Source: an uncultured Tateyamaria sp. (GTDB lineage Bacteria > Pseudomonadota > Alphaproteobacteria > Rhodobacterales > Rhodobacteraceae). Taken from it: 64,000 bases of DNA. This document shows positions 1 through 64,000 of the stretch, piece after piece (positions within the stretch are counted from its first letter, which is position 1; every line of letters starts with the position of its first letter). The notes beneath the pieces were generated by a model. That model was given only the letters and a program-made list of their open reading frames with translations. It was not told the origin of the DNA and searched no databases. Made by a program: the position numbers and the translations under genes. Location: positions 163,186 through 227,185 of the forward strand of contig NZ_CANNDO010000006.1 in NCBI RefSeq assembly GCF_947503385.1, in the 5' to 3' direction.

Positions 1-207
1 GGAGGGGAAACCTGGTCGAATGTCGGAGGCATCACCCTACTGCAGAACTCTGTTTGAGCGGTGCCTCAGAAAAGCTGTGCGCAGCCCAATACGGACATTC
101 ATCTAGCGACCACAGGCGGCCTGGATGCGGACGTTGCTGACGTTCGCTGCTGTTGCGCCAAGGTCCGCTTTGGCTGCCTACTTATCATAGACAAACCTGA
201 ATTTGGG
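1..207. other. left-edge noncoding sequence
   Basis: No convincing gene is seen here; short open frames lack ribosome binding sites. The segment carries the word GCGCCAAGGTC at 155-165, which recurs at 1833-1843 on the far side of the next gene. Composition is intermediate between the AT-rich genes to the right and the GC-rich core. Confidence 0.5.
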
Positions 208-1656
208 CTACCTAGCAAGGAAGCCTTTGACACCGTTTCGAATTGAATCAAACCCAGTAAGATCGTTGGAGTAAACGATATGCCGAAGGTGACGAGTGTC
301 AAATGGGATATCACCTGTGCTTTGAGTTAGTAGTAGAATCTTCTTTCCAAGTGTGTGGCCAATACCAAGCTCGTAGTACACATTTGGGTTCTTACCCGTC
401 ACGTCTGCTATCATGAATTCTGACTTCACGATAGCATTCCAAACGTCCTCCATTACGTTCTCGCCATGCATTTCATCTGCTCGAATCGTAGATATGCCTT
501 CGTCTGCGAGAACTTCTTTGAGAATTTTGGATACAGTGTCTGACCAGTTTTCGCCAAACGGCATTATTACGAAACAGGTGGACTTGTTAATTCCCGTGTC
601 GCGTCCAGAGAAAATGGGGTCAACTATCATACTGTTTATCCTTCGCTGGTGAAGATATCGAGCCAGTGGCGAGAAGTTTCGACACGCTCGAGAGACAAGC
701 GTTGCCCCATAACCGAAGCTAGAGTGGGATACCGAGTCGAAGACAAATACAAGTACCCCAAGAACTTCGTTGTCATAAACTACCGGGGAAAGCGTTATCC
801 GATCATACTCCCCGAACCCTATCGATGAAATCGAAGATAGTGCGTTGCAAAAGGCGCTGTGCAGTTCTGAGTTTTGCTCGATGTGTTTATGTCCGCTGTG
901 CCTGATATCACCGAAGTACCGCTCGAACTCATCCTCTCGCGAGAACTTTAGCCTTTTGCCTCCAATAATGTATGGGCGCTCTCGTTTTTTCGGAGCGTTC
1001 AGCGTCGCATACTCTAGAAACACAGAATCCGTGTCGATCACCGCAAAAGCACATAGCTTTGCCCCCAAAGACTTCGCGAGTATCCTAGTTAGTTTGATGG
1101 CAAAAGTTCCCGGAAGGATCGATTGGTCCCGCGCCATCTGATACAAGCTTTCCACATCCGACAGGCCGCGCTCGACAGACTTGGAAACCATTTCCTTCTT
1201 CGAAGATATAAAGTCGTTCACTAAAAAGTCGCAGAATGCCTTTACGGCAAAAGCTTCGGTCTCATCGGCAGGTTCAATATAAGCTACAACTTGGGCCTTG
1301 TAGCCATCGCTGGTGGATGTCAAAAATCCGGGATCGAGTTGCGTAGCTTTGGAGTGGATTGCGACAAGATTGTCCATCGACTGAAGGTCGCTTATCGGCC
1401 TCGGAATGTGTCCTCCGCCATCCGTCAAGCTATAGAAAACGTCACCCTCCCCACTTCGAGTTCGGATAATGATCTTTTCAATGCCAAGCCTATCTACAAC
1501 GTTCTTATTGTAGCGATGAAAGTTTAATACGGCAGAACTAAGCGGATCGCCATGAACAGCAGCAGAACTGCTTCGACTAAGACGAGTTCTGTCACGTGCC
1601 AAAAAATGTAATAGGTTTGTGACTTCTATTGGCACTTTGGCGCATCCAAGCTTCAT
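208..1656 (-). CDS. GAF domain protein with C-terminal TIR-like / nucleoside deoxyribosyltransferase-like domain
   Basis: The protein (482 residues from the start chosen here) has a poorly characterised N-terminal region, a GAF-like sensor fold around residues 180-315, and a C-terminal Rossmann-type domain at about 358-482. That last domain carries FVIMPFGE (362-369), RADE (392-395) and DVTGKNPNVYYELG (418-431), the signature of a large bacterial family usually described as TIR-like or deoxyribosyltransferase-like; the conserved Glu429 sits where such folds place their catalytic acid. Related domains cleave nucleotides or bind them in defence proteins, but the activity here is inference. The ATG at 1654-1656 is preferred; the frame stays open up to 1839, but the extra 61 codons read through repeat-like intergenic DNA. 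The gene lies on the same strand as the NACHT gene upstream and is similarly AT-richer than the core. No transmembrane segment is seen. Confidence 0.72.
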   Translation of the reverse strand: MKLGCAKVPIEVTNLLHFLARDRTRLSRSSSAAVHGDPLSSAVLNFHRYNKNVVDRLGIEKIIIRTRSGEGDVFYSLTDGGGHIPRPISDLQSMDNLVAIHSKATQLDPGFLTSTSDGYKAQVVAYIEPADETEAFAVKAFCDFLVNDFISSKKEMVSKSVERGLSDVESLYQMARDQSILPGTFAIKLTRILAKSLGAKLCAFAVIDTDSVFLEYATLNAPKKRERPYIIGGKRLKFSREDEFERYFGDIRHSGHKHIEQNSELHSAFCNALSSISSIGFGEYDRITLSPVVYDNEVLGVLVFVFDSVSHSSFGYGATLVSRACRNFSPLARYLHQRRINSMIVDPIFSGRDTGINKSTCFVIMPFGENWSDTVSKILKEVLADEGISTIRADEMHGENVMEDVWNAIVKSEFMIADVTGKNPNVYYELGIGHTLGKKILLLTQSTGDIPFDTRHLRHIVYSNDLTGFDSIRNGVKGFLAR

Positions 1657-2161
1657 AGTTTCTGGAGTCAGTGTATCTTCTGCGCTTTGGTTGGCAATCG
1701 CTGGTTGCCGATTGCAGTAGAAATACCTCAACGGTGACTGGCACGTTTGGTTCGCAAAACCCGCAACGCAGACATCTGTAAGTGACGCAGCATCCAGAAG
1801 TATGGGCTCTGTCCCGACATTGGCTGCATACCGCGCCAAGGTCGGCGCGCAGCCCGAAGCGGACTTTGCGAGGAGAGCAGAGTCGGCATGTGTTGCAGAG
1901 GGCCGTGTGGGAGCCGGTCATTCGCCGCATGTGCGATAGCGCTCTAAAACGCATACGGAAGCGGACGTTCAGTTTCCATAGAACTCGCACAGCACTCTAT
2001 ACGGGAGCAAGTCGGCTTCGAACTCATGGTTACGAGGCTGCAAAGAACACGTATCGCGTAGAACCTGCATTGGCTGGAAACGGCCATCCGTAAGGACTGT
2101 CGTCAATCGCGACTATTTCCAAGCGTCTTACAATAGCGTGCAACCTGTGAGTACACAATTG
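1657..2161. other. intergenic region between the two defence-like genes
   Basis: About 500 bases without a supportable gene. The part around 1810-2000 is GC-richer than its neighbours and contains words such as GCGCCAAGGTC (1833-1843) and several GCGGAC repeats that resemble the left-edge segment. It probably carries the promoter of the TIR-like gene and the 3' end of the NACHT transcript, but no clear promoter or terminator was recognised. Confidence 0.45.
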
Positions 2162-4489
2162 CTAAGCCTGTAAAATTCGACGCGCAAATTTTGGGCTCGG
2201 ACTTTCCAAAAAGCGTCTGACCTCGGCCGATTTCCCCGAAACGGACTTCCAGATAGTATCGTTTGCCACACCTGGAACTTGAACAATAAAGCCTGTTTTT
2301 TCAAGGGTCCTAATTACTGACTTGACCTCATCATGTAGATGAGGCGCATTACCACTTAGTAAGGCCTTCTCAACACGAGGGCCAGACTGCTCATATGTCT
2401 TCCTTAGGACATCATAAACAATCTGTTCAGCAACGTTCTTAAAAGTCATTTTTTGCTCAACTAGGTCAGACTCCCGATTAACTGCTAACTCTACTTCACA
2501 ACCGCTCATAGACCCAAACTTGAGAGCTTGACTTCCTACCGCTAAAATCTGCTCACATACACATTCAGAAAATACTGGCAGTAGGCTGTCATCCTCGACA
2601 TAGTCAAAAATGATTTTTTCAAAATAACAATTATGAAATTGAATCCGTGAATAGTTTTCTCTAACTTTTTCCAAAATAAGAGTGCTTACATCACAGTTGG
2701 AAATCTCAATGTGTGCACCCTTGTAGGGAGTGCCAAAATAGATCATCGAGTGTAAGAGGTCGAGTTGTGAGTGATTGTCTTGAGATTTATTGTTAATGAA
2801 CGATAGAAAAGGAGAGCATTTGTCGGCGTCAAAAACGACTTCACTAAGCGTTTCAATTCCGGCAATGCCAAGCGGGTTTTTAATGCCAACATACGCGTTA
2901 AGTCGAAAATCTGCATAGTCTTGGAATAAGTTACTTAAATAGGTGGCTGAACAAACGTCCACGAAGTCAGGAGACATAAAATTCTTGGACTCGATTGATA
3001 CCTGCGGCGAGTTGCGCGTGCTAGCTTCAAATCTCATCGACTCAGCTTGAACAAGGCCGGGAAGTCGCATCAACTCACCGAGTACAACGCCTTCTGGTTC
3101 ATCGCCAAAAACATTCCGATAGGTTTCTGTAAGATCTGTAGTCGTGATAGGGCCAACTCCACTCCCACGCTTTCTAGCCACTGTAGCCAATTCACCATAA
3201 ATCTCCAGAAGGTCCTTTTTTATCAACGGCAACATATCGATTTGATCGACTTCCCGTTGACAAAATCTGTCAAGTAACAGTTTCCAACCAACGGAAGCAT
3301 CAAGTGTAGATATTTCGCCTAGACTTTTTCTGGAATCCAAAACGGCCAGATAGCCAAGCAACAAGGGGCGTCTAGGTAACCAGTCAGGCGGTTGAAAGTT
3401 TGCATTATACTTTTGAAGAAAACGGGTCAGTTCTACTTCAGTTGCAATGTCGCTGAGCTCCAGTTGTTCCCAACTTTCATTCACGCCCAAGCAAGCCTTG
3501 GCCTCTTCAAAGGTCGGGAAGAAGTGCGATCTTCCAGCAATTACTATTACTGCATTTTCAGGGCTTTCAGAAACAAGTCTTCTAACTACCAATAGCGCTT
3601 GCCGTCGAATATCAAAGTACTTTTCATCTCTTCGCAGTGAGAGGCGGGGGACCATCTCATCGAAACCATCAATCAAAAGCGTGACATAACCTGCTCGCCA
3701 GGCACGTATCAGCGGTTCCCCAAGATCTCTGACACCAATCCTATCAGCATGCCTTCGCAACGCTTCGTCTGGTGACTCCAGGTTTGCGAAATCTCTTAGG
3801 TTAAGTGCAACAGGAAACGTCTCTTTTCGTCCAGAGGTGTGTGCCTTTGCGAGATGAAGGAATAACTCCCTCATGTGCATGCTCTTGCCAGTGCCAAAAT
3901 CACCCAATAAGAGAACGCGATTTACAGACCCTTTATCAATCCACGATTTCAGAACATCGAGCTGAATTGGTTTTTTCTTCTTTCCGTTGCCAATTCTTGA
4001 TAAACTTGTTTGGACAAAGAAATCGGTTTCAAAATCCTGGCTTTCACGAAATAAATCTACGGCACTTCCAAAGCGATAGTGTGATCGCGCAGATAGATAT
4101 TTTGCGCTATCGATGACACGCGAAACAAACTGTCTATAGCTTTGATGCCTGATATTGCTTGGGTAAGTTCGTAGTAGCTCTCTCTGCTCAGGTGCAAGAT
4201 CGAATTTAGTGATGAACCATCCTGTAATTGGTTTTGATCCCCGAAATTCCCTTTGCAACTCAGAGATACGTTTCCGAAGCTTGTCAAGGTCATGGGCAGC
4301 TTTCGACTTTTTCTGTGAGACGGTAACCTCAACGACGTGTACAACTAGATCAGTTTCATAGTACCCATCGTGTTCGATCCCGTCGATAATGTAATTGATC
4401 CTCCGGTCTGAATATGGGCTAAAAATCTGATCACAGATTCTGATGATCTGAGCTTCGAAGTTCTTTTCATCGAGTAGTGCTTTGTCCAC
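2162..4489 (-). CDS. NACHT-domain NTPase with possible nuclease-like N-terminus (bacterial NLR-like)
   Basis: A 775-residue STAND-type P-loop NTPase. Walker A is GDFGTGKS (196-203) and Walker B is LLIDGFDE (271-278); the D-G-F-D-E form of Walker B is typical of NACHT domains. Residues 1-130 look like a restriction-endonuclease-like fold: acidic residues at 41-47, then VVEVTVSQKK at 52-61. The canonical ExK is not exact (E-V-T with lysines displaced to 60-61), so nuclease activity is uncertain. After the NTPase come helical sequence, a short stretch resembling pentapeptide or leucine repeats (about 590-660), and a winged-helix-like tail. Bacterial NACHT proteins of this layout are known to protect against phage, the N-terminus acting as effector and the C-terminus as sensor; that role is inferred. 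Base composition is clearly more AT-rich than the core genes, indicating horizontal origin. Confidence 0.8.
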   Translation of the reverse strand: MDKALLDEKNFEAQIIRICDQIFSPYSDRRINYIIDGIEHDGYYETDLVVHVVEVTVSQKKSKAAHDLDKLRKRISELQREFRGSKPITGWFITKFDLAPEQRELLRTYPSNIRHQSYRQFVSRVIDSAKYLSARSHYRFGSAVDLFRESQDFETDFFVQTSLSRIGNGKKKKPIQLDVLKSWIDKGSVNRVLLLGDFGTGKSMHMRELFLHLAKAHTSGRKETFPVALNLRDFANLESPDEALRRHADRIGVRDLGEPLIRAWRAGYVTLLIDGFDEMVPRLSLRRDEKYFDIRRQALLVVRRLVSESPENAVIVIAGRSHFFPTFEEAKACLGVNESWEQLELSDIATEVELTRFLQKYNANFQPPDWLPRRPLLLGYLAVLDSRKSLGEISTLDASVGWKLLLDRFCQREVDQIDMLPLIKKDLLEIYGELATVARKRGSGVGPITTTDLTETYRNVFGDEPEGVVLGELMRLPGLVQAESMRFEASTRNSPQVSIESKNFMSPDFVDVCSATYLSNLFQDYADFRLNAYVGIKNPLGIAGIETLSEVVFDADKCSPFLSFINNKSQDNHSQLDLLHSMIYFGTPYKGAHIEISNCDVSTLILEKVRENYSRIQFHNCYFEKIIFDYVEDDSLLPVFSECVCEQILAVGSQALKFGSMSGCEVELAVNRESDLVEQKMTFKNVAEQIVYDVLRKTYEQSGPRVEKALLSGNAPHLHDEVKSVIRTLEKTGFIVQVPGVANDTIWKSVSGKSAEVRRFLESPSPKFARRILQA

Positions 4490-5008
4490 GTTTCTCTCAT
4501 TGGCATCTACAGGTTCAGTTGGCGTTATGCTCAGTCGACATGCTTGTCGGACAATTGTCTTGAGTCAAACTGTTTAGGTCGACTTCCAGTCTACTTTTTT
4601 GATCGCTGTGCTAGCGCTCTAGAGAAGTTGGCTCTTCGATGAATAGTAGAATGTACCTTGCGACTGCGTCCTTGGAGTTGTTGTGCTTCGCGAGCAAAGC
4701 GCAGGAGCTGCCGTTCGTTTTCATTGAACGAATGACCGTATAGGAGACGCAGCGACATTCCCTGCAGAGAGGCGGCGAGTTTCCGCAACCGGGTGCGCTC
4801 GCCTCAAGTCAATCCCAAAGTTCGCAACTTTGCAAAGCCCGCTTTCTGCGCAAAACGCATTGCGGGATTGTTGTGGAATTTGCGCACTGGAACGATATCC
4901 CGTCTTCGCTGAGGTAAACTTACGCAACCCTAGAAAGCTGACCTAATACGCTGGTTTTATTGCTGAATTTTGGTACGGTGACCCCGACAATCCAAAGGGG
5001 GTTTGCAC
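4490..5008. other. intergenic region upstream of the NACHT gene
   Basis: About 520 bases lacking a supportable gene. It separates the divergent NACHT gene and small-gene cluster and must hold both promoters. The left 100 bases are AT-rich like the NACHT gene, while 4620-4930 is mixed and reminiscent of the 1810-2000 segment. A good ribosome binding site (AAGGGGG at about 4995-5001) precedes the next gene. Confidence 0.45.
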
Positions 5009-5527
5009 ATGCTTTCGATCACACAAGCCACCCAGCTTTTGGCTGAGATTTATGACGTCCCTGAAAGCGGTCTCATGACGACAAAGGACGCGCTGCGCCG
5101 ATCCGGCATGTTCCCGACCGCACAAGGTCGGTCGATCCCGCCTACAACGCCTGTACGCATTGCCCTGTTGATTATTGGTCTGGGCGTCACCTATCCCGAA
5201 CGTATCGCCGAACTCGCGGACCTGCGCCGCTTCGTTTACCGGCCCGGTGACATGACCGCGCAAGTGACACTGGGTGACGTGTTGTCTGAAATCGTCAAAG
5301 GTCTGTTCGAGAACCCCGGCAAGGCCGTCGACATGCACCTGATTATGACCGCCACAGAGGCCCCGTGGGCGACGCTACAGGGGCCGTCAGGCGTCGTGAT
5401 GCAGTTCGGGGAGGTCGGCAACGGCGGAGGCTTTGTGACGCGTCAGGCAACCGTTTCCTTGGCCCCCTTGGCGTTGTTCTGCGAAGCCGCGCGCAACTTA
5501 TCGCACCCGTACAGTGTCACCGGATGA
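5009..5527 (+). CDS. hypothetical protein, first gene of a coupled small-gene cluster
   Basis: A 172-residue soluble protein that I do not assign to a named family. It has no signal peptide or membrane segment. The N-terminal 50 residues are helical and look like a DNA- or protein-binding module; the remainder is mixed alpha/beta with a glycine-rich stretch (FGEVGNGGG). The ATG at 5009 is chosen because AAGGGGG lies about eight bases upstream; a TTG two codons earlier is less well placed. Its stop overlaps the start of the next gene in ATGA, so the two are translationally coupled. Proteins of this type tend to occur in integrated elements of Rhodobacteraceae, consistent with its place beside a tRNA-bounded island. 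Confidence 0.65.
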   Translation: MLSITQATQLLAEIYDVPESGLMTTKDALRRSGMFPTAQGRSIPPTTPVRIALLIIGLGVTYPERIAELADLRRFVYRPGDMTAQVTLGDVLSEIVKGLFENPGKAVDMHLIMTATEAPWATLQGPSGVVMQFGEVGNGGGFVTRQATVSLAPLALFCEAARNLSHPYSVTG

Positions 5528-5730
5528 TCCCGCCGCGCCTTCATATCTTGCCGGAAAGTCTCGACGTCCTGCGCGGGGCAAAGGCGATTGCCGGGTTTCT
5601 GAACACGACCCCGTCGCGTGTGTACCGTTTGCACCGTGCGAAACAGCTACCGTTGTTCACTGAAGGGGCAACGCTGTGTGGGCGCAAGACGACGCTCACG
5701 GCATGGATTGAACGGCAAGAGGTTGGGTGA
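5524..5730 (+). CDS. small excisionase/MerR-like DNA-binding protein
   Basis: A 68-residue protein whose core (GAKAIAGFLNTTPSRVYRLH, then a short wing and TLTAWIERQE) matches the winged helix-turn-helix pattern of excisionase-like and phage packaging-type DNA-binding proteins. The ATG overlaps the TGA of the preceding gene, which fixes the start although the frame is open further upstream. Such proteins often act as directionality factors or small regulators in integrated elements; which of these applies is not shown. It is followed after one base by another small gene, giving a tight three-gene unit. Confidence 0.68.
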   Translation: MIPPRLHILPESLDVLRGAKAIAGFLNTTPSRVYRLHRAKQLPLFTEGATLCGRKTTLTAWIERQEVG

Positions 5731-5731
5731 A

Positions 5732-5971
5732 ATGACTGTTGCGGAAAGCCTTGGTTTACACGAAAACCTTGCGGGCCTTTTGATGCGGATCGGAATAGCC
5801 CTGTCGAACCCTGCGTCGGATCGTAACGCCGCTGGGGCGGTCCTGCGCGACGAACAGTGCCGTGCAGCCCTTGCAACGCTTCAGGGGACGAGCGACGCGT
5901 TCTGTGACGCTCTAATCGAAACGTCGGACGCGATTGCAGCGGTCAACGCGGACCGTCGCAAGCTGAACTGA
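5732..5971 (+). CDS. hypothetical small protein, third gene of the cluster
   Basis: A 79-residue, mostly helical, acidic protein of unrecognised family with no membrane segment. Start ATG follows the previous stop by one base (TGA-A-ATG), so it is probably translated by reinitiation; the frame is open upstream but the extra codons overlap the HTH gene. The gene ends exactly where the convergent exported protein gene ends, leaving no intergenic space. Function is unknown; its coupling to an excisionase-like gene suggests it belongs to the same element. Confidence 0.58.
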   Translation: MTVAESLGLHENLAGLLMRIGIALSNPASDRNAAGAVLRDEQCRAALATLQGTSDAFCDALIETSDAIAAVNADRRKLN

Positions 5972-6700
5972 TCACCAGTTACACGTCTCGCGCAGTTCAG
6001 CCACGGCGTTTTCGACGCCCTGAATATTGAATGTCGCTGTGATCGGGTTTTCGTTGTAGGGCGTAAATCGCAGTGTCAGCTTCTCGCCGTCGAACATAGA
6101 CTTAATCACCGGTATCGAACGCCGTCCGTTCCAAAGGCCCAGAGCACGATTGTCGGTGCTGCCGATCATGTTCAGCCTCTGCGCTTTCTTGTCGTCCACT
6201 CGAAAGTCGACGCGTCCGAAGCCCTGTGTATCTGACATAAATTCACTTGTGTTTAGGATCAGTGAAGTCGTGTTCTCCATGCACCGGAGCAATACACTAG
6301 CGGTGATGCTGTTGCCGTAATTGTCCGATCCGACAACGCTGCGGTTTGTTGAAACAAGCACAATTTTGCTGTCGTCAATTGCGTTGGTACTCGTTCTGAT
6401 CGACCAGCGACCCGTGTTTTTTCCGTTCTTCGCGTCATTTGCTTTTGCGGCGCTCTCTGCAACCTTGCGAACGCACATAGCGTGCGTCTCGCCTTTGTTC
6501 GGAAACTGAACGTCACAGATTTCGGCACCGGCTATAGGTTCAGGTGCAGGTTTCGGTGTAGGCGACAGGGCTGTGTAACAGGTTAGCTTGTCAGCGTCGG
6601 TTTCTTTCGCAGCACATGCGTTCAACTGCGCGTCAGTCGCCCCGGCCAAGCCGGCACCGGCAACAGTACACAAGGCAATAGCTGCAATTGTCGTTCTCAT
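5972..6700 (-). CDS. exported VasI/TagO-like protein
   Basis: A 242-residue protein with a clear Sec signal peptide (residues 1-21, cleavage near AGLAGA). A short cysteine-containing segment (ACAAKETDADKLTCYTAL) is followed by a Pro-rich linker and a C-terminal domain of about 150 residues resembling VasI/TagO proteins linked to type VI secretion: an IDDSK start, a central LRCMENTT segment, RFTPYNENPITATF and a terminal cysteine in CNW. No other type VI secretion gene is in the window, so it is an orphan; such orphans are found in phage-like and accessory regions. GGGAAC just upstream of the ATG can serve as ribosome binding site. It is convergent with the small-gene cluster. Confidence 0.68.
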   Translation of the reverse strand: MRTTIAAIALCTVAGAGLAGATDAQLNACAAKETDADKLTCYTALSPTPKPAPEPIAGAEICDVQFPNKGETHAMCVRKVAESAAKANDAKNGKNTGRWSIRTSTNAIDDSKIVLVSTNRSVVGSDNYGNSITASVLLRCMENTTSLILNTSEFMSDTQGFGRVDFRVDDKKAQRLNMIGSTDNRALGLWNGRRSIPVIKSMFDGEKLTLRFTPYNENPITATFNIQGVENAVAELRETCNW

Positions 6701-7163
6701 GACGTTTGTTCCCTTCCGTACAACTCTTTATGGTTGCATTTCTGGCCGTGCACACGAACAGGATCAAGGTACTTGCGAGCAATACCGTTTGAACATGTGC
6801 TGCGTATCCAGTGATCCGAACAACCCATCAGCCATCTGCTGAAATACGTCTTCGATCATATCGAGCTTGGGCTTCAGCGTAGAATGCGAGCGGCGTTTGG
6901 TTTGCGCGAACGATCAGGGGAGGGGGGCAAATAATCGCAGACCCTTGCGGTCAACGACCGGCCCCCACTAGCAACGCGAATTTTTGTAAAAAATCGTCTT
7001 ATCACGCTTTGTGATGAAAATCGTCGATACATCACGCGTGGTGAATTGCAGTTCCGGGGGTGTTTCTCACTTTCAGTTCCGATGGCTGATTTTTCACCGA
7101 TTGTCGCGGTCCTGATCGACGCGGGACAATGCAGGTCGATCTATCAACAAAGGACCAACGGAC
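6701..7163. other. intergenic region with operator-like palindromes
   Basis: About 460 bases with no supportable gene. The left part contains the promoter region of the exported protein. The right part holds two ATCAC-N5-GTGA palindromes (separate entry) in an AT-rich stretch that looks like a promoter reading right toward the small gene at 7164. Confidence 0.5.
7001..7045. promoter_or_regulatory. pair of palindromic operator-like sites
   Basis: Site 1 at 7001-7015 is ATCAC-N5-GTGAT, a perfect 5-bp inverted repeat. Site 2 at 7031-7045 is ATCAC-N5-GTGAA, with one mismatch. Their starts are exactly 30 bp apart, about three helical turns, and each is preceded by AAAATCGTC (6990-6998 and 7017-7025). 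Two in-phase sites in front of a gene are typical of a dimeric phage- or plasmid-type repressor; the regulator is unidentified. Confidence 0.55.
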
Positions 7164-7316
7164 ATGGACCATATCGACCTCGACCGACTGCGCCGCGAAG
7201 TGAACGAACACATAGACGACGCCGACTTTGAACCTGTCGTCACTTCAATTTTGACAAACTCACCCGATGTGGCGCGAATGCTGATCGACTTTGCGATACG
7301 TGTTCTCGTGAAGTGA
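7164..7316 (+). CDS. very small hypothetical protein
   Basis: A 50-residue acidic protein (MDHIDLDRLRREV at its start, ending AIRVLVK) that looks like two amphipathic helices. AAGGA lies about nine bases before the ATG, which is the main reason for calling it. It lies downstream of the paired palindromes and so could be the gene they control. No family is recognised; it may be a small regulator or antitoxin-like protein, but nothing in the sequence proves that. Confidence 0.45.
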   Translation: MDHIDLDRLRREVNEHIDDADFEPVVTSILTNSPDVARMLIDFAIRVLVK

Positions 7317-7418
7317 TCGACAAGGGCGTGTAAACGCGCCTACAGAGGCCCTTGCGCTGATTGCCTTCCCGTATCCCCTGAAGCCGCGTGTGGCCGCTTC
7401 AGGGGGCGTGTGGTCGAA

Positions 7419-7586
7419 CTAGACCGGGTCGCACAAGACCCAAGCTATGCACTCGACAACGCATCCGATTTCATCGCGCTTGTCTTGCACGCGTTCAATC
7501 AGACCCATCGGGGTCGACAGCTCGCCGGTCGCATGTGCGTCGTGAAAGCGCCGCGCGTCAGCGCCGAAAAACACCACTTGTTTCAT
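7419..7586 (-). CDS. very small hypothetical protein
   Basis: A 55-residue protein beginning MKQVVFFGADARRFHDAH. The start is fixed by AAGGAAAA, six to eight bases before the ATG; a longer upstream reading lacks such a site. It has no signal peptide and no recognised domain. It follows another tiny gene on the same strand (ending at 7670), and both lie between the operator region and the tRNA gene, so they likely belong to the integrated element. Confidence 0.48.
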   Translation of the reverse strand: MKQVVFFGADARRFHDAHATGELSTPMGLIERVQDKRDEIGCVVECIAWVLCDPV

Positions 7587-7669
7587 TTCGATTTTCCTTG
7601 TGTTGCGGCGCGACATTGCGCCTGCAAAAGGGATTGCAGACGGCGGGGCACTTGTGCGGCGAAAGTTGT

Positions 7670-7828
7670 TTAGTCTCGATCCGGCGGTGGTATCTCGCGT
7701 CGTTCGGCCCAGTCTTTTACGACGCTGTAAATGTCCTGCGCGGTCGGGGTCGAACGCCATCTTTCGAGTTCAGCCAACGCGTCGCGCAAGTCGTCAGGGA
7801 CGAAGGTGGGCCATTTCGGTCCGTTCAA
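7670..7828 (-). CDS. very small hypothetical protein with TTG start
   Basis: A 52-residue protein (start MNGPKWPTFVPDDLRDAL, end REIPPPDRD). The codon pattern and the amphipathic helix LRDALAELERWRS look like a real protein. The only start with a ribosome binding site is TTG, eight bases after AGAGG; the frame closes at TAA shortly upstream. It precedes the 55-residue gene by about 80 bases on the same strand. Family not recognised. Confidence 0.45.
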   Translation of the reverse strand: MNGPKWPTFVPDDLRDALAELERWRSTPTAQDIYSVVKDWAERREIPPPDRD

Positions 7829-7959
7829 CTGATTTGCCTCTAACCGTTACGCGACGTCACTAAACGTCGCTCGCAATGGGTACAAAAGTGGACCTCAGGT
7901 GGACCTCGATCCATTTGGAAAAATATTTTCTATGATTTTCAATGTCTTAATGAAGTCTT

Positions 7960-8049
7960 TGGCGGAGAGACAGGGATTCGAACCCTGGGTGGGCTTGCAC
8001 CCACAACGGTTTTCGAGACCGCCCCGTTCGACCACTCCGGCACCTCTCC
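7960..8049 (-). tRNA. tRNA-Ser (anticodon CGA)
   Basis: The minus strand reads a complete serine tRNA: acceptor stem GGAGAGG pairing with CCTCTCC, a long variable arm, anticodon loop CTCGAAA with anticodon CGA, T-loop GGTTCGAATCC and an encoded CCA (7960-7962). It decodes UCG. Its 3' end faces the low-GC accessory region, so it is a plausible attB site for the island. A second copy of the 3' end, which would mark the other island border, is not visible to the left within the window. Confidence 0.96.
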
Positions 8050-8204
8050 GCGGGGGTCTGTCCGGTGCGTTTAGAGCCAAGACCGACCAGAGGCAAGGCG
8101 GTTTTTGCCTGTTAACGCTTTCACGAGGATTTTGATGGACGCGGGCACTTTTTCGCATAGGCTTTTACCAATCGTTAACGAACCTCTGTCCCGAAAGGAT
8201 GCCC

Positions 8205-9041
8205 ATGCACGCCGTGCGTTTTGTCACAGTTTCTTTGGTCTTTGCCCTCGCTCTTGTTCTGATGCCGCGCCTCGCGGATGCAGCGGACCGGGCCAAGCTG
8301 GAAGCGTTTCTCGAAGTGACCGGTTTCGATGTCGCGTTGGAAAGCATTCGGCTGTCTGCGGAATCCGCACCGGACATGCTGGGGATGCAGGCGGAAGATT
8401 TCGGCTCTGAATGGACACGGCTCACCAATGAGGTTTTTGACACCAAAGTGATGCATGATCTGGCACTCGATATCCTTGAAAAGACGCTGAGTGACGACCT
8501 GCTGACCCATGCCGCCGACTTCTATGCCACTGATCTTGGCAAGCGGCTGGTTGTGGCGGAAAACGCCTCGCATCTCAAGGAAGAGGGTGAAGTAAAGGAT
8601 GAAAGCGGCGCCGCGATCATCGCAGGCCTGACCAGCATCAAGAGCCCGCGGCTCGATTATCTGGCGCGGATGAACGCCGCATCGGATTCCGCCGGTGTTG
8701 CCGTGCGCGCCATTCAGGAGGTGCAGGTGCGTTTTCTCATGGCCGCCGCGGGGGCGGGCGTGATCGAATTGCAACTGGAAGAGGGCGACCTGCGCGAATT
8801 GCTGAGCAACGACAAGGAAATACTCGAAGAGAGCATCGCCGAGGGTGCAATGACCGGGGCGGCCTATACCTACCAGTCGTTTTCGGACCAAGAGGTGCTT
8901 GAATACGCCAAAGCGCTGGAACACCCCAAGATGCGCGAAGTCTATGACCTGATGAACGCGGTCCAATACGAGATTATGGCCAATCGGTTCGAAGCGCTGG
9001 CCATCGAAATGCAGGACCTGCAACCCAGTCAGGAGTTGTAG
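8205..9041 (+). CDS. exported DUF2059-type protein
   Basis: A 278-residue protein with a Sec signal peptide (hydrophobic segment, cleavage near LADA). The mature part is all-helical and resembles DUF2059 proteins, whose biochemical role is unknown, with the repeated pattern of a helical pair around FYATDLGKRLV and an analogous C-terminal one. The ATG at 8205 is preferred because AAAGG lies six bases upstream; an ATG two codons earlier abuts it. It is followed after three bases by a second gene of similar architecture, indicating an operon and an old duplication. Likely periplasmic. Confidence 0.72.
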   Translation: MHAVRFVTVSLVFALALVLMPRLADAADRAKLEAFLEVTGFDVALESIRLSAESAPDMLGMQAEDFGSEWTRLTNEVFDTKVMHDLALDILEKTLSDDLLTHAADFYATDLGKRLVVAENASHLKEEGEVKDESGAAIIAGLTSIKSPRLDYLARMNAASDSAGVAVRAIQEVQVRFLMAAAGAGVIELQLEEGDLRELLSNDKEILEESIAEGAMTGAAYTYQSFSDQEVLEYAKALEHPKMREVYDLMNAVQYEIMANRFEALAIEMQDLQPSQEL

Positions 9042-9044
9042 GGG

Positions 9045-9818
9045 ATGCGCGCGGCGGCTCTCGCAACTGCACTTTGGCTGACAGCATTGGCCGCGCAGGC
9101 GGACAGCGCCAGTGACCAGTTGTTCGATGCGATGGGCATTCCGGGACTGATTGCGGCCTTTGCCAAGGATGGGCAACAGACGATCCCCGATCTGAATGCC
9201 GGATTTCTTGATGGACAGGGCGGCGATGTGTTCGTCGAGACGGCACAGCGGCTATACGATCCGGCGCGGCTGGAAACCGAACTGCGCGCGCAATTTGGCG
9301 AACGGCTGGACCCGCAGGACGCACGTCAGGCGGTTGTCTTCTTTGACAGCGATCAGGGTCAGCGGATCGTCGCCATCGAGGTCGAAGCGCGCAGGGCGAT
9401 GGTCGATGACGTGCTGGAGGAGGCGGCAAAGGCGGCCAGCGATACGGCAAGCGCTGACGTTCTGCGCCTGATCTCGGTGCGCGATCTGGTGGAGGTGAAC
9501 ACAGACATCGCAATCGCGGCACGGTTTGCGTTCTATGACGGACTGTCGGTCGCCGCACCGGGGATCGACACCCCCGAGATAGAAGGCCAGCGCGGTATCG
9601 TGGCCGAGGACACCCGTGCGTGGATCACAGGCTATTACATGCTGGTGGCGTCAGCGTTGCAGGAGGACGACCTCGACACCTATGCCGCATTCTGGGAAAC
9701 GGATGTCGGGCAGGGGGTGGATGCCGCGCTGTCGCAGGCCTTTGAACAAAGCTATGTGACCTTGTCCCATGGCTTGGGTCAGTTGGTCGGGCGGATGCTA
9801 CCGCAGAATGATCTCTAG
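9045..9818 (+). CDS. exported DUF2059-type protein, paralogue
   Basis: A 257-residue protein with a signal peptide (residues 1-19, ending AAQA). The mature sequence is helical and shares with its upstream neighbour the motif FFDSDQGQRIVAIE, equivalent to FYATDLGKRLVVAE there, so the two are diverged paralogues. It starts three bases after the previous stop and is presumably cotranscribed. A stem-loop and T-run lie about 45 bases after its stop. The function of the family is unknown; envelope quality or adhesion roles would be speculation. Confidence 0.7.
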   Translation: MRAAALATALWLTALAAQADSASDQLFDAMGIPGLIAAFAKDGQQTIPDLNAGFLDGQGGDVFVETAQRLYDPARLETELRAQFGERLDPQDARQAVVFFDSDQGQRIVAIEVEARRAMVDDVLEEAAKAASDTASADVLRLISVRDLVEVNTDIAIAARFAFYDGLSVAAPGIDTPEIEGQRGIVAEDTRAWITGYYMLVASALQEDDLDTYAAFWETDVGQGVDAALSQAFEQSYVTLSHGLGQLVGRMLPQNDL

Positions 9819-9823
9819 GCCCC

Positions 9824-9852
9824 TTGACTTGCTGTGATGATGCGCGGATAAG
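9824..9852 (+). promoter_or_regulatory. possible sigma-70-type promoter before rplU
   Basis: TTGACT at 9824-9829 is followed after 17 bases by GATAAG at 9847-9852. The -35 fits well and the -10 only moderately. If used, transcription would begin before the stem-loop at 9862, making that structure part of the rplU leader. Confidence 0.35.
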
Positions 9853-9861
9853 CCCGCATCC

Positions 9862-9889
9862 CTGCCAGTGCTATGCGCTGGCGGTTTTT
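9862..9889 (+). terminator. stem-loop with T-run between DUF2059 gene and rplU
   Basis: GCCAG and CTGGC arms (9864-9868 and 9878-9882, extendable with wobble pairs) are followed by five T. This can end the DUF2059 operon or act as an attenuator in the rplU leader; the sequence does not decide. Confidence 0.5.
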
Positions 9890-9991
9890 GATTCAACTCT
9901 GCCCCCTGCGGGGCACGCTGTTCGAGGCGGCTGATGCCGAAACGCCGGGGGACCCCGGGGCCACAGGACGCGGCAGACAAAGGAACGAAAT

Positions 9992-10678
9992 ATGTTCGCG
10001 GTTCTTAAAACCGGCGGCAAACAGTACAAAGTTCAATCGGGCGACACGCTCCGCGTTGAAAAACTGGCCGCAAATGCAGGTGATACCGTCCAATTCAACC
10101 ATGTGCTCATGATCGGTGGCGATGCGCCGCAGGTCGGCAGCCCCGTGGTCGAGGACGCAGGCGTTCAGGCCGAAGTCATCGAACAGATCAAAGGCCCAAA
10201 GACGATCAACTTCGTCAAGCGCCGCCGGAAGCACAGCTCCAAGCGCACCAAGGGCCACCGCCAGCAACTGACGCTGGTGCGGATCACCGACATCCTCGCC
10301 AAGGGCGCAGGTAAATCCGGTGTGATGGCTGCCGAAAACGGCGCAGGTTTTGGCGTTGCCGCTGCAACCCCTGCCGCCGCTCCGAAGAAAGCCAAAAAGG
10401 CAGAGGCACCCAAAGCCGACGCCCCGAAGGCCGAAGAAAAGAAAGCCGCCCCCAAGAAAGCCGCCAAGGCGGACGCGGGCGCGGACGATCTCAAGCAACT
10501 GTCGGGCGTTGGCCCCGCGCTTGAGAAGAAACTGCACGAAGCTGGCGTGACCACCTTTGCGCAGATCGCAGCATGGACGCCCGAGGATGTGGCTGCTATG
10601 GACGAGATACTGTCTTTCAAAGGCCGGATCGAGCGTGAAGGCTGGATCGAACAGGCCAAAGAAAAGACACAAGGCTAA
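9992..10678 (+). CDS. rplU: 50S ribosomal protein L21 with C-terminal helix-hairpin-helix extension
   Basis: Residues 1-104 are a standard bacterial L21 (MFAVLKTGGKQYKV at the start, IKGPKTINFVKRRRKHSSKR in the RNA-binding part). The protein then continues to 228 residues: an Ala/Lys/Pro-rich linker (about 105-165) and a compact helix-hairpin-helix domain (165-228, containing SGVGPALEKKL). Ordinary L21 has roughly 100 residues. The tail resembles the predicted DNA-binding HhH domain seen on several alphaproteobacterial proteins, and L21 with such a tail is known in Rhodobacteraceae. AAAGGAAC precedes the ATG. rpmA follows after 12 bases, the usual rplU-rpmA operon. Confidence 0.97.
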   Translation: MFAVLKTGGKQYKVQSGDTLRVEKLAANAGDTVQFNHVLMIGGDAPQVGSPVVEDAGVQAEVIEQIKGPKTINFVKRRRKHSSKRTKGHRQQLTLVRITDILAKGAGKSGVMAAENGAGFGVAAATPAAAPKKAKKAEAPKADAPKAEEKKAAPKKAAKADAGADDLKQLSGVGPALEKKLHEAGVTTFAQIAAWTPEDVAAMDEILSFKGRIEREGWIEQAKEKTQG

Positions 10679-10690
10679 GGAGAGAGACGC

Positions 10691-10960
10691 ATGGCACATA
10701 AAAAAGCAGGCGGTTCATCCCGGAACGGTCGCGACTCCGCGGGCCGCCGTCTTGGCGTGAAACTCTACGGTGGCCAAGCGGCCATTCCCGGCAATATCAT
10801 CGTGCGTCAGCGCGGGACCAAGTTCTGGCCCGGCGAAGGCGTTGGTATGGGCAAAGATCACACAATCTTTGCAACAGTCGATGGCGCCGTAACCTTCCAC
10901 AAAGGCCTCAAGGGTCGCACATTTATTTCCGTGCTCCCGGCAGCGGAGGCTGCAGAATAA
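10691..10960 (+). CDS. rpmA: 50S ribosomal protein L27
   Basis: An 89-residue protein with the invariant N-terminus [15 protein letters not shown] that reaches the peptidyl-transferase centre, and the core [25 protein letters not shown]. Length is normal for the family. It begins directly with MAHKK, without the cleaved N-terminal extension found in Firmicutes. AGGAGAGAGACGC gives a strong ribosome binding site. It is cotranscribed with rplU, and a strong intrinsic terminator follows. Confidence 0.98.
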
Positions 10961-10989
10961 GCCGTACCCAGAGGGTTTTGACAAAATCA

Positions 10990-11018
10990 GGGATCGGCGG
11001 AAACGCCGGTCCCTTTTT
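10990..11018 (+). terminator. intrinsic terminator after rpmA
   Basis: GGGATCGGCG and CGCCGGTCCC arms with a GAAA loop are followed by five T. The stem has ten near-perfect pairs and lies 30 bases after the rpmA stop. Confidence 0.9.
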
Positions 11019-11056
11019 CGTTTCCGCCATTTCCCGCAAAAAGCGAGGACGGTCTG

Positions 11057-11560
11057 ATGACAGACCACATGACAACCGAACGCCTGACCCTGCGCCATCC
11101 CCGGATGCAGGATGCGGCGACGATTGCGGCATTGGTGGGCGATCTGGAGGTCTCGCGCTGGCTGACGCGCGTGCCGCACCCGTACACATTGCAGGATGCG
11201 CAGGACTTTGTCGGTCGCGTCGCGGTGGGCGGCAGCAACACCTTTGTCATTTGTGTGGGCGATCAGGTCGTGGGGTGCATCGGCACGCAGGCGCAGTTGG
11301 GTTATTGGCTGGGCCAGAACCATTGGGGCCGTGGATATGCGTCCGAGGCGGCGCGGGCCATGGTCGCCCGCCACTTTGGCTTGGGCCATTCAGAATTGGA
11401 CAGCGGCCATTTCGCTGAAAACGTCGCGTCGCGCCGCGTGCTGGAAAAGCTCGGCTTTGTCCGCACGTCGCAGGAGCAGGCCAAATGCCCTGCAACCGGC
11501 GACCGGCATGTGTTGCAACGCATGGTTCTGACCCAAGATATGTGGGAGGCGCAGACATGA
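11057..11560 (+). CDS. GNAT-family N-acetyltransferase (RimJ/RimL-like)
   Basis: A 167-residue protein of the RimJ/RimL-type GNAT fold. It begins with the family hallmark TERLTLRHPRMQDA, and the acetyl-CoA segment is LGYWLGQNHWGRGYASEAARAM, followed by NVASRRVLEKLGF. These enzymes transfer acetyl groups from acetyl-CoA to amines on ribosomal proteins, amino acids or small molecules; the substrate is not evident. Its stop overlaps the start of the next GNAT gene by ATGA, so they are coupled. It is the first of three GNAT genes grouped with a LysE-type exporter downstream of rpmA. Confidence 0.88.
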   Translation: MTDHMTTERLTLRHPRMQDAATIAALVGDLEVSRWLTRVPHPYTLQDAQDFVGRVAVGGSNTFVICVGDQVVGCIGTQAQLGYWLGQNHWGRGYASEAARAMVARHFGLGHSELDSGHFAENVASRRVLEKLGFVRTSQEQAKCPATGDRHVLQRMVLTQDMWEAQT

Positions 11561-12108
11561 ACACAGCATCCAAACCGATCCTACAGGGCCCCCGCGTCAC
11601 CTTGCGCGATGTGGCCGATGGCGATGTCGATGGGCGGTTTGCCCTTGGCAACACACCCGACATTGTCCGCATGTTCGGCGGCGATCCTGCACAGGTGCGC
11701 GACATCACCCGCGACGCGGCACAGGCTTGGGTCGACGCTCAGCGGGCAGAGATGCACGCGTGGGTGATCGAGGCGCATGGCGCACTGATTGGTGCGATCC
11801 GCCTGCACAGTGTGAACCCGGTGGACAAGCGCGCCCAGATTGCCATTGGCATTCTGGACCCGGCGGCCTTGGGCAAGGGCCTTGGCACCGAAGCCATGCA
11901 ACTGTTGGCGGCACACGCGTTTGACGACATGGGCCTGCACCGGCTGGGATGTCGCGTGCTGGACTTCAACACCCGCGCCATTGCGGCATATGAAAAGGTG
12001 GGTTTTGTCGTAGAGGGGCGCGAACGCGAATCCGCCATCATCGGTTCGGACTGGCATGATGACCTGATCATGGGCCTGCTCGACCGCGATCTGGCGCGGC
12101 TGTCATGA
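11557..12108 (+). CDS. GNAT-family N-acetyltransferase
   Basis: A 183-residue GNAT protein with GPRVTLRDVADGD at the start, the acetyl-CoA binding region around LDPAALGKGLGTEAMQLL, and the closing NTRAIAAYEKVGFVVEGRERE. The start lies in the ATGA overlap with the preceding gene, although the frame is open further upstream. Its stop again overlaps the LysE-family gene, so this is a tightly coupled operon. The substrate is unknown; it is only distantly similar to its two GNAT neighbours, so recent tandem duplication is unlikely. Confidence 0.87.
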   Translation: MNTASKPILQGPRVTLRDVADGDVDGRFALGNTPDIVRMFGGDPAQVRDITRDAAQAWVDAQRAEMHAWVIEAHGALIGAIRLHSVNPVDKRAQIAIGILDPAALGKGLGTEAMQLLAAHAFDDMGLHRLGCRVLDFNTRAIAAYEKVGFVVEGRERESAIIGSDWHDDLIMGLLDRDLARLS

Positions 12109-12704
12109 GCGTCGCGGCCCTGTCCTTTGCCGTGTTCGCGGCCAGTCAGGTGGGCACGCCGGGACCGGCCAACATGGCGTTGCTGGCCACCGGGGCGCGG
12201 TTCGGATTTCGCACCGCGTTGCCCTTTGTGGCCGGTGTCGCTTTGGGCAAGCAATTCGTGATCTGGCCTGTGGGCTTTGGCTTGATGGAACTGGCCGACC
12301 GCGCGCCGTGGATCTTCGAAACACTCAAATGGGTGTCAGCGGCCTACATTATCTGGCTCGCTTGGAAAGTGGCCAATCTGCGCCTGAACACCAAAGCCGA
12401 GGCACGCGCGCCGGGCTTTGCCGCAGGGCTGATCGTACACCCGCTCAATCCCAAGGCATGGGCCATGATCGTCGCAGGGTTCACCGGATTTGTGGCGCCG
12501 GGCACAGACCCTCTTATCGCGACGGCAACCATTGGCGGCATATTGCTCGCCTGTCAGGTGCTTTTGCACCCGATTTGGACACTTGCCGGAGACCGCATCG
12601 CGCGCACCCTCGCGGGGACGCGCAGCGAACCCTATCTGATGTATACCCTTGCGGCCCTGACGGTCGCATCGGTCCTGTTTGTTTTGTTCGGAGGAGGGAC
12701 ATAG
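12105..12704 (+). CDS. LysE/RhtB-family amino-acid exporter
   Basis: A 199-residue membrane protein with five to six hydrophobic helices and the family signature near the N-terminus (SQVGTPGPANMALLATGARFG), plus HPLNPKAWAMIVAGF in the middle. LysE/RhtB proteins export amino acids or derivatives such as homoserine, threonine or lysine in exchange for protons. Its start overlaps the previous GNAT stop (ATGA), and another GNAT gene follows after two bases. The association of acetyltransferases with an exporter suggests a shared detoxification or efflux job for an amino compound, which is inference. Confidence 0.88.
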   Translation: MSVAALSFAVFAASQVGTPGPANMALLATGARFGFRTALPFVAGVALGKQFVIWPVGFGLMELADRAPWIFETLKWVSAAYIIWLAWKVANLRLNTKAEARAPGFAAGLIVHPLNPKAWAMIVAGFTGFVAPGTDPLIATATIGGILLACQVLLHPIWTLAGDRIARTLAGTRSEPYLMYTLAALTVASVLFVLFGGGT

Positions 12705-12706
12705 CA

Positions 12707-13243
12707 ATGGAGATGGAAAAGATCGTGGCACAAACGGTGATCGAGACGGAGCGGTTCGATCTGCGCCCCGTGCGCAAGTCCGACATGGGCCTGATCGAAA
12801 TGTATACGAGTGATCTGCGTGTCGCGCGCATGACCACGTCGATCCCACACCCGATCCCGCCGGGCAGCACCGAAGCCTTTGTGTCCCGCGCCATGGCCGA
12901 CGACCGCGAAGAGGACGTGTGGATAATGGACGGGCTGAAATCAGACCGGGCCGAAGTGATGGGGCTGATCTCGCTCAGCCGTCTGGATCGGAACCAGTCC
13001 GAAGTGGTCTACTGGGTCGCGCCCCATTTCTGGAACACGGGTCTGGCCTCCGACGCGGTCGAGGCGCTGGTGCAGACCAATCCAATGCAGAACGACACCA
13101 TGTTCGCCAGTGTCTTTCAGGACAACCCGGCCTCGGCCCGTGTCCTGACCCATTGCGGGTTCAAGTACCTTGGCGACGCCGAAAACTACTCGGTCGCGCG
13201 GGATGCCAATGTGCCCACGTGGACCTATAGCCGTAAACTGTGA
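12707..13243 (+). CDS. GNAT-family N-acetyltransferase
   Basis: A 178-residue GNAT protein: ETERFDLRPVRKSDMGL at the start, acetyl-CoA region VYWVAPHFWNTGLASDAVEAL, and the terminal NPASARVLTHCGFKYLGD. GGAGGAGGG lies about ten bases before the ATG. The frame is open far upstream inside the exporter gene, but the ribosome binding site and family length support this start. It is the last of the GNAT/LysE group and precedes obgE by about 36 bases, which include a GC hairpin. Confidence 0.87.
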   Translation: MEMEKIVAQTVIETERFDLRPVRKSDMGLIEMYTSDLRVARMTTSIPHPIPPGSTEAFVSRAMADDREEDVWIMDGLKSDRAEVMGLISLSRLDRNQSEVVYWVAPHFWNTGLASDAVEALVQTNPMQNDTMFASVFQDNPASARVLTHCGFKYLGDAENYSVARDANVPTWTYSRKL

Positions 13244-15408
<2,165 letters not shown>

Positions 15409-15409
15409 T

Positions 15410-15430
15410 CTTCTTCTGACTAAAAATACC
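15410..15430 (+). repeat. intergenic motif CTTCTTCT-N8-ATAC, copy 1
   Basis: CTTCTTCT, eight bases, then ATACC, starting directly after the proB stop. It is followed by an imperfect hairpin (GCCGAAGG with CCTCCGGC, around 15435-15458). Copies occur at 27425-27446 and, inverted, at 28729-28750. Confidence 0.55.
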
Positions 15431-15482
15431 ATCGCCGAAGGCATAAAATCCTCCGGCGCACCGCCTGCAAAGGACGCTCCGC

Positions 15483-16748
15483 ATGAAAGATCTCGACAAC
15501 ATCCCCGCCGTCATGGCCGACATCGGTGCGCGCGCCAAGGCGGCCGCCGCCGTGCTGGCCTGTGCCAGTGCCGAACGCAAGCACGCGGCCCTGATCGGTG
15601 CAGCCGAACATGTCTGGGCCAACCGCACCGCGATCATCGCAGCCAATGACAAGGATATGGCCTTTGGCGCCGACAAGGGATTGTCGGACGCGATGATGGA
15701 CCGGCTGCGCCTTGATGAAGACCGCATTCGCGGCATGGTCGACGGGTTGCGCGCCGTGGCCGAGCAGGCCGATCCTGTGGGCGAAGTGCTCGCCGCGTGG
15801 GATCAGCCATCCGGCCTGAACATCAAACGCGTGCGTACACCTTTGGGGGTCGTGGGCGTGATCTACGAAAGCCGTCCAAACGTGACGGCGGATGCAGGTG
15901 CCTTGTGTCTCAAGGCGGGCAATGCCGTGATCCTGCGCGGCGGTTCCGAAGGGTTCAATTCATCGCAGGCCATTCATGCCGCGCTCCAAGCCGGTCTGCG
16001 CGATGCCAACCTGCCCGAAGACGCAATCCAATTGGTGCCGACGCGCGACCGCGCCGCCGTCAGCGAGATGCTGACCATGACCGATACGATTGACGTGATT
16101 GTACCGCGCGGCGGCAAGGGGTTGGTGGGCTTGGTCCAGCGCGAAGCGCGCGTGCCCGTCTTTGCCCATTTGGAGGGTATTGTGCACATCTATGTCGACA
16201 AGGACGCGGACCCTGAAAAAACGCTCAAAGTCGTGCTCAACGCCAAGACACGCCGCACGGGCATTTGCGGCGCGGCCGAATGCCTGCTGATCCATGCCGA
16301 TGTGGCATCAACCATCGGGCAGGGCGTGGTGCGCGCGTTGATGGATGCGGGTGTGCGGGTCCACGCCGATGTGGCGTTGCAGAGTATTGATGGCGTACTC
16401 GCGGCGTCAGATGCGGATTGGGGGCGCGAATACCTTGATATGGATATTGCCGCGCGCATCGTTCCTGACATTGATGCGGCGATTGCGCATATCCGTACGT
16501 ACGGATCGAACCACACGGATTGCATTCTGACCGAAGATTCCGATGCGGTCGCCAAGTTCTTTCGAGAGCTCGACAGCGCGATCCTGATGCACAACGCTTC
16601 GACCCAATTTGCCGATGGGGGCGAGTTTGGGATGGGTGCGGAAATTGGCATCGCGACCGGCAAGATGCACGCACGCGGACCCGTGGGCGCAGCACAACTG
16701 ACCAGTTTCAAATATCTGGTGACCGGCGACGGGACTGTGCGCAGTTAG
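15483..16748 (+). CDS. proA: glutamate-5-semialdehyde dehydrogenase
   Basis: A 421-residue NADPH-dependent enzyme reducing glutamyl-5-phosphate to the semialdehyde, step two of proline synthesis. Family marks are [19 protein letters not shown], the substrate loop [10 protein letters not shown], and the catalytic cysteine in [13 protein letters not shown]. Length is normal. It follows proB, although with a gap containing a repeated intergenic motif. Its 3' end overlaps the convergent chpT gene by four bases, so antisense interference at the ends is possible. Confidence 0.97.
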
Positions 16749-17341
16749 AACGACAGCGACAGCGCGCCGTTTTCATCGTGGGTGACGCGGATCTTGCGGT
16801 CGATGTCGCGGGTGTGGTGGTGCAGCAACCCGAACTGCACATGCGCCGGTGCCAGATCGTCCACAATGCCCGTGCTCAGCGTTTCCCACAGGGCTGGATC
16901 CACGCTGAACTTGTCGGCATGGCCCGTGATGGTCCATGTACTGTCCGTCAGCGACACTTCGATCCGTCCGCCATATGGCATCGCGGTTTCCATACATTGC
17001 AGCGCCAGAAACACCAGACGAACGGCCCAACGGGGCTGCGCGTCGAGCGGACCATAGGCCATGGTCAGGCGGCTGCCGCGCGTGTTGTCCTGCAGGATCG
17101 ACACAACTTCGGCCCGGCCGACGGGTTGCGCACTTGCCGCCCCATACGCCATGCGGAAAAAGCGGATGCGCGCGCTCGCATTTTCCACGCTTTCGGAAAT
17201 CAGTTCCATCTCGGGGCCGTCACTGCTGCCCGCCATGTTGAGCAGTTCCAGTCCGTTGTTGATCGCGCCAATTGGCGATATCAGGTCATGGCAAATGCGG
17301 CTGCCGATCAATGCCGCGAGATTCACGTTATTCTGGCCCAT
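16745..17341 (-). CDS. chpT: histidine phosphotransferase ChpT
   Basis: A 198-residue protein with the dimerisation/phosphotransfer helix around [16 protein letters not shown]; His18 is the expected phosphoryl site. The C-terminal half resembles a degenerate histidine-kinase ATPase fold without ATP-binding motifs. In alphaproteobacteria ChpT relays phosphate from CckA to CtrA and CpdR, controlling cell cycle, motility and gene transfer agents. The ATG at 17341 is preceded by GGAGCG at a good distance; an upstream TTG adds four residues. It is divergent from the DUF3553 gene, 26 bases away. Confidence 0.92.
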
Positions 17342-17367
17342 GCGGCGCTCCAACGGACAAAGGTTTC

Positions 17368-17550
17368 ATGGAAGATTTGAACGCCATTCTCGCTCCCGGC
17401 ATGTTGGTCCGACACCCTGATCACGCGGAGTGGGGCGTGGGGCAGGTGCAAAGCAACATCGCGGGAAAAGTGACCGTAAATTTCCCGGACACCGGAAAAA
17501 TTGTGATCGATGGCACGCGCATTGCTCTTGTTCCCATATTCGATGCCTGA
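17368..17550 (+). CDS. DUF3553 domain protein
   Basis: A 60-residue protein with the DUF3553 pattern: GMLVRHPDHAEWGVGQVQS followed by VTVNFPDTGKIVI. It resembles the small beta-barrel found in CarD-like and UvrD-associated Tudor-type modules, so a nucleic-acid or protein-binding role is plausible but unproven. AAAGG lies five bases before the ATG. Its promoter must overlap the short space to the divergent chpT gene, an arrangement common in Rhodobacteraceae. Confidence 0.85.
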   Translation: MEDLNAILAPGMLVRHPDHAEWGVGQVQSNIAGKVTVNFPDTGKIVIDGTRIALVPIFDA

Positions 17551-17643
17551 ACATCCTTTCCGAATAGTTAACGATTTGCAACCATGCCGGGAACATCGCA
17601 AATATCTTTACCTTTCGCGCGCGCTCACCGATAGAGCACCGCG

Positions 17644-18405
17644 ATGAGCCTGACACACGAGCCCGAATTTCGCGTCGCGATGGCGCGCGGTGATGACGAT
17701 CTGACAGCGGCCTTTCGGCTGCGCTATGATGTGTTCGTGCGTGAATTGGGCGGCGGTGGTCCGCTTGTCGATCACGCGGCAGGTCTTGAGCGCGACGCGT
17801 TTGACGCGCATTTCGACCACATGTTGCTGTGGGACGATGCGGTGGGCACGCTGGTGGGTGTCTACCGGATGCTGCGCGCCGAGCAGGCCGAGGCGGCGGG
17901 GCAATTCTATTCCGAGGATGAATACGATCTGGGGCCGCTGCGCGCCACTGGCCGCCGTTTGCTTGAGCTTGGGCGGTCCTGCGTTCATGCCGATTATCGG
18001 GGCGGCGCCGCGATGTATCACCTTTGGGGCGGGTTGGCGGATTACGTGGCCCGGAATGCGGTTGATATCCTGTTCGGAGTTGCGTCCTTTCATGGCACGG
18101 ATGTTGACACGCTGGCGGCGCCGCTGTCGCTGCTTCACCATCGCCACCTTGCGCCAGAGCCGTTGCGGGTGCAGGCCCGTGCGCCGCACGGTGTCGATAT
18201 GGATATCGTGCCCGAAGACCGGATTGACCGCCGTGTGGCCATGGTTCAGGTGCCCGCACTGATCAAGGCCTATCTGCGTCTGGGCGGGGTTGTGGGGCAG
18301 GGGGCCTATGTGGACCACGGGTTTAACACGACGGATGTGTGCCTGATCATGGACACGGCGGCGATGTCGGCACGCCAACAGCGTATCTATGGGGCCGCGC
18401 AATGA
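17644..18405 (+). CDS. olsB: ornithine N-acyltransferase OlsB
   Basis: A 253-residue GNAT-fold acyltransferase matching OlsB, which attaches a 3-hydroxyacyl chain from acyl-ACP to ornithine to form lyso-ornithine lipid. Typical segments are LRYDVFVRELGG, GVYRMLRAEQA, LELGRSCVHADYRGG and the C-terminal DHGFNTTDVCLIMD. Its stop overlaps olsA in ATGA, so the two-step ornithine-lipid pathway is encoded as one unit. Ornithine lipids replace phospholipids under phosphate limitation in many marine bacteria; no Pho box is evident in the 90 bases upstream. Confidence 0.94.
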   Translation: MSLTHEPEFRVAMARGDDDLTAAFRLRYDVFVRELGGGGPLVDHAAGLERDAFDAHFDHMLLWDDAVGTLVGVYRMLRAEQAEAAGQFYSEDEYDLGPLRATGRRLLELGRSCVHADYRGGAAMYHLWGGLADYVARNAVDILFGVASFHGTDVDTLAAPLSLLHHRHLAPEPLRVQARAPHGVDMDIVPEDRIDRRVAMVQVPALIKAYLRLGGVVGQGAYVDHGFNTTDVCLIMDTAAMSARQQRIYGAAQ

Positions 18406-19241
18406 CCGTGACATGGGACGGCGCGCCACCACCGTCAGCCACACCACCCGGCGTACTGGGTTGGATGCGGATCATCCGACGGGGTCTGCCGATCCTCCTG
18501 ACGATTCTGCTGGGCCTTGTGGTGCTGCTGCCCCTGCGGCTGATCGAACGCCCGCTCTTTGGACTGCACCGCCCGTGGACGCCGTGGATCACGCAAGCCG
18601 TGTGTCGATTGAGCCTGCTCTGGATGGGATTGGGATTTCACCGCACCGGGCGCCCAATGGACGCGCGCGGCGCAATCGTCGCCAATCATTCCAGTTGGCT
18701 GGATATCTTTGTGCTGAACGCGTCGGACAGGATATATTTCGTGTCGAAATCCGAAGTGGCGGGTTGGCCGGGCATTGGTGCATTGGCGCGCGCCACGGGG
18801 ACATTGTTCATTGCGCGCGATCCCCGTCAGGCCAAGGTGCAGGCGCATCTGTTCGAAGAACGTCTGATGGCGGGACAACGGCTGTTGTTTTTCCCAGAGG
18901 GCACCAGCACAGACGGCCTCCGGGTGCTGCCGTTCAAGACAACCCTCTTTGCGCCGTTTTTCGCAGACGGCTTGCATGAGGTGTTGCATGTGCAACCGGT
19001 CACAGCGGTATATCATGCGCCCGCCGGCGCACCCGATCTGCGCACCTATGGATGGTGGGGCGATATGAGTTTTGGTGCGCATCTGCTGTCCACGCTTGCC
19101 TTGCCGCGGCAGGGACATGTCGAGGTGATCTATCATCCGGCGTTGCGCGCAGCGGATGCGCCAAACCGCAAAGCATTGGCGGCAGCGGCCGAGGCGGCGG
19201 TGCGAGGTGGGCATACGCTGGAGGCGTCAGAACACACCTGA
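18402..19241 (+). CDS. olsA: lyso-ornithine lipid O-acyltransferase OlsA
   Basis: A 279-residue PlsC-family acyltransferase with one membrane helix near residues 26-47, the catalytic NHSSWLD (H96-x4-D101) and the substrate motif FFPEGTSTDG. Next to OlsB this is OlsA, which adds the second acyl chain to lyso-ornithine lipid at the inner membrane; some OlsA enzymes also acylate lysophosphatidic acid. The start is the ATG in the ATGA overlap with olsB. No terminator directly follows; the next 366 bases are noncoding with GC hairpins. Confidence 0.93.
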   Translation: MTVTWDGAPPPSATPPGVLGWMRIIRRGLPILLTILLGLVVLLPLRLIERPLFGLHRPWTPWITQAVCRLSLLWMGLGFHRTGRPMDARGAIVANHSSWLDIFVLNASDRIYFVSKSEVAGWPGIGALARATGTLFIARDPRQAKVQAHLFEERLMAGQRLLFFPEGTSTDGLRVLPFKTTLFAPFFADGLHEVLHVQPVTAVYHAPAGAPDLRTYGWWGDMSFGAHLLSTLALPRQGHVEVIYHPALRAADAPNRKALAAAAEAAVRGGHTLEASEHT

Positions 19242-19608
19242 TCCAGCGGACGCTGCGCGACGACAGTATTGGGGGGCTCTGCCCCCGGCGCTGGCGTGCC
19301 TCCCCCGGGATTTTTTTTGGGGGACAGAGACGTTTCACAAGAGCTTTCATGGCCTTCGCAATTGTTGCTGAGCCGGTTGTGCTGACTGGTGTTTTGTTGG
19401 AATTTGAGAGGCCACGCTGGGCCTGCGCTCTTTTTCGGCATACCGGGGGCGGGCAGGGCTTGCCATTGGGATCGCAATCCCATAAAGCGCGGCCATTCAA
19501 TCCGCAGTTCGGGGCGGGCAGATGGGGGAGACATCCCCAGATGTCCACCGGTTGGTGCATCCGCACTGATACCCCGGACGAGGCGAAAACCGGAAAAAGG
19601 ATAGACAC
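19242..19608. other. intergenic region / rpsB leader with GC hairpins
   Basis: No gene is supported here. A GGGGGC-TCT-GCCCCC hairpin lies at 19272-19286, and TCCCCC...GGGGGA arms around a T-rich loop lie near 19301-19325, which may terminate olsBA. The remaining 270 bases before rpsB probably contain its promoter and leader, but no specific S2-binding structure was recognised. AAAAAGG precedes the rpsB start. Confidence 0.5.
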
Positions 19609-20406
19609 ATGGCTCTTCCCGAGTTCTCCATGCGTCAGCTGCTTGAAGCTGGCGTTCACTTTGGCCACCAAACACAGCGCTGGAACCCCCGCATGTCGCA
19701 GTTCATCTACGGCGCGCGCAATGGCATTCACATCATGGACCTGACACAAACGGTTCCGATGCTGGATCAGGCCTTGCAAGCGGTGCGTGACACCGTTGCC
19801 AAAGGCGGCCGCGTTCTGTTCGTGGGCACCAAGCGTCAGGCGGCACAGCCTGTGGCCGAAGCCGCCGAGAAATGCGCGCAATACTACATGAACCACCGCT
19901 GGCTCGGTGGCACGCTGACCAACTGGCAGACCGTGTCCCAGTCGATCAACCGTCTGAAGTCGATCGACGAGCAGTCCGCGCAAGGCTTCGAGGGTCTGAC
20001 CAAGAAAGAGCGTCTGGGCATGGAACGTGACCAGGGCAAGTTGCAGGCCTCGCTTGGCGGTATTCGCGAAATGGGCGGTCGTCCTGACCTTCTGTTCGTC
20101 ATCGACGTCAAGAAAGAAGCACTGGCCGTGGCCGAAGCCAACAAGCTGGGCATCCCGGTTGTGGCGGTGGTGGACACCAACTGTTCGCCCGATGGTGTGG
20201 ATTACATCATCCCCGGCAATGACGACGCGGCCCGCGCCATCTCGCTTTATTGCGATCTGGCTGCGCGCGCGGCTCTGGACGGCATGAGTGCCCAACTGGG
20301 TGCGGCAGGCGTTGATCTGGGTGAAATGGAAGAAGCCCCGGTTGAAGAAGCGGTTGCCGAAGAGGCCCCTGCTGAGGCGGCTGCCGAGACGCCAGCAGAG
20401 AGCTAA
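19609..20406 (+). CDS. rpsB: 30S ribosomal protein S2
   Basis: A 265-residue S2 protein starting [28 protein letters not shown] and containing [21 protein letters not shown] near residue 195. The last 25 residues are an Ala/Glu-rich tail beyond the usual fold, seen in many alphaproteobacteria. S2 joins the small subunit late and helps S1 to bind. It forms an operon with tsf, about 75 bases downstream. Confidence 0.98.
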
Positions 20407-20480
20407 GCCCGTCGAACTTCTGACATATGCGGCGGGCCGTGGTCTGCCGCATCCCACACCTATTTGAGGAGAGCCGAGAG

Positions 20481-21356
20481 ATGGCAATCACAGCAGCATT
20501 GGTGAAAGAACTGCGCGACAGCACGGGCGCAGGCATGATGGACGCGAAAAAAGCGCTGACCGAAACGGATGGCGACATGGAAGCCGCCGTGGACTGGCTG
20601 CGCACCAAAGGTCTGGCCAAGGCCGCCAAGAAGTCGGGCCGCACTGCGGCTGAGGGCCTTGTGGCCGTCGTCGTGGACGGTGGCACTGGTGTCGCGGTCG
20701 AGGTGAACTCGGAAACCGACTTTGTCGGCAAGAACGCCGAATTCCAAGAGATGGTCGCAGGCATCGCCAAAGCCGCACTGGGTGTCGATGATGTGGACGC
20801 GCTGGTGGCTGCCGATATGGGCGGCAAAACCGTCGCTGATGTCGTGACCGACAAGATCGCCACCATTGGCGAGAATATGTCCGTGCGCCGCATGGCCAAG
20901 CTGTCGGGCGGTACGGTCGTCTCTTACGTCCACAACGCGGCGACCGCAGGCATGGGTAAGATCGGCGTTCTGGTTGCCATGGATGGCGGAGATGAGGCGT
21001 TTGGCAAGCAGGTGGCGATGCATATCGCCGCTGTGAACCCCGCCGCCCTGTCCGAGGCGGACATGGATCCTGCCGTGGTCGAAAAGGAAAAGCAGGTCCA
21101 GATGGATATCGCCCGTGAAAGCGGCAAGCCCGAGCAGGTGATCGAGAAGATGATTGTGGGCCGGATGAAGAAGTTTGTCGCCGAATCGACCCTATTGAAC
21201 CAGCAATTCGTGGTGAACCCCGACCTGACCGTCGAAGCCGCAGCCAAAGAAGCGGGTGCCACCATCACTGGTTTTGCCCGTCTCGAAGTGGGCGAAGGTA
21301 TCGAGGTCGAAAAAGAAGACTTTGCCGCCGAAGTTGCGAAAGCAGCGCAAGGCTGA
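20481..21356 (+). CDS. tsf: translation elongation factor Ts
   Basis: A 291-residue EF-Ts: N-terminal UBA-like module ([20 protein letters not shown]), then the core with the EF-Tu contact [10 protein letters not shown] and the C-terminal LLNQQFV region. It is the nucleotide exchange factor for EF-Tu. GAGGAGAGCC upstream and the conserved [12 protein letters not shown] start fix the ATG at 20481 against a longer reading. It sits after rpsB as usual, and a strong intrinsic terminator follows within 30 bases. Confidence 0.98.
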
Positions 21357-21380
21357 CATCTTCCCCTTGTTCGACTATCT

Positions 21381-21412
21381 AACGGCGTGCCTTGCGGGGC
21401 ACGCCGTTTTTC
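21381..21412 (+). terminator. intrinsic terminator after tsf
   Basis: AACGGCGTGCC and GGCACGCCGTT arms, a short loop and four to five T. The stem is an 11-pair perfect match, among the strongest in the window. The frame of the next gene reads through it, so that gene's start must be placed downstream. Confidence 0.92.
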
Positions 21413-21435
21413 GTGGCGATGAGGGGTTTGGGCCG

Positions 21436-22350
21436 GTGCTGGATGTCGGGGACGGGCATACGCTGTGGTTCGAGCAGCGCGGGCAGGGGCGCGATGCGCT
21501 GGTCCTCCACGGTGGTCCGGGATCGGGATGCGTGCCGGGACACTACGATCTGTTCGATCTGAGCCGTTACCGGGTGACATTGCTGGACCAGCGCGGATGT
21601 GGGCGCAGCCGTCCGTGGGCGGGGCACGATCTGGCAGCGCTTGAGTTTAACACAACCGCGCATCTCATTGATGATATTGAAAGATTACGTAATCATCTGT
21701 CCGTGGATCGCTGGGTGATCTTTGGTGGATCATGGGGCACGACCCTCGCCATGGCATATGCGCAGGCGCACCCCGGTCGGGTATCCGCGATGATCCTGGC
21801 CGGGGTTGCGACAACAGCGCCACGCGATTTGCAATGGCTGTACGGAGATATCGGAAATGTTTTCCCCGAAGCCTATGCCGATTTTGCAGACCATGTCCCG
21901 GTGGACGCGGACCCTGTCCATACACCGGACCGCATTGCTGCTTACGCCGCGCTTTTGCGCGATCCGGCAACGGCACAAGCGGCAGCGGATGCATGGTGCG
22001 CGTGGGAGGTGGGCATTTTTGGGGGCGATATTGATAGGCCCGGGTCGCGATTCGCCGATCCTGCATTTCGCTTAGGCTTTGCGCGGGTGGTCACGCACTA
22101 TTTCGCGCATGGGGCGTGGCTGGCGCCGGATGCGCTTTTGCAAAAGGTCGGTCGTATTGCACATATACCGTGTCACATGATTCACAGCCGGTTTGACCCA
22201 TCCTGCCCTTTGCGTGCGGCATGGATGTTGAACGCGGCTTGGCCTGCCGCCCGCTTGCAGATCCTTGACGGCACAACACATTCGGCACTGGAAGCAGAGA
22301 TGACCACAGCCATTCGCGCCGCAACAGACCAAATGCTTTTGGTTGGGTGA
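21436..22350 (+). CDS. pip: alpha/beta-hydrolase, prolyl aminopeptidase (proline iminopeptidase)
   Basis: About 304 residues of the alpha/beta-hydrolase fold most like proline iminopeptidase: LDVGDGHTLWFEQRG, oxyanion segment HGGPGSGC, LLDQRGCGRS, nucleophile elbow GGSWGTTLA (serine), then acid in RFDPSCP and histidine in GTTHSALE. These enzymes remove N-terminal proline from peptides. Start choice is uncertain: the frame is open back into tsf, but the intervening terminator makes an early start unlikely. GTG at 21436, after GAGGGG, places LDVGDG at the very N-terminus, about ten residues shorter than usual. An inverted repeat follows the stop. Confidence 0.82.
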   Translation: MLDVGDGHTLWFEQRGQGRDALVLHGGPGSGCVPGHYDLFDLSRYRVTLLDQRGCGRSRPWAGHDLAALEFNTTAHLIDDIERLRNHLSVDRWVIFGGSWGTTLAMAYAQAHPGRVSAMILAGVATTAPRDLQWLYGDIGNVFPEAYADFADHVPVDADPVHTPDRIAAYAALLRDPATAQAAADAWCAWEVGIFGGDIDRPGSRFADPAFRLGFARVVTHYFAHGAWLAPDALLQKVGRIAHIPCHMIHSRFDPSCPLRAAWMLNAAWPAARLQILDGTTHSALEAEMTTAIRAATDQMLLVG

Positions 22351-22719
22351 GGTCGGCGGGATCACGTTTGGGGTCGCGATCCCGCCTTAGTCGGCGTCCT
22401 TGCCACGGGGATGAGACAGACGGACGCTAGGTCCGACCCACTTGCGGATCAATACACAAGTAGGCCGGTTCGGGTAAAACCCGGAACAGATCCCGAGAGC
22501 CACCGAAATCACGGCAGGTCGGGCTCTATGTTCCCTGGCCAAAGCCACCACTCACGGAACTGTTACAGGTTCGCTTTTTTGGCCGGATTTCGAAAGTCCG
22601 GGATTCCTTACCCGTTGGACAAAAAATGCCATCTGACACGGGTCGGGTGACACAATTGCGGTCATCCGCGTTGCGGAATCAGAGGCCGCTAGGCCGGATC
22701 TGGAAATGAAACCAAAGGC
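22351..22719. other. convergent intergenic region
   Basis: About 370 bases between the convergent hydrolase and luxR genes, with no supportable gene. It begins with the hairpin listed separately and contains a further small stem (TTCGGGT and ACCCGGAA) near 22468-22485. Nothing else was recognised. Confidence 0.5.
22355..22386 (+). terminator. stem-loop after the hydrolase gene
   Basis: GGCGGGATC (22355-22363) and GATCCCGCC (22378-22386) form nine perfect pairs a few bases after the stop. The T-run is weak (CTTAG), so termination efficiency is uncertain. Confidence 0.6.
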
Positions 22720-23469
22720 TTACGCCTCAAGAATGAACATCTGGTTGGCAAAGGCCGCCTTGAGCACCGCTTGCGCAGTTGTTTCCACCGCCAACGCCTC
22801 GCGCGCGAGGCGCAGATGCTTTTCAACCGTGGCGGAGGTCAGCCCCATAAGCACTGCAATATCCTGCATCGTCTTGCCATCCCCCACCCATTCCAGCGCT
22901 TCGCGCTGACGCCGGGTGAGTACCCGTTTGGGCGACACGTAGGGCAGGGTGAGGATCTTGAGATGTGCGATATTGTTCATCAACTGGATGTCATTGCCAT
23001 GTTCTTCCCACATGGCATCCACCTCTTCCTGACTCATGCCTTCGCGGGCGGTCAGGGCAATCGCCCCTTTGGACCGGGCAGAGATGGCCTTGAAGCTGAT
23101 CGTGTAACCGGCTTTGACGCCCATCGAGACATTAAAGGCCAGAACGCGCAACTCTTGCGGGGTAAGTGTCTCGGCTTGGCGCATCTCGCCCAGCACGCTC
23201 CAGCTTCCCGCTCCTTCATTGTTGAGCGCCCAATTCACCATAGGCGCATGAAGATAGTGCTGTTCACCTATGAAAACATTCATATAATCCTGATCGTGAT
23301 TGGTCAGGATCACAAAGTCTTCGGGATCTCCGAGCGAAACGCCGGACCGGTAATGGGTAAAGCCGTAGATGAGCCGGTCAAAGCCATACTCCGCCATTTT
23401 GGCTGTGTGCGCTTCCCAAAGGTCCTGAACCGTTTGGTAATTCGCCAGCCTGTGCAGATAGCTTTTCAT
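22720..23469 (-). CDS. LuxR-family regulator with autoinducer-binding domain (solo)
   Basis: A 249-residue protein with an N-terminal autoinducer-binding domain (about 20-170; [28 protein letters not shown]) and a C-terminal LuxR helix-turn-helix ([36 protein letters not shown]). No luxI-type synthase is in the window, so it is a solo or depends on a signal made elsewhere. Its start overlaps the aroQ stop by four bases, so it is translated from the aroQ transcript. Target genes are unknown. The C-terminal 25 residues after the HTH are longer than usual for the family. Confidence 0.87.
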
Positions 23470-23909
23470 CCAGTCTCCCCCAAGTGACCAATGATGGCGT
23501 CCAGTGCCAGACTATACCCGGCTGCGCCAAAGCCGCAAATCATACCCACCGCCACAGGCGCGATCATGCTGTGATGCCGAAAGCTCTCGCGGGCGTGGAT
23601 ATTGCTGAGATGCAGTTCGACCGTGGGCACTTGCGTGCCCGCGATGGCGTCGCGCAGTGCAATTGACGTGTGCGTGTAGGCGCCCGCATTCAGGATGATG
23701 CCGTCATGGGTGCCGCGTGCTGCGTGAATGGCATCGACCAGTGCGCCCTCTTGGTTGGACTGTTGGCAGGTCACGTTGACCCCTTTGCCTGCGCCATAAG
23801 CGATCACGTCCGCCTCGACCTCGGCCAATGTGGTGGCCCCGTAGATGTCCGGCTCGCGCAGGCCAAGCAGGTTCAGGTTGGGACCGTTCAGGACGAGGAT
23901 CGAAGGCAT
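23466..23909 (-). CDS. aroQ: type II 3-dehydroquinate dehydratase
   Basis: A 147-residue enzyme that dehydrates 3-dehydroquinate in the shikimate pathway. Signature parts are [17 protein letters not shown] (catalytic Tyr), [30 protein letters not shown] and [12 protein letters not shown] (catalytic His). Length is exactly that of the dodecameric type II family. Its 3' end overlaps the start of the LuxR gene, an uncommon coupling of a biosynthetic gene with a quorum-sensing-type regulator. About 70 bases separate it from the MaoC gene, which lies upstream on the same strand. Confidence 0.96.
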
Positions 23910-23982
23910 GGTGATAATTCCTTTTGTCTCTCGTCTGTTAGCGGGCGGGGGCAGGGTCTGTCCAGCATTGCGTGAGGCCTGT

Positions 23983-24444
23983 TCAAAACAGGATCAAAGC
24001 GTGCCAATCGGCAACAAGCGCCGGTTTATCCGCACCGTCAATCTCGATCTCGAGCGTCACAGTGCGCATCAACCCATCTTCACCTCGCGCCTCGGCACGT
24101 TTGAGGGTGAACTGCCCGCGCACTCGCTGGCCCGGCCGCACCGGGGCCAGAAACCGCAGCCGGTCAAAGCCGTAGTTGATGCCCATGCTTTGTCCCGGCA
24201 GGTCCTCGAAACAGTCATAGTCAAAACGGCTGGCGAGGCTGAGTGTCAGGAAACCATGTGCAATGGTGCCGCCCAGAGGCGTCTGCGCTGCGCGTTCCGG
24301 GTCGATATGAATGAACTGATCGTCTTTCGTCACCTCGGCAAAGCGGTCGATCATCGTCTGATCCACCTCTATCCATGCGGACGGTCCAAAACGCGTCCCG
24401 ATGCGCGCCTGCAAATCGGCAAGTGCCGCGTCGCGTGGCGTCAT
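23983..24444 (-). CDS. MaoC-family (R)-specific enoyl-CoA hydratase-like protein
   Basis: A 153-residue hot-dog-fold protein with the MaoC hydratase signature around residues 38-62: [19 protein letters not shown] and [13 protein letters not shown], the Asp and His forming the catalytic pair. These enzymes hydrate enoyl-CoA esters. Its start overlaps the stop of the upstream oxidoreductase by four bases, so it is translated with it. In this neighbourhood of thiolase, dehydrogenases and thioesterase, a role in fatty-acid or branched acyl-CoA catabolism is likely. Confidence 0.9.
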
Positions 24445-25439
24445 GGATCGGGGCCCACACGCACCATGCGCTTGCCGGTATTATCACCGGCCAACAGACC
24501 GATCAGCGCGGCAGGAGCGCTTTCCAAACCGTCCATCACATCCTCAGTCACCTTGATCTGGCCGCTGGCGACCCAAGTTTGCAGAGCGCGCTGTGCCTTG
24601 GCATCATCCCGCGCAAAATCCATGACGATGAACCCCTCCATCCGCAGCCGCTTGACCACGACCACGCCAGGCAGATTGCGCGGACCGGTGGGGGTGGTGG
24701 TGTCGTACTGGCTGATCGCGCCGCAGCACACAACGCGGCCGCGTTCGTTCATCAGGTTCAGCGTCGCCTCAAGAATGCCGCCGCCCACATTGTCGAAATA
24801 GACGTCAACGCCTTCGGGGCAGGCGGCGCGCAGCGCTTTGAACACGCCGCCCGCGCGGTAGTCGACACAGGCGTCAAAGCCCAGTTCGCCCGTCACATGA
24901 GCGCATTTCTCAGGCCCGCCCGCAATGCCCACGACACGGCACCCCAGCGCCTTGCCGATCTGTCCCACATAGCCGCCCACCGATCCGGCGGCGGCAGACA
25001 CAACGATGGTTTCGCCCGCCAGAGGCTGACCGATCTGCATCAGCCCGTGAAACGCCGTCTTGCCCGCGATACCGTAAACGCTCAGCAGGTGGGTCAGGGG
25101 CTGAACCTTGGGCAGCTTCTGGAGCTTGTGGGCCGGGCGCACCACATGGTCGGCCCAGACCGCCTCAGCGGCGACCAGATCACCCGCGCTCAGGCGCGGC
25201 GATTGGCTCTCGACCACTTCGCATATGGCGTAGGTCGGCATGGCATCCCCAGCCTTGACCGCATCGCGGTAGGTTGCGCCCTGCAACCAGCTGCGGTTGG
25301 CCGCATCGATGCTCATCACAATCACGCGCAACAGCGCCTCGCCGGGTCCGGGGACAGGCCGGGCGACGTCCTGTAGCTCAAAATGTTCAGACCCCAGCGC
25401 GCCTTCGGGCAGGTGGGTGACGACGATCTGGCGGTTCAT
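24441..25439 (-). CDS. NADP-dependent MDR-family oxidoreductase (zinc-independent)
   Basis: A 332-residue medium-chain reductase resembling leukotriene B4 dehydrogenase/curcumin reductase-type enzymes: N-terminal GroES-like domain, then the Rossmann segment VVSAAAGSVGGYVGQIGKALG and FDNVGGGILEATL, a marker of this zinc-free group. It would reduce activated double bonds with NADPH; substrate unknown. It overlaps the MaoC gene downstream and the next reductase gene upstream by four bases each, making a three-gene coupled operon. Confidence 0.9.
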   Translation of the reverse strand: MNRQIVVTHLPEGALGSEHFELQDVARPVPGPGEALLRVIVMSIDAANRSWLQGATYRDAVKAGDAMPTYAICEVVESQSPRLSAGDLVAAEAVWADHVVRPAHKLQKLPKVQPLTHLLSVYGIAGKTAFHGLMQIGQPLAGETIVVSAAAGSVGGYVGQIGKALGCRVVGIAGGPEKCAHVTGELGFDACVDYRAGGVFKALRAACPEGVDVYFDNVGGGILEATLNLMNERGRVVCCGAISQYDTTTPTGPRNLPGVVVVKRLRMEGFIVMDFARDDAKAQRALQTWVASGQIKVTEDVMDGLESAPAALIGLLAGDNTGKRMVRVGPDP

Positions 25440-26440
25440 GCGGTGTCTCCTACGATCAGGACAATCTTGCCCATGGCTTTGCGCGCGGCCACAAGGTCAA
25501 GCGCCTGTGCGGCGTCCTGCATGGGGAAGCGCGCGGATATGTGGGGGGCGATGGCACCTTTGGCGTAGAGGGCAAAAAGTTCCTGCACATTTTGCGCATG
25601 TGCCGCAGGGTCCCGATAGATGGACGCCCCCCAGAACACGCCCACGATCTGGCACGATTTCAGCAGGGCGAGATTCAGCGGGATTGACGGAATGCCAGCG
25701 GGGAATCCGACAACCAGATAGCGCCCGCCCCACGCCATGGAGCGTATCACAGGCTCTGCATAGGCGCCGCCCACGGCGTCATAGGCGACGTTGACACCGT
25801 CCGGGCCTGCCAGCCGCTTGATCTCTGCGCTCAGCGTCTTTTGCGCGGCGCGGTCCATCTCGCGCGGGTAGATCAGAGTTTCATCCGCACCCAGATCGCG
25901 GCAGAACGCGGCTTTGTCTTCGGAACTGACGGCGGCAATGACCCGCGCGCCCGCAGCCTTGCCCAGCTCGATCGCCGCAGCGCCGACACCGCCCGCTGCC
26001 CCAAGGATCAGCAGCGTTTCTCCGGGCGCAATCTGACCACGGTCCTTGAGCGCATAGTGGGACGTGCCGTAGGTGAACAGAAAACAGGCGGCGGTGTCGA
26101 AGGGCATGTGATCGGGCAGCGGAACGCAGGCACTGGCCTGCGCGCACAGGTGGGTGGCAAAGCCGCCAAAGCCGGTCATGGCCAGCACCCGATCACCAAT
26201 GGCAAGTGCGTCGACACCGGCACCCACAGCCTCCACAACGCCCGCCACTTCGCCGCCGGGGGCAAAGGGGCGCGGTGGTTTGATCTGGTAGAGGTCGCGA
26301 ATGATCAGCGTGTCGGGAAAATTCACACCCGCCGCGTGAATCGCTATCCGCACCTCACCTGATTTGGGTTCAGGCGTCGGACCTTCGGTCCATTCCAGCG
26401 TATCCGGCCCGCCGGGGTCCGTGCTCAGCATGGCGTGCAT
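25436..26440 (-). CDS. NADPH:quinone oxidoreductase-like MDR protein
   Basis: A 334-residue quinone-oxidoreductase-type medium-chain reductase: GEVRIAIHAAGVNFPDTLI, PGGEVAGVVEAVG, nucleotide loop ILGAAGGVGAAAIELGKAAG and AYDAVGG. It lacks the structural zinc lobe. It heads a coupled operon with a second reductase and a MaoC hydratase. The divergent SDR gene starts about 140 bases away, so the two operons probably share a control region. Quinone, acrylyl-CoA-like or enoyl substrates are all possible. Confidence 0.9.
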   Translation of the reverse strand: MHAMLSTDPGGPDTLEWTEGPTPEPKSGEVRIAIHAAGVNFPDTLIIRDLYQIKPPRPFAPGGEVAGVVEAVGAGVDALAIGDRVLAMTGFGGFATHLCAQASACVPLPDHMPFDTAACFLFTYGTSHYALKDRGQIAPGETLLILGAAGGVGAAAIELGKAAGARVIAAVSSEDKAAFCRDLGADETLIYPREMDRAAQKTLSAEIKRLAGPDGVNVAYDAVGGAYAEPVIRSMAWGGRYLVVGFPAGIPSIPLNLALLKSCQIVGVFWGASIYRDPAAHAQNVQELFALYAKGAIAPHISARFPMQDAAQALDLVAARKAMGKIVLIVGDTA

Positions 26441-26582
26441 TGCGTCCCTCCCTTGTCATGACGTCACGGGAACGGGGTGTACGTCCCGCACCTTTGGTTG
26501 CATCCTGCGCCCCAGCGGGCAGGGCTGTAAAGCGGGTCGCTTGGCGACGTGACGGCAGCAGGCACATCAGGGAGGATGAACT

Positions 26583-27407
26583 ATGGACCCCAACACACTG
26601 TTTTCACTTGAGGGTAAAGTGGCATTGGTCACAGGTGGCGCCACTGGAATAGGGCGGATGGCGGCCACGGGGCTTGTGGCGGCGGGCGCGCGCGTGCTCA
26701 TCGCCAGCCGCAACGGGGCGGCCTGCAGCGAGGCTGCGGATGCGCTGAACGCCATGGATGCGCAGGGAAGCGCAGAGGGCTTTGCCGCCGATCTCAGCAC
26801 CGAAGACGGCATCGCGACACTGGTGACCGAAGTGCAGGGCCGCACGGACGCGCTGCACATCCTGATGAACAATTCCGGCGTCACCTGGGGCGCGCCCTTG
26901 GGTCAGTTTCCGCACGCAGCGTGGGAAAAGGTGATGAACGTGAATGTCGCGGCGCTCTTTCACCTGACCCAGGCGCTGCTGCCGACCCTGATCGCCTCCA
27001 GCACATCCGACGACCCGGCGCGCGTTGTGAATGTGGGCTCCGTGATGGGTGAAGCGCCTTTGGGTGACGGTGCGTACAGCTACGCGGCATCGAAGGCGGC
27101 CGTTTTGCATCTGACGAAAATCATGGCCAAGGAACTGGCCCCGCACCACGTCACCGTCAATGCGCTGGCGCCCGGACCCTTTGTCAGCAAGATGACCGCC
27201 TTTGCGACCGCCGACGCGGACACCCGCGCCAAGGTGGGGGCGGATGTGCCCTTGGGCCGCGTGGGCCGGGACGAGGACATCGCAGGCTGCGTGCAGTTCC
27301 TGTGTGGCATGGGAGGTGCCTATCTTACTGGTGCGGTCCTGCCCGTCTCTGGCGGCGTGCAGGTGATGTCGGGCCCAAACCTCTTTCGTGCCGCTTTCGA
27401 GAGTTGA
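26583..27407 (+). CDS. SDR-family oxidoreductase
   Basis: A 274-residue classical short-chain dehydrogenase: TGGATGIG cofactor loop, NNSG, catalytic YAASK and the C-terminal VLPVSGGVQV. Arg residues after the first strand (IASRNGAA) suggest NADP preference. Substrate unknown, but it is followed by thiolase, nitronate monooxygenase-like and kinase-like genes of an acyl-CoA neighbourhood. GGGAGGATGAACT precedes the ATG. A motif plus hairpin separates it from the thiolase gene. Confidence 0.9.
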   Translation: MDPNTLFSLEGKVALVTGGATGIGRMAATGLVAAGARVLIASRNGAACSEAADALNAMDAQGSAEGFAADLSTEDGIATLVTEVQGRTDALHILMNNSGVTWGAPLGQFPHAAWEKVMNVNVAALFHLTQALLPTLIASSTSDDPARVVNVGSVMGEAPLGDGAYSYAASKAAVLHLTKIMAKELAPHHVTVNALAPGPFVSKMTAFATADADTRAKVGADVPLGRVGRDEDIAGCVQFLCGMGGAYLTGAVLPVSGGVQVMSGPNLFRAAFES

Positions 27408-27424
27408 CGCCGCCCCCGATCCCC

Positions 27425-27469
27425 CTTCTTCTTTTGTAAAATACTCCGGGGTCTGGGGCAGCGCCCCAG
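27425..27469 (+). repeat. intergenic motif CTTCTTCT-N8-ATAC, copy 2, with GC hairpin
   Basis: CTTCTTCT, eight bases and ATACTC at 27425-27446 are followed by a perfect hairpin CTGGGGC-AGC-GCCCCAG at 27453-27469. It lies between the SDR and thiolase genes on the same strand. The compact combination suggests a defined element and not chance sequence. Confidence 0.6.
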
Positions 27470-27502
27470 TCCTGCCCGCACCACCAAAAAAGGACATATC
27501 TC

Positions 27503-28699
27503 ATGCGCGACGCCGTCATCGTCTCCACCGTTCGCACGCCTATCGGCAAAGCCTATCGCGGCGCGTTTCAGGCCATGCCACCGCAAACGCTGGCCGCGCA
27601 TGTGATTGCCCATGCGGTGGACAGGGCCGGGCTGGAGCCCGCCGAGGTTGAGGATGTGATCTTGGGCGCGGCGCTCCAGCAAGGGCATCAGGCGAGCAAT
27701 ATTGCGCGGCAGGCGGCGGTGCGGGGCGGGATGCCGGTGACCACGGCAGGGATGAGCGTTGACCGGCAATGCGCCAGCGGGATGATGGCCATTGCCACCG
27801 CCTGCAAACAGGTGGCCCATGATGGTGTCGACATCATGGTGGCGGGCGGGGTGGAATCCGTGTCGCTTGTGCAGACGCCCGAGATGCGCGCAGCAGCAGA
27901 TCCCATGCTCAAGGACCGCAAGCCCGAGATCTATATGTCAATGCTTGAAACGGCCGAGACCGTGGCCGCGCGCTATGGCATCACCCGCGAGGCGATGGAC
28001 GCGTATGCGGTTCAGTCGCAGGACCGCACTGCCGCCGCCCAACAGGCGGGCAAGTTCGCAGATGAAATCGAGCCGATGCCCTCCGTCGTTATGGCCAAAA
28101 ACCCCGACACCGGTGAGGTCGAACAGCAGATGGTCATGCTGACCGAAGATGAAGGCAACCGGCCCGGCACCACGCTGGAAAGCCTCGCCGGGCTGAAGCC
28201 GGTCTTTGCCGACGGAATCCACATCGCGGAGGGCCAGTTCATTACAGCCGGAAACGCATCCCAGCTGTCCGACGGCGCGTCAGCTTGCGTTGTCATGGAG
28301 GCCGCAACCGCCGCGCGCAAAGGGCTGAGCCCGCTGGGGCGCTGCAAGGGCGTTGTGGCAGTGGGCTGCGAGCCCGACGAGATGGGGATCGGTCCGGTCT
28401 TTGCCGTACCAAAACTGCTCAAGGCGCATGGGCTGACCATGGATGACATCGACCTGTGGGAACTGAACGAGGCCTTTGCGGTGCAGGTGCTGTATTGTCG
28501 CGACAGGCTGGGCATCCCGGATGATCTTTTGAATGTGAACGGGGGCGCCATCTCGATCGGTCACCCCTATGGCATGTCCGGCGCGCGGATGGTTGGCCAT
28601 GCATTGATCGAAGGGAAACGGCGGGGCGCGAAATATGTTGTTTGCACAATGTGCGTGGGCGGTGGCATGGGGGCTGCGGGGCTGTTCGAGGTATTGTGA
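27503..28699 (+). CDS. acetyl-CoA C-acyltransferase (thiolase)
   Basis: A 398-residue thiolase with all catalytic parts: Cys90 in [33 protein letters not shown] (His) and the second cysteine in [16 protein letters not shown]. It cleaves 3-ketoacyl-CoA to acetyl-CoA in beta-oxidation or, in reverse, condenses acetyl-CoA. It lies in a set of acyl-CoA genes without the usual trifunctional FadB partner in the window, so the pathway end product cannot be fixed. Confidence 0.95.
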
Positions 28700-28728
28700 G
28701 CGTGATCCCGGTGGAAATGTCCAGAGAT

Positions 28729-28750
28729 GAGTATTTGAAAAGAGAAGAAG
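28729..28750 (-). repeat. intergenic motif CTTCTTCT-N8-ATAC, copy 3 (inverted)
   Basis: The minus strand reads CTTCTTCT, eight bases and ATACTC, with spacing identical to the copy at 27425. It lies between the thiolase and nitronate monooxygenase genes, in the opposite orientation to the genes. Confidence 0.6.
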
Positions 28751-28766
28751 CAGGGGAACGGCACGT

Positions 28767-29761
28767 ATGAGAGATGACAGCCATCTGCCGCAGGCCTTGC
28801 GCGGGCTGCGCTTGCCCATGATTGCAGCCCCCCTGTTCATCATTTCGGTGCCCGAACTGGTCATTGCGCAATGCAAGGCCGGTATCATCGGGTCATTTCC
28901 GGCGTTGAATGCGCGTGAACCCGAAGGGGCGCCGCCCTTGCTGGATGCGTGGCTGACGCAGATCACGGAGGAACTGGACCGGCACAATCAGGCGCACCCG
29001 GACCGGCCTGCCGCGCCCTTTGCGGTGAACCAAATCGTGCACCGGTCCAACGCGCGGCTGAAACGGGATCTGGAGATTTGCGTGCGTCACAAAGTGCCTT
29101 TGTGGATCACCAGCCTTGGCGCGCGGGTCGAGGTGAATGAGGCCGCGCACAGTTGCGGCGGTGTGGTCCTGCATGACGTCATCAACGACACCTTTGCCCG
29201 CAAGGCCATTGCCAAGGGCGCGGATGGCCTTGTGGCCGTCGCGGCCGGAGCGGGGGGACACGCTGGCCAGCAATCGCCGTTTGCCCTGGTTCAGGAGATC
29301 CGAAGCTGGTTCGACGGCCCGCTGGCCTTGTCGGGGGCAATCGCCACCGGCCAATCCCTGCTTGCCGCACGCGCGATGGGGGCTGATTTCGGCTATGTCG
29401 GCTCACCCTTTATTGCGACGGACGAGGCCAATGCTGATGCGGGGTACAAGGACATGATCGTCGACAGCGGTGCCGAGGATATCGTTTATTCTTCGCTCTT
29501 TACTGGCGTGTGGGGTAACTATCTGCGCGGCTCGGTAGAGGCTGCGGGCATGGACCCGGACAATCTGCCCACCGCCGATGCAGCGTCGATGGATTTCGCT
29601 TCGGGGTCCTCCAAACCCAAGGCGTGGAAGACAATCTGGGGCGCAGGGCAGGGCATTGGCGTGGTCAAAGCGCGCGCACCGGTGGCCGCTCTGGTCGACC
29701 GGATTGCGGAGGAATACGCCGCTGCCGGGGATGCGTTGTGCCGCACATTCGGAGAAACGCC

Positions 29762-29765
<4 letters not shown>
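28767..29765 (+). CDS. nitronate monooxygenase-like FMN enzyme
   Basis: A 332-residue TIM-barrel flavoprotein of the 2-nitropropane dioxygenase/nitronate monooxygenase family: LPMIAAPLFIISVPELV at the start, GADGLVAVAAGAGGHAGQ (phosphate-binding glycines and the catalytic-His region), then LSGAIATG and GADFGYVGSPFIAT. It may oxidise nitronates or act as an enoyl-reductase-like enzyme. The stop overlaps the next gene in ATGA, indicating coupling with the kinase-like protein. Confidence 0.88.
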
Positions 29766-30787
<1,022 letters not shown>

Positions 30788-30793
30788 CGCCTG

Positions 30794-31552
30794 CTACCAC
30801 AGCTTGGCCACGGCCCGGCGGAGCCTTTCGCGCAGGGTGCGGCGTTGGCGTGCGTGGCTGATGCCGCGCCATGTCGCGTAGTCCCCGCGGAGCAATGAAT
30901 TTGGCATGACGTCGATGCCCGAGGGTGGAAACGGGTCGTTCATATCAAGAGCTACGACATCATCCGCTGAAAACCCGCTGTGTTTGAGATGAAAATCAAT
31001 GAGGTGTTCGCCTGCCACGTGGTCCCCGCTTGCCACGAAGGCGCGGGCTGACGTTATGGCGGACATGTAGACCTGCATCACCTTTGGTGAGCCGATGGCG
31101 AACTGGTCGTTCCCGGAAATCGCACCCGCGCGTTTCTCCGAATTTGGTTGATAGATCTTGCCACGCTCCATGGTGCCAAAGTCAAAGGACCGGTTCAGCG
31201 CAAAGTCTGTTCGCGCCCGGATCACAAAATCATACGGCTTTTGCACCAGCCCCCAGGATGCAGACAGGCATTGCAGCATGAACAGCGCGTTCTCAGCGGG
31301 AAAATGTGCGCTATGTGTTTTTGAATAATATGCCAGAATTCCCGCGTGTTCTGCAGCAAACGGGGCCGGATCAAGCCATTCTAAGGTGTCGAACGTCCAA
31401 TCGCCGAAATCAACAGGTGTGTCTGACCGCCAAAAGCATCCCAGCACATCCACATCATGGTCGTTCAACAGATTGCGCGCATAAAACTCATAAGACAGAT
31501 GCGCAGATCGCGGCTGGCCGGAGAAAACGAGGGCTATTTTCGAGCGTGTCAT
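30794..31552 (-). CDS. putative glycosyltransferase-like protein
   Basis: A 252-residue protein starting MTRSKIALVFSGQPRSA. It contains GCFWRSDTPVDF, the central YDFVIRARTDFALNRSFDF, and GNDQFAIGSPKVMQVY, a pattern resembling WavE-type and other small surface-polysaccharide transferases in which R-x-R-x-D binds the sugar nucleotide. The exact family is not certain. The ATG chosen lies next to the divergent frame start; the frame is open upstream but that part overlaps the serine-hydrolase gene. It stands alone among catabolic genes. Confidence 0.62.
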   Translation of the reverse strand: MTRSKIALVFSGQPRSAHLSYEFYARNLLNDHDVDVLGCFWRSDTPVDFGDWTFDTLEWLDPAPFAAEHAGILAYYSKTHSAHFPAENALFMLQCLSASWGLVQKPYDFVIRARTDFALNRSFDFGTMERGKIYQPNSEKRAGAISGNDQFAIGSPKVMQVYMSAITSARAFVASGDHVAGEHLIDFHLKHSGFSADDVVALDMNDPFPPSGIDVMPNSLLRGDYATWRGISHARQRRTLRERLRRAVAKLW

Positions 31553-31664
31553 GAGGCTGGGTTTAATCACTGCCGCGCTTATTGAACAGGGCAGAGCATG
31601 GCGCATCTGTTTGTCGCGCGAGGCCGGGCTTGGCACGCGCATCAACTGGCGTAATGTGGCGGAT

Positions 31665-32873
31665 ATGGCAAATACACTTGATCCCGCGCGGCTGGGCCGC
31701 ATCACCGATTGGGCAGCGCGCTGCGTGGACACGCGCCGCTTTGCCGGATTGTCGGTTCTCATCTACCAGCACAGTCGCGAAGTGTATTATGACGACGCCG
31801 GTGTGCGTGATCTGGACAGCGGCGCGCACTTTGCCCGTGATACGGTGGCACGCATCTATTCGATGACCAAGCCGATCACGTCTTTGATCCTGATGATGCT
31901 GGTCGAGGAGGGCAGGGTGCATCTGGATGCGCCTGTGTCCCGTGTCTTGCCCGCCTTTGGCAACCCGCGCGCCTTGCGACCCGGTGCCACGAGCGTCGAG
32001 GACACAGAACCCTGTGCGGTGCCGACATTGCATCAGGTGCTGACGCATCAATCGGGCCTGAGCTACCCGTTCAACCCCGGTGTGCTAGGCCGGGAGATGG
32101 AGGCGCGCGACCTGCTGTTCAAGCCACAGGCGGGCACATTGGCGGCACAGTGCGATCTGTTGGCCACGCTTCCGTTGGCCTTTGCGCCGGGCGCGCGCTG
32201 GGAATACTCCGTCGGCATCGACGTGATCGGGCGGGTGATCGAAAGTGTCACAGGTCAGTCGTTGGACACAGTGTTTCAGGACCGTGTGTTAGGTCCGCTG
32301 GGCATGTCGGAGACTGGATTTGCCGTCAGCGATGCGCTGCTCGACCGTTTTGCGACGCTGTATACACCGCTTGCAGGCAACGCGATGGACCTGAACGCCG
32401 CAGCACCCGTTCCAGGCACATTGCGCGTGGTTGACGAGGCCGCAGCGTCGCCCTTTCGCCGCACGACCTGTTTCAGCGGCGGTGGCGGGCTGACAGGTAC
32501 AATTGACGATTACATGCGCTTTGCCGAATGCCTGCGACAAGGCGGGCAGGGGCTGGTGTCACCCTCGACCGTCCGCTTTATGCTGTCGAACCATCTGCCC
32601 GGTGACATCGCCAGCCTCGGACCGTCCAGCTTTGCCGAACAGCCCATGGACGGCGTCGGGTTCGGCATTGGTGGCGCGGTGGTTCTGGACCCTGCGCGCA
32701 GCCGCGTGCCGTCGTCCGTGGGCGATTTCAGTTGGGGTGGCATGGCGTCCACATTCTTCTGGATTGATCCGGTACACGACATATCGGCCGTCCTGTTCAC
32801 CCAGCTCAGCCCATCATCGGCCACTCCGGCGCGTGCAGAACTCAAGGCGCTGGTGCATGGCGCGCTGATGTGA
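31665..32873 (+). CDS. beta-lactamase-fold serine hydrolase (class C / EstB-like esterase)
   Basis: A 402-residue serine hydrolase with S66-M-T-K69, Tyr181 in EYSVG and a C-terminal FSWGGMAST that replaces the third lactamase motif (K-T-G). This pattern is typical of EstB-like esterases and not true beta-lactamases. No signal peptide is present, so it is probably cytoplasmic. The ATG at 31665 gives the family-like start; an upstream GTG would overlap the divergent gene. It precedes tesB by 12 bases and may be cotranscribed with it. Confidence 0.85.
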   Translation: MANTLDPARLGRITDWAARCVDTRRFAGLSVLIYQHSREVYYDDAGVRDLDSGAHFARDTVARIYSMTKPITSLILMMLVEEGRVHLDAPVSRVLPAFGNPRALRPGATSVEDTEPCAVPTLHQVLTHQSGLSYPFNPGVLGREMEARDLLFKPQAGTLAAQCDLLATLPLAFAPGARWEYSVGIDVIGRVIESVTGQSLDTVFQDRVLGPLGMSETGFAVSDALLDRFATLYTPLAGNAMDLNAAAPVPGTLRVVDEAAASPFRRTTCFSGGGGLTGTIDDYMRFAECLRQGGQGLVSPSTVRFMLSNHLPGDIASLGPSSFAEQPMDGVGFGIGGAVVLDPARSRVPSSVGDFSWGGMASTFFWIDPVHDISAVLFTQLSPSSATPARAELKALVHGALM

Positions 32874-32885
32874 CAGGCAAGGGCC

Positions 32886-33764
32886 ATGACAGACGCACAT
32901 CAGACATTGCTGGACCTGCTGGCCGTTGAACGGCTCGAGGTGGACCTGTTTCGCGGCACCGGGCAGGGGGGCGAGACATCGACCCGTATTTTTGGCGGGC
33001 AGGTGATCGGTCAGGCGCTGGCCGCCGCCTATCGCACGGTCGAAGACCGGCTATGCCATTCGCTGCACGCCTATTTCATCCGCCCCGGCGATCCCGAAGT
33101 GCCGGTGGTCTATCAGGTGGACCGCGCGCGTGACGGGGGCAGTTTCACAACACGGCGCGTTGTGGCGATCCAGCACGGGCGGCAAATTCTGAACATGTCC
33201 GCATCGTTCCACGTGCAGGAAAGCGGCTGGGCGCATCAGCATCCCATGCCCGAGGTCGAGGGACCGGATGGGTTGGCGGACCGGGGCACACTACGGGCCG
33301 CCGTGGTGGAGCATATTCCCGAAAAGTATCACGAAGAATTCCTGCGTCCGCGCCCCATCGACATTCGCGAAGTGGCGCCCCGCGATTTCTTTACACCGCC
33401 GCCAGCGGATGATGTGTCACATCTTTGGTTTCGCATGGCCGCAGCACAGGGCATCGCCCCTGAATTGCAGCATTGCCTGCTGGCCTATGCGTCTGATCTG
33501 AACCTGCTGGGGACTGCGCTGCGCCCGCATGGGCAGACCTGGTTCACCGGCAAAGTCATGGCGGCCAGCCTTGATCACGCGATGTGGTTCCATGCGCCTG
33601 CCGCGTTCAGCGACTGGCATCTGTACACCATGGACAGCCCATGGGCCGGCAACGGACGCGGGTTTAATCGTGGCAAGATTTACGACCGAGACGGGCGGCT
33701 GATTGCGTCCGTCGCCCAAGAGGGTCTGATGCGTCCGGCGGAGCCACGCGGGCAGGGTGCCTAG
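32886..33764 (+). CDS. tesB: acyl-CoA thioesterase II
   Basis: A 292-residue TesB-type double hot-dog thioesterase. It starts LLDLLAVERLEVDLFRG and has RIFGGQVIGQALAAAYRT in the first repeat, and ASLDHAMWFHAPAAFSDWHLY with the active-site Asp near residue 222 in the second. It hydrolyses medium- to long-chain acyl-CoA to free acid and CoA. It follows the esterase gene closely. Its last four bases overlap the convergent SDR gene. Confidence 0.94.
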   Translation: MTDAHQTLLDLLAVERLEVDLFRGTGQGGETSTRIFGGQVIGQALAAAYRTVEDRLCHSLHAYFIRPGDPEVPVVYQVDRARDGGSFTTRRVVAIQHGRQILNMSASFHVQESGWAHQHPMPEVEGPDGLADRGTLRAAVVEHIPEKYHEEFLRPRPIDIREVAPRDFFTPPPADDVSHLWFRMAAAQGIAPELQHCLLAYASDLNLLGTALRPHGQTWFTGKVMAASLDHAMWFHAPAAFSDWHLYTMDSPWAGNGRGFNRGKIYDRDGRLIASVAQEGLMRPAEPRGQGA

Positions 33765-34525
33765 TCGTGATATCCGCGGTTCAGTTTGCGCATCCCACCC
33801 AGCCATCTTTCGTAATCATTGGCCTTTAGAGCCATGTAATCACGCACTTTTTCGTGCGGCAGAATCAAGAAAACGCCGTCCTTGATGCCTTGGATGGCGG
33901 CTTCGGCCACCTCCTCGGGCTCAAGGATACCATCAGCGGCAGCTGCGTGGTCCTCGTGACCTTTGATCATCGGGGTGCGCACGCCTTGGGGGCACAGGCA
34001 GGACACGCCGATCCCGTCATCGCCATGGGTCATCGCCAACCATTCCGCCAATCCCACAGCGGCGTGTTTGGTCACACCGTAGGGTGCCGAGCCGATCTGA
34101 TTCAGCACCCCCGCAGCGGACGCCGTGTTGAGCAGATGACCGCCGCCACGTTCGATCATGCCGGGGATAAGGCGGCGCGCGGCCCAGACATGGGACATGA
34201 CATTGATGCGCCACATGCGGTCCCATGTGTCATCGGGCAACGCAACACCGCCTGACGTCAGAACGCCCGCGTTTGAACAGAACAGGTCAATGGGTCCCAG
34301 CTGCGCCTCGACTGTGTCGATGGCGCGTGTCAGATCAGCCTCGTCGCCGACATCAACTTTAACGGCTAGGCCGTTGATTCGGTGTGCGACTTGCTGTGCC
34401 TTTGTGTCGTCGACATCAAGGCAGGCGACGGATTTGGCGCCATGGTGATGGGCCGCGCGCGCCAAAGCTGCGCCGATGCCTTGTGCCGCGCCGGTTATTG
34501 CGACGGTCTTGCCTGATACATCCAT
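33761..34525 (-). CDS. SDR-family oxidoreductase
   Basis: A 254-residue short-chain dehydrogenase with the cofactor loop TGAAQGIGAAL, an acidic residue after strand two (LDVDD) indicating NAD, SNAG, and the catalytic YGVTK. The substrate is unknown. The ATG at 34525 gives the usual MDVSGKTVAITG start; the longer reading adds an unlikely cysteine-rich leader. It is convergent with tesB, overlapping four bases. Confidence 0.9.
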   Translation of the reverse strand: MDVSGKTVAITGAAQGIGAALARAAHHHGAKSVACLDVDDTKAQQVAHRINGLAVKVDVGDEADLTRAIDTVEAQLGPIDLFCSNAGVLTSGGVALPDDTWDRMWRINVMSHVWAARRLIPGMIERGGGHLLNTASAAGVLNQIGSAPYGVTKHAAVGLAEWLAMTHGDDGIGVSCLCPQGVRTPMIKGHEDHAAAADGILEPEEVAEAAIQGIKDGVFLILPHEKVRDYMALKANDYERWLGGMRKLNRGYHD

Positions 34526-34749
34526 GCTGCGCGCGCTCCTCTGGTCTACGCAGCATGGCGCTGGTGTCCGGTGGGGGCAATGATTCCACTGTACGGACAT
34601 GGCCGGAGAATCTATCGAGATTTCTTATAATCCACATTATGTAATATTTTATACAGTGCGCCGCACAAAGCAGGTGCATCGTAGAAACCCATTGCAATTC
34701 CGGCTGGCGCTCCCATTTGTTACGATATTCGTACAATAAGGAGCCGAAC

Positions 34750-35334
34750 ATGAACCGACCAACAGGATTGATCGCAATTGCCTTGGCATTGGGACTGGCA
34801 CAGATCACATGGGCCAATGAGCTCACCAATCTACCGCAACCCCCTGAGCTTGCAACGCAAAGCACATATCTCACCAACGAAGAAGTGCTGTTCCTGCCAA
34901 CAGATACCGGGACCGCATGGGCGTTCTTTCGCGCAAAACCGATCACAGACTATCTGGAACCGACGGACCGAATCCCAGCCATTGAATCCGTTGAAGTGCT
35001 CAAGGAGCCTTGGGGGGAACCCGGCAGCGTCCGGCGTGTGTCCCTGGACGGTGGTGGCGCGGTATTAGAGCGTGTTCTGACCAGCACAGATACGGAATTC
35101 ACCTATCGAATCTGGGACGTACAGACCGGTTCTGGTCGCTTTATCAATCACATATACGGCGAGTTTCATGTCAGGCCAGTAAACGACGGCGCCGAGATCG
35201 TCTGGCGCTACAATATCGCGCCCAATGCCTTCTTTGCCCGGCCATTCATCCGACGGTTCCTGAACAACGATTTCGAACCGTTCATGGAAGGTGGACTGGC
35301 CGGTCTGGACGCCGCGTTTCAAGCGCAACAGTGA
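34750..35334 (+). CDS. exported SRPBCC-like protein
   Basis: A 194-residue protein with a signal peptide (residues 1-20, cleavage after ITWANE or nearby). The mature part resembles an SRPBCC/START-like ligand-binding barrel, with GSVRRVSLDGGGAVLERVL and EIVWRYNIAPNAFFARPFIRRFLN typical of polyketide-cyclase-like lipid-binding folds. The ligand is unknown. AAGGAG lies six bases before the ATG, which supports this start over an in-frame ATG 11 codons earlier. The 225 bases upstream are AT-rich and hold its promoter. It is convergent with phoB, with no space between the stops. Confidence 0.72.
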   Translation: MNRPTGLIAIALALGLAQITWANELTNLPQPPELATQSTYLTNEEVLFLPTDTGTAWAFFRAKPITDYLEPTDRIPAIESVEVLKEPWGEPGSVRRVSLDGGGAVLERVLTSTDTEFTYRIWDVQTGSGRFINHIYGEFHVRPVNDGAEIVWRYNIAPNAFFARPFIRRFLNNDFEPFMEGGLAGLDAAFQAQQ

Positions 35335-36024
35335 TCAGCCCAACGCGTACCCTGCCCCACGCACTGTCCGCACCGGATCGCCACCACCGAATTGCGTCAA
35401 CGCCTTGCGCAGCCGTCCAATATGCACGTCAACGGTCCGCGTATCGACATAAATATCGCGGCCCCAGACACGATCCAAAAGCTGTTCGCGGCTCCAGACC
35501 CGGCCCGGTTTTTCCATGAATGTGCTCAGCAGTCGAAACTCTGTCGGGCCCAGTTTGAGGATGTCCGGTCCGCGCGTGACCTTGTGGCTTTCGGCATCAA
35601 GGACAATATCGTCAAACTCCAGCCGCTGTCCGACCGTCGATGGGCGCACGCGCCGCAGTTGCGACCGCACGCGCGCCATCAATTCGATAACAGAGTATGG
35701 TTTGACCACGTAATCATCCGCGCCGGTTTCCAGCCCGCGCACTTTGTCGACTTCTTCGGAGCGCGCGGAAAGCATGATGACGGGGATATTGCGCGTCTCG
35801 GGCCGTATTTTCAGCCTGCGGCACACTTCGATCCCGCTCAGATGCGGCATCATCCAATCAAGGACAATGATGTCCGGCAGATCCTCATCCACCAGCAACA
35901 ACGCTTCTTCACCGTTTTGCGCACGGCTGACGGCGAACCCTTCGGCTTCGAGATTGTAGGCCAGCACTTCGCGTTGTGCGGGCTCGTCTTCGACAACCAG
36001 AACACGGGGCTGATCGGCGGACAT
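35335..36024 (-). CDS. phoB: phosphate regulon response regulator PhoB
   Basis: A 229-residue OmpR/PhoB-type regulator. The receiver has acidic residues V-E-D-E at 11-14, the phosphorylated Asp56 in VLDWMMP and Lys in VVKPYS; the winged-helix C-terminus includes LGPTEFRLLSTFM and YVDTRTVDVHIGRLRKAL. Phosphorylated by PhoR, it binds Pho boxes and activates phosphate-starvation genes. It is the last gene of pstSCAB-phoU-phoB; five bases separate it from phoU. The sensor phoR lies at the other end, before pstS. Confidence 0.97.
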   Translation of the reverse strand: MSADQPRVLVVEDEPAQREVLAYNLEAEGFAVSRAQNGEEALLLVDEDLPDIIVLDWMMPHLSGIEVCRRLKIRPETRNIPVIMLSARSEEVDKVRGLETGADDYVVKPYSVIELMARVRSQLRRVRPSTVGQRLEFDDIVLDAESHKVTRGPDILKLGPTEFRLLSTFMEKPGRVWSREQLLDRVWGRDIYVDTRTVDVHIGRLRKALTQFGGGDPVRTVRGAGYALG

Positions 36025-36029
36025 TGCAT

Positions 36030-36743
36030 CTACTCCGGCGTGATGTTGGTAACGGAGGTTTTGTCCGCCTTTTGGCGGCTTTCATCCGGAATGGACCCGG
36101 TCACCAGGTAGACAACCTGTTCTGCGATGGACGTCACATGATCGCCCATCCGTTCGATGTTTTTTGCGATGAAATGCAAATGCATACAGGCGGTGATGTT
36201 GCGCGGGTCTTCCATCATAAAGGTCAGGAATTCGCGGAAAAGCGCATTGTACATCTGATCGACCTCTTCGTCCCGGTCAATCACGTCCTGCGCCAGTTCG
36301 GCGTCACGAGCGATATAGGCATCCAGCGCGTCCTTGAGCATCCGCTCGACCTCGCGGGCCATGCGGCGCAGCGCACCGGCACTGTCGTTTACAGGTGCCA
36401 TCTGGGCCAGAACGGATGTCCGCTTGCCCATATTTTTTGCATAGTCTCCAATGCGTTCGAGGTTGGCGCTCACCTTCATGATGGACAGCACCAAACGCAG
36501 GTCGATCGCCGTGGGGGCACGCAGCGCAATGACGCGCGCGGCCTCTTCGTTGATCTGCTCTTCGAGCGCGTCAATGGTCTTGTCGGCGCGCCGCACAGCT
36601 TCGGCGCGTTCCTCGTCACGGGTCTCGAGGCTGATTGCAGCCTCCATGATCGCGTTTTCGACGAGGCCGCCCATTTTCATAATCTGTGCCTGAATGGCCT
36701 CAAGGTCCCGATCAAAGGCCGAGGCGATGTGTTGGTCTTGCAT
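36030..36743 (-). CDS. phoU: phosphate signalling protein PhoU
   Basis: A 237-residue all-helical protein with the two PhoU repeats, each with an E/DxxxD metal-binding pattern (MGGLVENAIMEAA, LERIGDYAKNMG; and the second near AKNIERMGDHVTSIAEQVVYLV). PhoU links PstB transport status to PhoR and prevents signalling when phosphate is plentiful. It is tightly packed between pstB and phoB. Confidence 0.97.
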   Translation of the reverse strand: MQDQHIASAFDRDLEAIQAQIMKMGGLVENAIMEAAISLETRDEERAEAVRRADKTIDALEEQINEEAARVIALRAPTAIDLRLVLSIMKVSANLERIGDYAKNMGKRTSVLAQMAPVNDSAGALRRMAREVERMLKDALDAYIARDAELAQDVIDRDEEVDQMYNALFREFLTFMMEDPRNITACMHLHFIAKNIERMGDHVTSIAEQVVYLVTGSIPDESRQKADKTSVTNITPE

Positions 36744-36754
36744 GTCTCTGCCCC

Positions 36755-37552
36755 CTACCCGATCCGGCCCGTGATGTAGCTTTCGGTGCGCGGGTCCACC
36801 GGGTTGGTAAAGATTTGTCCGGTCTCGCCATATTCAACGAGGTTACCGAGGTGGAAGAACGCGGTTTTCTGACTGACACGCGCGGCTTGCTGCATGGAAT
36901 GCGTGACGATCACAACCGAGTAGTTCTGTTTCAACTCGTCAATCAACTCTTCGACCTGCGCCGTGGCAATAGGATCAAGCGCCGAACAGGGTTCGTCCAT
37001 CAACAACACTTCGGGTTCGGTCGCGACGGCACGCGCAATGCAGAGGCGCTGCTGCTGACCACCAGAAAGCCCCGTGCCGGGGGCATCAAGCCGGTCTTTC
37101 ACCTCGTCCCAGATGGCACCGCGCCGCAATGCGTTTTCAACGATCTGGTCAAGGTCGGCCTTGTTCCTGGCCAGACCGTGGATCTTGGGGCCGTAGGCCA
37201 CGTTATCGTAGATCGACTTGGGGAACGGGTTGGGTTTCTGAAACACCATGCCGACCTTGGCGCGCAGCTGCACCGGATCAATGCGCTTGTCATAGATGTC
37301 TTCACCGTCGATCAGGATGTCCCCCTCGACCCGGCAAATGTCAATTGTGTCGTTCATCCTGTTGAGACAACGCAGAAAAGTTGACTTACCACAGCCTGAC
37401 GGGCCAATGAATGCGGTCACGGTTTTGTCCGCGATGTCCACATCCACATCCTTGATGGCGTGGTTGTCGCCGTAATAGACCTGCACCTTGCGCGCAGCGA
37501 TCTTGGTTTCGCTCGACTCCACGTCTCTCTCCACAATTCTCATGTCGTTCAT
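36755..37552 (-). CDS. pstB: phosphate ABC transporter ATP-binding protein PstB
   Basis: A 265-residue ABC ATPase with Walker [10 protein letters not shown], signature [14 protein letters not shown], Walker [14 protein letters not shown] and H-loop His. LNRMND after Walker A is specific to PstB. It powers high-affinity phosphate uptake with PstSCA. The ATG at 37552 is preceded by AGGGG at a suitable distance; an upstream TTG would extend it by nine residues. Confidence 0.97.
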
Positions 37553-37562
37553 GGGCTTGCCC

Positions 37563-38897
37563 CTACCAGCGGCGTTCAAAGCGGCGCCGCAGGATCACGG
37601 CAATGGTATTCATCGTTATCAGGAACAGCAGCAGGATGATGATGCCACCCCACGCCTTTTCGGTAAACACGGCGTCGGAACGGGCCGCCCAGTTGTAGAT
37701 TTGCGCAGGCACAGCCGAGTTTGGTTCCAGAAACCCGTCAATCAGCGCCTCCGGATAGCGCGCGACAAACCCCACCATGCCGATCAGCAAGAGCGGCGCG
37801 GTTTCACCCAGAGCCTGCGCCAGACCGATGATTGTACCCGTCAGAATGCCGGGCGCGGCGAGCGGCAGCACGTGGTGAAACACCGCCTGCATTTTCGAGG
37901 CCCCGACACCAAGGGCCGCATCGCGGATCGACGGCGGCACCGCCTTCAATGACGCGCGGGTCGAGATAATGATCGTCGGAAGCGTCATCAGGGTCAGCAC
38001 AAGCCCGCCCACCAGCGGCGCTGATTGCGGCAGGTGCGCAAATTGGATGAAGACGGCAAGGCCCAGAATACCAAACACAATCGACGGCACCGCGGCGAGG
38101 TTCGAGATGTTGACCTCAATCAGGTCCGTGAACCGGTTTTTGGGTGCGAATTCCTCAAGGTAGATGGACGCGGCAACGCCGATAGGCAGCGCCAGCACCA
38201 GCACCACAAGCATCATAAAGAACGACCCCAGCACTGATGCACCAATCCCGGCCCCGCCGGGGTTGTCGACGCCTGTGTCCACCCCTGTGATAAAGGTCCA
38301 GTTGAACACCTGTTTCACGATCCCTGCATCGCGCATAGCGTCGATCAGGTCAAAATCCTCGGGCATAAAGAAACGGTTGCCCTCGACCAGATCACCGCGC
38401 GTGAACGTGCCTTTGAGGTAGCGGTCCACGCGGCTGGAGGCAGCAACCTCGAAGCCGATGGGCTGGCCCAACTGGTCTTCGTTGTCGCGGTAATAGGCGC
38501 GCAGCTGACCGCCAACCTTGCCCAAAAGACGGTCGACAGCGGCCTTGTCAAATTCAATGTCAACGCCGCGTTCCTTCATTTCCGCAGACAGACCGTCGAT
38601 GAAATAGCCGGTATATATGCCCGTCTTGAGCATGGCCGCCTCGGCCTCGTCATATTGCTCTTGCGTCATGGTAAACGGAATTTCGACCACCGCCTGTCGG
38701 AAGGCAGGGATGCCAGCCGTCAGGATGGCGGTCAGCAGGGCAATCAGGAAAAAGAGGCCCGTGCCGATTGCGGCAATGCCGTAGTAGCGGAACCGCCGTT
38801 CGGAGGCATTGCGTTTCTTGGTACGCGCATCCTCGGTCATCAGGGATTTCGTGGGCTGCGGCGCGGCGCCGGAGGTGTCCATGGCTGCATCAGACAT
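37563..38897 (-). CDS. pstA: phosphate ABC transporter permease PstA
   Basis: A 444-residue permease, longer than the roughly 300 residues of the enterobacterial form because of an N-terminal cytoplasmic leader and a large periplasmic loop after the first helix (residues about 60-205), a layout usual in alphaproteobacteria. The C-terminal part has the permease helices and the ABC-contact loop ([21 protein letters not shown]). It is adjacent to pstB and overlaps pstC by one base. Confidence 0.96.
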
Positions 38898-40372
38898 CAG
38901 TCATATTGCTCCCTGTATTTGCGCACGATGTAGAGGGCGAAGACATTGAGGCAGAGTGTCATTAGGAACAGCGTCATGCCCAAGGCAAACGCCACAAGCG
39001 CCTCGGGCGAGGCAAAGTCGCTGTCACCGGTCAACTGGCTCACGATTTTGGCGGTAACGGTGGTCATCGCCTCGAACGGGTTAAGCGACAGGCGCGCGGC
39101 GGCCCCTGCCCCCAGCACCACGATCATGGTCTCGCCGATGGCGCGGGACGCGGCCAGCAGGATGGCCCCTACGATGCCCGGCAAGGCTGCGGGCAGCACA
39201 ACCTGCTTGATCGTTTCGGATTTGGTGGCACCCAGACCGTATGATCCGTCGCGCATTGCTTGCGGTACGGCGTTGATAATGTCGTCGCTGAGAGAACTGA
39301 CAAAGGGGATCAACATAATGCCCATGGCGATGCCCGCTGTCAGAACGGCGCGCTGGCCTTGCATCCAGCCCAGACCAGTGCTGTCGCCAAACACGCTCAG
39401 CAAAAGCGGGCCAATGGTGAGCAGGGCAAAGAGGCCGTAAACAATCGTGGGGATGCCCGCGAGGATTTCCAGCAGCGGCTTGGCGATGCCACGCACGCGC
39501 GGTGTGGCGTATTCCGACAGATAGATCGCTGCGAACAGCCCCACGGGGACAGCAACCAGCAGCGCCACGAGCGAGATATAGAACGTGCCCCACAGCAGCG
39601 GAATAATCCCAAGGCTTGATGCGCCGCCACGCCCCGAAAAGCTCGGCGCCCATTCGAGCAAGGTAAAAAAGTCGGATGCGGGATAAAGGCGGAAAAACTC
39701 TACCGTATTAAAGACCAACGACAAAACGATGCCGATAGTGGTCAGAATCGCGACCGAGGCCGCAGCGATCAGCAGGGCCAGCACGCCCTGCTCCACCACA
39801 TTGCGCGCACGGAAGGTTCCGCTGCTTTGCATGACACCCCATGCCCCGCCTGCAATCGCAACAGCGATGGCAGCAATGGTCATCAGCACGTTCGACCGTT
39901 CAATCATGCTGCGATAGGCCTGTGCTGCGTTCAACACAGGCTGGGTGATGTTGCTGGTGACGACCTGCCCCGCCTCTTTGAGCGTGGCTGTCATGTCTTC
40001 GGCATTTGCGCCCGGATCGCGCGCCAGATCATCGTCGAGCACACCGGCCCGCACGGCGTTGCCAATCCCGTCCGCCGTGCGGCGCACCTCGGACATCAGC
40101 AGGCCGCGCGATGATCCTTCGCGGATTTCGCTGTCGGGGATCATTTGCGAGACACGGTTGTCAACAAAGAGCGGTTGCGCCAGCAACCACACAAGGACAA
40201 CACCCGCCGCAGGCACGATCGCTTTCAAAAACGCGTTGGCCCCGTAATAGACCGGCAAGGAATGCAGCGCACGCCCGTCATGGCCCACACTCGCCAGCGC
40301 CCGCCTGCGTCCGACAACGTATCCCACGGCCGAAATGGCCAGAACGATCAGCAACAGCCATAAGATCGGCAT
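38897..40372 (-). CDS. pstC: phosphate ABC transporter permease PstC
   Basis: A 491-residue permease with an N-terminal helix pair, a long periplasmic loop, and six core helices including the EAA-like contact loop (MRDGSYGLGATKSETIKQVVLPAA). The extra N-terminal region is typical for the alphaproteobacterial group. It works with PstA as the membrane channel for phosphate. About 108 bases separate it from pstS. Confidence 0.96.
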   Translation of the reverse strand: MPILWLLLIVLAISAVGYVVGRRRALASVGHDGRALHSLPVYYGANAFLKAIVPAAGVVLVWLLAQPLFVDNRVSQMIPDSEIREGSSRGLLMSEVRRTADGIGNAVRAGVLDDDLARDPGANAEDMTATLKEAGQVVTSNITQPVLNAAQAYRSMIERSNVLMTIAAIAVAIAGGAWGVMQSSGTFRARNVVEQGVLALLIAAASVAILTTIGIVLSLVFNTVEFFRLYPASDFFTLLEWAPSFSGRGGASSLGIIPLLWGTFYISLVALLVAVPVGLFAAIYLSEYATPRVRGIAKPLLEILAGIPTIVYGLFALLTIGPLLLSVFGDSTGLGWMQGQRAVLTAGIAMGIMLIPFVSSLSDDIINAVPQAMRDGSYGLGATKSETIKQVVLPAALPGIVGAILLAASRAIGETMIVVLGAGAAARLSLNPFEAMTTVTAKIVSQLTGDSDFASPEALVAFALGMTLFLMTLCLNVFALYIVRKYREQYD

Positions 40373-40480
40373 ATTTCCCCCAAGGTCTCTCGACGCGCCT
40401 CTGCGTGCGGGTCGGAACGTAAAACCGGGCGACCCTTTGATGTGCCGCCCAGTTTCGTATCATCGTTTCATGGGAAGGGC

Positions 40481-41521
40481 TTAGCTGCCGCCGCCCATGA
40501 CCTTTTCGTCAGCAACAGCCGCCTGTGTCACGGCCAGTTCGGGGTCGGACACCAGACCATACGCGGCCAAAGGACCGTCGGGACCGGCCAGTTCATCTGC
40601 AACGAAGAACTGTGCAAATTCCTTGAGGCCCGGGATCACGCCGATATGCGCCTTCTTCACATAGAAGTAGAGCGGACGGGACACCGGGTATTCGCCGGTC
40701 GAGATGGTTTCGGTGGACGGTGTCACACCCGCCATTGTCGCCACTTTGAGCTTGTCGGTGTTGTTCTCATAGAACGCGAGGCCGAACACGCCGATGGCGT
40801 TTGCGTTGGCGTCGATGGAGGCCAGCGTTTCGGTATAGTCGCCGTCGATGTCAACCGAACGGCCATCCGTGCGCACTTCGAGACAGGCGTCTTCGGCGTC
40901 GTCCTCGGACATGCCCGCTTCGATCATCGCGGCCATGGCACCGGTTTCTTCGCAGCCGACGGCAACGACTTTTTCCTCGAACACTTCACGTGTGCCGTGC
41001 TTGGTGCCGGGGATAAAGGCGAGGATTTCCGCGTCAGGCAGGTCGGCATTGAAGTCGGACCATTTGGTGTGCGGGTTGTCCACCAGCGCGCCGTCCACCA
41101 TCACCTTGGGGGCCAGAGCGTTGAAAATGTCAGATTGCGTAAATGCGGTATAGGCGGGGCCGTCGATCTGGCTGGCAAACACGATGCCGTCATACCCGAT
41201 GCGCACTTCGATGATGTCGGTCACGCCGTTTTCGGCACATGCCTTGATCTCTTTGTCGCGGATGGCGCGAGACGCGTTTGCGATGTCCGTGTGTTCGGTG
41301 CCCACACCCTGGCAAAAGCGCTTGAGACCCGCCGAAGAGCCGCCCGATTCCACAACCGGTGTCGGGAAGTCGGTGTTTTCGCCAAAGGCTTCGGCCACAA
41401 TCGATGCGTAGGGCAGAACGGTGGACGAACCTGCGACCTGAACCTGGTCACGCGCCACAGCGGATGTGGCAGCCATTGCTGTCAGTGCCAACGCCGATGT
41501 GGTGAGTTTCACAAAGGACAT
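40481..41521 (-). CDS. pstS: periplasmic phosphate-binding protein PstS
   Basis: A 346-residue binding protein with a signal peptide (residues 1-22, ending ATSAVA). Phosphate-contact segments are VAGSSTVLPYASIVAEAF, VESGGSSAGLKRFCQG and DIANASRAI. The ATG at 41521 is chosen for the AGGAGA ribosome binding site seven bases upstream and the position of the signal peptide; an extended reading starts inside the leader. It is the first gene of the Pho operon, and a triple Pho box lies about 80 bases upstream. Confidence 0.97.
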   Translation of the reverse strand: MSFVKLTTSALALTAMAATSAVARDQVQVAGSSTVLPYASIVAEAFGENTDFPTPVVESGGSSAGLKRFCQGVGTEHTDIANASRAIRDKEIKACAENGVTDIIEVRIGYDGIVFASQIDGPAYTAFTQSDIFNALAPKVMVDGALVDNPHTKWSDFNADLPDAEILAFIPGTKHGTREVFEEKVVAVGCEETGAMAAMIEAGMSEDDAEDACLEVRTDGRSVDIDGDYTETLASIDANANAIGVFGLAFYENNTDKLKVATMAGVTPSTETISTGEYPVSRPLYFYVKKAHIGVIPGLKEFAQFFVADELAGPDGPLAAYGLVSDPELAVTQAAVADEKVMGGGS

Positions 41522-41602
41522 GAATGTCTCCTGTACGATTTTTAAGTGATCCCCCCCATGAGGATCTTGATGCACCGTCTAGGCGACGCACGCTGAGCTT
41601 TT

Positions 41603-41631
41603 GTGACAGGTTTGTAACAGCTGTATGACAA
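41603..41631 (-). promoter_or_regulatory. Pho box (three 7-bp repeats) before pstS
   Basis: The minus strand reads TTGTCAT-N4-CTGTTAC-N4-CTGTCAC: three direct heptamers at 11-bp periodicity, the consensus PhoB-binding arrangement (CTGTCAT-like). The end nearest pstS is 82 bases before its ATG, a normal position for activation of the pst operon by phosphorylated PhoB. Confidence 0.88.
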
Positions 41632-41805
41632 TGGGCTGGCGTGGTTCAGATCATGGAAAAGGTCAGAGATTTGTCCGGTAAGTCATTGAAATGAATTCGC
41701 TCCCCTTATTCGGGCTTGCTGGCGTCCGTGCGCAAAACGCGGCCCCCTTCCCGCTCCAAGGCCACAAAACCATGACAATCGAAGAATCAATTGGGCGGTT
41801 TGGAC

Positions 41806-42861
41806 TTAATCGGCGCGTTCGGACAGGCTGTGCGCGGGCAGGATCACCGTAAATGTCGCGCCCTGTCCCAGATCACTTTCCACCCGCAGACGGCCACGGT
41901 GCCGGTTGATGATATGCTTGACGATGGCCAGCCCAAGGCCCGTTCCACCCAAGGCCCGACTGCGGTGATCATCCCCGCGATAGAACCGTTCCGTCAGGCG
42001 CGGCAGGTGGACCGGATCAATGCCCGGCCCATAATCCACCACCTGCACCCGCACGCCCGGCGCGCGCAACGCAGGCTCGCGATCAGTATATGTCATGCGC
42101 AGGGTCACGCGCCCCCCTGCCCCGCCATATTTGATCGCGTTTTCGACCAAGTTGGTGAAAACCTGCTTGAGCTGATCCGCGTCGCCAGACAACCGCACCT
42201 GTTGGTCTCCGAACTGCGGCTCAAGCGTGACGCTTGCCTCGTCGGCCAGTTGTTTGAGCGTGCGTAGCGTCGAATCCAGCACATCGTTGAGGACCACCGT
42301 TTCTGTGGGCCGTACGCGTTCGTCGCTTTCCACACGGTTGAGGGACATCAGGTCGCCGACCAAACGGTTCATCCGCTCCGCCTCGACCTGCATGATATCC
42401 AGAAACCGTTCTGCGGCGGCCTTGTCTTCGCGTGCGGGTCCGCGCAGCGTTTCGATGAACCCCATGAGCGCGGTCAGCGGCGTCCGCAGTTCATGGCTGA
42501 CATTGGCGACAAAATCGCGGCGCATCTGGCTGGCCTGTTCGACATGGGTGATATCCTCGAACGTGGCGATGACGGCACCTGCGCCGGGTACGGCCCGGCA
42601 ACTGACTTTGTATGTAGTGTCCTGTGCACCGTCATTGCCCAGATACCGTGCGGTGCGGGACTGGCCGTCGGACAGCGTCGCCTCGATCACATCCAGCAGC
42701 ATGGGCTGGCGCAGCATCGTGACATAGTTCATGCCGCGTGCCTGATGGCCGATCAGGGTCAGCGCGTCGGCATTGGCGGCGACGATCCGTTCCGTACTGT
42801 TGATGGCGAGGCTGGGCAACGGGATCGCCGCGAGGATGGGATCAAGCAGCGGATCAGCCAT
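41806..42861 (-). CDS. phoR: phosphate regulon sensor kinase PhoR (soluble form)
   Basis: A 351-residue histidine kinase with a PAS domain (about 15-110), the dimerisation helix with His123 in FVANVSHELRTPLTALMG, and a HATPase with N-box QVFTNLVENAIKYG and G-boxes VVDYGPGID and GGTGLGLAIVKHI. No transmembrane segment is visible, unlike E. coli PhoR, so it must sense through PstB/PhoU in the cytoplasm. It is encoded just before pstS and separated from phoB by the whole transporter operon, as in many Rhodobacterales. A metabolic PLP enzyme lies four bases upstream. Confidence 0.93.
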   Translation of the reverse strand: MADPLLDPILAAIPLPSLAINSTERIVAANADALTLIGHQARGMNYVTMLRQPMLLDVIEATLSDGQSRTARYLGNDGAQDTTYKVSCRAVPGAGAVIATFEDITHVEQASQMRRDFVANVSHELRTPLTALMGFIETLRGPAREDKAAAERFLDIMQVEAERMNRLVGDLMSLNRVESDERVRPTETVVLNDVLDSTLRTLKQLADEASVTLEPQFGDQQVRLSGDADQLKQVFTNLVENAIKYGGAGGRVTLRMTYTDREPALRAPGVRVQVVDYGPGIDPVHLPRLTERFYRGDDHRSRALGGTGLGLAIVKHIINRHRGRLRVESDLGQGATFTVILPAHSLSERAD

Positions 42862-42864
42862 GGG

Positions 42865-44055
42865 TCAGCCGGTGCGCGCGGCGGCAACCGCTTGGCTGAA
42901 GACCGCGCAAAGCGCTTCTGCATCCTCAAGGCCAACGGACACGCGGAACACCCCTTCGGTCATGCCAAGGGCGGCTTGATCCTCCGGTGCGACGGCGCGG
43001 TGGGACGACGACAACGGGTGCGAGATCGTCGTGCCCACGTCGCCCAATGTCGGCGCAAAGCTGAGGCCTTGGGCCCCGCGCGCAAAAGCATTGGCCTCGG
43101 CCCGCCCGCCGTCCAGTTCGAAGGTGACCATAGTGCAATACCGGCCCTTAAGCAGCGCCTCGGCCAGATGGTGGTCAGGGTGATCGCGCCGACCGGGATA
43201 AAGGACGCGTGTCACGCCATCCAACGTCGACAGGTGATCTGCCAACTGCGCCGCAGTGGCCTGCGCCCGGTCAAAGCGCAAATCAAAGCTCAGCAATCCC
43301 CGTTCCGCCAGCCAGCAATCGAACGGGCTGCCGGTTGTGCCTGCGGTCACCGAAAACACCCGCAGTCTGTCGCTGATCGCCTCATCCTTGGCCGACACGT
43401 AGCCCAGCATGACGTCTGAATGCCCCGAAAGCAGTTTGGTCACGGAATGGATCACGATGTCCGCACCGTGGTCATAGGCCTTGAAGGCGCGCGGCGTGGT
43501 GAACGTGTTGTCAATGACCAGAAGCACGCCCTTTTCCCGCGCCAGCGCCGCGATGCCCAGAATATCGGCCACGCGCAGGGTCGGGTTCGATACGACCTCG
43601 ACCATGATCAGCCGCGTCTCGGGCCGGAGTGCCGCGCGCACGGCATCCACATTGCCGGGGTCCACAAGGCTGGTTTCGATCCCAAGGCGCGGCAAATCTT
43701 CGGTCATCATGCGCAGTGACCGACCATAAAGCGTGTTGCCCCCGATCACATGATCGCCCGCCTTTGTCAGCCCAAGCAGAACCGCCGTAACCGCCCCCAT
43801 GCCGGATGACGTGATGATGCCCGGATGAGGTGCCCCTTCGAGCGCGTCAATACGGGCAGCGACGACATCCGCGTTTGGGTGCCCTTCGCGGCTATAGGTG
43901 TAGCCCGACAACGCGCCATCATATTGCGCGTCCAGCATGTCCGGCGTGTCGGAGGCATAGACCACCGCCGGAGACAATGGCGTGACCACCGGGCGCGAGG
44001 CGCTGTCCGGCAGGCCAAAGGGGCGGATGAGCGTGCCCTTGTCATTGCGGCTCAT
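42865..44055 (-). CDS. Cys/Met metabolism PLP-dependent enzyme (cystathionine beta-lyase-like)
   Basis: A 396-residue fold-type I PLP enzyme of the Cys/Met metabolism family: YSREGHPNADVVAARIDALEGA, SSGMGAVTAVLLG, GGNTLYGRS, DNTFTTPRAF and the PLP lysine in HSVTKLLSGHSDVMLG. This group includes cystathionine beta- and gamma-lyases and methionine gamma-lyase; the exact reaction cannot be told. The stop lies four bases before phoR, so it may be cotranscribed with it. Its start overlaps the end of the CHMI-like gene. Confidence 0.9.
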   Translation of the reverse strand: MSRNDKGTLIRPFGLPDSASRPVVTPLSPAVVYASDTPDMLDAQYDGALSGYTYSREGHPNADVVAARIDALEGAPHPGIITSSGMGAVTAVLLGLTKAGDHVIGGNTLYGRSLRMMTEDLPRLGIETSLVDPGNVDAVRAALRPETRLIMVEVVSNPTLRVADILGIAALAREKGVLLVIDNTFTTPRAFKAYDHGADIVIHSVTKLLSGHSDVMLGYVSAKDEAISDRLRVFSVTAGTTGSPFDCWLAERGLLSFDLRFDRAQATAAQLADHLSTLDGVTRVLYPGRRDHPDHHLAEALLKGRYCTMVTFELDGGRAEANAFARGAQGLSFAPTLGDVGTTISHPLSSSHRAVAPEDQAALGMTEGVFRVSVGLEDAEALCAVFSQAVAAARTG

Positions 44056-44375
44056 GTCAGCAGCTCCGTGTGGTAGTTCGGCGTGCTAAAGGTGATGTCG
44101 ATGCTCAGCCAGCAGGGGCGTGGCAGGTCGCGGCCCAAATCAGTGCGCAAGGCGTCCTGCAAGGCGGCCACAAAGGCAGCTCCGCGATGCGGCTTGGACA
44201 ACAACGACACCGTGACCTTCAGATGTGTGTGGTGAAAGACGGATGCCGGATAGGCGCGCCCTTTGGTCTCGCCCGCGCCAGGATCGTGGCGCAGGATGAC
44301 CGCCTCCACACGCGCCAGCATGGCGACTGCGTCAATCTCAAGGTCGTCAGAGTACTGCAGATCGCAATGAGGCAT
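44052..44375 (-). CDS. 5-carboxymethyl-2-hydroxymuconate isomerase-like protein
   Basis: A 107-residue tautomerase-superfamily protein resembling 5-carboxymethyl-2-hydroxymuconate delta-isomerase (HpaF/CHMI): [15 protein letters not shown] at the N-terminus with the catalytic Pro next to Met, HLKVTVSLL, and SIDITFS. No other homoprotocatechuate pathway genes are nearby, so the true substrate is unclear. It is coupled to its neighbours on both sides by overlaps: one base with the gamma-carbonic-anhydrase gene, four with the PLP gene. Confidence 0.82.
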   Translation of the reverse strand: MPHCDLQYSDDLEIDAVAMLARVEAVILRHDPGAGETKGRAYPASVFHHTHLKVTVSLLSKPHRGAAFVAALQDALRTDLGRDLPRPCWLSIDITFSTPNYHTELLT

Positions 44376-44902
44376 TAGCGACGCACCGGCTCAAGCGTCG
44401 TGCGGAACCGGCGCATGTTGTCCTGATAGTGCAGCGCCGAGGCGCGCAGACCCTGAATCGCTGCCTCGTCCAGCGCACGCACCACCTTGCCCGGGACCCC
44501 CATGACCAGAGAGCCGTCCGGGATCTCCTTCCCCTCTGTGATCAGGGCCCCCGCGCCAATCAGACAGTTTTTGCCGATCTTTGCGCCGTTCAGCACAGTG
44601 GCGCCCATCCCGATCAGGCTGTTGTCACCGATGGTGCAGCCGTGCAGCATAGCCTTGTGCCCGATCGTACAGCCTGCGCCGATTGTCAGGGGCAAGCCGG
44701 GGTCGGTGTGCATCACGGTGTTTTCCTGCACGTTTGAGCCTGCACCGATGGTGATCGTCTCATTATCGCCGCGCAACGTGCAGCAGAACCAGACGCTTGC
44801 GCCCGTCTCGACCACCACATCGCCAATCACGTTGGCGTCCGGTGCAATCCATGTGTCGTCGGCGATTTGCGGGCGCGTGTCACCCAATGCATAAAGTGTC
44901 AT
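44375..44902 (-). CDS. gamma-carbonic-anhydrase-fold protein
   Basis: A 175-residue left-handed beta-helix protein of hexapeptide repeats. Metal-ligand histidines lie in VMHTDPG and in [12 protein letters not shown], and RGDNE contains residues conserved in gamma carbonic anhydrases. Many bacterial members, including YrdA/PaaY types, have weak or thioesterase-like activity, so the enzyme role is uncertain. Its start overlaps the gmk gene by four bases. Confidence 0.9.
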
Positions 44903-45543
44903 GTCATTCCCTCGAACTCGGTTTGCAACGCGCGGACCTGATCGGTCAGTTGCGGCTGTTGCAACCGGCGCAGGCGCGTGGCGGTGATGATGGTTTTCAG
45001 CTTGGCCTCGGTCTGGTCGAGATCATCGTTGACCAGTACATAATCATAGCCCCCCCAGTGGCTGATTTCGTCCCAGCTTTTCTGCATCCGGCGCGCGATG
45101 GTTTCGGCATCGTCCTGCGCGCGCGCCTCCAGCCTGCGGCGCAGTTCGGCGATGGAGGGCGGCAGGATAAAGATCGACAGCGTGTGCTGACCCAGCGACG
45201 AATTGGTGATCTGCTGCGCGCCCTGCCAGTCGATATCGAACAGGACGTCGCAGCCAGCGTTGATCGCGTCCTCCACCGGGCCTTTGGGCGAGCCGTAAAA
45301 ATGACCAAAGACGTGGGCGTGTTCCAGCATCTCACCATCGGCGACGTGTGCTTTGAAATCCGCCTCGCTGATGAAATTGTAATGCTCGCCGTCAACCTCA
45401 CCCGGACGCGGGGCGCGGGTTGTGGCGGAAACGGAGAAGCGCAAGTTGGGGTCCCAGTCGCGCATTCGACGCGCCAGCGTGCTTTTGCCCGCGCCAGAGG
45501 GTGAACTGAGGATGATCAAAAGGCCGCGGCGTGTGTCTGGCAT
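44899..45543 (-). CDS. gmk: guanylate kinase
   Basis: A 214-residue enzyme converting GMP to GDP with ATP. It shows the P-loop [11 protein letters not shown], the GMP-binding [19 protein letters not shown] and the [10 protein letters not shown] segment. The family length is normal. It lies three bases downstream of a YicC gene on the same strand, the widespread yicC-gmk arrangement, and is followed by further overlapping genes. Confidence 0.97.
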
Positions 45544-45546
45544 CGG

Positions 45547-46461
45547 TTATTCCACGTTTTGCACTTGCTCGCGCATCTGGTCGATCAGCGCCTTGAGCGC
45601 CAGCCCCACCCGCGTCAGGTCAGCATTCTGCGCCTTGGAACACAGCGTATTGGCCTCGCGGTTGAACTCCTGCATCAGAAAGTCGAGCTTGCGGCCCACC
45701 GGGCCACCCTCGTCCAGATGCCCACGGGCCGCGCCCACGTGGGTGCGCAGGCGGTCCAGTTCTTCGGTGATGTCGGCCTTGACGGCCAGCAGGGCCAGTT
45801 CCTGCGCCACCCGGTCCGGGTCGGCCCCGTCCGCATTGTCCAGTACACGGGCGAGGTTGCGTTTCAGCGTCGCGGCCACCTCGTCCTTGCGCGCCTCGGC
45901 CAACGCTTCGGCTTCGGTTACCAGACCGTCGACCTTTGCCAGTTGTGCCGAAAGGATATCACTGAGTGCGGCGCCTTCGGTCAGGCGCATGGCGTCAAAG
46001 GCGTCCAGCAATCCGGTGACGTCCGACAGCAACGCCGCGCGCAGCGGGGCCGGATCGTCCTGCGTGGCGTTCTGTTCCATCACCCCGCGCATCATTGCGA
46101 TGTCGCTGGCGCGTGTCGGGGCCAGTTCAAGCCCTTGGGCGGCAGCTTCGCCTGCGATCTCGCGCAGAGCAGCAATGGCCGCGCTTGCCTGCGCCATATT
46201 GACAGAGGTAGAGACCGCCGCATCCTCGCGCGCGATGCGCAGTGACACGGTGACGTTGCCGCGTTTGGCATGGGCGGCGATCAGCGGGCGCAAAGCCGCC
46301 TCCAACCCGTCGATCCAATCCGGCACACGCAGCCGGATATCGAGCCCCTTTCCGTTGACGCTGCGCATTTCCCATGCCCAACGATGTGCTTCGAACGCGC
46401 CGGATTGGGCCGCAAACCCGGTCATGGACCGCAAACGGGGATCTGGGGAGGTGGTCGTCAT
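45547..46461 (-). CDS. YicC-family protein (putative endoribonuclease)
   Basis: A 304-residue YicC/YloC protein: SMTGFAAQSG at the start, WEMRSVNGKGLDIRLRVP, and the C-terminal DUF1732 with GPVGRKLDFLMQEFNREANTLCSKA. Members are implicated in RNA degradation and stress survival. The ATG at 46461, after AAGAGG, adds 12 residues before the core MTGFA; the frame is open further upstream without a ribosome site. It is the first of the gmk-gammaCA-CHMI-PLP chain. Confidence 0.92.
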   Translation of the reverse strand: MTTTSPDPRLRSMTGFAAQSGAFEAHRWAWEMRSVNGKGLDIRLRVPDWIDGLEAALRPLIAAHAKRGNVTVSLRIAREDAAVSTSVNMAQASAAIAALREIAGEAAAQGLELAPTRASDIAMMRGVMEQNATQDDPAPLRAALLSDVTGLLDAFDAMRLTEGAALSDILSAQLAKVDGLVTEAEALAEARKDEVAATLKRNLARVLDNADGADPDRVAQELALLAVKADITEELDRLRTHVGAARGHLDEGGPVGRKLDFLMQEFNREANTLCSKAQNADLTRVGLALKALIDQMREQVQNVE

Positions 46462-46602
46462 GCCTCTTGCTTTAGGCGCATACGCGCGGGCAGACAAGCC
46501 AAAGCGCCGCGCCGCATTGCGGACATATGGGTTAACCAATCGTTAGGATTTCCCAACAAGGTCTCTAAAATCCTTGCTATCACAACCGTGGATTTGATGA
46601 GT

Positions 46603-46624
46603 GTGTTGCCGTGCTGCGCAACAC
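46603..46624 (+). other. leader hairpin before the PAS protein gene
   Basis: GTGTTGC (46603-46609) and GCAACAC (46618-46624) form a perfect 7-bp stem with an 8-base loop, ending 22 bases before the ATG of the PAS gene. It may affect translation or be a protein site; no further evidence. Confidence 0.4.
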
Positions 46625-46646
46625 GAAACGGTGAGTGACACGAACG

Positions 46647-47351
46647 ATGGACAAAACAAACCCAAATGCCCACAATATCGTTGCTATGACAGAGTTCCGT
46701 GCAGACGTTGGATATACCGCCCTTTCCCAGGTTGAGGCCTATTGGGAAGGGCTGCGTGGTATGCGCCTGATGCCCAAGCGGTCCGAGATTGATCCGCGTG
46801 GGATCGAGTCGGCGCTGGAATACACGTTCGTTCTGGAACGGATTGCACCGGGGATGGCGCGTATCCGTATCGCTGGCAGCCATCTGAGCGACCTGATGGG
46901 TATGGAAGTGCGCGGGATGCCGCTCACGTCGCTGATCACGCCGCCCTGCCGACGCCAGATTTCAGATGCGCTGGAGGAAGTGTTCCAGCGGCCCGCCGTG
47001 TGCGAACTGCGCCTCGTGACCGAAGGCGGCGCCGGACGCCCGCATATGGACGCGCGTCTGTTGCTGTTGCCCCTCAAAAGCGATTTGGGTGATGTCAGCC
47101 GCATTCTGGGCTGCATGGTGTCGCATGGCGATATCGGCCTTAGCCCGCGCCGGTTCGATGTCGTGGGCGCAAAGATCCGCCCGATCACGGCGCCGTCAAC
47201 GGTACCGCTCCCGACGCCTGCGGACGCCGCATCAAAGACAATGGCCCGCCCCGAAACAGCCCAAGGCTTCGCAGCGCCCGAAACACCGTTCGAGGCGAAC
47301 ACGCCGCGTGCGGACGTGCCTTACCTGCGCCTTGTTAAGAATGACGACTAA
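46647..47351 (+). CDS. PAS-domain protein (PAS_5 family)
   Basis: A 234-residue protein with one PAS-type domain (about 25-155; VEAYWEGLRGMRLMPKRSEIDP, RIAGSHLSDLMGMEVRGMPL) of the alphaproteobacterial PAS_5 group, followed by a disordered Pro/Ala-rich tail ending LRLVKND. It has no kinase or output domain, so it probably modulates a partner. Start at MDKTN; the preceding in-frame codons are poorer. The gene is divergent from the YicC gene, and an intrinsic terminator follows. Confidence 0.82.
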   Translation: MDKTNPNAHNIVAMTEFRADVGYTALSQVEAYWEGLRGMRLMPKRSEIDPRGIESALEYTFVLERIAPGMARIRIAGSHLSDLMGMEVRGMPLTSLITPPCRRQISDALEEVFQRPAVCELRLVTEGGAGRPHMDARLLLLPLKSDLGDVSRILGCMVSHGDIGLSPRRFDVVGAKIRPITAPSTVPLPTPADAASKTMARPETAQGFAAPETPFEANTPRADVPYLRLVKNDD

Positions 47352-47365
47352 TCATTTGAAATAAT

Positions 47366-47398
47366 GAAAAAACATGCGCCGTTTAGCGCATGTTTTTC
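47366..47398. terminator. bidirectional intrinsic terminator
   Basis: AAAAAACATGCGC and GCGCATGTTTTT arms surround a short loop. A-run on one side and T-run on the other let it serve both the PAS gene (+) and the DAHP synthase gene (-), which ends about ten bases away. Confidence 0.92.
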
Positions 47399-47407
47399 TC
47401 GTTTGGA

Positions 47408-48781
47408 TTACCCGGCTGCGCGTGCGCCCGCGCGGCGGGCACGCAGGTCTGACAACTCTTCAGCCACGAGGAACGCCAGTTCCAGCGACTGAGACGCGTT
47501 CAGGCGGGGATCGCAGGCGGTGTGATACCGGTCGCTCAGATCCTCTTCGGTCACGGCACGGACACCGCCCGTGCATTCTGTCACGTCCTGTCCGGTCATC
47601 TCGAAATGCACACCGCCGGGGATCGTGCCCTCGGCCTGATGCACGCCAAAGAATTCACGCACCTCGCGCAGAACGGAATCGAACGGGCGCGTCTTGTAAC
47701 CCGTCGAGGATTTGATCGTGTTGCCGTGCATCGCGTCGCAGACCCAGACAACCTCCGCCCCCTCTTCGCGCACGGTGTTGATCAGGCGTGGCAGATGTTC
47801 CGCGACGCTGCCCGCACCAAAGCGCGCGATCAGCGACAAGCGGCCCGCTTCGTTTTCGGGGTTCAGCTTGGCCATCAGCACCTTGAGATCATCAGCCGTC
47901 ATGGACGGCCCGCACTTCAGGCCAATCGGGTTTTGTACACCGCGCGCAAATTCGACATGTGCGCCGTCGGGCTGCCGCGTGCGGTCGCCGATCCAGATCA
48001 TGTGACCGGACCCCGCCAGCCATTTGCCCGTGGTGCTGTCGATCCGTGTCAGCGCCTCTTCGTATTCCAGCAGCAGGGATTCGTGGCTGGTGTAAAACTC
48101 CACTGACGAAAACTCATGCGTGGTGTCGGCGGTGATCCCGGCGGCAGACATAAAGTCGATCGTGTCTTGAATACGGCTGGCAATCTCGCGGTACTTTTCG
48201 GCCTCGGGTCCGTCGGTGAACCCAAGCGTCCACGAATGCACACGGTTCATGTCGGCAAAACCGCCGGTGGAAAACGCGCGCAGCAGGTTCAGTGTTGCGG
48301 CGGCCTGCGTGTAGGCTTGCAGCATCTTGGCCGGGTCGGGAATACGCGCCTCTGCGGTAAAGGGCAGATCATTGATGATGTCGCCACGGTAGCTGGGCAG
48401 TTCCACGCCATCCACCGTCTCGGTCGGGGCTGAGCGCGGCTTGGCGAACTGGCCAGCCATGCGGCCCAGCTTGATCACCGGCACCTTGGCACCATAGGTC
48501 AGCACCATCGACATTTGCAGCATCACCTTGAACGTGTCGCGAATGCTGTCGGCGCTGAACTGGTCGAATGCCTCGGCGCAATCGCCCCCCTGCAACAAGA
48601 ACGCCTCGCCGCGTGCGGCATCGCCCAGATGCGCCTTGAGCCGACGTGCTTCACCGGCAAAAACCAGCGGCGGATATTTGGACAGCTGCGCCTCAACCGC
48701 GTTCAGGGCCGCAGCATCGGTATAATCGGGCATCTGGATCCGGGGCTTGGCGCGCCAGTCAGATTTATTCCAATCGCTCAT
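47408..48781 (-). CDS. class II 3-deoxy-7-phosphoheptulonate synthase
   Basis: A 457-residue class II (plant-like, AroH/AroA-II) DAHP synthase that condenses PEP and erythrose-4-phosphate at the start of the shikimate pathway. Motifs are [10 protein letters not shown] (metal Cys), [31 protein letters not shown] and [28 protein letters not shown] is the conserved start, with GGAG about eight bases upstream; the longer GTG reading is unlikely. Divergent from the GlxA-type regulator. Confidence 0.97.
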
Positions 48782-48942
48782 CTCTTTCACTCCGCTGGTG
48801 TTAGCGATCTCAGGATCGCGGACCCTCTATACAAAAGCCTGTGCCGCAGTGCCATATGCCAAATGACGCCTCTTGACGTGGGCATTGGCCCGTGGTCAGG
48901 GTTTTTTAATGCCGAAGGAATACACCTTCGCACCAGTTCAGG

Positions 48943-49959
48943 ATGACTGCCGCGATGTCCACGATGCGACCGGTTCAACCGACCCGCGAAGAGGTCGACA
49001 AGCCCAAGCGCTATGTCTTTGTTCTTTTGGACAATTTCACGCTTTTGTGCTTTTCCGCTGCGGTGGAAAGCCTGCGTATTGCCAATCGTATGGCGGGCCG
49101 TCAGTTGTATGAATGGCGCACGGTCGGTGAAGGGGGCGATGTCGCCTATTGCTCTGCCGGTACGGGGTTTAAACTGGATGGTGATCTGGACGAACTGACA
49201 CGCGACGACGTTGTGATGATCTGTGGAGGGATCGACGTTCAAGCCGCCACAACCAAACGCCTGCTCAGCTGGATGCGCCGCGAGGCGCGCAAGGGCGTGA
49301 CCATGGCGGGCCTGTGCACAGCCGCATTTTCGCTGGCCAAGGCGGGGTTGCTCGATGGCAAACGGGCGACGATCCATTGGGAAAATCAGGACAGTTTTTC
49401 CGAAGAGTTTCAAGAAGTTGAGCTGACGAAATCAGTGTTTGTCGTGGATGAAAAGCGGATGACGACCGCTGGCGGCACGTCGTCTATCGACCTGATGCTT
49501 AAGCTGATTGCGGATGACCACGGCGAAGAATTGGCCAATTCCGTCGCGGATCAGTTGATTTATTCTGCAATCCGCACCGATCAGGACACGCAGCGCCTGT
49601 CGGTGCCCACACGCATCGGCGTGCGGCACCCCAAGCTGAGCCTCGTGATCCAGATCATGGAACAGAACATCGAAGAGCCGATCAGCCCGTCGATCCTCGC
49701 CAAGGATGTGGGCATGTCCACGCGGCAATTAGAGCGGCTGTTTCGCCGGTATCTCAACCGCTCGCCCAAGCGCTATTACATGGAATTGCGCCTGCAAAAG
49801 GCGCGCAATCTGCTGATGCAAACGGATATGAGTGTCATCAACGTGGCGCTGGCCTGCGGCTTTGCCTCGCCATCGCATTTTTCCAAGTGCTACCGGGCGC
49901 ATTACGACACGACCCCCTACCGCGAACGGGGCACTCACGCAGCACGCCTGTCGGTCTGA
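48943..49959 (+). CDS. GlxA-family AraC-type transcriptional regulator
   Basis: A 338-residue regulator with an N-terminal DJ-1/PfpI-like (class I amidotransferase-like) domain (about 20-200; FVLLDNFTLLCFSAAVESLRIANR, with MAGLCTAAFSLAKAGLLDG at the nucleophile-elbow position) and a C-terminal AraC double helix-turn-helix (ILAKDVGMSTRQLERLFRRY, NVALACGFASPSHFSKCYRA). This GlxA/GbdR-like class controls glycine betaine, carnitine or amine catabolism. A choline/betaine role would fit the one-carbon genes 4 kb downstream, but no target is adjacent. It may also begin at later ATGs (MSTMRP). Confidence 0.9.
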   Translation: MTAAMSTMRPVQPTREEVDKPKRYVFVLLDNFTLLCFSAAVESLRIANRMAGRQLYEWRTVGEGGDVAYCSAGTGFKLDGDLDELTRDDVVMICGGIDVQAATTKRLLSWMRREARKGVTMAGLCTAAFSLAKAGLLDGKRATIHWENQDSFSEEFQEVELTKSVFVVDEKRMTTAGGTSSIDLMLKLIADDHGEELANSVADQLIYSAIRTDQDTQRLSVPTRIGVRHPKLSLVIQIMEQNIEEPISPSILAKDVGMSTRQLERLFRRYLNRSPKRYYMELRLQKARNLLMQTDMSVINVALACGFASPSHFSKCYRAHYDTTPYRERGTHAARLSV

Positions 49960-50023
49960 CATCGTCACAGTTGCGCCCTGACCGGGCCTCAACCATGCCG
50001 GTTTTGCCGACTAAGCCAGCGGC

Positions 50024-50206
50024 ATGTCACTTCTATCGTCTCACATTTCGGCCCGCGCCCGCCTGTTCGAATTCATCCGCCAAGAGGACCTAGCGGAGCG
50101 TCGCCAGATATCGGGTCGGTCCTACACCACATCACAGGATGTATCAGCGGATGCGCTGGCCGCCTTTCAACGGGTCGCCCTGAAATCATTGCACCGTAGC
50201 GCCTGA
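50024..50206 (+). CDS. possible small protein
   Basis: A 60-residue reading frame rich in Ser, Arg and Ala with a plausible helical centre (RLFEFIRQEDLAERRQ). There is no clear ribosome binding site, and the frame is convergent with rlmE only ten bases away. It could be a real small protein or a chance frame; no family is recognised. Confidence 0.3.
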   Translation: MSLLSSHISARARLFEFIRQEDLAERRQISGRSYTTSQDVSADALAAFQRVALKSLHRSA

Positions 50207-50216
50207 CATCACGAGG

Positions 50217-50945
50217 TCAGTCGCTTTGGGCACCGCGAAAGCCCATGGCCACCACAAACTTTTCCGAACTGTCGGCGCGGGATGCTGGTGGTTTGACGTT
50301 GGCAACCTTATCAAAGCGTTGTTTGAGCAGCTTTTGCAGCTCACCCTCCGCCCCGCCGGCCAGCACCTTGGCGACAAAGGTGCCGCCCTCGTCCAGCACG
50401 TCAAAGGCAAAATACGCCGCCGCCTCGCAGAGTGAAATGATACGCAGGTGATCCGTCTGTTTATGCCCCGAGGACGCGGCAGCCATATCGGACATCACAA
50501 CGTCCGCCTTGCCGCCCAGCCAGTCTTTGACCTGTTGATCCGCATCGTCTGCCATGAAGTCCAACTGATGCAATTCGCAGCCCGCAATCGGCTCCATCTC
50601 TTGCAGGTCGATACCGAGAATGGTGCCCACGGCCTTGCCCGATTTCTCAGCCAGCGCATTCACGCGTTTGACCGCAACCTGACACCAGCCTCCCGGCGCT
50701 GCCCCAAGGTCAACCACCCGTGCGCCCGGCACCAAAAAGCGATACTTGTCATCCAACTCCATGATCTTGTAGGCGGCGCGCCCGCGGTATCCTTCGGCTG
50801 TGGCGCGTTTGACGTAAGGGTCGTTCAACTGGCGTTGCAGCCAGCGTGTCGAGGACAGCTTGCGCCCCCGCGCCGTCTTGACCTTGACCTTCAGCTCGCG
50901 CTGACCGCGGCCTGACGTGTTCTTGCCCGTTGGTGTCTTGGCCAT
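50217..50945 (-). CDS. rlmE: 23S rRNA 2'-O-ribose methyltransferase RlmE
   Basis: A 242-residue FtsJ/RrmJ enzyme that methylates U2552 in the A-loop of 23S rRNA. It shows the SAM site [26 protein letters not shown] and the catalytic K-D-K-E set (Lys in AAYKIMELD, Asp in DMA, Lys in FVAKVLAGG). The N-terminus has a basic extension of about 30 residues beyond the E. coli form. It lies 12 bases downstream of ppx on the same strand. Confidence 0.96.
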
Positions 50946-50957
50946 AGCCCTGTCCCT

Positions 50958-52085
50958 TTACGTCAGCGCGCCAGTGTCGAGCACGCCATCCGCGCTCATC
51001 TGTGCATATAGCAACCCCTCGCGCAGGCCGCGATCCGCCACGGAGAGCCGATTGGTCGGCCAGCAGCGCATGAGCGCCTGCAAGATAGCCGCCCCCGACA
51101 TGATCAGCGCGTGCCGGTCCGCCCCGATGCGCGGGTCCGCGCGGCGCCCCCCGGGGCCCATGGTGAGATAGGACCGGATCACGCTGTCGATCTGATCCGA
51201 AGTCATGCGCAGACCGTCCACCTTGGTCCGGTCATAACGCTTCAGCCCGAGATGCGAGGCCGCCACGGTCGTGACGGTGCCGGACGTGCCCACGATCTGA
51301 AACCGCTCTGTCGGTTCGGTCGCATGATAGGGCGAGAAATCGGCGAGGTTTTCCTCGAAAAACCAACTCATCAGGGCGAAACGGGCCGCGTCGTCTTCGA
51401 CATCGCTGAACTGTTCGCGCAGGGTGGCGACACCAAGGGGGACACTGATCCAGTCCACGACGCGGGCGTCTTCGTGGGTGCCGTCCTCGCGCTCCAGCCC
51501 TTCGCGCAGGCGCATAATGGCGCGCGGACGCTCTGCCCGCGGGACCTTGGCCAGATCCAGCCACACCAGTTCGGTCGATCCACCACCGATGTCCACCACC
51601 AGCAGGTTTTCCGTCTTGGGACTGACCAGCGGCGCGCAGGAGATCACCGCCAGCCGCGCCTCTTCCTCGGGTGCGATGATATCCAGCCGCAGGCCCGTCT
51701 CGCGGTGGACACGGTCGATAAACTCGCCCGCGTTGACCGCACGGCGGCAGGCCTCGGTCGCGACCAGCCGCATTCGCCGGACCTTGTTCCGCTTGAGCTT
51801 TTGCTGACAGATGCGCAACGCCTGAATGGTGCGCGACATGGACCCGCGCGACAGCTTGCCAGAGCTTTCCAGCCCGGTGCCCAACTGCACAGATTTCGAG
51901 AAACTGTCGACAACGTGAAAGCCCGCGCCTCGCGGCTCGGCAATCAGCATTCGACAACTGTTCGTGCCCAGATCCAGCGCGGCATAAAGCTCGGGCGATC
52001 CGGGGGCACGCGGCACGGGACTAGGCCCCCGCCTGGGGCCTCTCTTTTCGAGCGCGCCCGCACCTTGGGGACGCTTTGGCGCCAT
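50958..52085 (-). CDS. ppx: exopolyphosphatase / guanosine pentaphosphatase (Ppx/GppA family)
   Basis: A 375-residue actin/ASKHA-fold phosphatase: YAALDLGTNSCRMLIAEP near residue 34, VATEACRRAVN and the catalytic VVDIGGGSTELVWLD. The family hydrolyses polyphosphate or pppGpp. The N-terminal 30 residues are Arg/Pro-rich and disordered. No HD domain follows, so it is the short alphaproteobacterial form, in a pair with rlmE. Confidence 0.94.
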   Translation of the reverse strand: MAPKRPQGAGALEKRGPRRGPSPVPRAPGSPELYAALDLGTNSCRMLIAEPRGAGFHVVDSFSKSVQLGTGLESSGKLSRGSMSRTIQALRICQQKLKRNKVRRMRLVATEACRRAVNAGEFIDRVHRETGLRLDIIAPEEEARLAVISCAPLVSPKTENLLVVDIGGGSTELVWLDLAKVPRAERPRAIMRLREGLEREDGTHEDARVVDWISVPLGVATLREQFSDVEDDAARFALMSWFFEENLADFSPYHATEPTERFQIVGTSGTVTTVAASHLGLKRYDRTKVDGLRMTSDQIDSVIRSYLTMGPGGRRADPRIGADRHALIMSGAAILQALMRCWPTNRLSVADRGLREGLLYAQMSADGVLDTGALT

Positions 52086-52161
52086 AGTTCGCGCCTTTCA
52101 TATCGGGTTACCAAAAGGATAGGCTGCGCACCCGCCCGGCGCAAGGGCTTTGCGCGGCGGC

Positions 52162-52818
52162 TTATTGGTCAAACGGATTGTCGAAATAGGCTGACAGGTG
52201 CGCATATTCGCCCGCCAGCCTTTGGGCAATAGCGGCCCGCGTCTTGCGGGCAAGATCGTCGATGCGCAAAGGCGTGCCGCTGGAATTGACGTGCGGGATG
52301 GTGACATCCTGCCCTGAAATCTCGCTTAGGTCAGCGGCAAGATCGGCAAGGTCCGACGTGCGATAGACCTTTGAATACAATCCAAAATCCTCTCCCGTGA
52401 ACACGGATGTAGGTAAGGCATGATGTTTTATCGTCGAGGCCCCTTTGATGTAGGCACCAAGGTTCTGGAAAAAGAAATCCGGGTCCGGGTCAGGCGGCAG
52501 ATCAACAAGACCACGACGGAAATTGCGCGCGGTGAACAATTCGCGCAACGCAACAACGCGGTTGGTGTAGACGCCCAGCAGCCGCTTGAGCGGGTCGCGC
52601 ACGACCGTAAAGCGAAAGCAGTGATCGTAGCCTTGCCAGCGGTGGATGCGAAATCGGCGCGTCTGAAATTGATCGTGGAGCGTGTCCATGGAAAACGCGG
52701 TGGGATCACTGATCGGGTTGTCGGGATCCAGCGCACCCAGCGTCGCTTTGACCGATGAACAGGCCGCCTTGGGCACCGCCATGTAAGCCACGTTCAATGC
52801 GTCGATATGGATGACCAT
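52162..52818 (-). CDS. sulfotransferase-family protein
   Basis: A 218-residue protein of the PAPS sulfotransferase superfamily. The 5'-phosphosulfate loop is AVPKAACSSVK (14-24) and the 3'-phosphate motif is FTVVRDPLKRLLGVY. It resembles Sulfotransfer_2-type carbohydrate sulfotransferases found in marine bacteria. The acceptor is unknown; surface polysaccharide is possible. It stands alone, divergent from the Virulence_fact gene. Confidence 0.85.
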   Translation of the reverse strand: MVIHIDALNVAYMAVPKAACSSVKATLGALDPDNPISDPTAFSMDTLHDQFQTRRFRIHRWQGYDHCFRFTVVRDPLKRLLGVYTNRVVALRELFTARNFRRGLVDLPPDPDPDFFFQNLGAYIKGASTIKHHALPTSVFTGEDFGLYSKVYRTSDLADLAADLSEISGQDVTIPHVNSSGTPLRIDDLARKTRAAIAQRLAGEYAHLSAYFDNPFDQ

Positions 52819-53030
52819 GTGAAACGGACCCGATGTTTTTTATGAACATTTCGAGGTTTACCACGGCCCCTGCGCAGGCCAAGTCTGACGCATAGTGATT
52901 GGCGACGAATGTTGCCGATGCGACTCACCGAACCCGCCATGCGTCGCTGTAGTGAGACGCTTTGTCGAAAATGGCCCGCGCAAGGGCGCACGCCTGCAGT
53001 ATGACGGGCCAACCGAGAGAGAGGAATCAG

Positions 53031-53327
53031 ATGCCTGACGTCACCGTGGTCTTCTGGCGCGATATCCCGGCCCAAGTGATCGTGGGCAAGGGTCGTCGCG
53101 GTGCAAAACGCCAGCTCGAAGAGCGGTTCGAGCAGGCCATTGACCGCGCCGCGATGAAGGTTGGCGCAAAAGATGCCGATGCCTATCTGGCAGAGTGGCG
53201 CAAGGCGGCCCCCTACCCTGTGGACGGCGATCCCGCCGCGGTGGCCGAAGCAGAGGCTGTCCGCCTCGAGGCAGAATATGACACGGCGCGGCTCAAGGCG
53301 CTGATCGACAACGAAGGTCGCGCGTGA
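53031..53327 (+). CDS. Virulence_fact (convergent one-carbon associated) small protein
   Basis: A 98-residue protein starting MPDVTVVFWRDIPAQVIVGKG, the hallmark of the Pfam Virulence_fact family, which despite its name is found next to methylenetetrahydrofolate reductase and methyltetrahydrofolate methyltransferase genes in Rhodobacteraceae. The function is unknown. GAGAGAGGAATCAG gives a clear ribosome binding site. The next gene starts 20 bases later, so the two are an operon. Confidence 0.88.
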   Translation: MPDVTVVFWRDIPAQVIVGKGRRGAKRQLEERFEQAIDRAAMKVGAKDADAYLAEWRKAAPYPVDGDPAAVAEAEAVRLEAEYDTARLKALIDNEGRA

Positions 53328-53347
53328 GCGCCTGAGGAGTGACCGCT

Positions 53348-54271
53348 ATGGCATTGTTGAACTTCAAAAAACCCGAAGGACCCGTCGCGGGAACCCTGTC
53401 CCCTGAGGTGGAGGCATTCCTGCAAGGCTACTCCATCGAGGTGATGCCGCGCACCGCCCAAAAGGTCGAGGATTTCCGCAGCATTCTGCCCGCTGGCACG
53501 CGCGTCTACATCGCCCACATCGAAGGCACGCCAATTGACGAGATGGTCGCCACTGCCAAGCGCATTGCGGGCGAAGGGTTCGATGTGATGCCCCATTTCC
53601 CGGCCCGTATCATCAAGGATCAGGCGACGTTGGAAAACTGGATCGCCATGTATCAGGGCGAGGCCGGTGTGGATCAGGCCTTGTTGCTGGCTGGCGGCGT
53701 GGACCAGCCCCACGGTGCGTTCCACAGCTCCATGCAACTGATGGAAAGCGGCGCGTTTGACCGCGCCGGGTTCAAACGGCTGCACGTGGCGGGTCACCCC
53801 GAGGGGAACAAGGATATCGACCCGGATGGCGGCATGAAGAACGTCGAAGAGGCTGTTGTTTGGAAACAGAAATTCGACGAACGGACGGACGCGGACATGG
53901 CGATCGCCACGCAGTTCGCGTTCGAAGCGGGTCCGATTATCGCCTGGGCCGACGCATTGCGCGAGGCTGGCATCACTCTGCCCATCCATATCGGCATCGC
54001 GGGCCCGGCAAAGCTGCAGACGATGATCAAATTCGCCATCGCCTGCGGCGTGGGTCCATCCCTGCGCGTGCTGCAACGCCGCGCCAAGGATGTGACCAAG
54101 CTGTTGATGCCATTTGAGCCGACCGAAGTGATCTCAGAGCTTGCGGCGCACAAGGCGGCGCATCCGGAGTTCAATATTGAACAGGTCCACTTTTTCCCCT
54201 TGGGCGGTATCAAGACCAACGCCCACTGGGCCATCGAAAACGGTGGAAGCGCCGCAGTCCCCGCCGCCTGA
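53348..54271 (+). CDS. methylenetetrahydrofolate reductase-like protein
   Basis: A 307-residue TIM-barrel protein of the MTHFR superfamily: IEVMPRTAQKVEDF, RVYIAHIEGTP, MPHFPARIIKD, LLLAGGVDQPHGAF and HFFPLGGIKTN. It differs from MetF and belongs to the group paired with corrinoid methyltransferases in roseobacters, probably oxidising methyl groups from demethylation of betaine or related compounds. The ATG at 53348 follows GAGGAG. A perfect hairpin follows the stop. Confidence 0.88.
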   Translation: MALLNFKKPEGPVAGTLSPEVEAFLQGYSIEVMPRTAQKVEDFRSILPAGTRVYIAHIEGTPIDEMVATAKRIAGEGFDVMPHFPARIIKDQATLENWIAMYQGEAGVDQALLLAGGVDQPHGAFHSSMQLMESGAFDRAGFKRLHVAGHPEGNKDIDPDGGMKNVEEAVVWKQKFDERTDADMAIATQFAFEAGPIIAWADALREAGITLPIHIGIAGPAKLQTMIKFAIACGVGPSLRVLQRRAKDVTKLLMPFEPTEVISELAAHKAAHPEFNIEQVHFFPLGGIKTNAHWAIENGGSAAVPAA

Positions 54272-54282
54272 CACCTACCGTA

Positions 54283-54302
54283 GGGCGGGCTTCAGCCCGC
54301 CC
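54283..54302. terminator. GC hairpin after the MTHFR-like gene
   Basis: GGGCGGGC and GCCCGCCC arms (eight perfect pairs) with a TTCA loop lie 11 bases after the stop and just after the end of the convergent small gene. No T-run, so termination may need Rho. Confidence 0.55.
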
Positions 54303-54305
54303 CTC

Positions 54306-54482
54306 TCATTGTTGTTGCGTCGTGAGCGCGATACAGTGCGCCGTCGCTCCCTGCACGACAACGTCCTTGTCCACCAGCCCAAGACATTCCGCACCGTAAA
54401 GCGCGACAAGCCCGGCATAAGCAACACGGTCGCACCAGAAGGGCGAAGCTTTGGTGCAGAATTCGTCAAACAGGTCTTTCAT
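54306..54482 (-). CDS. small hypothetical protein
   Basis: A 58-residue protein (MKDLFDEFCTKASPFWCDRV at the start, three further hydrophobic residues per turn in YAGLVALYGAECLGLV). GAGG lies eight bases before the ATG. It has four cysteines and one amphipathic helix; no family is recognised. It is encoded on the opposite strand between the MTHFR-like gene and the pseudogene. The good ribosome binding site and coherent composition argue for a real gene. Confidence 0.5.
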   Translation of the reverse strand: MKDLFDEFCTKASPFWCDRVAYAGLVALYGAECLGLVDKDVVVQGATAHCIALTTQQQ

Positions 54483-54630
54483 AGATCAATCCTCATTGCA
54501 TTGGGTTGACCTGCGCGGGACGTGATCCGACCATCGCAAAGAAGCGGCGACATGGCGCGACATCTTGGATGTCACGCGTTACATCGCAAAGGTAACCTGC
54601 GTTGCGAGTGTCTGGGGGTATGTCGGGATC

Positions 54631-55779
54631 ATGACCATTCAACAGCCCATCTCCCCTACCCTCATGGCCTTTGGCGCTGCGATCAAAGCAGAACGCGACG
54701 CGCGGTCCTGAAGCCTGACGACCCTTGCGGACAAGGCGCCCCGGAACCCAGACCGCAAAGGGTACTGCTCTTAGTTGGAAAAACGGGCTGCGTAACCTGT
54801 CTGAATGGACCATCCACAGCTTTGCCCGCGTGCTCGACCTGCCCGCAAGCGTCATTGACCGGCTGACCGGCCACTACTTGCCCGACAGGGACGACGCGAC
54901 GGCCCAAGACGCCACTGCAAGCGCGATGCCGAAAGAAGCCGAAGCCTTGCGCGAAAAACTCAAACTGTCTAAAACTTTGGCCGTCGCTATGGCCTACAAA
55001 TACGCGGACGGGAACCCAACCGATATCGAAGCCGCGCTCAACGGCTTGGAGGCTGCGTTGGAACTGGCCGCACAGGAACAGGAACGGGGCCGCCTGCCCT
55101 CACACTTTGAGGATGCGGCCGAAACCCTCATCAAACGTATCAACGCGTTAAACAAGGATGGTCAGATCGACGAAGCCTATCCGGATCTACAAGCCGAAGC
55201 GCCCATCGCGCCGCTGCTCGCGAGGCGCAAGTGGCCGAAGACACGCGCATCTTCGACCTGCTCATCACGCAAGCCACCCTCGCCAATGATGCGGACGGAT
55301 ACGCACAGGCGCATTATGACCGCGTGCGTCATGGGACACCGTTCGCCTTGACGGCGGGCATCGGCCTTGCCCGCAAATGCACCAGCATTGCACCAACACC
55401 TCATCTGACAGCGATGGCGCAGAACGACCTCGCCATTGCGCTGCAAGAACAAAGCACCCGCACTGCCGGGCCGGAGGGGGCGGACCTGCTGGCCGAAGCG
55501 GTGGAGAGCTACCGCGCTGCCCTGTGCGTCTTCACCGACGCGGACCATCCGGTGGACTGGGCGATGATACAAGGAAACCTTGCCAACGTGGAAAAGGCGC
55601 GCGCGGCCCATGACTCAGCCCCCGATCCGCGTCCGCATCTGGAGGCGGCGCTGGCGCATGTTCAAAACGCCCTGCGCGTCTACGACCCCGCACACATGTC
55701 ATACGACCACGGCAGTGCCACACAACTGCGCAACAACATCCAAGCCGCCCTTGACGCCCTATCCTCATCATCTTCATGA
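54631..55779 (+). pseudogene. broken HTH plus helical-repeat protein gene
   Basis: Conceptual stitching restores one long protein: an N-terminal Xre/Cro-like helix-turn-helix (AFGAAIKAERDARS, LADKA, NPDRKGY, then LEK and NLSEWTIHSFARVLDLP) and a C-terminal helical, TPR-like part (LEAALELAAQEQERG, MAQNDLAIALQEQ, LAEAVESYRAAL). It is broken at least four times: in-frame TGA at 54709, TAG at 54772, a frameshift near 54780 and another near 55200, where one missing base would rejoin QAEA to HRAAAREAQVAED. Four independent lesions exclude a single sequencing error. It separates the MTHFR-like gene from its usual methyltransferase partner. Confidence 0.8.
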
Positions 55780-55892
55780 GCACAATCCCGGGTGACGTCG
55801 CGCCTGCATCCGCCTATGTCGCAAGTGCGCCGCCCTGCCCCGCTGCCTGTGCGTAGGGTCCGGCGAAACAGGCCCAGAGGAGTGCCCGCCCC

Positions 55893-56975
55893 ATGACCCG
55901 CACCGTCATCGAATCCAAGACCAAGACCGCGATCATCGGCTTTGACCAGCCCTTTTGCGTCATTGGCGAGCGCATCAACCCCACAGGCCGCAAGGTCCTG
56001 AACGAAGAGCTGGAGCGCGGCGATTTCTCGCGCGTGGAGGCCGATGCCATCGCGCAAGTGGCCGCTGGTGCCAATGTGCTCGACATCAACTCGGGCGCTG
56101 TGTTTTCCAACAAAATGGCCGAAGACCCGCGCTATGCGGACAACAATTTTGTCGAGCCGACGCTGATGAAAGAACTGGTGGAACGCGTGCAGGCCGTGAC
56201 CGATTGCCCGCTCTGCATCGACAGTTCGGTGCCCGGCGCGCTGGAAAACGGGCTGGCCGCTGCCGAAGGCCGCCCGCTGCTCAACTCCGTCACCGGAGAG
56301 GAAGAGCGGCTGGAGATGGTGCTGCCGCTGGTCAAGAAATACAACGTACCCGTGGTTGCGATTTCCAACGACGACACAGGCATTTCCGAAGACCCCGACG
56401 TGCGTTTTGCCGTCGCCAAGAAGATCGTTGAACGTGCAGCCGATTTTGGCATCCCCGCCCATGACATTGTTGTTGACCCTCTGGTCATGCCAATCGGTGC
56501 GATGGCGACAGCGGGGCATCAGGTGTTTACCCTGGTGCGGCGTCTGCGTGAAGAACTGGGCGTGAACACGACCTGCGGTGCTTCGAACATCTCGTTTGGT
56601 CTGCCCAACCGGCACGGCATCAACAATGCGTTCCTGCCCATGGCGATGGGTGCCGGGATGACCTCCGCGATTATGAACCCGGTTGCCCTGCCCGTCGGAC
56701 CGACCAAGATCGCGGAAAAGCGCGCCGAGGTCGAAGCCAGCGGTGTGATCCTGCCCGAAGGCATGGATGATGAGACCTTTGTCCAGCTGTTTGGCTTGGG
56801 GTCTACCCTGCCGCGGGCCGGCAAGGAGATGGAGGCCATTCGCGCGGCGAATTTCCTGACGAACAACGATGATGGTGGTGCGGCATGGATCAAGTTTAAC
56901 CGTGTGCCTGCCGCGCCCGGCACCGAAGCACGGGGGCGCGGTGGACGTGCCGGAGGCCGCCGTCGCCGCGCCTGA
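55893..56975 (+). CDS. methyltetrahydrofolate:corrinoid methyltransferase-like protein
   Basis: A 360-residue pterin-binding TIM-barrel protein: VIGERINPTGRKVLNEEL, AGANVLDINSG, CIDSSVPGALENGL, VAISNDDTGISED and TTCGASNISFGLPNRHGINN, as in MetH-type and AcsE-like methyltransferases. It probably moves a methyl group between a corrinoid protein and tetrahydrofolate, acting with the upstream MTHFR-like protein in demethylation. The C-terminal 30 residues are Gly/Arg-rich (RGGRAGGRRRRA), an unusual basic tail. A strong terminator follows. Confidence 0.9.
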   Translation: MTRTVIESKTKTAIIGFDQPFCVIGERINPTGRKVLNEELERGDFSRVEADAIAQVAAGANVLDINSGAVFSNKMAEDPRYADNNFVEPTLMKELVERVQAVTDCPLCIDSSVPGALENGLAAAEGRPLLNSVTGEEERLEMVLPLVKKYNVPVVAISNDDTGISEDPDVRFAVAKKIVERAADFGIPAHDIVVDPLVMPIGAMATAGHQVFTLVRRLREELGVNTTCGASNISFGLPNRHGINNAFLPMAMGAGMTSAIMNPVALPVGPTKIAEKRAEVEASGVILPEGMDDETFVQLFGLGSTLPRAGKEMEAIRAANFLTNNDDGGAAWIKFNRVPAAPGTEARGRGGRAGGRRRRA

Positions 56976-56999
56976 GTGTCAGCCAGTCCTGTATGAGCA

Positions 57000-57035
57000 A
57001 GCCGTCGCTGGACATCTAGCGGCGGCTTTTTCTTT
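57000..57035 (+). terminator. intrinsic terminator after the methyltransferase gene
   Basis: AGCCGTCGCT and AGCGGCGGCT arms with an 8-base loop are followed by TTTTTCTTT. It isolates the one-carbon genes from the chemotaxis operon. Confidence 0.9.
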
Positions 57036-57196
57036 GTGGCCGGTACGGAAGGTCCGTGCCGATCCGGAATTCTGACCGGAGATTGATGGGGAGTAACCCG
57101 GTCTTAACGCACCGTCCGCTAGTGCTCATGACGTTCGAGCAAGATGCGGAGGCATGGAGATGCACAGACGATTTCACACCGTGAGCGGACGCTGCG

Positions 57197-57475
57197 ATGG
57201 CTGAGCGGGTTGTGTTGGTTGACCGTCTGGATACAGCCGCGGCGGCGGCGCTTGCGTCCGAATTGATGCAGAAGCCCGCGGACGGGCACGTAACCCTCGA
57301 CGGTGGTGCGGTGACACATTTCGGCGCGCAGGCCGTGCAGGTCATTGTGAGCGCGGCCAAAACGTGGTCGGCAAGCGGCGGCACGCTTGAATGCACCGAC
57401 ATCAGTGCGCGCGCTGCCACACATCTTGCCGCCATGGGTCTCACGTTCGCCGAATTGACGGAGGTGTCGCAATGA
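57197..57475 (+). CDS. STAS-domain protein at the head of the chemotaxis operon (CheS-like)
   Basis: A 92-residue single STAS-like domain: strand VVLVDRLDTAAAAALASELM, the helix-start FGAQAVQVIVSAAKTW at the usual phospho-loop position, where the regulatory serine is not evident, and GLTFAELTEV at the end. In Sinorhizobium meliloti a small protein, CheS, is encoded directly before cheY1-cheA and binds CheA to speed dephosphorylation of CheY1; the position and size here match. The assignment rests on context and fold, not on close sequence recognition. Its stop overlaps cheY in ATGA. Confidence 0.75.
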   Translation: MAERVVLVDRLDTAAAAALASELMQKPADGHVTLDGGAVTHFGAQAVQVIVSAAKTWSASGGTLECTDISARAATHLAAMGLTFAELTEVSQ

Positions 57476-57837
57476 CGCTTGAAGTACTGGCTGTCGATGA
57501 CAGCCGCACCATGCGCAACATGATCAAGCTGGCCCTCGAACCGGAGGGGTTTACGGTACACACTGCCGATGACGGCGTGCATGGGACCGAAGTGCTGGAT
57601 GGCATCGCCCCGGACGTCATCATCACGGATATCAACATGCCACGAATGGATGGGCTGGCATTTATCGATGTCGTGCGCGGACAGGCGCCGCACCGGACCA
57701 CCCCGATCCTCGTGCTGACAACGGAATCCGGAAATGACCTGAAACAACGCGCCCGCAAGGCCGGTGCCACCGGCTGGATCGTGAAGCCGTTTGATCCTGC
57801 CAAGTTGATCAAAGCCCTGCGCATGGTCGCCGGTTAG
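57472..57837 (+). CDS. cheY: CheY-type response regulator (first copy, CheY1-like)
   Basis: A 121-residue single receiver domain with acidic pair D9-D10, phospho-acceptor Asp53 in IITDINMPRMDG, Thr in VLTTESG and Lys in IVKPFDP. Between the STAS gene and cheA it matches the CheY1 position of S. meliloti, where CheY1 acts as a phosphate sink for CheA. Start by ATGA overlap with the STAS gene, despite the longer open frame. About 10 bases separate it from cheA. Confidence 0.93.
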   Translation: MTLEVLAVDDSRTMRNMIKLALEPEGFTVHTADDGVHGTEVLDGIAPDVIITDINMPRMDGLAFIDVVRGQAPHRTTPILVLTTESGNDLKQRARKAGATGWIVKPFDPAKLIKALRMVAG

Positions 57838-57848
57838 GGAGCAATACA

Positions 57849-59957
57849 ATGACATCTCCCGATCCGATGGCAGAGATCAAGGCGTCGTTCTTCATCGAAT
57901 GCGAAGAGTTGCTCGAAGCGATGCAAGATGGCTTGCAACGACTGGACGATGGCGATGATGATCCAGAGACGATCAATGTGGTGTTCCGTGCCGTGCATTC
58001 GATCAAAGGTGGCGCAGGGGCCTTTGGTCTGGAGCCGATGGTCCGTTTCGCCCACCGGTTTGAAACCGTGCTGGATGGTGTGCGCGCAGGCGCGCAGCCG
58101 GTCACGCCAGACCTGACCAAGCTGTTCTTCCGCGCGGGCGATCACCTGTCAGACATTGTGCGCGCCTGCCGGGACGACGTTGATTTCCCGCCCAGTCAAA
58201 GTGACGCGATCCTGTCCGATCTGGACAGCTACATTTCGCGCGACGCGGCAGACACTGCTGAGGACGAGATTGAGTTCCAACCCATGGCGCTCAGCCTTGA
58301 TCTCGATCTGCCGTCTCTGGATACACCGCCTGAGCCCCCGCGCTGGCGCATCACCTTCACTCCCGAAGCGGACATGTACGAAAGCGGGAACGAGGTTTTC
58401 CCGATCCTTTCGGCGCTGGCGGATCTCGGTCAGGCAGACATCCGTTGTGACACGTCCAAAGTGCCCGGATTGACCGAACTTGCCCCGGAAAGTGCCTATT
58501 TGTCTTGGAGCATTGACCTGAATACCACGGTGGAAGAGGCTGAGATCCGCTCCGTTTTTGAGTTTGTGGAAGGTCTGTGTGATATAACCGTCGCGCGCGC
58601 GGATACCGCCCCGCAAACATCATTGCCGGATCTGCCGCCTCTGGTGTCCGACCCCCCAGGCGCGCCGCCCGAAAGAGAAGCGGTTGCGCCAACGGAGGTG
58701 TCCAAGCCAGCCGCGAAACCTGCATCGCAACCCGCGCAGGCAAACGCGGCAAAAACCGTCGTCCGCGTTGATCTCGACCGGATCGAACGGCTGGTCAATC
58801 TCGTGGGCGAATTGGTGATCAACCAAGCCATGCTGGCACAAAGCCTCGAAAGTGAAGGCTTGTCGCCCCATTCCGACGCCATGAATGGTCTTGAGGAATT
58901 TCAGCGATTGACGCGCGACATTCAGGACAGTGTGATGATGATCCGCGCACAGCCGGTCAAACCACTGTTTCAACGTATGTCCCGCATCGTCAGAGAAGCC
59001 TCGGCCGCTGTGGACAAGGACGTTCATCTGATCACCGATGGCGAAACCACCGAAGTTGACAAGACGGTGATTGAACGGCTGGCTGATCCGCTGACCCACA
59101 TGATCCGAAATGCCGTCGATCACGGTCTTGAATCAACCGAAGACCGGGTCAAGGCAGGCAAGTCCCCGGAAGGATCCGTAAAGTTGAGCGCCGCGCACCG
59201 GTCTGGCCGTGTGGTGATCGAAGTGTCTGATGATGGGTCCGGGATCAACCGCCCCAAAGTGCACCAGATCGCGATCGACAAGGGGTTGGTCGCCGAAGAC
59301 GCTGTGTTAAGCGACACCGAAATCGACAACCTGTTGTTCCTGCCGGGCTTTTCGACGGCCAGCTGTGTTTCCGATCTGTCAGGTCGCGGCGTTGGCATGG
59401 ATGTGGTCAAAACCGCGATACAGTCGCTTGGCGGGCGCATCACGATCACCTCTGCAGCCGGCGAGGGAACCACGTTCTCGATTTCGCTGCCGCTGACCTT
59501 GGCCGTACTCGATGGTATGGTGGTCGATGTGGCACAGGAGACGTTGGTCGTGCCGCTTAATGTTGTGTCGGAGACGTTGACCATCCGCGACGACACCGTC
59601 GACGAGGTCGAGCCCGGCACCCGTGTTGTGCGGGTGCGCGGCGGTTTCGTGCCACTGTTTGATCTTGGCAGCGCTCTTGGATACCGCGCCGAACCCAGCA
59701 ATTTGGCAGGCTCCGTTGCCTTGCTGATCGTTCAGGAAGACGGCAGTCGCGCGGCCCTGATCGTCGACGAAATACAGGATCAACGTCAGGTCGTGATCAA
59801 GGGGCTCGACGACGCGTTTTGCAGCGCGCCCGGAATTGCAGCCGCAACCATCCTCGGGGATGGTCAGATCGCATTGATCATCGACCCATCTGACATCATC
59901 GCTCACACGCCAAAACACAGCGGCTCTCATGCCGCACCCCTGCGTATGGAGGCTTGA
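57849..59957 (+). CDS. cheA: chemotaxis histidine kinase CheA
   Basis: A 702-residue CheA. P1 carries His50 in FRAVHSIKGGAGAFG; a P2-like region and linker (about 150-300, Pro/Ala-rich near 280-300) follow; the P3 dimerisation segment is LVNLVGELVINQAML; the P4 ATPase has the N-box LTHMIRNAVDHGLE, G1 SDDGSGI and G2 GRGVGMDVV; the CheW-like P5 forms the last 150 residues. It phosphorylates CheY and CheB. Length is normal. cheW follows immediately. Confidence 0.97.
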   Translation: MTSPDPMAEIKASFFIECEELLEAMQDGLQRLDDGDDDPETINVVFRAVHSIKGGAGAFGLEPMVRFAHRFETVLDGVRAGAQPVTPDLTKLFFRAGDHLSDIVRACRDDVDFPPSQSDAILSDLDSYISRDAADTAEDEIEFQPMALSLDLDLPSLDTPPEPPRWRITFTPEADMYESGNEVFPILSALADLGQADIRCDTSKVPGLTELAPESAYLSWSIDLNTTVEEAEIRSVFEFVEGLCDITVARADTAPQTSLPDLPPLVSDPPGAPPEREAVAPTEVSKPAAKPASQPAQANAAKTVVRVDLDRIERLVNLVGELVINQAMLAQSLESEGLSPHSDAMNGLEEFQRLTRDIQDSVMMIRAQPVKPLFQRMSRIVREASAAVDKDVHLITDGETTEVDKTVIERLADPLTHMIRNAVDHGLESTEDRVKAGKSPEGSVKLSAAHRSGRVVIEVSDDGSGINRPKVHQIAIDKGLVAEDAVLSDTEIDNLLFLPGFSTASCVSDLSGRGVGMDVVKTAIQSLGGRITITSAAGEGTTFSISLPLTLAVLDGMVVDVAQETLVVPLNVVSETLTIRDDTVDEVEPGTRVVRVRGGFVPLFDLGSALGYRAEPSNLAGSVALLIVQEDGSRAALIVDEIQDQRQVVIKGLDDAFCSAPGIAAATILGDGQIALIIDPSDIIAHTPKHSGSHAAPLRMEA

Positions 59958-59958
59958 A

Positions 59959-60420
59959 ATGACCGAAACCGCCGAAGCGTCAAAACCCGTTGAATTGCTG
60001 ACGTTCAAGTTGAGCGATCAGGAATATTCGCTCGACATCATGTCCGTGCGGGAAATCCGCGGATGGACGCAGGCCACCCCCCTGCCCCACACGCCGAGCT
60101 ACATGAAGGGCGTGATAAATCTGCGCGGCACCGTGCTACCCGTGATGGATCTTGGACAACGGCTGGGCTTGCCGGTGACGGAACATACCGACCGGAACGT
60201 GATCATCGTCGTCAAGCATGGCGAGACGCTTGCGGGTCTTTTGGTGGATGCCGTGTCGGACATCATTGCATTGACCGACGAGGATATGCAGCCGCCTCCC
60301 GACGTCTCCTCCGGGGCGCATCCGGGCGTGATCAAATCCCTGACCTTGATCGACGAACGCATGATCCGCGTGCTGGATCTGTCGCATCTGGTCACATCGC
60401 TGCAAAGTGATGCTGCCTGA
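59959..60420 (+). CDS. cheW: chemotaxis coupling protein CheW
   Basis: A 153-residue single CheW domain: LTFKLSDQEYSLDIMSVREI, GVINLRGTVLPVMDLGQRLG and VDAVSDIIAL, coupling receptors to CheA. The ATG at 59959 starts one base after the cheA stop; an in-frame ATG ten codons earlier lies in cheA. Its stop shares a base with the cheR start. Confidence 0.96.
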   Translation: MTETAEASKPVELLTFKLSDQEYSLDIMSVREIRGWTQATPLPHTPSYMKGVINLRGTVLPVMDLGQRLGLPVTEHTDRNVIIVVKHGETLAGLLVDAVSDIIALTDEDMQPPPDVSSGAHPGVIKSLTLIDERMIRVLDLSHLVTSLQSDAA

Positions 60421-61286
60421 TGGCCATGCTGTCAGATCCTTCGACCTTGGCGTCAGACACGTTCGACGCACTTGCTGCAATCGCGCAGGATGAAAGCGGG
60501 CTGCAACTGGTCCCGGAAAAGCGACTGATGGTGCAATCGCGTCTCAAACCGCGGCTGCGCGCACTGCGACTGCCCAGTTTCGAGTCGTATGTCTCACATG
60601 TCCGTTCAGAGACTGGGCAACCGGAATTGCGGCATATGATATCTGCCTTGACGACGAATGTGACGCAGTTCTTTCGCGAAAAACACCACTTTGACCTGCT
60701 GACCGACCGGCTGCTGCCAATCCTTGAACGCAAGGTCGCCCAAGGGGAACGCGTGCGCATCTGGTCCGCGGGATGTTCGCGCGGGCAAGAACCCTATTCG
60801 ATTGCGATGCATTTGCTGAACGCCCTGCCCGCGCTGGCGGACACAGATTTCCGCATTCTCGCCACCGACATTGATCCGCGCGTCGTCAGTTTTGCCCGGA
60901 CGGGGCAATATGATGCAAAAGAAGTTTCGGCCGTCCCCAAGGTTTTGGCCGACGCGTTTCTGCGGCCCGTCGCCGATTCCGATCAGTTTGAAATGGACGA
61001 CTTGGTCAAGCGCCACATCACGTTCAAGGAACTGAACCTGATGCACCCATGGCCAATGCGCGGTCGTTTCGACGCCATCTTTTGCAGAAATGTGGTGATC
61101 TACTTCAAAAGTGAAACGCAAGACGTGCTGTGGCCCCGATTTGCGAGTGCCTTGCAGCCCGAAGGCCTTCTGTTTCTCGGCCACTCTGAACGCATTGGCG
61201 AAGCGGCGCAGTTTGGATTGAAGAACATCGGCACCACCACTTACGCACTTGAAACCGGCTGCATGACCCGCAGCAATCACAGCTAG
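60420..61286 (+). CDS. cheR: chemotaxis protein methyltransferase CheR
   Basis: A 288-residue CheR: N-terminal helical domain (LVPEKRLMVQSRLKPRLRAL) and the SAM-binding domain with IWSAGCSRGQEPYSIAM and FDAIFCRNVVIYF. It methylates receptor glutamates for adaptation. The start ATG overlaps the TGA of cheW; an ATG two codons later is also possible. cheY lies about ten bases downstream. Confidence 0.96.
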   Translation: MAMLSDPSTLASDTFDALAAIAQDESGLQLVPEKRLMVQSRLKPRLRALRLPSFESYVSHVRSETGQPELRHMISALTTNVTQFFREKHHFDLLTDRLLPILERKVAQGERVRIWSAGCSRGQEPYSIAMHLLNALPALADTDFRILATDIDPRVVSFARTGQYDAKEVSAVPKVLADAFLRPVADSDQFEMDDLVKRHITFKELNLMHPWPMRGRFDAIFCRNVVIYFKSETQDVLWPRFASALQPEGLLFLGHSERIGEAAQFGLKNIGTTTYALETGCMTRSNHS

Positions 61287-61296
61287 GAGCGCTCGA

Positions 61297-61683
61297 ATGG
61301 CCCTCAGGGATCAGATCAGGATTATGGTGGTGGATGACATGTCCACCAGCCGCGGACTGATTACACAGGCGCTGGATGCCCTCGGCGTGCAGCATGTGTC
61401 GACAGCAGAGGATGGGGCCGACGCTCTGACGACTTTGTCCAGAGCGCCAGTTCACCTTGTGATATCGGATTACAACATGCCCAATATGGACGGGCTGAAA
61501 CTGCTGCATCACTTGCGAAGCGGGGAAAAAACCAGAGGCGTCGGGTTTATCCTGATCACGGGGCGGGCCGAACAGCAGATCATCGACTACGGTCGCAAAC
61601 TGGGCATGAACAACTATCTAAAAAAACCCTTTGAACCCGCGCAGCTGCGCAAGTGCATCGAATCGGTTGTCGGACCCCTCTGA
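61297..61683 (+). CDS. cheY: CheY-type response regulator (second copy, CheY2-like)
   Basis: A 128-residue receiver with V-D-D near residues 12-14, Asp58 in VISDYNMPNMDG, Thr in LITGRAE and Lys in YLKKPFEP. The position after cheR matches the motor-binding CheY2 of S. meliloti. It shares 1 base with the next gene, whose ATG starts in its stop codon. Confidence 0.93.
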   Translation: MALRDQIRIMVVDDMSTSRGLITQALDALGVQHVSTAEDGADALTTLSRAPVHLVISDYNMPNMDGLKLLHHLRSGEKTRGVGFILITGRAEQQIIDYGRKLGMNNYLKKPFEPAQLRKCIESVVGPL

Positions 61684-62024
61684 TGACCTCGCAATTCGAC
61701 CCAGGTGGACGGGCATTCTACGCCAGTCTCGCCCGCCATCTGGGCGCGATTTCGTCGGACGTTGCCGAAATTGAGCGTCTGATCGCGACGTTAAGTCCGG
61801 AGGCAGATACGGGTCTCGCGCATGAGACACTCGTCACATTGCAAAAGATCGACCATATCCGTCAGCGCATTGCCGATCTTGCGACGTTGTTTGAATCCGT
61901 CGGCCAAGATGATGTGTGCGAGACCACAGTGATCGACCGGATCACCTTGGCTGAGACGCGTGGGCTGTTGAATGGGGTTGCGACCAAGCCGCAGATTGAA
62001 GCTGGCGATTTGGACCTGTTTTAA
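61683..62024 (+). CDS. CheT-like protein with DxxxQ phosphatase-type motif
   Basis: A 113-residue, mostly helical protein. It contains D57-H-I-R-Q61 within a long helix (about 45-75), matching the DxxxQ motif of the CheZ-type phosphatases and of S. meliloti CheT, which dephosphorylates CheY1. It ends AGDLDLF, similar to the DLELF end of CheD. The sequence identity to either family cannot be judged by eye, so CheT is a motif- and position-based assignment. The start ATG overlaps the cheY stop by one base, so it is translated with cheY. Confidence 0.72.
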   Translation: MTSQFDPGGRAFYASLARHLGAISSDVAEIERLIATLSPEADTGLAHETLVTLQKIDHIRQRIADLATLFESVGQDDVCETTVIDRITLAETRGLLNGVATKPQIEAGDLDLF

Positions 62025-62117
62025 TCAGCGCAGCGATGGCAAGACGCACCCGAGGACGCGGTACGCGCGCGATCATGTGTACGGGTCACCGACCCCTCTT
62101 GGGTTAACGCGCTGATT
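62023..62117. repeat. widely spaced inverted repeat after the CheT-like gene
   Basis: AATCAGCGC (62023-62031, overlapping the stop region) and GCGCTGATT (62109-62117) are perfect nine-base arms about 77 bases apart. It lies in the short convergent space between the chemotaxis operons and may help end either transcript; no T-run is present. Confidence 0.4.
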
Positions 62118-62215
62118 GACTGCGCAGTCGACCCGGTCATCAACGGCTTCACCAAACCCGGCACGCGCACTCAGACCAGGTATTCGTTCGCGCCTGTTTC
62201 AAAAAGTCACGCGCC

Positions 62216-62728
62216 CTAGAACAACTCCAAATCGTTGCCTTCCCTGCGCGGCACACGCGTTTCCACTTCGCGCACCTTGGTGCTGCTCACCCGTTGCATC
62301 ACTCGTCCCGAGCCAGGCCAAAACCGGATATTGCGCGCATGTGAACCGCCCAGCGACTGGGTCACAACCTCGATCCCTTCGCGGGCCAGATAGCGCAATG
62401 TGAAATCCGAGTTTTGCTGACCGATGTCTGACAACCCCGACACCATCCGCGCGCCGCCAAAGGCCTTGGCCTTTAGCCGGGATCGGTCTGCCCCCAGCCG
62501 TGTCAACGCATTGATCAATGTTTCAATTTCGTTGATATCGGCGAGCGCATCGACCGTGGACTGCGCGCGCCCCGCCGCCAAGAGCATGTGGTTCATCCCG
62601 CCAATACCCGTTGCATCATCCCACATGCAGCACGCCACACAGGATCCCAAAAGCGTTGTGATGACAGTATTTTCGCCCATGCCGACGGCGTGCTCACCCT
62701 GAACGATGTGGATGCGTTCGGCGTTCAT
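62216..62728 (-). CDS. cheD: chemoreceptor glutamine deamidase CheD
   Basis: A 170-residue CheD with the cysteine-histidine pair C30 (TTLLGSCVACCMW) and H47 (GGMNHMLLA), which deamidates receptor glutamines. The central AKAFGGARMVSGLSDIGQQN is the conserved region that also interacts with CheC or other partners. It ends GNDLELF, a short acidic-hydrophobic tail similar to that of the CheT-like protein on the other strand. Its start overlaps the stop of cheB by four bases. Confidence 0.95.
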   Translation of the reverse strand: MNAERIHIVQGEHAVGMGENTVITTLLGSCVACCMWDDATGIGGMNHMLLAAGRAQSTVDALADINEIETLINALTRLGADRSRLKAKAFGGARMVSGLSDIGQQNSDFTLRYLAREGIEVVTQSLGGSHARNIRFWPGSGRVMQRVSSTKVREVETRVPRREGNDLELF

Positions 62729-63765
62729 ACCGTATGCTCCATCATCCGCAGGAGCGTGGTGCCAGCGACACGCAAGTCGACCTCGCTTTCGACGGCCCCC
62801 AAGGCGCGCGCAGCGCCGGGCATTCCGTAGACCACACAGCTGTCCCGAGACTGACCCACCGTTCGGCTGCCCGCGTGGAACAGCGACAACATGCCTTGTG
62901 CGCCGTCATTGCCCAGCCCAGTCAGCAATACCGCCCCAACGCGCGGCGCCCATGGAACGGCAGAAGTGAACAGCCGGTCAACCGATGGGCAAAACGCCTC
63001 GTCCGGGAGGCGGTCTTGAAACTCGATCCGCCAGCCTTTCTCGTCCCACGCAACACAGGTCTGGCGCTCCAACGCAGGGGCGAGATGAACGCTGCCGGGT
63101 CGCAGAACCTCGCCTTCTTGGGCCAGTTGTACATGCAGCGGCACAATGCGGCTCAGGCGATCGACGAAACTTTTGAGGAAACGCTGCGGCATGTGCTGCG
63201 CGATCACAATGGGGGGACTGTCGCTGGAAAACTGAGCCAAAAGGGTTTCAATGGCGGCAACGCCGCCCGTCGATGCGCCAGCGAGCATGATGTGACGTGC
63301 CAGCAGCGGCACGGTGTCTGCCGGGGTATTCTTGCGAACCTTGGCCGCGGCGACAAGCGTTTTGCACAGGTCCTTCAGCACTCTGGGGTCCGGGCGATCA
63401 GGCTTGGCGATACACGCGACGGCCCCCTGTTTCATCGCAGCCGCAACAACCCTGCTTTCACTGGCGACAAGGCTGGAATAAACGATCACCGGCATCGGTC
63501 GCAAACGCATCAAATGCGTCAGGAAGTCGAGGCCGTTCATCTGCGGCATTTCAAGATCAAGCGTCAGGACATCCGGTTCGGTGATCTTGATCAAATCGCG
63601 CGCTTCATGCGCCGTGGCAGCCTGCGCCACGACGCAAAGACGCGGATCGCGGTCAATAATAACGGACAACCAGCCGCGCATGGTTGGGGAATCGTCAACC
63701 ACCATGACCCTGATCACGCCAGAGCGTGTGGTGGGCGTACCGACACGTTCCCTTATGTCAGACAT
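62725..63765 (-). CDS. cheB: protein-glutamate methylesterase CheB
   Basis: A 346-residue CheB: receiver with V-D-D at 22-25 and phospho-Asp70 in LTLDLEMPQMNG, linker, and methylesterase with nucleophile Ser in LAGASTGGVAAI, His in IAQHMPQRFLKSF and Asp in TGLGNDGAQG. It demethylates receptors when phosphorylated by CheA. The ATG at 63765 gives a normal length; an upstream in-frame start adds 29 residues without support. With cheD it forms a two-gene unit convergent to the main che operon, which is the reverse of the usual gene order. Confidence 0.94.
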   Translation of the reverse strand: MSDIRERVGTPTTRSGVIRVMVVDDSPTMRGWLSVIIDRDPRLCVVAQAATAHEARDLIKITEPDVLTLDLEMPQMNGLDFLTHLMRLRPMPVIVYSSLVASESRVVAAAMKQGAVACIAKPDRPDPRVLKDLCKTLVAAAKVRKNTPADTVPLLARHIMLAGASTGGVAAIETLLAQFSSDSPPIVIAQHMPQRFLKSFVDRLSRIVPLHVQLAQEGEVLRPGSVHLAPALERQTCVAWDEKGWRIEFQDRLPDEAFCPSVDRLFTSAVPWAPRVGAVLLTGLGNDGAQGMLSLFHAGSRTVGQSRDSCVVYGMPGAARALGAVESEVDLRVAGTTLLRMMEHTV

Positions 63766-63933
63766 GGCGGCACCGACAACTAGGCCGCCAGCGACACCGG
63801 CAGCGCGTGACAACAGCGGCAAATGTGCCGGATCGGCAATGCGTGGCGACAAACATCAGGGAACCGGTCCTGTATTTGGGTTCCCTTGGTCTTAGCCGGC
63901 AGCCATGAAGGACCGATTAACCTGCCCCTCCCC

Positions 63934-64000
63934 TCACCCCGCGACGGCCTTCATGAACCGGTCGCGGATCACCACCGGGTCCATGGTGATCACCGGCAGC
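63934..64000 (-). CDS. C-terminal end of a gene running off the window
   Basis: The minus strand reads a stop at 63934-63936 preceded by about 21 codons (ending IRDRFMKAVAG). The codon usage fits a protein end, but the frame is too short to identify the family, and the rest lies beyond the right edge. It is on the same strand as cheB and begins upstream of it. Confidence 0.4.
   Translation of the reverse strand, partial: LPVITMDPVVIRDRFMKAVAG

Follow-up and report, generated by a model that had tools for sequence, protein, structure and literature searches.

The gene at positions 2162 to 4489 of the window, by which we mean the whole stretch of 64,000 nucleotides analysed, encodes a NACHT NTPase with a predicted nuclease domain at its N-terminus. 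We think it probable, though by no means certain, that this protein is a single-gene anti-phage alarm in which the C-terminal region senses, the NACHT module drives assembly and the N-terminal nuclease domains cut or nick DNA. Since a NACHT module is joined here to a predicted nuclease with nickase-type residues, and the gene lies on a phage-like island, it is likely that the protein detects phages, and it would cleave nucleic acid; its roles in defence and in assembly, and DNA rather than RNA as its target, are what we infer. The features on which the first part of the argument is built are as follows.

2162..4489, minus strand: NACHT protein gene, an ORF of 775 amino acids with a GTG start
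2720..4072, minus strand: NACHT NTPase module and its helical parts (residues 140-590)
3881..3904, minus strand: Walker A (residues 196-203, including K202)
3656..3682, minus strand: Walker B (residues 270-278)

The ORF runs for 775 codons from the GTG to its end, within a frame that is open for 800 codons. Models and profile matches divide the protein into an N-terminal domain, an NTPase and a C-terminal domain, and the two ends would act as effector and sensor, respectively. The Pfam NACHT profile PF05729 matches residues 191-308 with E 5.2e-7 and 30.1 bits, above its cut-off of 26.7. Conservation was counted in an alignment of 79 rows, composed of 42 of 49 protein-search hits, after P0006, P0019, P0037 and P0046-P0049 were dropped as shorter, longer or distant, and of 37 ORFs from genome loci; the latter were taken in only at a length of at least 740 amino acids, so that frameshifted or cut copies lie outside these counts. 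G199, G201, K202 and S203 of Walker A are invariant in all 79 rows, as are D274, G275 and E278 of Walker B, and D277 is found in 78. The NACHT-type Walker pair read from the sequence in the original prediction is therefore well founded, and the profile match together with K202 and E278 places the protein in the NACHT clade of STAND NTPases. No family of PADLOC-DB 2.0.0 (2023 library) matches the protein up to E 1, and the full-length protein has no leucine-rich-repeat match in Pfam. Most matches of the full model in BFVD were to ATPases and helicases; one was to a phage model that bears the name NLR-like (TM 0.40). A promoter and terminator scan gave fewer sites than the mean of shuffled sequences.

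The N-terminal domain carries most of the functional argument, and its predicted elements are these.

4082..4489, minus strand: predicted nuclease domain of PD-(D/E)xK fold (residues 1-136), from the full and domain-alone models and PDB structure matches
4280..4330, minus strand: predicted active site (residues 54-70), composed of a strand bearing E54-x-T56 and the following helix bearing K63-x3-D67-x2-K70

When modelled alone (pLDDT 88.1), the domain is predicted to have the alpha-beta-beta-beta-alpha-beta core of the PD-(D/E)xK superfamily, in agreement with its PDB structure matches. The nuclease-like N-terminus, for which a comparison of the model with PD-(D/E)xK folds had been proposed as the check, is thus supported by the predicted fold. 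The best structural matches are Nt.BspD6I or the R.BspD6I small subunit and the AlwI family, so that the nearest folds include DNA enzymes; Foldseek gave no match in PDB at E of 0.001 or below. By sequence, a profile of the domain found only tektins in PDB (E 0.71 and 0.76), and a protein search with this region gave a single hit apart from the window protein.

The conserved residues of this domain form a consistent pattern. E12 and D41 stand upstream of E54-x-T56, and among the rows with a residue at each position, E12 is present in 76 of 76, E39 in 76 of 78, D41 in 78 of 78, E54 in 76 of 78 (the other two have Met) and T56 in 78 of 78, followed by K63 (77/78), D67 (76/79) and K70 (79/79). 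After thinning to 64 rows, all eight residues are still among the 13 positions conserved at 95% or more. A second set of 18 rows, drawn from a phage, viral contigs, a plasmid and additional genomes, has E12 in 14 of 14 and D41, E54 and T56 in 18 of 18 each. E39 falls to 9 of 17 there, and, judged by this conservation, it probably has no catalytic role; nor is the helix triad absolute, with K63 in 16, D67 in 14 and K70 in 15 of the 18. These rows come from 20 loci, of which L095 and L096 gave none, and they keep duplicates (L092 and L093 are near-copies, L100 and L118 the same place) as well as L059 and L060, which resemble L007 and L039 of the original 79. From both sets, we take E12, D41, E54 and T56 as the core and the helix triad as usual. 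The E-V-T that drew attention at first, behind a region with acidic residues, is present and is this conserved E-x-T. The lysine pair K60/K61 is also present but is not a family feature (24/79 and 35/79), so that mutants at K60 and K61, as had been proposed, would address the wrong lysines; the conserved ones are K63 and K70.

The literal D...(D/E)-x-K signature is absent, as the family reads D41-x12-E54-x-T56 with Thr in place of Lys in all 78 rows. The literal letters, however, do not define the PD-(D/E)xK fold, because the active nickase Nt.BspD6I has the same fold and also reads E-V-T. Nt.BspD6I, counted from the A of E418A in chain 6qnz, has D456, E469-V-T471-x-S473 and E482, while the window protein has D41, E54-V-T56-x-S58 and D67, and the intervals are 13 and 13 in both. 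E469 and E482 of Nt.BspD6I presumably have a catalytic role. The letters of the nickase were obtained by aligning it by phmmer with the AlwI-family protein of locus L113 (E 1.1e-58). When this protein was compared directly with the N-terminal domain, D, E and T fell in register, but the match was not significant (probability 0.65%, E 0.088), and the link with Nt.BspD6I therefore rests on fold and motif; the likeness may be deep kinship or convergence. In an excerpt of a study of Nt.BspD6I, the variants E418A and D456A are termed catalytically deficient (PMC6261011). The Thr that replaces the classical Lys probably belongs to a functional variant of the active site, in which K63, D67 and K70 from the following helix likely assist. 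A damaged ExK was rejected, since the whole family has E-x-T and the active Nt.BspD6I provides a precedent for it; the earlier idea of a variant effector with an imperfect ExK holds as to the variant and not as to the imperfection.

Another possibility, to which we give little credence, is that the domain has kept the fold of a nuclease but lost catalysis and serves only to bind nucleic acid, the real output lying elsewhere. The classical Lys is indeed absent, and PF22722, named 'NACHT-associated inactive Restriction Endonuclease 1', weakly matches 11 of 38 N-terminal domains (best E 0.0021). Profiles at such weak E-values are noisy, as unrelated names match the same domains (Cas7/DevR at 5.4e-6 in 2 of 38, sigma-54 at 0.0025). 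The window protein itself has no match to PF22722 (cut-off 27 bits) up to E 1, its own genome has none at E 0.001, and a literature search under the name NA-iREase found nothing. The presumed metal-site positions are, moreover, among the most conserved of the domain, and the same E-V-T is found in an active nickase. PF09491, the AlwI/BspD6I profile, likewise has no match in the window protein and matches 2 of 38 N-terminal domains weakly (best E 0.013).

The helix triad points in another direction. According to Morin et al., the arenavirus endonuclease motif is E-X38-P-D-X(11,13)-E-X12-K-X3-D-X2-K (PMC2940758), and both K63-x3-D67-x2-K70, which equals its end, and D41-x12-E54, which lies within its range, could suggest a metal-dependent RNA endonuclease akin to the cap-snatching enzymes, so that the protein would stop phages by cutting RNA. 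The NCBIfam profile TIGR04202 (arenavirus cap-snatching) also aligns from residue 41, with E 0.0099 for the window domain and a best E of 0.0071 among the 4 of 38 domains matched, and the LCMV endonuclease is Foldseek rank 11. We nevertheless regard this as rather unlikely, and arenavirus kinship was dropped as the leading reading. The family as a whole reads E-X28-D-X12-E-X8-K-X3-D-X2-K, with 28 residues between E12 and D41, 8 instead of 12 between E54 and K63, and no Pro before D41; residue 104 of LCMV, two after E102, is Phe in the same source (mutant F104A) and not Thr. The structural match to LCMV is poor (TM 0.34, rmsd 14.0 A), no arenavirus chain is among the 50 structure matches listed for the domain, and the nearest folds include DNA enzymes. 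TIGR04202 reaches only 16.2 bits where its cut-off is 40, and the unrelated sigma-54 profile scores better on the same domain. The likeness is thus likely convergence, and RNA is kept as a possible target because of the arenavirus-like helix triad.

At the other end of the protein, two regions were recognised in the full model.

2474..2710, minus strand: seven predicted beta strands (residues 594-672), possibly a pentapeptide-like solenoid
2204..2434, minus strand: predicted helices and a two-strand wing (residues 686-762), likely a winged helix

Both folds are predicted, and residues 594-672 are likely part of the sensor. The repeat/winged-helix C-terminus of the original prediction fits the model, whereas pentapeptide and winged-helix profiles match this end only below threshold. 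Neither NCH1 nor SNaCT (bNACHT clade 14) appears by name in the Pfam matches of the full-length protein or in the list of families for 37 C-termini, and the Pfam copy used may lack an NCH1 model.

Near full-length conservation of the ORF is evident among its relatives. A protein search found 48 besides the window protein, one at 63% identity, seven at 37-49% and forty at 25-37%, and 39 of them cover at least 90% of the query. A contig scan with one genome per species gave 55 loci, and the labelled rows of the tree represent seven phyla, including Actinomycetota, Pseudomonadota, Acidobacteriota, Planctomycetota and Chloroflexota. The gene is found in 1 of 20 genomes of the genus (its own) and 3 of 394 of the family (its own included). 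All ORFs matched by profiles of the N- and C-terminal ends are 756-814 codons long; they come from 4 of 398 and from 5 of 240 genomes. Eight loci (L004, L041, L045, L046, L051, L054, L056 and L057) have relatives split over two ORFs, and several copies may therefore be frameshifted or decaying. In a quick tree of 47 rows, phyla cluster, with 9 changes needed against a minimum of 6, and the phage copy and two viral-contig copies are placed among Pseudomonadota; this is in keeping with transfer of the gene, though not proof of it. One near full-length relative, annotated as hypothetical, is encoded by Pseudomonas phage Haddon (L086, 13749-16049), where genes for a repressor, a CII-like protein and an excisionase lie to its left and an endolysin gene to its right.

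The window gene itself lies on an island of 15,965 bp from repeat to repeat, composed of positions 5181-13186 of the contig stretch L002 and positions 1-7973 of the window, which begins at base 163186 of contig C6. Negative positions below are window coordinates left of its start.

7960..7973, no strand: 14-bp direct repeat at the right island end, equal to the 3' end of tRNA-Ser
7960..8049, minus strand: tRNA-Ser (CGA), likely attachment site, 3.5 kb from the NACHT gene and the only tRNA in the window
-7898 to -6576: tyrosine integrase, right of tamB
-3150 to -1996: HK97-type portal, left of the window start
-2003 to -432: prohead protease-major capsid fusion, left of the window start
208..1839, minus strand: TIR-like/nucleotide-binding protein (PADLOC TIR effector E 3.1e-7; phrog_26406 E 2.8e-29)
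5365..5730, plus strand: island ORF matching a small phage family (phrog_18541, E 1.1e-11)
5972..6700, minus strand: VasI-like protein (T6SS VasI profile), an island gene (PF11319 E 6.7e-15; phrog_1848 E 8.8e-31)

The left copy of the repeat lies at 5181-5194 of L002 (window coordinate -8005), about 30 bases after tamB; the pair was detected by an exact 12-mer search, and 16-mers gave nothing. Seven loci of genus relatives have the tRNA flank, and similarity starts exactly at 7960 in five of them, with a separate match from 7960 in a sixth. An empty tamB-tRNA site was not seen, because four relatives' loci followed 11.7-12.3 kb further left have no tamB or island match beyond one 31-base stretch. 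Repeats of the AGTGGACCT type occur near both island ends (L002 5193-5213 and 5347-5367; window 7884-7897) and are possibly integrase arm sites. The AT-rich setting noticed at first is real, with 43-47% GC in 2001-5000 against 56-65% from 8001 on; the tRNA boundary holds on one side, the other island end lying outside the window; and a defence-like place beside another defence-like gene is backed by the island and by the gene at 208..1839. The start of the latter is listed as TTG and may truly lie downstream. Its product has a long N-terminal region followed by a C-terminal TIR-like/nucleoside-deoxyribosyltransferase-like domain, making it a second defence-like gene of the island. Matches to it occur in 41 phage records, of which 35 are from Streptococcus or Staphylococcus, and span 20-25% of the protein among the 8 listed. 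A two-gene system with this neighbour was considered and dropped, as none of the ORFs flanking the other loci compared is related to it. Among the island ORFs scanned, none was recognised as a terminase or tail gene, and we read the 16-kb integrative element as a defective prophage or a capsid-bearing satellite.

A gene in such a place could be mere island baggage, serving life-cycle control of the element or competition with related elements rather than general phage defence. It does lie within an element bearing phage genes, and relatives do occur in a phage and a plasmid. When flanking ORFs of at least 80 amino acids were clustered, however, the NACHT gene occurred in 67 sources (the window being counted both by itself and within its contig stretch) and any other family in at most 3. 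Because the flanking genes of the relatives differ between loci, the function seems not to be tied to one kind of element, and we hold the baggage explanation to be improbable. Against the defence reading, 28 loci gave no clear defence island: in the 90 ORFs that flank them, taken at 150-900 amino acids and no more than two per side, each PADLOC family is represented by one ORF among the 25 of 119 families listed, and the Pfam matches listed are chiefly housekeeping names.

The favoured reading, an anti-phage alarm, can be put as a sequence of steps, proposed by analogy to bNACHT25/32. The C-terminal repeat/winged-helix end likely senses infection; the NACHT module would then drive ATP-dependent assembly, which would draw the N-terminal nuclease domains together; once together, these domains likely cleave or nick DNA; and the infected cell would stop growing or die. 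As described in their source, bNACHT25/32 are nuclease-NACHT proteins, DNA is degraded on infection and D48A abolishes defence (PMC12169576), and a further paper describes effectors with the restriction-endonuclease fold in other NTPase-based conflict systems of bacteria (PMC7159879). Nicking by single domains is possible too, since the top-strand site of BstNBI, called identical to BspD6I in the passage of a review drawn on here, is active without dimerising (PMC4081073). A bolder version, which we consider possible but doubtful, would make this a new and widely transferred NLR-like family that combines a type IIS nickase site (E-D-E-T) with a cap-snatching-like K-D-K helix, nicks DNA or cuts RNA only once the NACHT wheel assembles, senses through a beta-solenoid/winged-helix end unlike that of known bacterial NLRs, and travels as cargo of phages and capsid-bearing satellites. 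If these readings are true, the absence of the catalytic lysine could no longer be taken as a sign that the nuclease of a bacterial NLR-like protein is dead, and this one gene would make up a compact system whose sensor end is probably new. The presence of such genes in a phage, a plasmid and a capsid-gene element suggests that NLR-like receptors serve mobile elements in fending off their rivals.

Compared with known systems, the island shares an integrase, portal and protease-capsid genes, cargo and a tRNA site with defective prophages and with satellites of the cf-PICI type, which are phage satellites bearing capsid genes, and differs from full phage sets in that no terminase or tail gene was recognised among the ORFs scanned. 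Nt.BspD6I and the N-terminal domain have in common D-x12-E-V-T-x-S, an upstream Glu and an acidic residue 13 after the Glu. The window protein differs from the type IIS Nt.BspD6I/AlwI enzymes in having no PF09491 match and no significant sequence match to them, in its two conserved helix lysines, and in the NACHT and sensor parts that follow the domain. With the arenavirus cap-snatching endonuclease it shares the K-x3-D-x2-K triad and four acidic residues; the viral enzyme differs in spacing, in its Pro-Asp, in having no E-x-T and in its poor structural match. Animal NLRs (NAIP5, NLRC4, NLRP3, NOD2) share the ATP-binding NACHT module, whereas the window protein has a predicted N-terminal nuclease and no leucine-rich-repeat match. 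Nuclease-NACHT defence proteins are already known. Our literature search found no description of this family, the founding bNACHT paper, whose clades may include it, lying outside that search. bNACHT25 and bNACHT32 (clade 6) are likewise single proteins with an N-terminal nuclease of the PD-(D/E)XK kind and a central NACHT (PMC12169576); the predicted fold agrees with theirs, with E-x-T in place of E-x-K, and by description their C-terminus is NCH1, where our model has beta repeats and a winged-helix-like end. As far as these comparisons reach, the type of active site and the C-terminus set the present NACHT family apart.
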